A stretch of DNA of 36,166 nucleotides from Candidatus Kapaibacterium sp. (GTDB lineage: Bacteria; Bacteroidota; Ignavibacteria; Kapaibacteriales; UBA4661). The stretch is from contig RDXM01000158.1 in assembly GCA_004292595.1 (NCBI GenBank), positions 1 through 36,166 of the forward strand. The letters run 5' to 3'. Below, piece after piece: positions 1 to 36,166 of the stretch. The position numbers were made by a program, and so were the translations under genes. Each line of letters begins with the position of its first letter. Position 1 is the stretch's first letter. The notes below the pieces were generated by a model, which was given only the letters and a program-made list of their open reading frames with translations, was not told where the DNA came from and did no database searches.

Positions 1-107
1 ATGAGTTGTACGACACAAAAATACGGCAGACACGAGAAGGAACATTTAACCTAAGTTAAATTCGACCAATGCCTGATACACACTGGCTTGTATAGCTTCT
101 CACTTCA

Positions 108-734
108 TCATCGCTCTGCCAAACGCTTGCGAATGCGCGAGAGCGAAGGAAGCTGAACACCGAGAAATGATGCGATGTGTGAAAGCGAAATGCGATTGGC
201 GAGGTCTGGATATGCCGCTTGAAAGCTCACATAGCGTTCTTCGGGGGTTTGAAAAAGAAAACTTTCGGTGCGAAGCTGCGACACCGTAAAGCAATCTTCG
301 GCAAAGCGTCGTCCAAAGCGTTCCCAGCCGTGCGAGGTGCGGTATAATTCTTGTAAATCTGCAAAGCGAATTTCTAAGACGAGTGCGTCCGAGAGTGATT
401 CGACGTAGTATTGGCAAGGGGTTTGGGTGGTAAAGCTCTTGAATGAAACGCAAAACTGATGCTCGGCAAAAAAGAAAATATTGATTTCCTCACCGTCTTC
501 GTTGAGATAATACACGCGAAAAACGCCTTGAAGCACGTAGCCAAGCGATGTACAGACGTTCATTCGTGCATTAAAAAAATCATGTTTTGCATAGTGTTTT
601 TCGCGCCAGAGCGGTGCAGCGCGGCGAATATCTTCATCGGAAAGCGGTGTGTATTCTCTCAAGAACCGCACCAATGCTTGCTCGTAATGCGGCGAAGATG
701 TGAGAAAGGTTGTGGGAAAGGTTGTAGGAATCAT
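108..734 (-). CDS. Crp/Fnr family transcriptional regulator
   Basis: A 208-residue cytoplasmic regulator with an N-terminal cyclic-nucleotide-binding-type beta-roll (about residues 20-130) and a C-terminal winged helix. The recognition region near the C-terminus reads SLSHIASFLGVQLPSLSRIR, which is the form usual in Bacteroidota Crp-like proteins. I do not see the classic cAMP phosphate-binding cassette, so the ligand is unknown; many relatives in this group bind no known nucleotide. The ATG at 732-734 is preferred because the frame remains open to 833 only by reading through a palindromic repeat (774-878), and 208 residues is the normal family length. It is divergent from the TPR histidine kinase, and the shared upstream region is filled by that repeat. 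The target genes cannot be read from the sequence. Confidence 0.85.
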   Translation of the reverse strand: MIPTTFPTTFLTSSPHYEQALVRFLREYTPLSDEDIRRAAPLWREKHYAKHDFFNARMNVCTSLGYVLQGVFRVYYLNEDGEEINIFFFAEHQFCVSFKSFTTQTPCQYYVESLSDALVLEIRFADLQELYRTSHGWERFGRRFAEDCFTVSQLRTESFLFQTPEERYVSFQAAYPDLANRISLSHIASFLGVQLPSLSRIRKRLAER

Positions 735-773
735 GAAGAAATGAAAGCGTGAAAAAACTTTTTGAGTATTATC

Positions 774-878
774 TATACTAAAAGTGGGTAAAAATTGCAT
801 ATTAAAAAATGAAGGAAATGAGATACAGTCCACCTTTGAGGTGGACTGTATCTAAAGAAACAAACCTTTTTTAATATA
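774..878 (-). repeat. Family A MITE-like palindromic element, copy A1
   Basis: This 105-bp element has ends TATACTAAAA and TTAATATA. Its reverse complement aligns over its whole length with copies at 10968-11072 and 20201-20304. The centre holds a 15-bp perfect hairpin, AGATACAGTCCACCT pairing with AGGTGGACTGTATCT. Relative to the other copies, two adjacent base pairs have changed on both arms, so pairing is kept. It contains no coding capacity. It fills most of the gap between the divergent crp-like and kinase genes and so may affect both promoters. Confidence 0.85.
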
Positions 879-960
879 GCTGCTGGGCGTGAATCTACGG
901 TATTTCTTTGCAGGAATTCGCAAATTTTTTGCTAATTTCAGCCAACATTTTTTACATCGC

Positions 961-1032
961 ACACTTCCACCGTACACTTCCGTCGTACACTTCCGCTTGC
1001 GACACTCGTTGTTTGTTCACCGTTTGTTCACC
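961..1032 (+). repeat. Short direct repeats in the leader of the sensor kinase gene
   Basis: Three 13-bp units beginning ACACTTCC occur at 961-973, 974-986 and 987-999. Two perfect copies of GTTTGTTCACC follow at 1011-1021 and 1022-1032, the second ending directly at the kinase ATG. An alternative GTG start at 889 would translate these repeats into a poor N-terminus, which is why they are taken as leader DNA. They could be slippage-prone or regulator-binding; neither is shown. Confidence 0.6.
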
Positions 1033-3096
1033 ATGAAAAAAACTCTCTTTATTATTTTTTTGGTTATGCTGGCATTGCGTCCGCTCTCTGCACAAATCCC
1101 AGAGGCAGATTCCTTGAAGCAGCGTCTGACGATGCTACAGCAACGTCACTCCTCGCTTGATACTGCCGTGATTTCATGCTTGAATGCTATTGCTTACAGT
1201 ATGCGCAACAATCATCACGATTCTGCGCTGATATATGCGCGTGAGGCATACCGCCGTGCCGAGCAGATACAATTCTTACACGGAAAAGCGAAATCGCTCT
1301 TAACACAAGGAATTGTTGCTATTTACGAAGGACACTATAATGCCGCGCTCGACCTTCATTTGCAAAGTTTCGACCTTTTTGTTTCGCTCAAGGATTCCGT
1401 TCAGCAAGGATATGTGCTGAATAACATTGGCTATTTGTATAAAGCACAAGGAAAATACACCATTGCAAAGGATTATTTCTTGCGAGCAGAAGCACTTTTT
1501 CGGCAGTGCAATTTTGTCTCTGGTTTGGCGTTGGTGTATGGAAATTTAGGCGATATTGCGCTCAAAGTCTCATCACTACAAGAAGCGTTGGAAATGGAAC
1601 GCAAAGCCTTCGCACTCACACAGCACAGCAAAGAATCCTACCTTGCCAGCGTCGCGCTCTATCATATTGGAACAATTTTCTTTACCATGCAGCGCTATGA
1701 TTCGGCTCTGAGCTACCAACACCGTGCCCTACAGCTTTTTTTGACCGATGGCAATAAATCGTATGCCATTCGCTCCTTCGATAATTTGGCAGCAATTTAT
1801 GCGGCACGAGGGCAATACACCGAAGCCTTTGGCTTTGCCGAGCGCGGACACACGCTGGCAGATAGTTTTAATGTATCGCTGGACTTAGTGTTGATGAAAG
1901 AACGCCTTTCCGCGCTGCACGAGCGCACAGGAAATCCTACACAAGCCTTGCGCTATTTCCGTGAAACGACATCACTACGGGATTCGCTCAGTGTGCAAAA
2001 TATTGAGCAACGCATGAAAGTGCTTGATATGATGCGCTCGTCCGAACAAACACAAAAAGAATTACTTTGGCGCGAAAGCGAACAAAAACATTTGGAATGG
2101 GTGCAAAAAAGCCTGATTGCAGCAATATTTCTGAGTAGTACACTTTTGCTTCTTGTTGTGCATCGGTATCGCTATGTGGCGAAGGCAGAGAGAGAATTAC
2201 GCACGTATCACGACGTGGTAATGCAGCAACAACGCCAACTTCAAGAAAGCCACACAGGTTTAGAGCAAGCAAATAAGCGGCTTGCAGGTCTCAATTACGA
2301 AAAAGATGAACTTTTAGGCATTGTCGCGCACGACCTCAAAAATCCGCTCACGGCAATTATTCTTGCCTCGTCGGGATTAGGCAGAGAAGCCGAGCGCAGC
2401 CCAAACGTACCGTCTGCCCGCGTTCACACGCTCACGCAGCGTATCGGCTTGTCGTCCGAGCGCATGATGAACATTATTACCAAACTCTTGCGGAGTAATG
2501 TTTTAGAAGAAAAAGGAGTGGAATTACGTTTGCAAATGTTCGACATCACCGCGCTTGTCCGCAGCATTACCGACGAACACGTGCCGCACGCGCTCTCGAA
2601 GGGAATTGCACTGCACGTAGAAAGCCCGCCAACACCGCTCTACGCCTACGCTGATGCCAATGCAAGTGCAGAAGTCTTTGAAAATCTTTTAGATAATGCG
2701 CTCAAATACTCACCGCATGGTAAAAAGGTCTATGTGCGCTTGAAAAGCCACTGTTCAAGCAGCGCAACAATCAATCCAGACAATCCAGACAATCCAGATA
2801 CCCATGCAGCACCAGCAAAAAACCAGCACCGAAATACTATTCGTCTGGAAGTGCAGGACGAAGGTCCGGGCTTGTCGGCAGAGGATATGAAAAAATTATT
2901 TGGGAAATTTGCACGGCTTTCGGCGCAGCCCACCGATGGCGAACAATCAATAGGTTTGGGGCTAAATATCGTCAAAAAGCTCGTCGAATCAATGCAGGGG
3001 CGGGTCTGGTGCGAATCGAAACAAGCAAAGGAATCGTCAGAAGAACTTCCGACAGGCGCGACTTTTTTTGTGGAATTACCTGCGCGTCAGGAATAA
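1033..3096 (+). CDS. TPR-domain sensor histidine kinase
   Basis: A 687-residue inner-membrane sensor kinase. A Sec signal peptide (MKKTLFIIFLVMLALRPLSA) is followed by periplasmic tetratricopeptide repeats (about residues 30-335), one transmembrane helix near residues 360-380 (SLIAAIFLSSTLLLLVV), a short coiled coil, and a HisKA/HATPase core. The phosphorylated residue should be His433 in GIVAHDLKNPL. ATP-binding motifs are ENLLDNALKYS, DEGPGLS and GLGLNIVKKL. Between the N and G1 boxes sits a low-complexity insert encoded by 9-bp repeats at 2773-2799 (NPDNPDNPD). The ATG at 1033 is chosen because it starts the signal peptide; an in-frame GTG at 889 does not. No response regulator adjoins it, so its partner is unknown. 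The ligand is probably a protein or peptide bound by the TPRs (inference). Confidence 0.9.
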   Translation: MKKTLFIIFLVMLALRPLSAQIPEADSLKQRLTMLQQRHSSLDTAVISCLNAIAYSMRNNHHDSALIYAREAYRRAEQIQFLHGKAKSLLTQGIVAIYEGHYNAALDLHLQSFDLFVSLKDSVQQGYVLNNIGYLYKAQGKYTIAKDYFLRAEALFRQCNFVSGLALVYGNLGDIALKVSSLQEALEMERKAFALTQHSKESYLASVALYHIGTIFFTMQRYDSALSYQHRALQLFLTDGNKSYAIRSFDNLAAIYAARGQYTEAFGFAERGHTLADSFNVSLDLVLMKERLSALHERTGNPTQALRYFRETTSLRDSLSVQNIEQRMKVLDMMRSSEQTQKELLWRESEQKHLEWVQKSLIAAIFLSSTLLLLVVHRYRYVAKAERELRTYHDVVMQQQRQLQESHTGLEQANKRLAGLNYEKDELLGIVAHDLKNPLTAIILASSGLGREAERSPNVPSARVHTLTQRIGLSSERMMNIITKLLRSNVLEEKGVELRLQMFDITALVRSITDEHVPHALSKGIALHVESPPTPLYAYADANASAEVFENLLDNALKYSPHGKKVYVRLKSHCSSSATINPDNPDNPDTHAAPAKNQHRNTIRLEVQDEGPGLSAEDMKKLFGKFARLSAQPTDGEQSIGLGLNIVKKLVESMQGRVWCESKQAKESSEELPTGATFFVELPARQE

Positions 3097-3117
3097 TAAG
3101 AAGTGGAAAGTGAAAAA

Positions 3118-3150
3118 TGAAAAATTGAGACTCTCGCCCAAAAGCGAGAG
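3118..3150 (-). terminator. Rho-independent terminator of lysA
   Basis: A perfect 7-bp stem, CTCTCGC (3131-3137) and GCGAGAG (3144-3150), with a 6-nt loop. Read on the minus strand it is followed by T-rich DNA (TCTCAATTTTTCATTTTT). It lies 17 bases past the lysA stop and between two convergent genes. The plus side lacks a T tract, so it serves lysA best. Confidence 0.7.
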
Positions 3151-3166
3151 CCTCACAAGAAACATT

Positions 3167-4399
3167 CTACCCAAGCTCAATCTGCGTTGCCATCAGGTCT
3201 TCAAGCGTTTCACGCCGACGAATCAACTGCGCTTTGCCATTTGCAATCAGCACTTCTGCTGGTCGTGGTCGAGAATTGTAGTTAGAAGCCATCATCATTC
3301 CGTACGCGCCAGCATTGTGAAACGCCAAAATATCCCCCTCGCGGACTTCTGAAATGCCCTCGCGTTCCCACGCAAAATTATCGGTTTCGCAGATATAGCC
3401 CGCCACCGAGTATGTACGCGCCTCGCCGCTTGGATTGCTGATGTTCGTGATGTCGTGATGCGCCTTGTAGAACATCGGGCGCAGCAGATGATTCAAGCCA
3501 GAATCAACGCCCGCAAAGGTAGTGGCAGGTGTTTTTTTGATGACATTGACGTGCGCGAGCAGATAGCCAGATTCGCTGACCAAATACTTACCCGGCTCGA
3601 AACACGCATAAAAACTGCTTCCGCGCACCTTCATTTCTGCATGGCAGAGCGCAGAGAGCTTCTCTCCGAGTTCTTCCACATTCGTTTCCTTATCGCCGGC
3701 TTGGTACGGCACTTTGAAGCCACCACCAAAATCGAAAAAGCGAATCGAAGGAAAACGGCGACCTGCTTCAAGAAGTATTTGTGCGCCTTTCAGGAAAATA
3801 TCGGTATCAACAATTTCCGAACCCGTGTGCATATGCAAGCCCGAAACATCAAGGTTGTATGCCTTGACAAGCTGTTCCAATTCATCAAGCTGAGTAATCG
3901 AAATGCCAAATTTTGAGTTGATGTGTCCGGTCGAAATTTTTTCATTCCCGCCCGCCATGATGTGAGGATTGATGCGGATGCACACCGGAACGCTTCCACC
4001 AAATTCTTTGCCTAATTTCTCCAGCATCGGCATATTATCAAGGTTGAGCTGCGCTCCTAATGCAATAGCTTCCTTGACTTCTTCAAAAGATGTATTATTG
4101 GGTGTAAAGAACATATCGCTTGCTTGAAAACCAGCTTTTAAACCGATTTTCAGCTCATTGACCGAAACCGTATCCAGTCCTGCGCCGCACTCCTTGATAA
4201 CTTTCAAAATGTTGATGTTCGTCAGTGCCTTACACGCATATTTGATTTGATGCTGAATGCCCTGAAAGGCAGTATCTAAGCGGTTGTACTGGCGTTGGAT
4301 GGTGGCTGCGTCGTACACGTACAAAGGCACACCAAAGTCATCAACGAGCGAAAGCATATCTACGCCGCCAAGCGTATAACGATTGTCCTGAAGCTGCAT
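3167..4399 (-). CDS. lysA: Diaminopimelate decarboxylase
   Basis: A PLP-dependent fold-III decarboxylase that converts meso-diaminopimelate to L-lysine, the last step of lysine synthesis. The 410 residues match the family length. Lys57 in KYACKALTN forms the PLP aldimine. HMHTGSEI and FDFGGGFKVPY are the barrel motifs, EPGKYLV binds the phosphate region, and CETDNFA plus HNAGAYGMMMASNYN supply the partner-subunit active-site Cys and the C-terminal Tyr. The ATG at 4399 (MQLQDNRYTLGG) is chosen because the 33 residues of the longer frame are phenylalanine-rich and unlike the family N-terminus. It is a single gene convergent with the sensor kinase, with its own terminator. No other lysine genes are in the window. 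Confidence 0.93.
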   Translation of the reverse strand: MQLQDNRYTLGGVDMLSLVDDFGVPLYVYDAATIQRQYNRLDTAFQGIQHQIKYACKALTNINILKVIKECGAGLDTVSVNELKIGLKAGFQASDMFFTPNNTSFEEVKEAIALGAQLNLDNMPMLEKLGKEFGGSVPVCIRINPHIMAGGNEKISTGHINSKFGISITQLDELEQLVKAYNLDVSGLHMHTGSEIVDTDIFLKGAQILLEAGRRFPSIRFFDFGGGFKVPYQAGDKETNVEELGEKLSALCHAEMKVRGSSFYACFEPGKYLVSESGYLLAHVNVIKKTPATTFAGVDSGLNHLLRPMFYKAHHDITNISNPSGEARTYSVAGYICETDNFAWEREGISEVREGDILAFHNAGAYGMMMASNYNSRPRPAEVLIANGKAQLIRRRETLEDLMATQIELG

Positions 4400-4647
4400 A
4401 AAAGAAAAGAGAAAAAAATGAAAAAAGATGAACGGATATGCTTTGGAAATGTGCTGTAAAAATACGCTAGAAATGCCGTGAAAATATTGCCTGAACACCT
4501 TAATCTACGCCATTCTCTTCAATAAAGCAAGATGTTGGCAGAGAAAATGTGCAGCACGAGTGAATTTTTTGTGGTATCTGATAAAACTGTGTACTTCTTT
4601 CCTGAATACGGAATAGTCCAGAGAAATAGAGAAATATTGAATACACA

Positions 4648-4679
4648 TTTCGCTATAAGCGAAATTTGTTGTAACTTTG
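4648..4679 (+). promoter_or_regulatory. Bacteroidota-type promoter with a 17-bp palindrome, upstream of the acyl-CoA dehydrogenase
   Basis: TAACTTTG at 4672-4679 fits the TAnnTTTG -7 element. Twenty bases upstream lies TTC (4649-4651), a near match to the -33 TTG. The -33 region is inside a perfect inverted repeat, TTTCGCT-ATA-AGCGAAA (4648-4664), well placed for a dimeric repressor to block the promoter. A TetR- or FadR-like regulator of fatty-acid genes would suit the gene downstream, but none is encoded nearby. The predicted transcript has a leader of about 220 bases that contains repeat B1. Confidence 0.5.
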
Positions 4680-4700
4680 CAGCTGTATCAATACAAGAGA

Positions 4701-4819
4701 GGACTTTCGCACAATGTGCTTTTGAAGCTCACAGACAGAAATGTCTGTGCCACCAAAGCCAGTATCTATCAGTTTTGTAGTGGCACAGGCATTCTTGCCT
4801 GTGAGGTGTGCGAACGTCC
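4701..4819 (+). repeat. Family B palindromic element, copy B1 (long form)
   Basis: A 119-bp element whose ends form an imperfect 13-bp inverted repeat (GGACTTTCGCACA and TGTGCGAACGTCC). It holds two hairpins: CACAGACA/TGTCTGTG at 4730-4749 and CACAGGCA/TGCCTGTG at 4783-4802. It is almost the exact reverse complement of the element at 10844-10961. It lies in the untranslated leader of the acyl-CoA dehydrogenase gene and makes the upstream frame look open by chance. Confidence 0.85.
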
Positions 4820-4907
4820 TACAAGGGTTTTCCTCGTCCTTTTTTTTGATGTGTTCTTCATTTTTATTTTTCACTTCATTGTTCAATTTTTTTTAGAAAG
4901 TTTTGCT

Positions 4908-6080
4908 ATGACAGATACGCTTGCAGCACCAACCGCATTTGATTTCGACCTTAGTTCTGAGCAAGCAGCAGTGCGCGATACAGCCCGCTCATTTGCAGAA
5001 AATGAAATTGCTCCTGTGGCATTGCACTTCGACGAAACACAAGATTTCCCGCATGAAATCTTCAAAAAACTTGGTGATTTAGGGTTTTTGGGTATTATGG
5101 TTCCGACCGAATACGGCGGAAGCGGTATGGGATATGTCGAATACGCTCTTATTGTTGAGGAAATTGCCAAAGCCTGTCCTGCGATTGCCTTGGGCGTTGC
5201 GGCGCACAACGGCTTGTGTACGGGGCATATTCTCCGCTTTGGCAGTGAAACCTTGAAAGCAAAATATTTGCCACGTCTGGCAAGCGGCTCCACAATGGGC
5301 GCGTGGGGGCTGACCGAACCCAGCTCTGGCTCTGATGCGGGCGGTATGCTCACAACAGCCGTGCAAGAGGGCGACGACTGGATTTTGAACGGCGCAAAGA
5401 ATTTTATCACGCATGGCAACGTCGGCGATATTGCGGTGATTCTCGCCGTTACCGAGCGCTCCAAAGGCACAAAAGGCATTACGGCGTTTGTTGTTGATAA
5501 ATCCATGAACGGATTTTACGGTTCAAAAAAAGAAAATAAAGTTGGAATGCGTTGCAGCGACACAGCCGGCTTGACACTCGACAACGTGCGCGTTCCAGCA
5601 GAAAATATGATTGGAAATCTGAACGAAGGTTTTATCCAAACTATGCAAATTCTTGATGGCGGACGTGTCTCGATTGCCGCATTGAGTCTGGGCTTGGCAG
5701 AAGCAGCACTGATGCACTCCGTAAAATACGCCCAAGCACGAAAGCAGTTTGGCAAGGCATTATCGGATATGCAAGCAACGCAGTTCAAAATTGCCGATAT
5801 GTCGGTCAAGGTAGAAGCCGCACGTCTGCTCACCTTCAAAGCCGCATGGATGCGCGATAGAGGCATGAAAATGACCAAAGAAGCCGCCCACGCAAAGCTC
5901 TTTGCAAGCGAAATTTCGGTGCAGATTGCCGAAGAAGCCGTGCAGATTCACGGCGGCTATGGCTACACAAAAGAATATCCCGTCGAAAAACTCTGGCGCG
6001 ATTCCAAGTTGCTCACCATCGGCGAAGGAACAAGCGAGGTGCAGCGCATGGTCATTGCACGGAATGTGCTGGCAGAGTGA
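4908..6080 (+). CDS. Acyl-CoA dehydrogenase (short-chain type)
   Basis: A 390-residue FAD flavoenzyme that oxidises acyl-CoA to trans-2-enoyl-CoA and passes electrons to ETF, in beta-oxidation or branched-chain amino-acid breakdown. The three-domain fold is complete. The first family signature is GLTEPSSGSDAGG and the second is HGGYGYTKEYPVEKLWRDSK. The catalytic base should be Glu373 in IGEGTSEVQR, at the position used by short-chain (butyryl-CoA type) enzymes. The ATG at 4908 is chosen because residues encoded upstream read through repeat B1 and a T-rich stretch. The substrate chain length cannot be fixed by reading. A terminator follows, so it is probably transcribed alone. Confidence 0.92.
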   Translation: MTDTLAAPTAFDFDLSSEQAAVRDTARSFAENEIAPVALHFDETQDFPHEIFKKLGDLGFLGIMVPTEYGGSGMGYVEYALIVEEIAKACPAIALGVAAHNGLCTGHILRFGSETLKAKYLPRLASGSTMGAWGLTEPSSGSDAGGMLTTAVQEGDDWILNGAKNFITHGNVGDIAVILAVTERSKGTKGITAFVVDKSMNGFYGSKKENKVGMRCSDTAGLTLDNVRVPAENMIGNLNEGFIQTMQILDGGRVSIAALSLGLAEAALMHSVKYAQARKQFGKALSDMQATQFKIADMSVKVEAARLLTFKAAWMRDRGMKMTKEAAHAKLFASEISVQIAEEAVQIHGGYGYTKEYPVEKLWRDSKLLTIGEGTSEVQRMVIARNVLAE

Positions 6081-6126
6081 ATGCCAATGAGCCAATAAAA
6101 TGTCAGTCACCACATCGCAAATGCTC

Positions 6127-6163
6127 AAAAGTCTCATGTACACTGTGTGCGTGAGACTTTTTT
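6127..6163 (+). terminator. Rho-independent terminator after the acyl-CoA dehydrogenase
   Basis: A perfect 10-bp stem, AAAAGTCTCA (6127-6136) and TGAGACTTTT (6152-6161), with a 15-nt loop and a run of six T. It lies 47 bases past the stop codon and separates this gene from the FAD/Fe-S dehydrogenase. Confidence 0.8.
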
Positions 6164-6308
6164 GTTGTGGAGAATGCTGCATCAGCGCACAAAACCCACT
6201 GTATTCACTTTTTGCGCCGATGCTACTACCGAATGCACTTGCGTTTCAATGCAGGAATGCCTATCTTTCGGGCGTAATTGCTTGCGTTCACCGTATTTTT
6301 ATGCCTTT

Positions 6309-9260
6309 ATGCCCACTACTATTTCTCTCGCCGTAGAACCTCAAACATCGCATCAAATCTCACTTGCAACCGAGCAAGTTCGCCAAACGCTCGAAACATT
6401 TTTACGCAAAGACCAAATTCTCACGCAGCCGATTGAGCGCATCGCCTACGCCCACGACGCAAGCTGCTACCGCCTTGTGCCAGAAGCAATCGTGCGCCCT
6501 GAGACGCTCGACGACGTGCGCCGCCTCTTCCTCTGGGCACAGCATCACCGCATTCCTCTGTGCTTTCGTGCGGCGGGAACAAGTTTGTCGGGGCAATCTA
6601 TCACCGATGGCGTAATTGTGGACATGACGCGCGGCGCGTGGGACAGCCTCAACATTCTTGAAAATGGCGCAGTGGTGCGGGTTGGACCTGGCATGATTGG
6701 CGAGCGCGTGAACCAGCATTTGAAAAAATACGGGCGAAAAATTGGTCCCGACCCCGCTTCCATGTCGGCGGCAATGATTGGCGGCATCGTGGCAAACAAC
6801 GCAAGCGGAATGTGCTGTGGCGTGGTGCAAAACTCCTACCACACGCTTGAATCCTTGACGTTCATGCTGCCAAACGGCGTACTTATTGATTCCAACGATA
6901 CGGACGCAAATGCTGTTTTGGAGCGCACTTCACCAGAAATTGCACAAGGTTTGATGGAATTAAAGCGTGAAATCGAAGCAAACACGCCGCTTGTGGAGAA
7001 AATTCGCCGCAAATATCGCATCAAAAATACGATTGGTTATGGGATAAATGCGTTCTTGGATTACCACACGCCCGTCGAGATTTTACGCCACCTGATGGTT
7101 GGTTCGGAAGGTACACTCGGCTTCATTGCTGAGGCGGGCTTCAATACCGTGCCTGATTTGCCGATGAAATCTACCGCACTGCTCTTTTTCCCGACCGTTG
7201 CCAGCGCGTGTGCTTCGATTGTCGCCCTGCGCGATTCTGGCGCAGCCGCGCTCGAACTCATGGACTACGCCTCGCTTTCCGCCATGCGCGACCAATACGG
7301 CGCACCGCGAGAAATTATCGAAAAGCTCCCAACAACAGGTGCAACCTTGCTTGTGGAATATCAAGCAAAAACGAAAGAGGAACTAGCAGAATTGCGCACG
7401 GCTGGAGAACCCGTCATTGCTGGCTTGCAGCTTGAAGCGATGCTGGATTTTACCGAAGACGCAAAACAGCAAGCAATTCTCTGGAAGCTCCGAAAGGGCG
7501 TGATCCCTGTGGTTGCGGCGAAGCGTCGTCCTGGAACAACCGTTATCAACGAAGATATTGCCTTTCCGATTGAACACCTCGCCGATGGCGTAATTGCGTT
7601 GCAGGAGCTATTTATCAAGCATAATTACCCTGAAGGCGTGGTTTTTGGTCATGCGAAGGATGGAAACCTCCATTTTACGCTTGCGCAGAGCTTTGATACG
7701 GAAGCGGACGTGCAACAATTCGAGGGCTTACTGGATGACATCGCAACGCTTGTTGTGGAGCGGTTCGACGGCTCGTTGAAGGCTGAACACGGCACGGGAC
7801 GGAACATGGCTCCCTACGTGGAAATGGAATGGGGCGCGGAAGCGTATTCGATTATGCAACGCCTGAAAAAGCTCCTCGACCCGCATAATATCGTGAATCC
7901 GGGCGTGATTTTGAATGATAATCCGAAAATTCACGTGCAGAATTTGAAGCCCATTCCGCAGGTCGAAAAAGAAGTGGATAATTGTATCGAATGCGGCTGG
8001 TGCGAAAGCAAATGTCCAAGTCAAGGATTGACGCTGACTCCACGTCAGCGTATTGTGGTCAGGCGAGAAATTACGCGCCTCCGCGAGGCAAGCCGCACGG
8101 GTGTTCACCTTGCAAACGCGCCCTTTACCGCATGGGAACTTGAGCGCGATTATGATTACTACGGCTTGGAAACCTGCGCCACCGACGGAATGTGCGCCAC
8201 GAACTGCCCTGTCTATATCAACACGGGCGATTTAGTCAAGGTTTTACGCGGCAAGCAGCATTCGGACTTTGCGCAAGACAACGCCCGCACGATTGCCCGC
8301 AATTTCGGTTTTGCCGAAACCGTTGCAAAGTTTGGTGTCCGTGCAGGGCGCACCATTGCTGACTTTGGCGGTGGCAATGCGTTGAATAAAATTGGCGATT
8401 TCGTTGGCGATTTGCTGGGAGCAAGATTGCCGTCGTGGAATAAAAACATTGCCGCGCCTATCAAACTGCCCGCTACAAACCGCGTAAATGCTGATGGAAA
8501 GAGTGCTGATGCCGTGTATTTCCCCGCCTGCGTAACCCGCATGATGGGCGGCGAGCGCGAATACGGACGCGAAACAGGCGTGAACCAAGTGGAAATGCTC
8601 GTGCGCATTGCCGAGCGAGCAGGGGTGCGGCTCTGGATTCCTCCAACAAGTACAAAGTTTTGCTGCGGCACTCCCTTCTCCTCGAAGGGCTTCAAACCTG
8701 CCTACTTGGACATGATTGGTGCGACGATTGAGGAAATGTGGGACTGGTCAGATGGCGGACGGCTACCGATATTGACCGATGCGAGTTCCTGCACCTACAC
8801 CTTCCGCAACGCTGGTAAAGACTTGGCGGACAGCCCGAAATTGCTTGAAAAATTCCAACAACTCCGCATTTTGGATGCGATTGAGTTTGCGCACGATGAA
8901 CTCTTGCCAAAGCTCGTGGAGCGAGGCGCAATCACGCCTTTGAAGGAATCAGCCATGCTGCATCCCGTCTGCTCGGTGATGAAAATGGGCTTGACGGAAA
9001 AATTCCACAATGTGGCAAATGCGTGTTCGGAAAACGCTACCATGCCGATAAACGCTGGCTGCTGCGCATTCGCGGGCGACAGAGGCTTGATTGCACCCGA
9101 ACTGACCGCAAACGCCACCATGCTCGAAGCCCGCGAAGCGCGTGAACACTCGTTCGACGGGTATTATTCCAGCAATCCGACCTGCGAACTCGGCATGACA
9201 ACGGCGGTCGGGAAGGAATACCGGTCGTTTGTGTATTTGCTGGAAAAGGCTACACGCTAG
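6309..9260 (+). CDS. FAD-linked and Fe-S-containing 2-hydroxyacid (D-lactate type) dehydrogenase
   Basis: A 983-residue protein with a PCMH-type FAD domain (about residues 45-225; the FAD-loop region contains GTSLSGQS), an FAD-oxidase C-terminal domain (about 270-530, with GHAKDGNLHFTL and EHGTGRN), a ferredoxin-like segment, and a CCG-type cysteine-rich C-terminal half. One 4Fe-4S cluster is bound by Cys559/562/565/569 (CIECGWCESKCP). The second site, CATDGMCATNCP (623-634), has the spacing usual in this family. CCG motifs are at 785-786 and 918-919. Close families are the Dld-II type respiratory D-lactate dehydrogenases and YdiJ, a D-2-hydroxyglutarate dehydrogenase; sequence reading alone does not separate them. 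It would feed electrons to quinone or cytochrome at the inner face of the membrane. The ATG at 6309 is preferred over an open frame from 6147, which runs from the terminator stem. Confidence 0.88.
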   Translation: MPTTISLAVEPQTSHQISLATEQVRQTLETFLRKDQILTQPIERIAYAHDASCYRLVPEAIVRPETLDDVRRLFLWAQHHRIPLCFRAAGTSLSGQSITDGVIVDMTRGAWDSLNILENGAVVRVGPGMIGERVNQHLKKYGRKIGPDPASMSAAMIGGIVANNASGMCCGVVQNSYHTLESLTFMLPNGVLIDSNDTDANAVLERTSPEIAQGLMELKREIEANTPLVEKIRRKYRIKNTIGYGINAFLDYHTPVEILRHLMVGSEGTLGFIAEAGFNTVPDLPMKSTALLFFPTVASACASIVALRDSGAAALELMDYASLSAMRDQYGAPREIIEKLPTTGATLLVEYQAKTKEELAELRTAGEPVIAGLQLEAMLDFTEDAKQQAILWKLRKGVIPVVAAKRRPGTTVINEDIAFPIEHLADGVIALQELFIKHNYPEGVVFGHAKDGNLHFTLAQSFDTEADVQQFEGLLDDIATLVVERFDGSLKAEHGTGRNMAPYVEMEWGAEAYSIMQRLKKLLDPHNIVNPGVILNDNPKIHVQNLKPIPQVEKEVDNCIECGWCESKCPSQGLTLTPRQRIVVRREITRLREASRTGVHLANAPFTAWELERDYDYYGLETCATDGMCATNCPVYINTGDLVKVLRGKQHSDFAQDNARTIARNFGFAETVAKFGVRAGRTIADFGGGNALNKIGDFVGDLLGARLPSWNKNIAAPIKLPATNRVNADGKSADAVYFPACVTRMMGGEREYGRETGVNQVEMLVRIAERAGVRLWIPPTSTKFCCGTPFSSKGFKPAYLDMIGATIEEMWDWSDGGRLPILTDASSCTYTFRNAGKDLADSPKLLEKFQQLRILDAIEFAHDELLPKLVERGAITPLKESAMLHPVCSVMKMGLTEKFHNVANACSENATMPINAGCCAFAGDRGLIAPELTANATMLEAREAREHSFDGYYSSNPTCELGMTTAVGKEYRSFVYLLEKATR

Positions 9261-9364
9261 TATTTGTCAGGCTTGAGAACATTGCCACCATTCAGAAAAA
9301 ACGTAATTTGCCGAGATAGTTTACCGAAATAATTGCATCACTTTTGATTTTCTCCCTTTCTATT

Positions 9365-10819
9365 ATGCCAATATCCTCGCATTCTACAAAGCGCATCACA
9401 TCTCGTGTTTGGCGCACAACTCTCGCTCAGAAAACTGCCTTTTTTGTTGCTGTGTGCTGCATGGCAGCTTTGCTGGATTCTTGCACGGTGCTGAACGATA
9501 TTTTCAATCCGCCGCCACCAAGCTACAAAGCAACGCCATGGTTTAGAGATGGCGTTATTACTGGTTTCACGAGTAATACGGAGGCAGCAAATCTTGACAT
9601 CAACGACTTTTTGTACTCAGGAATGCTTGATATGTATTTTTGGAATGCTCGCGTTCCGAAAAATCTTGTTCCGTCGCTTACGAATTTCCCCGTGCCAGAT
9701 TCGCTTCTGAATCGCACCATTACTCGCCCCGACGACCGTTTTAGTTTTATTGTGAAAGACGGTCGGGCGCATTTGGAGCAGCTTCAAAGCGGCGCGATTG
9801 CTACTCCGCTTTTTGGTTTTTCGACCACGTATTTTAGCGACACCAATCTTCGCGTAACACGTGTTTTGGTGGGGTCTCCAGCGCATAATGCGGGCTTGCG
9901 ACGCGGAATGCGCATTGCCGCAATCGACGGAAAACCCGTGCCAACAAGCATTGACGCATATGTGAAAGTTCTTGAAGCCTGGGGAAATTCGCTCAGTTTG
10001 GACGTGGAAGATTCCAACAAAACCCGACGAACACTGAGTATGATGCGGGCGTTCTTCACGATAAAATCTGTTCCGTTTACGAAAGTCTTCACGGTTGCGG
10101 GAAAAAATGTTGGGTATCTGCCGTTGGTGAATTTTACGGGCATGGTTGGCGACGAGCTGACAAGCGCGTTTGCAACGCTTCGTGATGCAAACGTGCAGGA
10201 ATTGGTCGTAGATTTGCGCTCGAATGGCGGCGGCTTTATTGTGGCGGCGGGACAGCTTTCTAGCTTGATTTCAGGGCAATTTTCAGGCACGCCATATGTG
10301 CAGTACACGCACAATGAGGTGTACAAAAGCAATAACCGCTCAATAAACATGACATCTCTGCCCAATTCGCTCCGCTTGCAGCGCGTGATTTTCCTTGTCA
10401 ATGGCGGCTCTGCGTCTGCCAGCGAACTGACTATCAATGCGCTCAAGCCGTTTATGAGCGTCGTGCTGATTGGCACAAAAACCTTTGGCAAAGCCGTTGG
10501 GTCGTATTCTATTTTGCACGAAAAATCGGGCTATTTGCTGCAACCAATCGCGTTCAAATTCACCAATGCTCGCGGCGAAGCAAACTTCTTGGATGGCTTC
10601 CAACCCGACCGCGTTCTCGCCGACCCCATCGACCGCGACTTCGGTGATGCGCAAGAAACCTATCTCCGCACGGCATTGCAGTACATTCAAACGGGCGCAT
10701 TTCCAGCAGCTTCTACCAAAGGAAATATCTCGAATGCCTTTTCAACAACGCAAGAGCCGCGCATGATGTCCGAGCAAAACGAGATTCTCCCTGCCCTTGC
10801 GCCGATAGAAAAGCGGTAA
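9365..10819 (+). CDS. S41 family C-terminal-processing peptidase, predicted lipoprotein
   Basis: A 484-residue periplasmic serine protease. A hydrophobic signal ending AALLDSC suggests a lipidated cysteine, although Asp at -2 of the lipobox is unusual. A PDZ domain (about residues 155-225; LVGSPAHNAGLRRGMRIAAI) precedes the S41 catalytic domain. The Ser/Lys dyad should be Ser351 in GGSASASE and Lys376 in GTKTFGKAVG, 25 residues apart as in CtpB-type enzymes. LVVDLRSNGGG is the family core strand. The ATG at 9365 is preferred to a TTG at 9344. It probably trims or degrades envelope proteins; the substrate is unknown. Repeats B2 and A2 follow the stop codon directly. Confidence 0.9.
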   Translation: MPISSHSTKRITSRVWRTTLAQKTAFFVAVCCMAALLDSCTVLNDIFNPPPPSYKATPWFRDGVITGFTSNTEAANLDINDFLYSGMLDMYFWNARVPKNLVPSLTNFPVPDSLLNRTITRPDDRFSFIVKDGRAHLEQLQSGAIATPLFGFSTTYFSDTNLRVTRVLVGSPAHNAGLRRGMRIAAIDGKPVPTSIDAYVKVLEAWGNSLSLDVEDSNKTRRTLSMMRAFFTIKSVPFTKVFTVAGKNVGYLPLVNFTGMVGDELTSAFATLRDANVQELVVDLRSNGGGFIVAAGQLSSLISGQFSGTPYVQYTHNEVYKSNNRSINMTSLPNSLRLQRVIFLVNGGSASASELTINALKPFMSVVLIGTKTFGKAVGSYSILHEKSGYLLQPIAFKFTNARGEANFLDGFQPDRVLADPIDRDFGDAQETYLRTALQYIQTGAFPAASTKGNISNAFSTTQEPRMMSEQNEILPALAPIEKR

Positions 10820-10843
10820 CACACCGTGAAAATGAACATCTAT

Positions 10844-10961
10844 GAACTTTCGCACACCTCACAGGCAAGAATGCCTGTGCCACTACAAAACTGATAGATA
10901 CTGGCTTTGGTGGCACAGACATTCCTGTCTGTGAGCTTCACAAGCACATTTTGCGAAAGCC
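10844..10961 (-). repeat. Family B palindromic element, copy B2 (long form)
   Basis: A 118-bp element nearly identical to the reverse complement of B1 at 4701-4819. It has the same end repeats (GAACTTTCGCACAC and TTTTGCGAAAGCC) and the same two hairpins in opposite order, CACAGGCA/TGCCTGTG and CACAGACA/TGTCTGTG. It begins 25 bases after the S41 protease stop. The region 10820-11190 holds only this element, A2 and the terminator at 11081-11122; I see no gene there. Confidence 0.85.
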
Positions 10962-10967
10962 CTAATC

Positions 10968-11072
10968 TATACTAAAAAAGGTTTATTGCTTCAGATGTAG
11001 TCCACCTTTGAGGTGGACTACATCTCAACGCCTTCACTTTTTGATATGCAATTTTTAACCACTTTTAGTATA
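10968..11072 (+). repeat. Family A MITE-like palindromic element, copy A2
   Basis: A 105-bp element with perfect 10-bp terminal inverted repeats, TATACTAAAA and TTTTAGTATA. If the outer TA is a target duplication, insertion into TA dinucleotides is implied, as for IS630/mariner-type transposases. The centre is a perfect 15-bp hairpin, AGATGTAGTCCACCT and AGGTGGACTACATCT, with loop TTG. It sits between convergent genes, six bases from B2. Confidence 0.87.
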
Positions 11073-11080
11073 CAATAAAA

Positions 11081-11122
11081 AAAGCCCCAGATGCCGATGA
11101 ATACTGCGTCGTCTGGGGCTTT
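11081..11122 (-). terminator. Rho-independent terminator of the T9SS surface protein gene
   Basis: A perfect 11-bp stem, AAAGCCCCAGA (11081-11091) and TCTGGGGCTTT (11112-11122), with a 20-nt loop. On the minus strand the stem ends in a run of seven T. It lies 68 bases past the stop of the 1735-residue protein. Confidence 0.85.
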
Positions 11123-11190
11123 CTGCTGTTCTCAGCATGGCTTGTTGCTTCAGATTCAGATTTCAGATATTGTCCAGTTTGAACGGGAGG

Positions 11191-14100
11191 TTATCGCACA
11201 ATCACCATTGCCTTCGTCGCACGGAATCCTGCGCTTTCCAGCACGTAAAAATACACACCCGCCGCTAGGTGCTGCGTTGGCACATCCACCACGTAGCGAC
11301 CGCTTTGTAGCACGTTTTGTCCGCTCAAAACCGTATGAACTTTCTGCCCTTGCGCCGAATAAATTTCAAGGCGCACAGGCGCAGTTTCGGCAAGTTCAAA
11401 TTCGATAGAAGTCTTATCCGATGCGGGATTGGGTGCATTTTGTTTCAATTCCGCAAGCGCATTTCCTGTTTTGGGGAATTGCAAATACGTCAAGTCGCAA
11501 ATGCCCAGCGTGGTGAAAAGCGCGGTGGAGGCTTGCGGACGAATGCGCAAAAACATTAGCGAATCCGTGCGGAATGAGGCAGAATCAGGCTGGAGAGCAA
11601 TATTCGACACCAGCGTATCTGGTACGGCAACAATAAACCGCAGCATTGCTAGAGTTCCTGCTTTCAGCGAATCCATATCCGCAAAAGCAAACGTCAGCGT
11701 CCCTTGTCGAAGGTCGGAGTTTGCAGCCACGCGCCCTTTCACGCCCTGCACAAGCCTTGTATCTACATACTTCAGCGAATACGGACTATACCGCATTCTG
11801 AGCGTAAAACCAAATTGCCGCAGCCAAAACGTCTGTCCGCGTAGCTGCGCGGCAATATCGCGGTTCAACACAATCGGCACGTTCACGGTATCGGTAATTT
11901 GCCCACGAATGCTGTGCGGCTGCGGACTTGCGGTCGCGGTAGTGAGCGTAAACTGCACGGGCAAATCCGTCAAAACGCCGCGCCCAGTAACAGTGGCAAT
12001 CGTCGCAGAGGCGCATGGTTGCTCGCTGCGCACCCAGAGCGTTGTGTCAATGCGGTTGCTCGTGCGCGGGCAGTATTCGAGCGTGAGACGCAGCGTTTGC
12101 CCTGCGCGGAGGGAATCCGAAAGCGGCGGAACACTCGCAACAATGCGCACTTCAGGCGGTAACTGCACGAGCGAAATTGCCCGCACCGCTACATCGCCTG
12201 TGTTGCGAATGCTAAGGTCTTGACGGCGACAATCCAATATCTGCACGGAATCAAATTGCACGGGCAGTGGCTGAAGCGCAGCAATACTGGTTTCTTGGAT
12301 GAATACTTGCGCTGAACGCGACTCCGGTGCGAGTGCTGGCTGCGTGGTATCACTGGTAACAACGCCGATGCTGTCAATTTCCATACGAAAGGCAGCGCGG
12401 CGCGGTGAAATACTCTCAAACTGCACCGATGCTTGCTCGCGGAGCGAATCCGTCAGTGGCGTAACGATGCGCACCTGCACACCGCCTTGCGTGGCGCGAA
12501 TGGTCGCGCTTGATGCCAAAAGTGCCGTAATTCCTTGCGTTCTAAAGACTGTGTCTGTTCGTGATACGCCCACAAGCCGAACCGCCGTTGTATCGAAGCG
12601 GATTCGTGCGGTGATAATGCGCGGAGTTGCAGCAATAGCTGGTCGTGTGTAGGCAAATATCGGCACGGTCAAAGTTCCGCACGTTGTTGTGCGAAGCGTA
12701 TCAACCGCGAAACTGGTGCTACTGCTCAAGGAAAGTCGCAAAGGATTGGGTGTGCCATTAAAGCCATCACCGCTGACAAGCACCGTCGTATCTTGGTCGC
12801 GGCAGGGCTCAGCTTGGTAAATCACCATGCGAGCTTGGTAGTTGCCCTGCGCACGCGGACGGAAGCCAAGCCGCACCGTTACTGGCGGTGCGTTGGGTTC
12901 GAGGCGAATGGGAAAGCTCGGCGACAGCACACGAAAAACATTCTGATTTGGCGAAAAGCTTATAGAATCTATCACGACGGGCTGTTGGGTTGGATTTTGC
13001 ACCACGCTGGGAATGCTGAGAGCCACGCTTTGCGGCATAAGATTGTCGTTGTCCAACAAGGTTGCCGTGAAGGAAACTTGCGTGGGAAGCGGCTTAAACA
13101 CGAAGTTTCGTCTGCCCGCGAGAATGACGGAATCCGTTGTTTGCCCGCGAGCATCTTCGACAACAAAGAGCATTCGTGCGCGGCTTGTAGCGAAGCGGTC
13201 TTCGGCTGGAATGCGCGGGCAATAGCGCACACGCACGGTGTCGGCGGAATTAGGCGGAATTTGATACGGCACTTGTCCCGACGGCGAGCGGAGCGATGTC
13301 CACGAAAACAGTTGCGGTGCGCCTCCGGGGATATTTGCCGAATCAATATCCACGCGGCGCACGGTCATCGGATTGACAAACGACGGATTTGACAAGGGAA
13401 TACGCCGCTCCGAGCAGTCGCAGGGGCGCGTAAAACCAAAGGGAACTGGATAGCCGCCTAGCTCGAAGCGCACAACTTGCCCGCGTCCCTGCACTTCCCC
13501 GTCAATGCTCGTCGGACACGGACTCGCCGACACCGCCCGGAAACGCCCAGAATACACGCGGTCTTGCGTTGGCGCAAAGGCGACAATCATGCGGAATTGC
13601 TCGCGCGGCGCGAGCGTTGTAGGGAAAGGTCGGGGCTGGAAGCGAATACTGAAGCCATCAGGCAGCTCAAGGCGCGTCAAATCAAGCGGCACTTGCGAAA
13701 GATTCTCCACAACGACGGTATCAAGCCGCGTATCGCCCACTTCTACCACACCATATGCCACAACAGGCGTAGCAAAAAGCCTTGGCGCGACCGAGCTTGC
13801 GCGAATCACGATTTCCCACGGCTGTCCGCCATTCTGAAAGCGGAAAAAAGCAGCATCGGTGCGGTCTTGCGTGAGGTCGTTTGGAATGTAACGGAAAAGG
13901 AACGTTTCGCTTGAATTTGCGCGAATCGTTATCATCGAAACACTTGCACTAATTAAACCCGAAAATTCCTGAATACGCCCACCGGACTGGTCTGTAAAGC
14001 TCAAATTCGTGAGGAATTGGTCGGTATTGGTCAAGTTGCGAATAACGACGCTGTCGGTGCGAAACTGGCATCCAAGCACATTTTCAATACGTTTTACGGC

Positions 14101-16398
14101 GGAATCAATCTGAAACGTCGCCTGAACACCGCGTCCTTGCACACTTGTACAGGTTGTGAAAAAGCAGCGTTGCTCGAAAATGCAGAGTGTGTCGCTAACA
14201 TTGCCTTGCTGCAAAGGGCGAAAGGAAATCGGCACCATGACTGTCTGGCGCGGAAGCAGCGTGAGTCCCCGTGCGCCTGTGAGCGCGAAAAACGAACCAT
14301 TGCGAAAATAGAGCGAAACCCGCAAGGTGTCTTCGGTGCTGGGATTGGTGAGCGTTACTTGCCGCGAGCCAACTTGCCCAATAGTTACATCGCCAAAATT
14401 CACCGACGGCGGCGTAAGCATGGTTTGAAGCGCATTACCGCGTCCCGACACATAAATACGCTTCTCGAAGGTACACGCGCTTGCTGGCGTAATCGGTCCG
14501 CCCGTTGGAACGAGACTTGCGCGAATAATGACCGAATCCCGCACAAAACCTGCTTGCACGGGTGCGAAGCGGAGAAAATTGGGGTCAGCAAAAAGATTCG
14601 GACGCAGCAGCACGGGATAACGCACAGAACGCCCACGAACAAACGCTGGATAAATAACAGTATCAACCCGCACCGTTGCTGACGACGACGCACTTTCCCA
14701 CGTAAAATCAACGGGGTCGCTGATGCCGCCTTCGGGACACTCGCGCCCAAAGGCAACGCTATCCAACCGCGCAAGCCCGTAGCCGCGCCGAATCACGAGA
14801 GCTTCCTCAATCAAACCCCGCACGGGAACAGCGAGTTCGGGCTGGCAGGGGTCGCTCGTGCGAAAGCGGAGCGTGTCGGTGTACAGCCCAGCACTATCGC
14901 GCTCGGCGGCTGCAAAGAGCATTGTTATTGGTACTGAGCCGTTTGCGGGGACAACTTGCGGTAAATTTACCCGCGCCTGAAACATCTGCGGACGAGTGCT
15001 GGCAAGGCTTTGCAGCGTTATTGGCTGGCTGCTGGTATTGCGCAAAGAAAATGAATTTATCAAAAAGGGAATTTCGCGGCAGCCCGCAAACAGCGTCGCA
15101 AAGGTAACAGACCGCACCGATGCTTGCACGAGCGCGTTACGCGTTACGCGAATGGGAACGCGGAGCGTGTCGCCGCAAGAGTTCGTGCGAGCAATGGAGA
15201 GCATTGCTTCCAAATCACCCGTGAAATTCGTTTGAAGGCGCACCGTTGCTTGCGTGGAAGAGTTTGGTGCAAGAGTGAAACGCTGACCCGTAGGAATGGA
15301 AAATAATCCTGCATCCGCACCCGAAATGCTGACGGATACTTGCTCGGAGCAGCTTGGGGCGATATTGCGAATTTGCACCGCGTAGGTGCGCACTTGGTCG
15401 CAGGAAAATGTTTCGGTAATCTGCGCGGGAGAAGCTGCCAGAACTTGAGGAATGGTGCGGGTTTGCGTGGGTGCGAGACACCGTGCGCCACTGCGGAGGT
15501 CGCCGGTGTTGCCGTTGTTGCTCGCGTCGCAGAGCGTTACCGCCGAAGCCGCTTCATTGCAGCGATAGTACAACACAAGGCGATTTTCATTTCCTGAGGT
15601 GCTCGTCAAGAGCGAGCGCGTTTGCCCGCAGAAAATCTCGCTTTGCGTGAGCGCACGCGACCACAAACGAATTTCGTCCATCTGCCCGCGATACGTGGCA
15701 TTGCGCTCGCCGATGTTGTTCAAGGCGTTGGAATTGCCAATTTGCACCAAGAGCGAAGTATTTTGCGGAATACGCAGATTTGATGCGGGGTACATGGCAT
15801 TCCGACTTTGCGCCACTTCCACGCCGTTGATGTACAAACGCACCGTTTGCATCGCACCATCGAAGACGGCAGCCGCATGAAACCACGTGTTGTAGCGGCT
15901 TGCAATGCTGGCGCGGACAATCGTATTATCGGTCGCTCCAAGTGCAGTTGTCGCGCCATTAACCTCGAAAACAAGTTCATCATTGGCTGAAATAGCAAGC
16001 AGCCACACATCGTTTACGTCAGCATTTGGTCCCCACTGCCCAGCGATGAATTGCCTTGCGCCCGATTGGCGCGTGGGATTCAGCCATGCTTCGACCGTGA
16101 GCGCGGTGGTGAGCGTATTTTGCACAGCAGTTTTGCGCACATCCACGTACTGCACTTGAGTGGATTGTTGCAGCGTGAGAGCCGCACCAATACAGGATTT
16201 GTCCACATCGCAGCGAGCTTGGGCATGGGCAGTATTTAGAAAAATGCTTGTTCCCAACATTTGCACGAAAAAGCACGAAAAAAGAAGCGCGTAGAAGAAT
16301 CGTTTTTGCCAAGAGTACGGTATAGCAAGCACGGGTTTGAAAAAGTCTGAAGATGTGATAAACACTGGCATTGAGGGGTTTGGTGAAAAGTCCTGCAT
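11191..16398 (-). CDS. Giant secreted LamG / choice-of-anchor-D protein with T9SS sorting domain
   Basis: A 1735-residue cell-surface or secreted protein. The N-terminus has a signal peptide ending near HAQA (about residues 30-60). A LamG/concanavalin-like jelly roll follows (about 65-245; ALTVEAWLNP, WFHAAAVFDG, VRLYINGVEV). Then comes a long series of Ig-like ASH or choice-of-anchor-D repeats (for example SVNFGDVTIGQVGSRQVTL) and two cohesin-like stretches around 1250-1350 and 1500-1640. The last 80 residues are a type A T9SS sorting domain (NAPNPASDKTSIEFEL, then AAGVYFYVLES and the final basic MVIVR). Type IX export and removal of that domain at the surface are expected. Starts at 16398 and 16371 are both possible. 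The function is probably adhesion or structural binding; the ligand is unknown. Several long plus-strand open frames inside it are shadows. Confidence 0.88.
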   Translation of the reverse strand: MQDFSPNPSMPVFITSSDFFKPVLAIPYSWQKRFFYALLFSCFFVQMLGTSIFLNTAHAQARCDVDKSCIGAALTLQQSTQVQYVDVRKTAVQNTLTTALTVEAWLNPTRQSGARQFIAGQWGPNADVNDVWLLAISANDELVFEVNGATTALGATDNTIVRASIASRYNTWFHAAAVFDGAMQTVRLYINGVEVAQSRNAMYPASNLRIPQNTSLLVQIGNSNALNNIGERNATYRGQMDEIRLWSRALTQSEIFCGQTRSLLTSTSGNENRLVLYYRCNEAASAVTLCDASNNGNTGDLRSGARCLAPTQTRTIPQVLAASPAQITETFSCDQVRTYAVQIRNIAPSCSEQVSVSISGADAGLFSIPTGQRFTLAPNSSTQATVRLQTNFTGDLEAMLSIARTNSCGDTLRVPIRVTRNALVQASVRSVTFATLFAGCREIPFLINSFSLRNTSSQPITLQSLASTRPQMFQARVNLPQVVPANGSVPITMLFAAAERDSAGLYTDTLRFRTSDPCQPELAVPVRGLIEEALVIRRGYGLARLDSVAFGRECPEGGISDPVDFTWESASSSATVRVDTVIYPAFVRGRSVRYPVLLRPNLFADPNFLRFAPVQAGFVRDSVIIRASLVPTGGPITPASACTFEKRIYVSGRGNALQTMLTPPSVNFGDVTIGQVGSRQVTLTNPSTEDTLRVSLYFRNGSFFALTGARGLTLLPRQTVMVPISFRPLQQGNVSDTLCIFEQRCFFTTCTSVQGRGVQATFQIDSAVKRIENVLGCQFRTDSVVIRNLTNTDQFLTNLSFTDQSGGRIQEFSGLISASVSMITIRANSSETFLFRYIPNDLTQDRTDAAFFRFQNGGQPWEIVIRASSVAPRLFATPVVAYGVVEVGDTRLDTVVVENLSQVPLDLTRLELPDGFSIRFQPRPFPTTLAPREQFRMIVAFAPTQDRVYSGRFRAVSASPCPTSIDGEVQGRGQVVRFELGGYPVPFGFTRPCDCSERRIPLSNPSFVNPMTVRRVDIDSANIPGGAPQLFSWTSLRSPSGQVPYQIPPNSADTVRVRYCPRIPAEDRFATSRARMLFVVEDARGQTTDSVILAGRRNFVFKPLPTQVSFTATLLDNDNLMPQSVALSIPSVVQNPTQQPVVIDSISFSPNQNVFRVLSPSFPIRLEPNAPPVTVRLGFRPRAQGNYQARMVIYQAEPCRDQDTTVLVSGDGFNGTPNPLRLSLSSSTSFAVDTLRTTTCGTLTVPIFAYTRPAIAATPRIITARIRFDTTAVRLVGVSRTDTVFRTQGITALLASSATIRATQGGVQVRIVTPLTDSLREQASVQFESISPRRAAFRMEIDSIGVVTSDTTQPALAPESRSAQVFIQETSIAALQPLPVQFDSVQILDCRRQDLSIRNTGDVAVRAISLVQLPPEVRIVASVPPLSDSLRAGQTLRLTLEYCPRTSNRIDTTLWVRSEQPCASATIATVTGRGVLTDLPVQFTLTTATASPQPHSIRGQITDTVNVPIVLNRDIAAQLRGQTFWLRQFGFTLRMRYSPYSLKYVDTRLVQGVKGRVAANSDLRQGTLTFAFADMDSLKAGTLAMLRFIVAVPDTLVSNIALQPDSASFRTDSLMFLRIRPQASTALFTTLGICDLTYLQFPKTGNALAELKQNAPNPASDKTSIEFELAETAPVRLEIYSAQGQKVHTVLSGQNVLQSGRYVVDVPTQHLAAGVYFYVLESAGFRATKAMVIVR

Positions 16399-16468
16399 CC
16401 ATCAAGGACAGGCGTAATTTCTCACTTTTTGCCCTGCTTTCAAAGGAAAAAGTCGTAGATTGAAGGGC

Positions 16469-16536
16469 GCAGACAAGAGTGTCTACGCTACCATCAGGCT
16501 TTATGGGGCTTCGGTAGAGCGGACACTCTTGTCTGC
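16469..16536. repeat. Long imperfect inverted repeat (hairpin)
   Basis: GCAGACAAGAGTGTC (16469-16483) pairs perfectly with GACACTCTTGTCTGC (16522-16536). Pairing extends inward through partly matched CGCTACC/GGTAGAGC. It resembles family B in its CAGACAAGA core but has a different stem, so it may be a third palindrome family. It lies in the divergent gap between the T9SS protein and the ABC transporter genes. Confidence 0.7.
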
Positions 16537-16575
16537 TCAAAAAAATGCTATTTTGCGAAAATCCTATACCGAATT

Positions 16576-16681
16576 TATACTAAAAAAGGCGAAGACGCTC
16601 CTCCCGTCCTACGGCTTACGCGAAGCGCAGAGTGCAGAAACGCTGCCGTAGTACGGGTTTTACGGTATGCGATTTCTACCC
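16576..16681 (+). repeat. Decayed family A element with a different central hairpin (A4)
   Basis: It starts TATACTAAAAAAGG, identical to the left end of A2 and A3, and near its right end has TATGCGATTTCTACCC, matching TATGCAATTTTTACCC in the others. The right terminal repeat is missing. The central hairpin is replaced by an unrelated one, CCCGTCCTACGGC (16593-16605) and GCCGTAGTACGGG (16645-16657), with one mismatch. Confidence 0.6.
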
Positions 16682-16697
16682 TTAGGAAGGCTCAAAA

Positions 16698-16776
16698 ATT
16701 AAATGGATAAACTTCAACAATATTTAGTGGCACAGACATTCCTGTCTGTGCGTGTTGGTGCGGGCTTCAGGCGACG
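16698..16776 (+). repeat. Family B element, partial copy B3
   Basis: It matches the reverse complement of copy B4 over AATTAA-TGGATAAACTT, the hairpin CACAGACA/TGTCTGTG (16731-16750), and GCGGGCTTCAGGCGAC. The second hairpin arm of the 78-bp unit is missing. Together with the two preceding repeats it fills the gap 16399-16820, in which I see no gene. It ends 44 bases before the ABC ATPase start. Confidence 0.7.
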
Positions 16777-16820
16777 ACCGTAGTTTTTTCCACAAACCTT
16801 TCTTCACTTTTTCATTGCCA

Positions 16821-17744
16821 ATGCTTCACCTTGATTCCATTACCAAACGCTATTCGTCGGGCGTTCTCGGCGTAGAAAACCTTACACTCGGCTTGGAGAG
16901 CGGTGTTGTGGGCTTGCTCGGTCCCAACGGCGCGGGTAAATCCACCCTTATCCAAATGATTGCCACTGTGACGAAACCAACGTCGGGGACAATCACCTTC
17001 GACGGCGCGGATATTGTCAAAAAGCCAGACGCAATGCGCTCTCGACTGGGCTTTCTGCCGCAAGATTTTGATGTCTATGACAATCTCACCGCCGAAGAAT
17101 TTTTGAGCTACGTGGCGGCTTTGAAGGGTATTCGCTCAAGGGCGCGGGTGATGGAATTGCTCGAAATGGTGAATTTGCATACTGTTGCAAAGCGCATAGC
17201 GGCTGGGTTCTCAGGTGGAATGAAGCAACGGCTCGGCATTGCGCAAGCACTCATAAACAATCCCGATGTGCTGATTGTCGATGAACCCACCGCCGGACTT
17301 GACCCCGAAGAGCGTATTCGCCTTCGCAATATCCTGTCCGAAATCGGCGGCGGCAAACTCGTGATTCTCTCCACGCACATTGTTTCGGATATTGAAGCCA
17401 TTGCCACGCACATCGCAATCATGGCGCAGAGCCGCTTGCAAGCCTACTCCACGCCAGAAGCATTGCTCAAAACCGCCAAAGGAAGCTGTTGGCAGGGCGT
17501 GGTGTCGTCGGAAGCATTCGACCGCTTGCGAGTGATGGTGCGGGTTTCCAACGCTGTGCGCAAGGCGGATGGCGTTCACGTGAGCGTGGTTGCGCCCGCG
17601 CAGCCCTTCGATGGCGCGGTTGCTGCCGAGCCGACGCTGGAAGACGCATTTTTGCTCACCTTGCAGCGAGCGGGCGTGTCGCAAGCCTTACCGCAAAACG
17701 CTTCTCAAGGTACTTCTCAGGCAGGAGGTCGCTCATGGAAATAG
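16821..17744 (+). CDS. ABC transporter ATP-binding protein
   Basis: A 307-residue ATPase of the ABC-2 exporter class. Walker A is GPNGAGKST (residues 34-42), the signature is FSGGMKQRLG (about 129-138), and Walker B is VLIVDEPTAGLDPEE. The H-loop is in STHIVSD. About 90 residues follow the nucleotide-binding core, rich in alanine and glutamine near the end. The ATG at 16821 (MLHLDSITKRY) fits the family N-terminus; an upstream ATG at 16752 lies within repeat DNA. It overlaps the permease gene by 10 bases, so the two should be translationally coupled and form one transporter. Confidence 0.92.
   Translation: MLHLDSITKRYSSGVLGVENLTLGLESGVVGLLGPNGAGKSTLIQMIATVTKPTSGTITFDGADIVKKPDAMRSRLGFLPQDFDVYDNLTAEEFLSYVAALKGIRSRARVMELLEMVNLHTVAKRIAAGFSGGMKQRLGIAQALINNPDVLIVDEPTAGLDPEERIRLRNILSEIGGGKLVILSTHIVSDIEAIATHIAIMAQSRLQAYSTPEALLKTAKGSCWQGVVSSEAFDRLRVMVRVSNAVRKADGVHVSVVAPAQPFDGAVAAEPTLEDAFLLTLQRAGVSQALPQNASQGTSQAGGRSWK
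17723..17728 (+). promoter_or_regulatory. Strong Shine-Dalgarno site for the ABC permease
   Basis: AGGAGG, six bases before the permease ATG at 17735, lies inside the 3' end of the ATPase gene. It fixes the permease start where the frame itself is open from 17489. Such a strong site stands out, because most genes here show no clear Shine-Dalgarno sequence, as is usual in Bacteroidota. Confidence 0.7.
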
Positions 17745-19393
17745 CACTGCGCCTCTGGGCGATTGTCAAAACCGACGCGCTTTTGCGTTTGCGCCGCACC
17801 TCCACGCTTGTTCTCATGCTGATTACAGGCTTTTTTGCCTATTCGATGGTTCCCGACCCCGCAAGCGGACAGGGTTTGTTCGTCATCAATGGCGCACGAA
17901 CTTTGTACAATTCAGCATCTATCAGCTTTGCAACGTCTATGCTGTGTTCGATGTTGGGCATTGGATTGTTTGGATTTTACATGGTCAGCAATAGCATTCG
18001 CCGCGACGTAGATAGTCACGTAGGCGGCATCCTTGCTGCCACGCCGATGCGTTCATGGGAATATTTATTTGGAAAATTTTTGGGTAATGTTGCGTTTTTG
18101 TCCCTGCTGACACTGGTGTTTATGCTGGCAATGATGGGAATGTACGCGCTGCGCGGGGAAGCACCGTTTGAACTGCTTGTGTTTGTGCGCACCTACGTTG
18201 TGATGTGTGCTTCGGCGACCGTGTTTGTCGCGGTTGTGGCATTGGTATTTGAAAGTTTGCCCGTCTTGTCTGGGCGCGTGGGGGATGTGGTGTACTTTTT
18301 TCTGTGGGTTGCCGCGCTCGCTGTTCCGATTGTGCAGATGGAAGGAAAAATGGCAGCACAGCGCATGAATACTGGCGTTGCAGCCTTGCCGCTTTCTTTT
18401 TCGGACATTCCTTGGGCGGCGTACATTGATGTTTTTGGTATGGGCGCAGGAATGATGAGCGTAAACGCACAAATGCAAGCTGTTTCCAATGGCTTTTCGA
18501 TTGGCTCATCGCCTTTCGACCCGCATCTCGCGCCCGTTGTGCTGCGCGAAATCACGCTTCCGGGTGATTGGTGGCTGGTGAAAATACTCTCGCTGCTCGC
18601 AATGACGAGCGTTCTCAGCCTTGCCTACATTGCCTTTCACCGCTTCGACCCAACCCGCGTAAAAGCAACGGTGCGGCAGTCGCGGAAAAATATTTTTGCA
18701 GCAATCAATCTCGCCTTGAAGCCCATCAACACCGCAACAATGGCGGTGTGGAACGCTGTTTTACCGCGAATGGGCGGAAACGCTGTTGTGGCGGCGGTTC
18801 TGGGAGAATTATTTGTACTCATTGCTCAAAAGCCGCTCGCGCTTGTCTGCATTGTTGCTCTGAATGCCGCTTCATTCCTCATGCCGCTCGATTCTGTGCA
18901 AGCAAAGCTGTTGCCGATTGCAAGCGTCGTTTTTGTGATAACGTGTAGCAGTATCGCGCTCCGCGAGCGACAACGCGGCACGACAAGCCTCATGTGGAGC
19001 TTACCCGCAATGAAACCGCATTTTGTGTGGATAAAGCTCACTGCCGCATATTTGCTTGCGCTCGCACTTGTCGTTGTGCCGTTTGTGCGCCTTGTTGTGG
19101 ATTCGCCAAGCACTGGTCTCAGCCTCCTTGTTGGAATGCTCTTTTTGTCCGCCGCAGCCGTCGCGCTCGGCACAGTAAGCGGCACGGCGAAGGTTTTCGT
19201 GGTATGTTCGTTGTTGCTGTTTTATCTGTGCTTGAATATGGGTGCAAACGTTCCAGCGATGGATTTTGCTGGCTGGTACGGCACGGCGGATACGGGTGTG
19301 CAAGCGGGTTATTGCGCGGGATCCGCACTATTGCTTGTGTTGGGGTATGTTGTTCATCGAATACGTGCAGAAGGACGCGGGAAGTATTTTTAA
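17735..19393 (+). CDS. ABC-2 type transporter permease
   Basis: A 552-residue polytopic membrane protein, about twice the size of a simple ABC-2 permease. It has roughly twelve hydrophobic segments in two halves separated by a loop near residues 230-340. The first half has the ABC-2 layout: a helix after the N-terminal basic LLRLRRTSTLVLML, then a large loop, then the SNSIRRDVDSHVGGILAATP coupling region. The second half starts near LGELFVLIAQKPLALVC. It should pair with the ATPase encoded just upstream. The substrate is unknown. Relatives are often annotated as Cu-processing (NosY-like) or peptidase-linked exporters, but nothing here allows that assignment. Confidence 0.85.
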   Translation: MEIALRLWAIVKTDALLRLRRTSTLVLMLITGFFAYSMVPDPASGQGLFVINGARTLYNSASISFATSMLCSMLGIGLFGFYMVSNSIRRDVDSHVGGILAATPMRSWEYLFGKFLGNVAFLSLLTLVFMLAMMGMYALRGEAPFELLVFVRTYVVMCASATVFVAVVALVFESLPVLSGRVGDVVYFFLWVAALAVPIVQMEGKMAAQRMNTGVAALPLSFSDIPWAAYIDVFGMGAGMMSVNAQMQAVSNGFSIGSSPFDPHLAPVVLREITLPGDWWLVKILSLLAMTSVLSLAYIAFHRFDPTRVKATVRQSRKNIFAAINLALKPINTATMAVWNAVLPRMGGNAVVAAVLGELFVLIAQKPLALVCIVALNAASFLMPLDSVQAKLLPIASVVFVITCSSIALRERQRGTTSLMWSLPAMKPHFVWIKLTAAYLLALALVVVPFVRLVVDSPSTGLSLLVGMLFLSAAAVALGTVSGTAKVFVVCSLLLFYLCLNMGANVPAMDFAGWYGTADTGVQAGYCAGSALLLVLGYVVHRIRAEGRGKYF

Positions 19394-19473
19394 CGAGAAC
19401 CATTGCTTGTTGAAGTCAAATTGAGGGCAAAGGTTCACAATTTGAAAATAAATCTACGTGTTGAGTGCAGCAT

Positions 19474-19495
19474 ATCTTGATAATGTCTTGATAAT
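19474..19495 (+). repeat. 11-bp tandem direct repeat in a gene-free region
   Basis: TCTTGATAATG occurs twice head to tail. The surrounding region, 19394-19680, is AT-rich and rich in TGTG. It has no other feature I can support, apart from a weak CAAATTG/CAATTTG inverted repeat at 19417-19444 with no T tract. Confidence 0.5.
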
Positions 19496-19680
19496 GATGC
19501 TGAATCCTTGTATATTTCAGGTACTTTATACAAAAAAAGCGCGTCGGTATTGTGTGTGTTAAGAGAGAATAAATCAAGTATATACGCGTTGTGTGGCTCG
19601 TGTAATCATATATTCCGGCGTTGTGTGAATTTTGTGTGATATATTTTTCTTTCCTTATTTTTCTTCTTCGGAGATGTGTT

Positions 19681-20184
19681 ATGAATACCTTGACGAATGT
19701 TGGTCGTACTCGGCAAATGTACTGCCAACAAAGCATTAGTGTGGTTGTGTGCTTGTTTGTGTGCTTTGTGTGTGTGGGCGGAAGTTCAGTTTTTGCGCAA
19801 GACGCATCATTGCTGGATTCTGTAGCGTTAATGCAAAAGAAAGAATTTACCTCGTTGGAAGAGGCTCTGAAAAATCCAAGCGCGGTATATCGTCTTGATT
19901 TGAGTTACAGTGGCTTGGCGGAGTTTCCACGTGAAATTGTGCAGTTGCCGAATCTCCAAAGCCTTAACCTCAGCAACAATGGGATTATTGAGATTCCTGT
20001 CGAGCTTGCAAAACTGACCAAATTACAACGCTTGAACCTCGCAACAAATGGTATCAAGAGGCTTCCAGCAGAAATTACTGCACTTAAAAACTTGAAATGG
20101 ATTGATATTACGCAAAATCAGTTTTTATCAAGCGAACTCACAAAAATAAAAACAGTGTTGCCGCAAGTTGCTGTCCATGATTGA
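19681..20184 (+). CDS. Small secreted leucine-rich-repeat protein
   Basis: A 167-residue protein with a signal peptide ending near SSVFAQ (about residue 39) and four LRR units of about 23 residues: YRLDLSYSGLAEFPREI, LQSLNLSNNGIIEIPVEL, LQRLNLATNGIKRLPAEI and LKWIDITQNQF. This is the bacterial LxxLxLxxNxIxxLPxxI form. The periplasm or cell surface is expected; no T9SS sorting domain or lipobox is seen. The ATG at 19681 gives the signal peptide; the frame upstream adds residues unlike a signal. LRR proteins bind other proteins, but the partner is unknown. Repeat A3 begins 17 bases past the stop. Confidence 0.82.
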   Translation: MNTLTNVGRTRQMYCQQSISVVVCLFVCFVCVGGSSVFAQDASLLDSVALMQKKEFTSLEEALKNPSAVYRLDLSYSGLAEFPREIVQLPNLQSLNLSNNGIIEIPVELAKLTKLQRLNLATNGIKRLPAEITALKNLKWIDITQNQFLSSELTKIKTVLPQVAVHD

Positions 20185-20200
20185 GCATAGCTACGCGATA

Positions 20201-20304
20201 TATACTAAAAAAGGTTTAGTGTTTAGATGTAGTCCACCTCAAAGGTGGACTACATCTCATCTCCTTCACTTTTTGATATGCAAGTTTTACCCGTTTTTAG
20301 TATA
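20201..20304 (+). repeat. Family A MITE-like palindromic element, copy A3
   Basis: A 104-bp element with TATACTAAAA and TTTTAGTATA ends and the central hairpin AGATGTAGTCCACCT/AGGTGGACTACATCT. It differs from A2 mainly in having CAA instead of TTG as the loop, so the hairpin is inverted relative to the element ends. It lies between the LRR gene and the ion-channel gene. Confidence 0.87.
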
Positions 20305-20358
20305 CCTTGTCTCTACGTGTTCTCACGAACAAACATCTGTACGGTTTATCGCCCGAAA

Positions 20359-20410
20359 AGGAAGAAGCAACAGGAAGAAGCAACAGGAAGAAGCAACAGG
20401 AAGAAGCAAC
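20359..20410 (+). repeat. Four perfect copies of a 13-bp tandem repeat
   Basis: AGGAAGAAGCAAC is repeated exactly four times and ends 30 bases before the channel ATG. The repeat is purine-rich and not a multiple of three, so copy-number change would alter spacing rather than a protein. It could affect promoter or ribosome access to the channel gene (inference). Confidence 0.85.
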
Positions 20411-20440
20411 GACGTAACCATACCACCAACCGACTAGCAA

Positions 20441-21733
20441 ATGCGCACAGCAAATCGTGATACGGCATATCGGATAGCTGACACAGCTTGGAGCTTGTGT
20501 ATTGTCGTGGGAATCACGATGGGCGCAGTGTATATCCCGCTGAGGCTTGTTCGCAATATTGACCAAAGTATTTTTTCCTATACAATCGCAATGACGGTAA
20601 CGCTTGTGTTCATGCTGGATGTAGCCTATAACGTCTGGGTAACGCTGCGCTCACACGCCCACGACGAAGTAAACCGCTTTGCGGCACTGAAAAGCTACGC
20701 CCGTCGGCGATTGTGGATAGATGTGATTGCGGCATTGCCGCTGACGATGCTTCATGGCATAGACCCGCATTTAATCTTGTTCCGGCTCATAAAAATGGTG
20801 CGTTTGCGCGATATTTTTCTGTGGTGGCAGCGAGCAACAATCCGCTATTCCACGCATTTGCGGCTTATCTTTTTGCTCTATTGGATGGTTATGACGGCGC
20901 ATTGGTGCGCCTGTGGCTGGATTAGCATTCATGGCGCACCAACTGGTGTGCCGTTTCGGGATTACTACATTCGCTCATTTTATTGGGCAGTAACAACACT
21001 TTCCACCGTTGGCTACGGCGATGTAACGCCAAAATCAAACATGGAAGTCCTCTATGCAACAGGCGTGATGGGGCTTGGCGTGATTATGTACGGCTACGTC
21101 ATTGGCAATATCGCCAACATCCTGCGTAATTTGGACATGAATCGGCAACGCTATTACGAACACACCGAGCTTGTGCGCTCCTTTATGAGCAGTCGTAAGA
21201 TTCCCAAGCCCCTGCAACGGCGCATTGGGGAATACTATGCCTATTTTTGGGAACGCCAGCTTGGACACGATGAAAGCCATATTTTATCGGACTTGCCGCC
21301 GAGTTTACGCACAGAAGTTTCTATCTTTTTGCGCCGCGATATTATCCAAAAAGCACCGATTTTCTGCAAAACCGATACGGCGTTTATCCAAGACCTCGCA
21401 CAGCAACTACGTTCCGCGCTTTTCCCGCCCGGCGATGTTGTTTTTCGCTACGGCGAAGAGGGCGATAAAATGTACTTCGTGGCGCATGGACGGCTTGAAG
21501 TCGTGAATCGTCATGAAGAGGTCGTTGCAATTTTGGAGGAAGGTGATATTTTCGGCGAAGTGGCTCTGCTCTTGCAGCAGCCACGCTCGGCAACGGTGCG
21601 AGCGGTGGAATATTGCGATGTGTACGTTCTCGACAACAACGCTTTCCAAGCAGCACTGATGCGGCATCCGCGCTTTGGAGAAAAATTGCGGCTGCTTGCC
21701 TTGGAGCGTCAAGAACGTGCAGATAAGGAATAA
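20441..21733 (+). CDS. Cyclic-nucleotide-gated, voltage-sensor-type K+ channel
   Basis: A 430-residue inner-membrane channel of the CNG/HCN/EAG type. S1 to S6 occupy about residues 15-230. An S4-like segment carries spaced basic residues (LILFRLIKMVRLRDIF), though fewer than a strong voltage sensor. The pore has the K+ selectivity filter TTLSTVGYGDVTP (about 187-199). A C-linker and a cyclic-nucleotide-binding domain follow (about 300-420), with GDIFGEVALLLQQPRSATVRA as an intact phosphate-binding cassette, so cAMP or cGMP gating is likely. The ATG at 20441 follows tandem repeats at 20359-20410. The LytTR regulator starts 25 bases after its stop, suggesting co-transcription. Confidence 0.9.
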   Translation: MRTANRDTAYRIADTAWSLCIVVGITMGAVYIPLRLVRNIDQSIFSYTIAMTVTLVFMLDVAYNVWVTLRSHAHDEVNRFAALKSYARRRLWIDVIAALPLTMLHGIDPHLILFRLIKMVRLRDIFLWWQRATIRYSTHLRLIFLLYWMVMTAHWCACGWISIHGAPTGVPFRDYYIRSFYWAVTTLSTVGYGDVTPKSNMEVLYATGVMGLGVIMYGYVIGNIANILRNLDMNRQRYYEHTELVRSFMSSRKIPKPLQRRIGEYYAYFWERQLGHDESHILSDLPPSLRTEVSIFLRRDIIQKAPIFCKTDTAFIQDLAQQLRSALFPPGDVVFRYGEEGDKMYFVAHGRLEVVNRHEEVVAILEEGDIFGEVALLLQQPRSATVRAVEYCDVYVLDNNAFQAALMRHPRFGEKLRLLALERQERADKE

Positions 21734-21758
21734 ATAAGGAAGAAACAAGAAATAAATA

Positions 21759-22559
21759 ATGAGCGCACCGCCACCCTATCGCCTTCTCATTGCCGATGAC
21801 GAGCCACCAGCACGAATGCTTCTCCGCGAGTATTTGAGCGGTGTGCAGGATGTTGTGCTTGTCGGCGAAGCAGAAAATGGCGCGGAAGCCGTCGCCGCAA
21901 TCAACGCACTCAAGCCAGAGGCAGTGATTTTGGACGTGCAGATGCCAGAATTAACAGGCTTCGAGGTGCTAGAGCGCGTAGATACTGTGCCGCAGGTGAT
22001 TTTTTCGACGGCGTTTAATGAATTTGCCGTGCGAGCATTCGAGGAAAATGCCATTGATTATTTGCTCAAGCCATACAGCAAAGACCGATTCGAGCGGAGC
22101 ATGGCAAAGCTCAAAGAGCGCATGAATACTGCTTCGGCGAGCATTGCACATTTGGAAACACTTTCTCAGCTTTTAACGAATTTCCCGCGCCAAGAAACCA
22201 CGCAGTTTCACACTCAATCGTTACCACACCATACACGTTCACGCCTCATGGTACGGAGCGGAAGCCGCATTATTCCTGTGCTTGTAGAGAATATCCTGTG
22301 GATTGAAGCGGCAGAAGACTACGCCGTTCTGCATACCGAGCAAGGGAAACTCACTTCCAGCACAGGCATTGGCGAACTCGAAAAACGCCTCAAGAGTGAG
22401 GTATTCATGCGGGTTCACCGCTCTGCCATCATTAACATTCATTACCTCAAGCACGTCGAGACCGACACATCGGGAAATTTAACCGTGATACTCGTTAATG
22501 GCGCGAAAGTGAAAGTAAGTCGCTCCTACACCGCGCAAATACGTGGTTTGATTGTATAA
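21759..22559 (+). CDS. LytTR-family response regulator
   Basis: A 266-residue two-component regulator. The receiver domain (about residues 7-125) has acidic residues ADDE near 12-15, the phosphoacceptor Asp59 in VILDVQMPELTG, and LLKPYS with the conserved Lys. A linker of about 40 residues joins it to a LytTR DNA-binding domain (about 165-266; ILWIEAAEDYAVLHT, FMRVHRSAIINIHYLKHVE). Such proteins usually pair with a LytS-like histidine kinase, but none is adjacent. The nearest gene is the cyclic-nucleotide-gated channel 25 bases upstream, so ion flux and this regulator may be functionally tied (inference). Confidence 0.92.
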   Translation: MSAPPPYRLLIADDEPPARMLLREYLSGVQDVVLVGEAENGAEAVAAINALKPEAVILDVQMPELTGFEVLERVDTVPQVIFSTAFNEFAVRAFEENAIDYLLKPYSKDRFERSMAKLKERMNTASASIAHLETLSQLLTNFPRQETTQFHTQSLPHHTRSRLMVRSGSRIIPVLVENILWIEAAEDYAVLHTEQGKLTSSTGIGELEKRLKSEVFMRVHRSAIINIHYLKHVETDTSGNLTVILVNGAKVKVSRSYTAQIRGLIV

Positions 22560-22633
22560 ACATCCTGCTCTTGCTTCTTTGCCTCCACAATAGCACCATA
22601 GGAATGGTAAAAAAACAAGCGGTTAAAGTCAGT

Positions 22634-22739
22634 AGTGGCTTGAGACTTCTTGTCTGTGTTTGTCGCCTGAAGCCCGCACTAACACTCACAGACAAGAATA
22701 TCTGTGCCACTGAAGTCAAAAAAGTTTATCCACTTAATT
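22634..22739 (-). repeat. Family B element, copy B4 (78-bp unit plus flank)
   Basis: The 78-bp core, 22634-22711, has outer inverted arms of 25 bp. The arms begin AGTGGCTTGAGACTTCTTGT and end AAGAATATCTGTGCCACT. A 28-bp centre resembles that of the copy inside the TonB receptor gene. The flank to 22739 (AAGTTTATCCACTTAATT) is shared with B3. Otherwise the gap 22560-22881 shows no gene and no clear promoter. Confidence 0.78.
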
Positions 22740-22881
22740 TTTGCCCGTTCCATAGCAATTTTCCACAACGCAGCGTATTTACTAAAAATTTGGTAAATTG
22801 CGGTTCTGTATTTCAAACGTTGTTTTCGACGTTGTTCTCGAACTTCATTTCGCATCATGCACTTCACCGTGAAATTTCACC

Positions 22882-23814
22882 ATGAAAGCAAAGTACGTCA
22901 ATCCTTTTACTGATTTTGGTTTTAAGAAACTCTTTGGAGAAGAAGCAAGTAAGCCGCTTCTCATGGATTTTTTGAATGCGATATTGCCCGAAGAGAGCAA
23001 AATCGCCGCGCTCAGTTTCAAGAATACTGAGCAGCTTGGCATCACGCAGATTGAGCGCAAAGCCGTGTACGACATCTATTGCGAGAATGAGCGTGGTGAA
23101 AAATTTATTGTGGAATTGCAGAAAGCCAAGCAAAATTTTTTCAAAGAACGCACCGTCTATTATTCCACATTTCCCATCCGCGAGCAAGCAGAGAAAGGCG
23201 TTTGGGACTATAATTTGCAAGCGGTGTATTGCATCGGCATTCTGGATTTCACCTTCAACGACTACGGCAACGACCCGCAGAAAAACGAAGTTCTCCACAC
23301 GATAAAGCTCAAAAACCAGCATGGAATCACGTTCTACGACAAGCTAACGTACATTTATCTTGAAATGCCGAATTTTACCTTGCCAATCGAACAGCTTGAA
23401 ACCCGCTTGGATACATGGCTTTACTTCATCAAGCATTTGGAAGATTTTGAGGTCATTCCCGCAATATTCAAAGACACAATCTTTCTCCAAGCCTTTGAAA
23501 AAGCCGAACTCGCCGCTTTTACTCTGTCGGAATGGGACGCATATGAGGCAAATTTGAAAATCTACCGCGACTGGAAAGGCGTTTTTGATACGGCAATCAG
23601 CGATGGCGAGAAGCGCGGTGTAACACGTGGCTTGGAAATTGGCGAGAAGCGTGGCTTGGAAATTGGCGAGAAACTCGGTTTAGAACGTGGGTTAGAGATT
23701 GGGCAAGAACAAGAGCGCATCAAAATTGCTCAAGCCTTGAAAACAAGCGGCATTGCGCCAGAAATTATTCAGCAAACAACTGGCTTGCCGCTTACACAAA
23801 TTCAACAACTATAA
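22882..23814 (+). CDS. Rpn family PD-(D/E)XK nuclease / putative transposase
   Basis: A 310-residue protein of the recombination-promoting nuclease family (often labelled transposase, PDDEXK_2). The start [20 protein letters not shown] is the family hallmark. The catalytic core is Asp64 (KAVYDIYC) and Glu78-x-Gln80 (FIVELQ). The C-terminal region holds in-frame copies of RGLEIGEK encoded by 24-bp repeats, followed by a short helix-turn-like end ([21 protein letters not shown]). Rpn proteins are DNA endonucleases that promote RecA-independent recombination. No terminal repeats or target duplication flank this gene, so it is not evidently an insertion sequence. glyA begins 40 bases after its stop. 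Confidence 0.88.
23626..23709 (+). repeat. 24-bp in-frame coding repeats in the nuclease gene
   Basis: Units at 23626-23649 and 23650-23673 are nearly identical (CGTGGCTTGGAAATTGGCGA, then GAAG or GAAA). A 12-bp half unit (23674-23685) and a diverged unit (23686-23709) follow. All are multiples of three and add RGLEIGEK-like octads, probably a variable charged linker or coiled coil. Confidence 0.85.
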
Positions 23815-23854
23815 TGAAATCAACATCTTTTTTCCTTCATTTTTAGGAATGTTT

Positions 23855-25315
23855 ATGTATCAACATATCAAACAACAAGACCCTGAATTGTACGCCGCAC
23901 TCGAAGGCGAATACCGCCGTCAGAGCGATAAATTGGAACTTATTGCGAGCGAAAACTACGCATCGCCAGCTGTTTTGGAGGCACAAGGTTCGCTGATGAC
24001 CAACAAATACGCCGAAGGTTATCCAGGCAAACGCTACTACGGCGGTTGCGAGTGGGTGGACGTGGCGGAAAATCTCGCTCTTGAGCGCGTCAAGCAGCTC
24101 TTTGGCGCAGAATACGCCAACGTTCAGCCGAATAGCGGCGCAACGGCAAATATGGCAGTGTATTACAGCTTCTTGAAGTTTGGCGATACGGTTATGGGCA
24201 TGGATTTGTCGCACGGCGGACACCTCACGCATGGCTCGCCTGTGAACTTTTCAGGCAAATTCTACAACTTCATTCCCTACGGCTTGGATAAAGCCACAGG
24301 GCGCATTGACTACGACATGGTTGCGAGTTTGGCAAAAAAGCACAAACCGAAAATGATTACCGTTGGCGCGTCGGCGTACTCGCGGAACATTGATTACAAA
24401 AAATTCCGTGAAATTGCTGATTCCGTTGGCGCGTTTTTGTTTGCGGACATTGCGCATCCAGCAGGCTTGATTGCGAAAGGGCATTTAGATACGCCCGTTC
24501 CATATGCACACGTCGTCGCTTCCACGACTCACAAAACCTTGCGCGGACCGCGTTCTGGTATGATTCTGCTCGGCAAAGATTTTGAAAATCCATTTGGCGT
24601 AACCGCACCGAAATCCGGCAGAACCAAGATGATGAGCGAAATCGTGGATTCATGGGTGATGCCGGGTATTCAGGGTGGACCGCTCATGCACGTTATCGCG
24701 GCAAAAGCAGTTGCCTTCCGCGAGAATTTGTCCGATGAGTTTGGTGTTTATACAGGACAAGTCATCAAAAATGCGCAAGCACTCGCACAAGCCTTGATGA
24801 ATCGTGGTTTCAATATCATTTCTGGCGGTACGGACAATCACTGTATGCTCGTGGATTTGCGCAACAAAGGCGTGAATGGCAAGGTAGCGGAAATTGCGCT
24901 GGATGCCGCCGGAATCACGTGTAACAAAAACATGGTTCCCTACGACGACCAGCCCGCGCTCGTTACTTCGGGCATCCGCTTGGGAACGGCAGCCATCACC
25001 ACACGCGGCATGAAAGAAGCTGATATGGAGACCATTGCAGGCTTTCTTGACCGCGCAATCCAGAACACCAGCAGCGAAGAGGCTCTGACGGCAATCAAAA
25101 AAGACGTGTATAGCTTCTGCGCCGCATTCCCTCTGACGCGCCAGCTTTCGCACATCAATAATGCCAGCAACGGTTTTGCAAATAATACCTTCACGGGCAA
25201 TGTGTTTTCATCGGGCTTGGACAGCTTGCAAACAGGCGCGGCAGTAGCGGCAGAAACGGTGGGAACAATTCTCGAAACCGTTGGAAGCGGCTTGAAAACT
25301 GCATTTAAGAAGTAA
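23855..25315 (+). CDS. glyA: Serine hydroxymethyltransferase with a C-terminal extension
   Basis: A PLP enzyme that interconverts serine plus tetrahydrofolate with glycine plus 5,10-methylene-tetrahydrofolate, the main source of one-carbon units. Family motifs are intact: [37 protein letters not shown], the PLP lysine Lys227 in [13 protein letters not shown], and [14 protein letters not shown]. The segment between [10 protein letters not shown] and [10 protein letters not shown] is of the longer form seen in Bacteroidota. The core ends near residue 427, but about 59 more residues follow, ending in an amphipathic [18 protein letters not shown] at 23845-23848 is spaced six bases from the ATG at 23855 and favours it over the ATG at 23849. 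It follows the nuclease gene by 40 bases and has its own terminator. Confidence 0.95.
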
Positions 25316-25337
25316 TTTGCTCATTTTTTCTTGCAAT

Positions 25338-25373
25338 GCCGCAGAATGTCTTGTGATATTCTGTGGCGTTTTT
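25338..25373 (+). terminator. Rho-independent terminator of glyA
   Basis: A 10-bp stem, GCCGCAGAAT (25338-25347) and ATTCTGTGGC (25358-25367), with one G-U pair and a 10-nt loop, followed by GTTTTTATTT. It lies 22 bases past the glyA stop. Confidence 0.8.
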
Positions 25374-25386
25374 ATTTCCATCTTAC

Positions 25387-25426
25387 TGCAAATACTTTGC
25401 AATAAGAAAATTTTTCCGTACTTTTG
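25387..25426 (+). promoter_or_regulatory. Promoter and candidate autoregulatory palindrome of the Fur-family gene
   Basis: TTG (25397-25399), 19 bases, then TACTTTTG (25419-25426) fits the Bacteroidota promoter. The ATG at 25431 follows only four bases later, so the transcript should be leaderless or nearly so. A perfect inverted repeat, TGCAAA-TAC-TTTGCA (25387-25401), covers the -33 element and could be the site for autorepression. It is shorter than a standard Fur box. Confidence 0.6.
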
Positions 25427-25430
25427 CGTC

Positions 25431-25904
25431 ATGGAATCAATCGAACATCTTCTAGAACACGTCCGAGAACGTGTACCACGCCTTACCAAAGGAAAAAAGG
25501 CTGTGGTGGAAATCCTCTTTGCCGCAGAGCATTCCATGACAGCGCATGAAATCTACGCTGCGTGGGAAGAGCGCAAGCAAGAACAGAGCGAATTCCGTAG
25601 CCTTCAGAATAATGTTCAAGATATTGATCTCGTAACGATTTATCGCAATCTTGAGCAACTGGAAAAAATCGGCATTGTCTGTAAAATGGAGCATTCGCAG
25701 GGAAGTTGGCGATATTGCCTTGCCGGGACGCACACCGAGCGGCATCATTCCCACACCATTTCATGCGTTTCGTGCGGCAAGCAGCTTGCCATTGGCGCGT
25801 GTGTGCTATCGGAAGTAGATAAAATCATTGCCGAGCGCACGGGGTTTCAGAATATCCATCACGTTGTGCAGTTCACTGGGGCTTGTCCCGAATGCACACA
25901 CTAA
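25431..25904 (+). CDS. Fur family metal-responsive transcriptional repressor
   Basis: A 157-residue cytoplasmic repressor. The winged helix (about residues 10-90) has LVTIYRNLEQLEKIGIV as the recognition region. The C-terminal dimerisation domain has the structural zinc site Cys112/Cys115 (CVSCGK) and Cys152/Cys155 (CPEC). A histidine cluster, HTERHHSH (101-108), supplies the regulatory metal site. Fur, Zur and PerR cannot be separated by eye. The neighbour, a MerC-domain protein, hints at zinc or another soft metal, while Fur-like boxes upstream of the imelysin operon would suit an iron regulator. The ATG at 25431 lies directly after a promoter; the open frame upstream to 25317 crosses the glyA terminator. 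Confidence 0.9.
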   Translation: MESIEHLLEHVRERVPRLTKGKKAVVEILFAAEHSMTAHEIYAAWEERKQEQSEFRSLQNNVQDIDLVTIYRNLEQLEKIGIVCKMEHSQGSWRYCLAGTHTERHHSHTISCVSCGKQLAIGACVLSEVDKIIAERTGFQNIHHVVQFTGACPECTH

Positions 25905-25967
25905 GTTTGCATCAGTTCGCATTCGTCTTTACCACATTGTTGTTCTATTTTCACCTTCACCTTCACC

Positions 25968-26447
25968 ATGCAGCATTTACCTTCGTCAAAATCTTCCCCA
26001 TCGCTTATTTCCTCGCTTCGTACGCCTTTTTCTTTGCCGACAACGACACCGCTATCCTCTCGCTTTCTTGACCGCATTGGCATTGCGCTTTCTGGCTTGT
26101 GCATGGTGCATTGTTTGGTGTTGCCCTTGCTGGTGCCGTTTCTGACAACGCTTGCTGCTTTTGCGGAATCAGAATGGGCGCATCTTGCACTTGCCATTCT
26201 TATTTTGCCAACAGTGGTCTTTGCGGCATGGCGCGGTTATGCCAAACACGGACAAAGTATCGTGGTATATTTGCTCGTAAGCGGCTTATTTGCTGTGCTT
26301 GCGGCACTTTTTGCAGGAGAACATTTTTCTAATGAAACCCTCGAAGCAGGAATGACCACCTTTGGAAGCGTTTTGCTGATTGCGGGGCATTGGCAAAATC
26401 ACAAGCATTGTAAAATGTGTGCAAGCGGAATCCCGCATAAACACTGA
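25968..26447 (+). CDS. MerC-domain inner-membrane protein
   Basis: A 159-residue membrane protein with about four helices. It has the MerC-type metal motif CMVHC (Cys45 and Cys49) in the first helix, followed by LVLPLL. The C-terminus is rich in His and Cys (GHWQNHKHCKMCASGIPHKH), consistent with metal binding. The first 34 residues are Ser/Pro/Thr-rich and longer than usual, but no other good start is present. It begins 63 bases after the Fur-family gene and is probably co-transcribed. MerC proteins carry Hg(II) inward in mer operons, but no other mer gene is here; a role in zinc or other metal handling under the adjacent repressor is more likely (inference). Confidence 0.85.
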   Translation: MQHLPSSKSSPSLISSLRTPFSLPTTTPLSSRFLDRIGIALSGLCMVHCLVLPLLVPFLTTLAAFAESEWAHLALAILILPTVVFAAWRGYAKHGQSIVVYLLVSGLFAVLAALFAGEHFSNETLEAGMTTFGSVLLIAGHWQNHKHCKMCASGIPHKH

Positions 26448-26539
26448 AAGAAAGGATGAAATTTGAGGGACGAAATCTGAGGGATGAAACTGAATGGAAT
26501 TGTGCGGTTCATCTCTCACACCTCGCGGTGCATCTTGCC

Positions 26540-27364
26540 TCAGGTTACTTTCGCATTGCGCAGAATTTTCGCAAAAAGATTCGGTACAAATCGCTTCAGA
26601 TACACGCCCAAACGCTCGCGTCCGCCGACGTACACTTCCAATTTTCCTGCCTCAACCGCCCGTATAATCCGCCTTGCGCACTCTTCCGCGCTCATGCCGT
26701 TTGCTTGCGCATCGTCCATACTTCCTTGTGCCACGCCGTCGCCCGTAACAGCATTCACCGAAACATTCGTGCGAATAAAACCCGGACAGACCATTGTAAC
26801 GCTGATATTGTCTTGCCAAACCTCCGCACGAAGAGCATCGAAGAAGCCATGCAGCGCGTGTTTTGCGGCGGAATAGCCAGAGCGCATTGGTGTTCCAAAT
26901 TTCCCAACAAGGCTTGAAATCACAACAAAATGACCACGCTTGCGCTGAAGCATTGATGGCAACAGGGCTTTGGTGAGCGCGACGGTACCAAAAAAATCTA
27001 TTTCCATCACGCGCCTATCCACCGAAAGCGCAGTATCTTTGGCAAGCGAGCGTTGGCTGATGCCGCCGTTGTGGAACATAATATCTACCACGCCAAAGTG
27101 CTGTAAAGCTGATTCTACCTTGCTTGGGAGCGTATCGGCTTGTTCCAAGTCAAGCGGCAACAGCAATATATTTTCGCCAGCAATGCCCCGAAGCCGCATA
27201 CAATCTGCCTTCACGCGCTCTAGCTCGGCAATGCGCCGCGAGGAGAGAATGAGCTTCAGATGGGATTTCGCTCCGCGCTGCGCAAGCGTGTGTGCGAGTG
27301 CTTCTCCAATGCCCGAACTCGCGCCCGTTATCCAAACAACGGTATGTTCGACGATAGTTGCCAT
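26540..27364 (-). CDS. SDR family NAD(P)-dependent oxidoreductase
   Basis: A 274-residue classical short-chain dehydrogenase. The cofactor motif is GASSGIG (residues 14-20), with SSRR (41-44) suggesting NADP(H). HNGG replaces the usual NNAG at 98-101. The catalytic triad is Ser151, Tyr164 and Lys168 (VVISSLVGKFG, YSAAKHAL), and CPGFIRTNVS follows. It resembles DHRS7/YqjQ-like enzymes, whose substrates are uncertain. The ATG at 27364 gives the standard N-terminus. It converges on the MerC gene (92-base gap) and is divergent from the GlmU-family gene. Confidence 0.9.
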   Translation of the reverse strand: MATIVEHTVVWITGASSGIGEALAHTLAQRGAKSHLKLILSSRRIAELERVKADCMRLRGIAGENILLLPLDLEQADTLPSKVESALQHFGVVDIMFHNGGISQRSLAKDTALSVDRRVMEIDFFGTVALTKALLPSMLQRKRGHFVVISSLVGKFGTPMRSGYSAAKHALHGFFDALRAEVWQDNISVTMVCPGFIRTNVSVNAVTGDGVAQGSMDDAQANGMSAEECARRIIRAVEAGKLEVYVGGRERLGVYLKRFVPNLFAKILRNAKVT

Positions 27365-27556
27365 GATGATTCCTTCCAATGATATTCCCAAAAAATATGC
27401 ACCAATGCTCGCGCTAATTTGCACATTTTCCCTTTTTTTGCCCCAAAATTTTCTGCAAATGCGTAATTTTCTGGTTGCTACATCTGATGCCGTGCGTCCA
27501 CCTCTGACGCGCTGTTGCTCATTCCCACAACCTCATTTTTTTTCACACCATTGCAT

Positions 27557-28918
27557 ATGAATCTCCAACACCGTATCAATAATATCATTCTCATTGAATC
27601 GCAGCATGAAAGCTGGAAGCCTGATAATTGCTACCCTTTCAGCGTATTGCATCCGCTTTTTGAATTACGCTGCGGTGCGCTGCGTTTGTTTGAAAAAGTT
27701 CGCGCTGCATTTCCTCTGGCACAACTCTTTGCACACGGACGGACGGCGCATATTTCCTCGTTTGGCGCACGTTTTCCCGATGTTTTGACACCGACGAGCG
27801 ACTTCCACGCAGAGCGCGGAACGCTCCTTTTGCAAGCAAATATGCTGCTTTCGAGCAATGTTTGTGAGCAGATTCTCCACGCAATACACCACGAACACCA
27901 CCAAGCAGAGACCGCACCAATACTAGTGTTTATGCCGCCTCGTTCTGTCGGCACACTTCCTTGTGCGGTATATTTTCCGCCTGAGAGCTGCGCCCCATCG
28001 GTCAGCATCGAAGCCTTCTGCGCACACGAGGAATCTGGAACGGGACATTTTGGTGAGAGTGCTGTACTAAAGCGGCTTGCAGAGCGCGATATACAAACGT
28101 TGGATGTGGAAAACGTTACCATCATTCGCTATCTGTGGGATGCAATCGCGCATTCAGCAGAAGCAATCAAAGACGATGCACGATTTTTTGTTATGAATGC
28201 AAGCGAGCGTTTAAGCGGCTTTCAGGGCGTGTACGCGCTCGCACCAGAAAATATCTACATCGGTGAAAACACCGCTATTGCGCCACTCGTGGTGATTGAC
28301 GCTCGCAAAGGTGCGGTCATTATTGGCGCAAATGTAGAAATACAGCCACATTGCACCATCATTGGTCCGTGCGCGATTGCCGACAACGCCGTTCTCAAAG
28401 CAAATACGCGCCTTTACGAAGGCACTGCGCTTGGCGAATACTCCAAAGTGGCTGGAGAGCTGAAAAACACTATCTTTCAGAGCTTTGGCAATAAACAACA
28501 CGAAGGCTGCTTAGGCTATTCGTTCATCGGAGAATGGGTGAATCTCGGCGCAGGGACTGACGTTTCGGACTTAAAAAATAATTACAGTACCATTCGCGTC
28601 CGCTTCGCAGCAGACAAATCCAACGAAATACACACAGGAACGCGCTCGCTCGGCTTGCTGGCTGGCTGCCACACCAAAAGTGCTATCAATACTTCCTTCA
28701 ATACTGGCACAGTTACTGGTGTTGGGGCAAATGTGTTTGAGGCAAAACCAGATAAATACGTTGCACCTTTTTCATGGGGCGGTCTGCCAGATTCGCCCCG
28801 CTTCGATGAAGAAAAAGCAATCCAACTCGCACAAACAGTGATGTTGCGGCGGAACCGCGTTCTCTTTCCTGAAGAGGAACATTTGCTTCGTGCAGCCTTT
28901 CATGGCACAAAAAAATAA
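27557..28918 (+). CDS. GlmU-family sugar nucleotidyltransferase / left-handed beta-helix acyltransferase
   Basis: A 453-residue protein of the Bacteroidetes alternative GlmU type. The N-terminal half (to about residue 215) replaces the usual pyrophosphorylase domain with a diverged version that lacks the standard GxGTRM nucleotide loop (IILIESQHESWKPDN at the start). The C-terminal half (about 225-400) is a hexapeptide-repeat left-handed beta helix (IYIGENTAIAPLVVIDARKG, VEIQPHCTIIGPCAI, SFIGEWVNLGAGTDVSDLKNNY). It is expected to make UDP-GlcNAc or a related sugar nucleotide for the envelope; enzymatic activity of the N-terminal half is unproven. The ATG at 27557 starts MNLQHRINNIILIE. It appears to be transcribed alone. 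Confidence 0.82.
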   Translation: MNLQHRINNIILIESQHESWKPDNCYPFSVLHPLFELRCGALRLFEKVRAAFPLAQLFAHGRTAHISSFGARFPDVLTPTSDFHAERGTLLLQANMLLSSNVCEQILHAIHHEHHQAETAPILVFMPPRSVGTLPCAVYFPPESCAPSVSIEAFCAHEESGTGHFGESAVLKRLAERDIQTLDVENVTIIRYLWDAIAHSAEAIKDDARFFVMNASERLSGFQGVYALAPENIYIGENTAIAPLVVIDARKGAVIIGANVEIQPHCTIIGPCAIADNAVLKANTRLYEGTALGEYSKVAGELKNTIFQSFGNKQHEGCLGYSFIGEWVNLGAGTDVSDLKNNYSTIRVRFAADKSNEIHTGTRSLGLLAGCHTKSAINTSFNTGTVTGVGANVFEAKPDKYVAPFSWGGLPDSPRFDEEKAIQLAQTVMLRRNRVLFPEEEHLLRAAFHGTKK

Positions 28919-28963
28919 TAACCTGAGCAATGACCAATCCGATGTGTGCATTGATGAAAATTA

Positions 28964-28986
28964 TTATTTAGATTTAATCCAAATAA
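28964..28986. promoter_or_regulatory. Fur-box-like palindrome 1 upstream of the iron operon
   Basis: An 11-1-11 inverted repeat: TTATTTAGATT (28964-28974), T, AATCCAAATAA (28976-28986), with one mismatched pair. Its ATTTAGATT core and dyad match the general form of Fur operators. It ends four bases before the -33 TTG of the promoter at 28990-29020. Confidence 0.7.
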
Positions 28987-28989
28987 GAC

Positions 28990-29020
28990 TTGCAAACCAA
29001 CAAAACTTGTCCTAAATTTG
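28990..29020 (+). promoter_or_regulatory. Bacteroidota-type promoter of the imelysin/iron operon
   Basis: TTG (28990-28992), exactly 20 bases, then TAAATTTG (29013-29020). Transcription should start near 29026, inside palindrome 2. A second possible -7 element, TAATTTTG at 29074-29081, lies six bases before the first ATG but has no clear -33 partner. Confidence 0.7.
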
Positions 29021-29025
29021 AACTG

Positions 29026-29048
29026 TTATTTAGATTTAGTTCAAATAA
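29026..29048. promoter_or_regulatory. Fur-box-like palindrome 2 upstream of the iron operon
   Basis: TTATTTAGATT (29026-29036), T, AGTTCAAATAA (29038-29048). The left half is identical to palindrome 1; the right half is less exact. It starts 62 bases after palindrome 1 and covers the predicted transcription start, so a bound repressor would block initiation. Confidence 0.65.
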
Positions 29049-29086
29049 GCTATGACAGTTCATTTCTTTTCACTAATTTTGTTGGT

Positions 29087-30232
29087 ATGAATATGCAACG
29101 TTTTTTTATACACGCAAGTATTTGTGCGGCTTTTGTCGCTTCACTTGTTTTGACTTCGTGCGATTTGTTTCCGCCCGAAGCACTCACCATTCCCCAAAGC
29201 TACGACAGCACAACGTTTCGGACGAATGCCACAACGGAACTGCGCTTGAAATCAACGTTGGTAGCATTTGTGGATTCTGCAAAAACAGGACGCATTCAAG
29301 GGCGAAAAGTAACGGTGCAAACGCTCCAAAGCCTCTACACAAGCGGTTCTCCGAGCTTATCCGATATTACAACGGCTTGGTATCGCCCTCGCATGGCGAC
29401 GTACATCACCGAGCTTGCCAATGCAAGCGGCACAAGCTACGACCCCGCTCGCACACCCGCACAAAATGGTCAAGGTGGCGTGTTTGGCATTGGTTCGGGT
29501 GCGTATTTGTTCGATGAAAATGGTTTGGAAATGGAGCAAATGATTGAGAAAGGTTTGTTTGGTGCTGCGCTCTACAACCACGCATTGACGCTGGTTGCGG
29601 GCGATATGCCGCTTGCAAATGTTGATAAATTTCTCGCCATTTATGGCGCGTCGCCCTCCTTCCGCAATAGCGACAACGTAAGCAAACACGGCGCAGAGCG
29701 TGATTTCTTCTCAGCGGCATATTCGGCTCGTCGCTGCGATAATTCTACAAGCGGCTTGTATCGCGCCATGCAGCGTGATTTTATCAAGCTCCAAGCCGCA
29801 GTCAAAGCGGGTTCGCGCTACTCCAACGACCGCCGCGCTGCGATAGATTCTCTGCTCCTGAACTGGGAGCGCACCAATGCTGCAACGGTCATCAATTATT
29901 GCATCGCCGTTACAACGACCATGAGCAAAACCACAACGACGCTGGATGAACGCGCTCGCGCCCTCCACGCCTACGGAGAATGCGTCGGGTTTTTGACAGG
30001 CTGGCGCACCGTTTCGCGCAAGCGTATCACCGATGCGCAAATTGACCAATATCTCGCATTGCTCAAAGCCCCTATTGACGGCACTCCGACATCGTTTCAG
30101 TTCATCACCGACCCTGTGTCGTCGTTGCCAAATTTGCAAACCGTCATCGCGGGACTACGCGGAATCTACGGCTTTTCGGATATGCAAATGGATCTGTTCC
30201 GTCGCAATTTGGTAAACGAGCAAATGCGCTAG
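29087..30232 (+). CDS. DUF4856-type lipoprotein of an iron-uptake operon
   Basis: A 381-residue predicted lipoprotein: the signal ends VLTSC, a good lipobox, at about residue 25. The mature part begins ALTIPQSYDSTTF, followed by helices and the sequence FGIGSGAYLFDENGLEMEQMIEKGLFGA, in keeping with the DUF4856 family common in Bacteroidota. I assign the family from memory of its pattern. Its biochemical role is not established; its neighbours (imelysin, HTTM protein, TonB receptor) and the Fur-like boxes imply iron or haem acquisition at the envelope. The ATG at 29087 fits the lipoprotein signal; a second ATG at 29093 is equally good. A terminator-like hairpin follows 21 bases past the stop. 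Confidence 0.75.
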   Translation: MNMQRFFIHASICAAFVASLVLTSCDLFPPEALTIPQSYDSTTFRTNATTELRLKSTLVAFVDSAKTGRIQGRKVTVQTLQSLYTSGSPSLSDITTAWYRPRMATYITELANASGTSYDPARTPAQNGQGGVFGIGSGAYLFDENGLEMEQMIEKGLFGAALYNHALTLVAGDMPLANVDKFLAIYGASPSFRNSDNVSKHGAERDFFSAAYSARRCDNSTSGLYRAMQRDFIKLQAAVKAGSRYSNDRRAAIDSLLLNWERTNAATVINYCIAVTTTMSKTTTTLDERARALHAYGECVGFLTGWRTVSRKRITDAQIDQYLALLKAPIDGTPTSFQFITDPVSSLPNLQTVIAGLRGIYGFSDMQMDLFRRNLVNEQMR

Positions 30233-30253
30233 ACACCAGTAAATACGCACTGT

Positions 30254-30291
30254 GCGAGGCTCTCACTTCCCTAGTGAGGGTCTCGCTTTTT
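30254..30291 (+). terminator. Intra-operon terminator or attenuator
   Basis: A 13-bp stem with two G-U pairs, GCGAGGCTCTCAC (30254-30266) and GTGAGGGTCTCGC (30274-30286), a 7-nt loop, then TTTTT. It lies between the DUF4856 and imelysin genes. No promoter is visible before the imelysin gene, so partial read-through is likely and would make the first lipoprotein the most abundant product. Confidence 0.7.
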
Positions 30292-30321
30292 CTCAAAACA
30301 TCACCACAAAACCTAGCATTC

Positions 30322-31452
30322 ATGCGCTTTTTCAGCCTTTGTTTGATTTGCCTTTGCGCCATATTTTTGACAGCGTGTCCGCCAAACAATCCCAGTCAAG
30401 GCGGCACAAATACTGGCTTCGACCGCAAAAAAATGTTGGAAGACTATGCCGATAAACTCATTCTTCCGAACTATACCGACCTGCAAACATCGGTCAATGA
30501 GCTAGAAACGGCAGTACATTCCTTCGCAACAATGCCAAGCACCACCACGCTCACCGCCGCACAAGCCGCATGGGACAAGGCGTACACGGCATGGCAACAC
30601 TGCGCAGGCTTCGATTTCGGTCCCGCCGACCAGCCGCTTGGAATGCTTTCTCAAGAACTCGGCACCTTCCCAACCGCATCAAACCTCATTGAAACGGCAA
30701 TTCGCCAGCGCAATTTCACTACGAATAACTTCCAACGCGACACACGCGGCTTTCCCGCAATGGAGTATTTGCTGTTCAGCGATTCCACACTCGCGCCGCC
30801 CGCAGAGCGTGTTGTGATGCGCTTTACGAGCGATACAGCGCGGGCATCGGTTTTGCGAGCAATGATGCTGGACATCAAAACAAAAGTTGGCAACGTCGTG
30901 GTGATATGGAAGCCAGTAGCAGGACAACCAAGTTATCGTAATGGGTTTATTGCCAATGATGGCACAAATGTTGGTAGTGGAACATCATTACTTTTCAATA
31001 CCTTTGCTGGGCATTTTGAGCAATTAAAAAACTTCAAATTTGGCGTTCCCGCAGGACTTCGTGCTGGTCAAACCCGCGCAGAATCTCAGCGCGTGGAAGC
31101 GTATTGGAGCGGGCAGTCTTTGAAATTTGCGAAAGAACATCTCGCTGCCGTTGAAAATGTCTGGGCAGGAAAAAGCAAAGCGGGACAAGATTTCACGGGC
31201 TTTGAAGAGTATTTGAATAGCGTGCAAGGCGGCAAAGACTTGATTGCAAGCACCAAAACACAACTCACCAATACCAAAAACGTCCTCGCCGCAATCCCAG
31301 CAACGACCACGCTTGCACGGAGCATCGAATCAAACGCAAGCACCGTAAACGCAGCATTTACAGAGCTTCAGAAGATGACGCGCTTTTTCAAAAGCGATAT
31401 GTCCTCACTTCTCGGCTTGCAAATCACCTTCAGCAGCAGCGATGGAGATTGA
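30322..31452 (+). CDS. Imelysin family (peptidase M75-like) lipoprotein
   Basis: A 376-residue helical protein with a lipoprotein signal (ICLCAIFLTAC, Cys near residue 19). Imelysins are periplasmic or surface proteins of bacterial iron uptake, named for IrpA and related to EfeO; they are not active proteases. The GxHxxE motif of the family here reads GFPAMEYLLF, with Pro in place of His, a variant I believe is common in Bacteroidota members. The ATG at 30322 is chosen for the signal sequence. It lies between the DUF4856 lipoprotein and the HTTM gene and should hand iron or haem to, or receive it from, the TonB receptor encoded downstream (inference). Confidence 0.87.
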   Translation: MRFFSLCLICLCAIFLTACPPNNPSQGGTNTGFDRKKMLEDYADKLILPNYTDLQTSVNELETAVHSFATMPSTTTLTAAQAAWDKAYTAWQHCAGFDFGPADQPLGMLSQELGTFPTASNLIETAIRQRNFTTNNFQRDTRGFPAMEYLLFSDSTLAPPAERVVMRFTSDTARASVLRAMMLDIKTKVGNVVVIWKPVAGQPSYRNGFIANDGTNVGSGTSLLFNTFAGHFEQLKNFKFGVPAGLRAGQTRAESQRVEAYWSGQSLKFAKEHLAAVENVWAGKSKAGQDFTGFEEYLNSVQGGKDLIASTKTQLTNTKNVLAAIPATTTLARSIESNASTVNAAFTELQKMTRFFKSDMSSLLGLQITFSSSDGD

Positions 31453-31466
31453 AGAAAGGATGAAAT

Positions 31467-31489
31467 CTGAGCGTAACGCTCAGGGAGGG
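31467..31489 (+). promoter_or_regulatory. Small hairpin and purine-rich ribosome site before the HTTM gene
   Basis: CTGAGCG and CGCTCAG with loop TAA (31467-31483) run directly into GGGAGGG, which ends seven bases before the ATG at 31497. The hairpin may modulate access to the site. The preceding GAAAGGATGAAATCTGAG resembles DNA at 26450-26490. Confidence 0.45.
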
Positions 31490-31496
31490 CTGAAAG

Positions 31497-32852
31497 ATGA
31501 AATTGAAGATTATCAAGTATTTCGCCCAAACAAGCAGTAGTGCGCCTCTTGCGGTTTTTCGTGTACTGTTTGGTGCGGCAATGGTGCTGAGTACGGCGCG
31601 GTTTCTCGCTTTGGGCTGGGTGCGTGAGCAGTACATCGCTCCAAAAGTCCATTTTCCGTACTACGGTTTTGAGTGGATAAAGCCTTTGCAGGAATACGGC
31701 TTGCCAGAAGCGAGTATGTATGCGGTCTTTGGCGCAATGTTGCTTGCGGCACTTGGAATTATGCTGGGTGCGTGGTATCGTGTGGCGAGTGTGGCGTTTT
31801 TCCTTGTGTTCACCTACGTCGAACTCTTAGATAAAACTTACTACTTGAACCACTACTACTTCGTCAGCGTAATGAGTTTTGTGCTGATGCTGCTTCCAGC
31901 GCATCGCACGTTTTCGTTGGATATTCGCCGCAAACCCGCACTGGAGCGTGATTCCGTGCCGCGCTGGATGATTGATGTAGTGAAATTTCAAGTAGGAATT
32001 GTGTATGCGTTTGCGGGCATTGCAAAAATCAACAGCGATTGGCTATTCCGTGCAATGCCGCTTGCAATCTGGCTTCCAGCGAATGATACCATGCCGATTG
32101 TGGGCTGGGCGTTGCGCTACAAAGAAACCGCGTATTTGTTTTCTTGGGTGGGAATGCTCTTTGATTGCACCATTCCGTTCTGGCTTTCGTGGAAACGCTC
32201 ACGGGTACTGGCTTATACGGCTGTTGTTGTCTTTCATACACTAACAGGCTGGATGTTTCAAATTGGTGTTTTTCCGCTTGTAATGTGTCTCGCAACGCCT
32301 ATATTTTTTTCGGAAGAATGGCATAAGCGCGTGGTTGCTTGGTTGCAGCATTCTCAAGCAACACAGACAAGAATGTCTGTGCCACTAGAAAATGAAAAAA
32401 AATGGCGGTGGACTCGGTATATTCTCATTACGCACTGTTTCTTTCAACTCCTGATTCCATGCCGCATCTGGCTCTACGATGGCAATATGTTTTGGACCGA
32501 AGAAGGCTACCGCTTCGGCTGGCGCGTGATGCTGATGGAAAAAGCTGGCGACGCAACATTTTTCGTAAAAGACGCACAAACAGGGCGCGAAGGTGTGGCT
32601 CTGAACCGCGAGTTTTTGAACACGCATCAAGAAAAGCAAATGGCAATGCAGCCCGATATGATTTTGCATTTTGCCAAAGTGTTGAAAAAACACTATGCAG
32701 CGCACGGCATGGCAAATCCTCGTGTTCGCGCTGAGGTGTATGTAACGCTGAATGGTCGTCCGAGCCGCTTGTACATTGATTCAAGCATAGATTTGACGCG
32801 GCTTCAGGATGATTTTTCTCAAAAAAAATGGATTCTTCCTTTTCGTGAATAA
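31497..32852 (+). CDS. HTTM domain membrane protein (vitamin K-dependent gamma-carboxylase-like)
   Basis: A 451-residue polytopic inner-membrane protein with about eight hydrophobic segments. The HTTM region (about residues 10-275) has the family pattern LAVFRVLFGAAMVLSTARF, YYLNHYYFVSVMSFVLMLLPAH, FQVGIVYAFAGIAKINSDWL and VVFHTLTGWMFQIGVFP. A C-terminal soluble domain of about 130 residues follows. HTTM proteins are homologous to gamma-glutamyl carboxylases, but the bacterial activity is mostly unknown. Residues near 289-297 (TQTRMSVPL) are encoded by a half copy of the family B repeat, so this linker was changed by insertion. Its stop codon touches the start of the TonB receptor gene (TAAATG), which implies translational coupling. 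Confidence 0.85.
   Translation: MKLKIIKYFAQTSSSAPLAVFRVLFGAAMVLSTARFLALGWVREQYIAPKVHFPYYGFEWIKPLQEYGLPEASMYAVFGAMLLAALGIMLGAWYRVASVAFFLVFTYVELLDKTYYLNHYYFVSVMSFVLMLLPAHRTFSLDIRRKPALERDSVPRWMIDVVKFQVGIVYAFAGIAKINSDWLFRAMPLAIWLPANDTMPIVGWALRYKETAYLFSWVGMLFDCTIPFWLSWKRSRVLAYTAVVVFHTLTGWMFQIGVFPLVMCLATPIFFSEEWHKRVVAWLQHSQATQTRMSVPLENEKKWRWTRYILITHCFFQLLIPCRIWLYDGNMFWTEEGYRFGWRVMLMEKAGDATFFVKDAQTGREGVALNREFLNTHQEKQMAMQPDMILHFAKVLKKHYAAHGMANPRVRAEVYVTLNGRPSRLYIDSSIDLTRLQDDFSQKKWILPFRE
32361..32386 (+). repeat. Family B half element, copy B5, inside the HTTM coding sequence
   Basis: ACACAGACAAGAATGTCTGTGCCACT (described here by its arms CACAGACA and TGTCTGTG) matches one arm of the 78-bp unit. It is read in frame as TQTRMSVPL in a hydrophilic linker between membrane and soluble regions, with no disruption of the gene. 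Confidence 0.85.
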
Positions 32853-35531
32853 ATGAACTTTTTATACGTACAAATATTCTTTTCTTCAGTGGCACAGACA
32901 TTCTTGTCTGTGAGTATTGGTGCATGGTTCAAATATAAAACACAGACAAGAATGTCTGTGCCACTATTGTTTCTTTTATGTTGCATTCCCGTAATGGCTC
33001 AAGAAACCTCACCATTACGCGGTTCGGTTGTAAATGGGAAAGCTGTTGCGGGTGCAAGAATTATGTTGAATGGCAGTAACAATGCGCTCTTTGGCGCAAT
33101 TTCCCAAGCAGACGGTACATTTGCAATTCCCTCTGTGCCGCATGGAATCTACCGTTGTACGGTGTCGGCGGCATTGTATGATACACTGCGAATGAGCCTG
33201 ACCATTCCAATAGAACAACCTCTAACGCTCCGCTTGAAAGAACGCGCCTTTACCACAAAGCAAGTAACGGTGCGAGATAGAAACGACAACGGCATGGGAA
33301 TTGGTGCGCTGCGTGGGGTGGAAGGCGCGGCAATTTACGAAGCAAAAAAAACGGAAGTCATTCGCTTGGACGACATCACGGCAAATAAAGCCGCCAACAA
33401 CGCCAGACAAGTATTTGCGAAGGTTGCGGGCTTGAATATCTGGGAAAATGATGGTTCGGGCTTGCAACTGAACATCGGCGCTCGCGGGCTTAGTCCCAAT
33501 CGCACAGCGAACTTCAACACGCGGCAAAATGGCTACGACATCGCCGCCGACCCGCTTGGTTATCCCGAAAGCTATTACACGCCGCCAGTGGAAGCACTCT
33601 CCACAATAGAAGTAGTGCGGGGTGCAGCGAGTTTGCAGTACGGAACGCAATTTGGCGGGATGCTCAATTTTATTTTCAAGCGTGGCGCGGAAGACAAACC
33701 AATCGAGGTTTCAAGCCGCCTCACGGGCGGTTCGTTTGGTTTTCTCAATTCGTTTACGTCGGTTGGTGGAACAATTTCTTTGGGCAATGATAACCCAAAC
33801 GACGCATCAAATCTTGCTTCTAGCCAATTCATACCAACGCTCAATTACACCGCCCTGTACCAATTCAAGCGCGGCGACGGCTGGCGACCCAATTCCGGTT
33901 TTTGGCAGCACCAAGCATTTGCCTCGCTTCAATGGAAACCCGCACGGAATCTCACTCTGACGAGCGATTATACCTTCATGCAATATCAAGCACAGCAACC
34001 AGGCGGCTTGACTGATGTTATGTTTGAGCAGAACCCGCTCCAGTCCACGCGCGCGAGGAATTGGTTTCAGGTGAAATGGAATTTACTTTCGCTGACGTTA
34101 GATTATCGCATTTCCGACGAAACCCGCTTGGAAAGCCGCTCGTGGGCGACATTCACAGGACGCGACGCGCTGGGAATTTTCGAGCGCATCAACGTTATCG
34201 ACTTTGGGCAAAATCGCACCATGATACGCGACGTAAACCAAAATCTTGGCAATGAAACCCGCATCGTGCATCACTACACGCTTCCGCTCTTCGGACACGA
34301 CAAGCCTTCGACCGCGCTTGTCGGTGTGCGGCTTTTCAAGGGTTGGACGGAAAAACAGCAAGGCGAGGGGGATAATTCCTCGTTTCCGCGCTTTCAGTAT
34401 CGCAATCCGAGCAATCTGGAAAATTCGGACTACATTTTCCCAAGCAGCAACGTTGCGGCGTTTGCCGAGCATATTTTTTCGATAACGCCTGAACTCAGCA
34501 TCACACCTGGTGTTCGTTGGGAATTTATTGGCACCTACGGCGATGGTTATTTCAAAAATCGCGTGTTCGATTTTGCAGGAAATATGGTTGCCGAAATGCG
34601 CACCAATGAAACGATTAACCGCGAACGCTCGTTTGTGCTCGCGGGCGTGGGTGTGAGCTACAAACCCCGCATGGAATCTATCGTGGATGCTCGTGGTGCG
34701 ATGCCCGTTGCACTCGAAGTGTATGGAAATTTTTCGCAAAATTATCGTGCTATTGAGTTCTCGGATGTTCGGATTGTCAATCCAAATTTTGCCGTCAATC
34801 CAAACTTGCAGGATGAACGTGGCTTCAATGCTGATGTGGGAGTGCGCGGGCGCGTGGATGGCGTGTTGTACTGGGATATTTCCGCATTTGCAATGAACTA
34901 TGACAAGCGCATCGGGCTTGTGTTGAAGGCAGATGCGCCGCCCTTGTATTTGCCGTATCGCTATCGCACGAATGTGGCGGATTCGCGTACACTCGGCATA
35001 GAATCGTTGGTTGAGGTGGATGTGTGGAAATGGTTTTTTGCGCGAGAGATTGAAGGAATTGGCGGCAACACAAGCAATGGCGGCTCTCGCAGCGTATCAG
35101 TCTTTGTGAATACTTCCTTCACCGATGCTCGCTACATCAACACCGACGACCTTTCCATTTTGAACAAAGAAGTAGAACTCGTGCCGCCGACGATGCTGCG
35201 CACAGGCGTAACGTGGCGTGAATACGCGCTTTCGGGAATGTTTCAAGCAACAGCGCAGTATTCCTACGTCCACCGCCATTTCACCGATGCGACCAATGCT
35301 ATTCGCACCTCGACGGCGGTGAACGGCATTATTCCAAGCTACGCGGTTACAGATATTTCGACAAGCTATAAATATCTTGGAGACGGCATCAAATGGACGG
35401 TTGAAGCGGGAGTGAATAATGTGTTTGATGCACGATATTTTACGCGCCGCGCCGAAGGCTATCCTGGACCTGGCATTATTCCTGCTGAGGCGCGAAGTGT
35501 GTACGTTACGCTGGGCGTTACGTTGTTCTGA
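32853..35531 (+). CDS. FecA-like TonB-dependent outer-membrane receptor
   Basis: An 892-residue receptor that would import ferric chelates with TonB energy. Domains: a signal region, a carboxypeptidase-regulatory-like domain (about residues 53-145; SVVNGKAVAGARIML), a plug (about 160-275; VAGLNIWENDGSG, NIGARGLSPNRT, IEVVRGAASLQYGTQFGGMLNFIFK), and a 22-strand-type barrel ending VYVTLGVTLF with the terminal Phe needed for membrane assembly. The start at 32853 abuts the HTTM stop (TAAATG). An in-frame 78-bp repeat (32888-32965) expands the signal region; the internal ATG at 32952 would give a short signal MSVPLLFLLCCIPVMA. Which start is used is open. The substrate is probably ferric citrate or a similar siderophore, judged by family and context. 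Confidence 0.92.
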   Translation: MNFLYVQIFFSSVAQTFLSVSIGAWFKYKTQTRMSVPLLFLLCCIPVMAQETSPLRGSVVNGKAVAGARIMLNGSNNALFGAISQADGTFAIPSVPHGIYRCTVSAALYDTLRMSLTIPIEQPLTLRLKERAFTTKQVTVRDRNDNGMGIGALRGVEGAAIYEAKKTEVIRLDDITANKAANNARQVFAKVAGLNIWENDGSGLQLNIGARGLSPNRTANFNTRQNGYDIAADPLGYPESYYTPPVEALSTIEVVRGAASLQYGTQFGGMLNFIFKRGAEDKPIEVSSRLTGGSFGFLNSFTSVGGTISLGNDNPNDASNLASSQFIPTLNYTALYQFKRGDGWRPNSGFWQHQAFASLQWKPARNLTLTSDYTFMQYQAQQPGGLTDVMFEQNPLQSTRARNWFQVKWNLLSLTLDYRISDETRLESRSWATFTGRDALGIFERINVIDFGQNRTMIRDVNQNLGNETRIVHHYTLPLFGHDKPSTALVGVRLFKGWTEKQQGEGDNSSFPRFQYRNPSNLENSDYIFPSSNVAAFAEHIFSITPELSITPGVRWEFIGTYGDGYFKNRVFDFAGNMVAEMRTNETINRERSFVLAGVGVSYKPRMESIVDARGAMPVALEVYGNFSQNYRAIEFSDVRIVNPNFAVNPNLQDERGFNADVGVRGRVDGVLYWDISAFAMNYDKRIGLVLKADAPPLYLPYRYRTNVADSRTLGIESLVEVDVWKWFFAREIEGIGGNTSNGGSRSVSVFVNTSFTDARYINTDDLSILNKEVELVPPTMLRTGVTWREYALSGMFQATAQYSYVHRHFTDATNAIRTSTAVNGIIPSYAVTDISTSYKYLGDGIKWTVEAGVNNVFDARYFTRRAEGYPGPGIIPAEARSVYVTLGVTLF
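32888..32965 (+). repeat. Family B 78-bp palindromic element, copy B6, in frame in the receptor signal region
   Basis: Two 25-bp arms in perfect inverted orientation (AGTGGCACAGACATTCTTGT at the start, AAGAATGTCTGTGCCACT at the end) around a 28-bp centre homologous to that of B4. The length is exactly 26 codons and the frame has no stop. Removing it joins MNFLYVQIFFSS to LFLLCCIPVMAQ, a normal signal peptide. Confidence 0.9.
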
Positions 35532-35669
35532 GAGCGCACAAATGCTCGTCTTGGTAAAAAAATTTCTGAAACCTCTCTTGCTCGTGGTGCGGCAGAGGCT
35601 GCGTTGTGATGGAAATGTGCATAAAAACTATCCTCGAATCAAACACCTTGAATTCAAGCACACCAAAAC

Positions 35670-35700
35670 TTGCCAAACGCTAAGATTTTCTGTACCTTTG
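35670..35700 (+). promoter_or_regulatory. Bacteroidota-type promoter of the YbjQ-like gene
   Basis: TTG (35670-35672), exactly 20 bases, TACCTTTG (35693-35700). The spacing is identical to that of the iron-operon promoter. The start codon follows 38 bases later at 35739. The gap 35532-35669 shows no gene or convincing terminator. Confidence 0.7.
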
Positions 35701-35738
35701 CACAAGTAAACTTTTTTGTCATCTCTTTCCTCAAAACC

Positions 35739-36059
35739 ATGATCATTACCACTACTTCCACGCTCGAAGGCTATCGTATCAAAAAATACCTTGGTATTGT
35801 GACGGGCGAAACGATTGTCGGCGTGAATGTGTTCAAAGATATGTTTGCGGGTATTACCGATGTTGTTGGCGGGCGTTCTGGCACATATGAGCGTGAGCTA
35901 GAACGCGCACGGCAGCTTGCGTTTCAGGAAATGGAAGAATTAGCAATCCAACGCGGCGCAAATGCAATTATTGGTGTGGATTTAGATTATGAAGTTCTCG
36001 GCGAAAAAAATGGGATGATGATGGTGAGCGTGAATGGAACAGCCGTGATTGCAGAATAA
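35739..36059 (+). CDS. YbjQ family putative heavy-metal-binding protein
   Basis: A 106-residue protein, the normal length for the YbjQ/DUF74 family, which forms pentameric or decameric rings of small alpha/beta subunits. The family features visible are [22 protein letters not shown] at the start, a central helix with Tyr-Glu-Arg-Glu-Leu repeats ([20 protein letters not shown]), and [15 protein letters not shown] near the end. Function is unknown; the metal-binding label comes from structure-based annotation. The ATG at 35739 is used because the longer frame starts within the promoter. Confidence 0.9.
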
Positions 36060-36101
36060 AAAGGTAGAGTAACTAGTCAGGTCATGATTTTTTAGGACGC
36101 A

Positions 36102-36132
36102 GATGAAGATGATGGAATGGATGAAGATGATG
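36102..36132 (+). repeat. Direct repeat at the window end
   Basis: GATGAAGATGATG occurs at 36102-36114 and 36120-36132, an 18-base period. An open frame from 36103 (MKMMEWMKMMKMQK) runs off the window end. Its biased make-up looks like repeat DNA rather than a gene start, but a truncated gene cannot be excluded. Confidence 0.4.
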
Positions 36133-36166
36133 AAAATGCAGAAAACATCAACAACGGATGAAGTCT

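Follow-up and report, generated by a model that had tools for sequence, protein, structure and literature searches.

Background

Rickettsia palindromic elements (RPEs) are coding palindromes that lie in frame. The family described here likewise includes in-frame coding palindromes, but it is mainly extragenic. Bacterial MITEs are short elements with TIRs and a target duplication, and they have no coding capacity of their own. A short TIR element with a target duplication was found here as well; its centre, however, is a REPIN, and no autonomous parent was found among the exact TIRs.

REPIN/RAYT systems, in the available parts of their descriptions (Bertels and Rainey 2011, PMC3116915; Nunvar 2010, PMC2817692), resemble the present family in their GTGG-footed palindromes (such REPs appear in Table 1 of PMC2817692), inverted spaced doublets, extragenic bias, hundreds of copies and, as a candidate partner in the genome, a RAYT with REPs of this type on its flanks. 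In contrast to these systems, the repeat here lies at the centre of a TIR unit of 151 bp with 9-bp duplications (in the sister species), the 28-bp spacer is fixed and conserved, the RAYT lies inside the recG frame, and two REP-rich species have no detectable RAYT of the recG type. Intragenic REPs have already been published, many of them in DNA repair genes. In the available part of that text (PMC3733652), in-frame REP dimers code for 20-30 residues, as here, the N-terminal cases are treated with caution as doubtful, and RecG is not named among the REP-decorated proteins. Those proteins carry REPs alone, whereas here a complete RAYT domain is also found in frame in RecG.

Data sets

The window is the whole stretch of DNA analysed, 36,166 nucleotides of a Candidatus Kapaibacterium genome, referred to as G000. 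The sister species is G005 (assembly JAAFIV01, Ignavibacteria bacterium; receptor locus L031). The G000 sample comprised 717,602 bp, that is 36 stretches together with the window. As the stretches of G000 and G005 were picked partly for REP matches, densities are biased, the split between genic and intergenic positions less so. The sample came partly from protein-translated matches. Gene calls were made with a codon-usage caller built for this analysis.

Anatomy and abundance of the palindrome

The palindrome at positions 32888-32965 (plus strand) is a REPIN core of 78 bp in the leader of a TonB receptor ORF. It consists of a left REP arm at 32888-32912 (plus), a 28-bp spacer at 32913-32940 (plus) and an inverted right REP arm at 32941-32965 (minus), the two arms being 25 nt each and 100% complementary. 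The left arm has a GTGG foot and the self-complementary CACAGACA-TTCT-TGTCTGTG, and each arm is a small hairpin itself. As RNA, the whole element forms a 25-bp stem of -49.1 kcal/mol (z -7.0), and none of 200 shuffles was equally stable. The arm coordinates and the ORF at 32853-35531 confirm what the earlier note had described, a 78-bp unit with perfect 25-bp arms that is free of stop codons in the receptor frame.

The same note had considered that this unit might be absent elsewhere in the genome, which is clearly not so: 577 REP arms were found in G000 at up to 2 mismatches, against 0 with a reversed-pattern control. Among the other seven genomes of the genus, 578 arms were counted in G005, 263 in G007, 189 in G001, 97 in G006, 2 in G002 and 0 in both G003 and G004. 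The search of 33 other relatives gave a single match in one of them and none in the rest. The family arm, GTGGCACAGACATTCTTGTCTGTG, is self-complementary with a GTGG foot, and thus has the GTAG/GTGG foot and the imperfect palindrome of a REP.

At up to 4 mismatches, the 113 arms in the G000 sample make up 46 pairs and 21 singles. The pairs are inverted doublets with a preferred spacing, as in REPs and REPINs: 41 face inward and 5 outward, and 31 of the 41 inward pairs equal the window copy in length. Their spacers are mostly versions of AGTGTTGGTGCGGGTTTCAGGCGACAAA, with which the spacer of the window copy agrees at 18 of 28 positions in the canonical orientation. The family consensus is 78 bp long and open in four of its six frames. 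The 26 codons without a stop, which had been presented as a property of this insertion, are therefore real but belong to the family as a whole; they need no explanation particular to this gene, and any copy beside a gene will by default look in frame.

The location of 62 elements was determined, 5 of the 67 being left out because they lie less than 150 bp from the end of a stretch. The repeat is mainly extragenic, as REPs and REPINs are, with 53 elements intergenic, 2 partial and 7 inside called genes; 296 of the 4,028 bp of elements fall within called genes, in a sample that is 86.4% coding. The seven inside genes are three arms in recG, one arm in the HTTM gene (32362) and three elements at extreme 5' gene ends. 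The 78-bp palindrome is thus a REPIN-type unit, and its family numbers hundreds of copies in this genome of the Ignavibacteria.

The receptor leader

The TonB-dependent receptor ORF at 32853-35531 (plus strand) codes for 892 amino acids with CarboxypepD_reg and TonB plug domains (Pfam); nothing in this analysis supports its earlier designation as an iron receptor. Codons 1-49 form the leader, and the predicted mature start, placed by eye, is Q50 at 33000. The gene upstream (31497-32852, plus) is HTTM / vitamin K-dependent carboxylase-like, with an HTTM and a vitamin-K gamma-carboxylase lumenal domain (Pfam). Its TAA directly precedes ATG 32853, so the abutting receptor start seen from the sequence alone holds, as does the internal ATG, which was found at 32952 in the right arm. 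According to the gene caller, the receptor begins only after the palindrome, at 32994. The 25-bp hairpin is situated between the HTTM stop and the receptor leader, with ATG 32952 buried in the stem.

The receptor of G005 carries the element at the same site, with no net indel over 60 codons and the frame kept, from which the receptor copy is dated before the split of the two sister species. The left arm of G005 resembles a variant arm at 22 of 25 positions and the consensus at 18 of 25. Comparison of the two species shows 11 non-synonymous changes and 1 synonymous change in codons 1-16, 2 and 2 in codons 17-39, and 6 and 3 in codons 40-49. Both ATG 32952 and GTG 32910 are conserved in G005.

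A nucleotide-level empty site, such as the earlier note had proposed to look for, was not found; the next member of the genus, G007, lacks the N-terminal domain of the receptor, and synteny between the window and G005 is broken around most other window elements. The distance between the HTTM gene and the receptor was therefore used instead, the HTTM gene being directly upstream of the receptor in many relatives. Alignment within the first 75 residues was obtained for 64 of 99 loci, and 37 were used, leaving out the sister loci L031 and L114 and those not aligned from residue 41-44. From the HTTM end to receptor residue 41, the median of these 37 relatives is 41 bp (30 of 37 within 16-76), and G005 has 123 bp, or 45 after subtraction of 78. 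Furthermore, of the 43 non-sister loci whose alignment starts at residue 41-44, 12 have a frame that closes within the next 15 codons upstream, compared with 40 codons here. The spacing fits an insertion into an older receptor leader whose start lay immediately after the HTTM stop, and we infer such an insertion. If the 26 residues were ancestral, as the earlier note had allowed, close relatives should all carry them: the closest (G005, 92% identity) does, but the more distant ones do not fit carriage.

The insertion may have been larger than 78 bp. Besides the TIR described below, further outer flanks recur and were distinguished by eye as REPIN subtypes B and C, which are labels of this analysis. 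The 30-bp right flank of the window copy resembles the outer flank of subtype C with a score of 10, reached in 0 of 200 shuffles and in 0 of 150 random genomic 30-mers, and the inserted part may thus include the hydrophobic core of the leader. The left flank bears a weak resemblance to the flank of another subtype (5 of 200 shuffles as high), and the window copy has no intact 151-bp shell.

We regard it as probable that a mobile REPIN, of the kind that in sister-species copies forms the core of a 151-bp MITE, entered the ancestral signal peptide of this receptor before the two species separated, kept the frame and was tolerated. The earlier proposal of an in-frame mobile palindrome in the signal peptide region is supported to this extent, the repeat being abundant across the genome and apparently missing at this site from relatives other than the sister species. 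The insertion would be harmless because its length is a multiple of three with four of six frames open, and because it lies in the part that signal peptidase removes. The element would encode a KYKTQTR-MSVPLL stretch ahead of the core LLFLLCCIPVM, which has the highest hydropathy, and would offer GTG 32910 and ATG 32952 as start codons beside the old ATG 32853. With any of the three starts, the residues of the element probably precede the hydrophobic core and are cut off before Q50, taking the cleavage site assigned by eye. Most likely, then, the element now encodes part of a cleaved leader and possibly its start codon. The RNA hairpin probably couples or damps translation of the receptor and, were translation coupled, ribosomes coming from the HTTM stop could melt it. 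A repeat that is usually extragenic can in this way turn into protein sequence, its stop-free length divisible by three making it survivable in linkers and leaders.

It is also quite possible, though short of an even chance in our judgement, that the palindrome lies in a 5' untranslated region, that translation begins at ATG 32952 or GTG 32910, and that the open frame from 32853 is incidental. Both of these codons are conserved in G005, four of six consensus frames are open anyway, and an open frame also runs through several other elements situated 5' of genes. The available text of PMC3733652 cautions that REPs described as intragenic at N-termini are in many cases extragenic. With 11 non-synonymous changes against 1 synonymous change, codons 1-16 lend no support from purifying selection to a start at the upstream ATG; part of their divergence is due to the arm variant in G005. 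A start at 32952, however, would leave a 16-residue leader without positive charge, and the leaders of relatives begin close behind the HTTM stop, which points to ATG 32853 as the old start. Retention of the frame in both species likewise argues for translation through the element.

Two other REPINs of G000, L161:3581-3656 and L161:10836-10911, are found in the same frame just before the leader-like sequence of long ORFs, where the ATG of the arm may be the start.

The TIR unit and its target duplications

A scan of the G000 and G005 samples gave 26 TIR pairs within 4 kb, 25 in G005 and 1 in G000, all of them 148-159 bp long and 18 exactly 151 bp. The TIR of the 151-bp unit is CTTTGTACACGACAAAAC. 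Two arms are recognisable inside 15 of the pairs, and one arm inside 11, where the second is a variant arm. When the flanking 9-mers of the 26 pairs were compared, 203 of 234 positions agreed, as against a mean of 74.6 and a maximum of 104 in 1000 re-pairings; 13 of the 26 pairs have perfect 9-bp target duplications. For two of the G005 copies (L216, L238) the corresponding G000 sites are empty, and the duplication is visible. The intact copies in G005 therefore sit at the centre of a TIR MITE, 151 bp long, which duplicates 9 bp of its target. The window copy does not show the combination of TIRs and a constant target duplication that was seen in G005 and in a single copy of G000.

Among inward pairs, the TIR matches on both sides in 14 of 67 in G005 and in 2 of 40 in G000, and the tail GAAGCCTGATT is present (at least 9 of 11 positions) in 37 and 11 pairs, respectively. 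No autonomous parent of the MITE was seen, the 59 exact TIRs in G005 and G000 including no inward pair at a transposon-like distance. Such a composite of REPIN core and TIR shell, with its 9-bp duplications, is relevant to the unsettled mechanism of REPIN movement.

The classical REPIN-RAYT explanation, in which the RAYT is the sole agent of spread and the TIR shell plays no role, appears unlikely. The GTGG foot and the inverted doublets agree with it, as does a RAYT flanked by the same REP arms in the recG gene of G000, G006 and G007. The 9-bp target duplications make a RAYT doubtful as the sole mover, since IS200-type transposition involves no TIR and no larger duplications according to the available part of PMC2817692, so that neither feature would be expected. 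Moreover, G005 and G001, with 578 and 189 arms, have no match to the recG RAYT at an E-value of 1e-8.

A RAYT domain in the recG frame

A search of G000 for Y1 transposases gave a match within a frame of 1060 codons, whose ORF (C139; L157:5979-9125, minus strand) codes for 1048 amino acids. It has the RecG wedge, DEAD, Helicase_C and RecG C-terminal domains (Pfam), and at about residues 560-690 also Y1_Tnp, with 34.9 bits (cut-off 23), and REP_Tyr_transpos, with 74.6 bits, below the cut-off of 80. The same arrangement is found in G006 (L185) and in G007 (L187/L175), where recG is split over two contigs at a repeat and both parts have the layout of the other two. By eye, all three RAYTs retain the HUH motif and a tyrosine where one is expected. 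The ends of the insert in recG are coded by REPs, VAQTFLSV at the start and QTRMSVP at the end.

The stretch from DEQHRFG to MSATPIPR measures 270 residues in G000 and 242 in G006 with the RAYT. It has 36 residues in G001, 32 in G002, 37 in G003, 32 in G004, 46 in G009 and, in four genomes farther removed, 26-41; in G005 it has 82, holding a different palindrome without a RAYT. At this site the RAYT is thus absent from the five genus relatives G001-G005. A match to the recG RAYT at 1e-8 was obtained in 8 of 123 genomes of the order, and a REP_Tyr_transpos match in 100 of 148 genomes of the phylum. Among the matches listed in the phylum search, two lie in frames of more than 500 codons, those of G000 and G012. 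By Pfam, Y1/RAYT-like domains also lie in frame with an Eco57I methylase (L202:1-2055, minus, G091), a DUF1156 protein (L205:1-2706, minus, G012) and another Eco57I methylase (L177:1303-3189, minus, G001).

Tentatively, and with more doubt than confidence, these sequences may be read as a host-embedded, intein-like RAYT that sits between the RecG DEQH box and SATPIPR, is joined by linkers made of REP arms and is produced with RecG as one protein. The REP arms would then be portable stop-free parts, serving as linkers in RecG and the HTTM protein and as start codon and n-region of leaders (in the receptor, possibly also at L161:3581 and L161:10836). The in-frame RAYTs in Eco57I-type and DUF1156 proteins of the order would mean that embedding took place more than once. 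If this is true, a single protein combines a helicase of replication forks with the HUH transposase of the genome's own repeats, and translation of the RAYT as an internal RecG domain would make the long-suspected link between RAYTs and the replication fork directly testable. The available text of PMC6006769 sets unexpectedly long RAYT proteins aside as fusions or annotation errors, and mentions RecG solely through a reference on IS911. A RAYT inside RecG was not found in the literature searched, which was mostly without subscription papers, and its absence from print is not thereby established.

The in-frame copies in the receptor, the HTTM linker and the three recG arms would suit a coding repeat like the RPEs, under selection to enter genes, but as a description of the family this is very improbable and was rejected, since 53 of 62 elements are intergenic although a sample taken partly from protein-translated matches should favour in-frame copies, three of the seven inside genes are at extreme 5' ends and three are the recG trio, and the anatomy is that of REPs and REPINs with four of six consensus frames open.

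Turnover at the repeat sites

Flanks of 13 G000 REP sites were matched in G005; one (L152:256) had a low score, was judged a repeat artefact and was left out. At the 12 usable sites, the REP is common to both species in 5, a CCCTCACCCC-type palindrome stands in G005 in 4, and neither is present in 3. Conversely, flanks of 15 of the 118 G005 elements were found in the G000 sample, 5 of them with the REP in both. The CCCTCACCCC...GGGTGAGGG palindrome was located at G000 REP sites in L154:9457-9548, L186, L207:1676-1911, L207:4101-4231 and L247:7918-8067, all in G005, and recG is an additional site beyond the 12. Within G005 proteins it occurs in frame twice, in the HTTM linker and in the RecG linker. 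Strict copies number 14 in G005 and 2 each in G000 and G006, and the remaining five genomes of the genus have none; with so few copies, the coincidence with REP sites is striking.

Other repeats in the window

In the window, 9 REP arms were found at up to 3 mismatches, compared with 0 in 100 shuffles. A single in-frame arm at 32362-32386 (minus strand; TQTRMSVPL, from residue 289) forms part of the linker between the HTTM (14-275) and lumenal (305-450) domains, where the sister species has a different palindrome. Another single arm, at 16727-16750 (plus), is intergenic according to the gene caller, as is the arm of a partly decayed REPIN at 22687-22710 (minus), which is missing from the aligned G005 site. 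An outward-facing REP pair at 4730-4803 lies at the 5' end of a called gene and has a near-copy at 10860-10933. The units around them (4700-4817 and 10846-10963) are inverted copies of each other (118 nt, 96%) with the spacer CAAAGCCAGTATCTATCAGTTTTGTA, and occur on other contigs too.

A separate repeat, roughly 100 bp long, is present in three copies, at 774-879, 10967-11073 and 20207-20305; its ends are TATACTAAAAA-like and a AGATGTAGTCCACCT palindrome lies at its centre. At 16466-16536 the window contains a REP of a second type (GGTAGCGCAGACACTCTTGTCTGCGC), whose shell has GGACTTTCGCAAAA-like ends and which occurs also at L154:10481 and at L236:105 and 5502.
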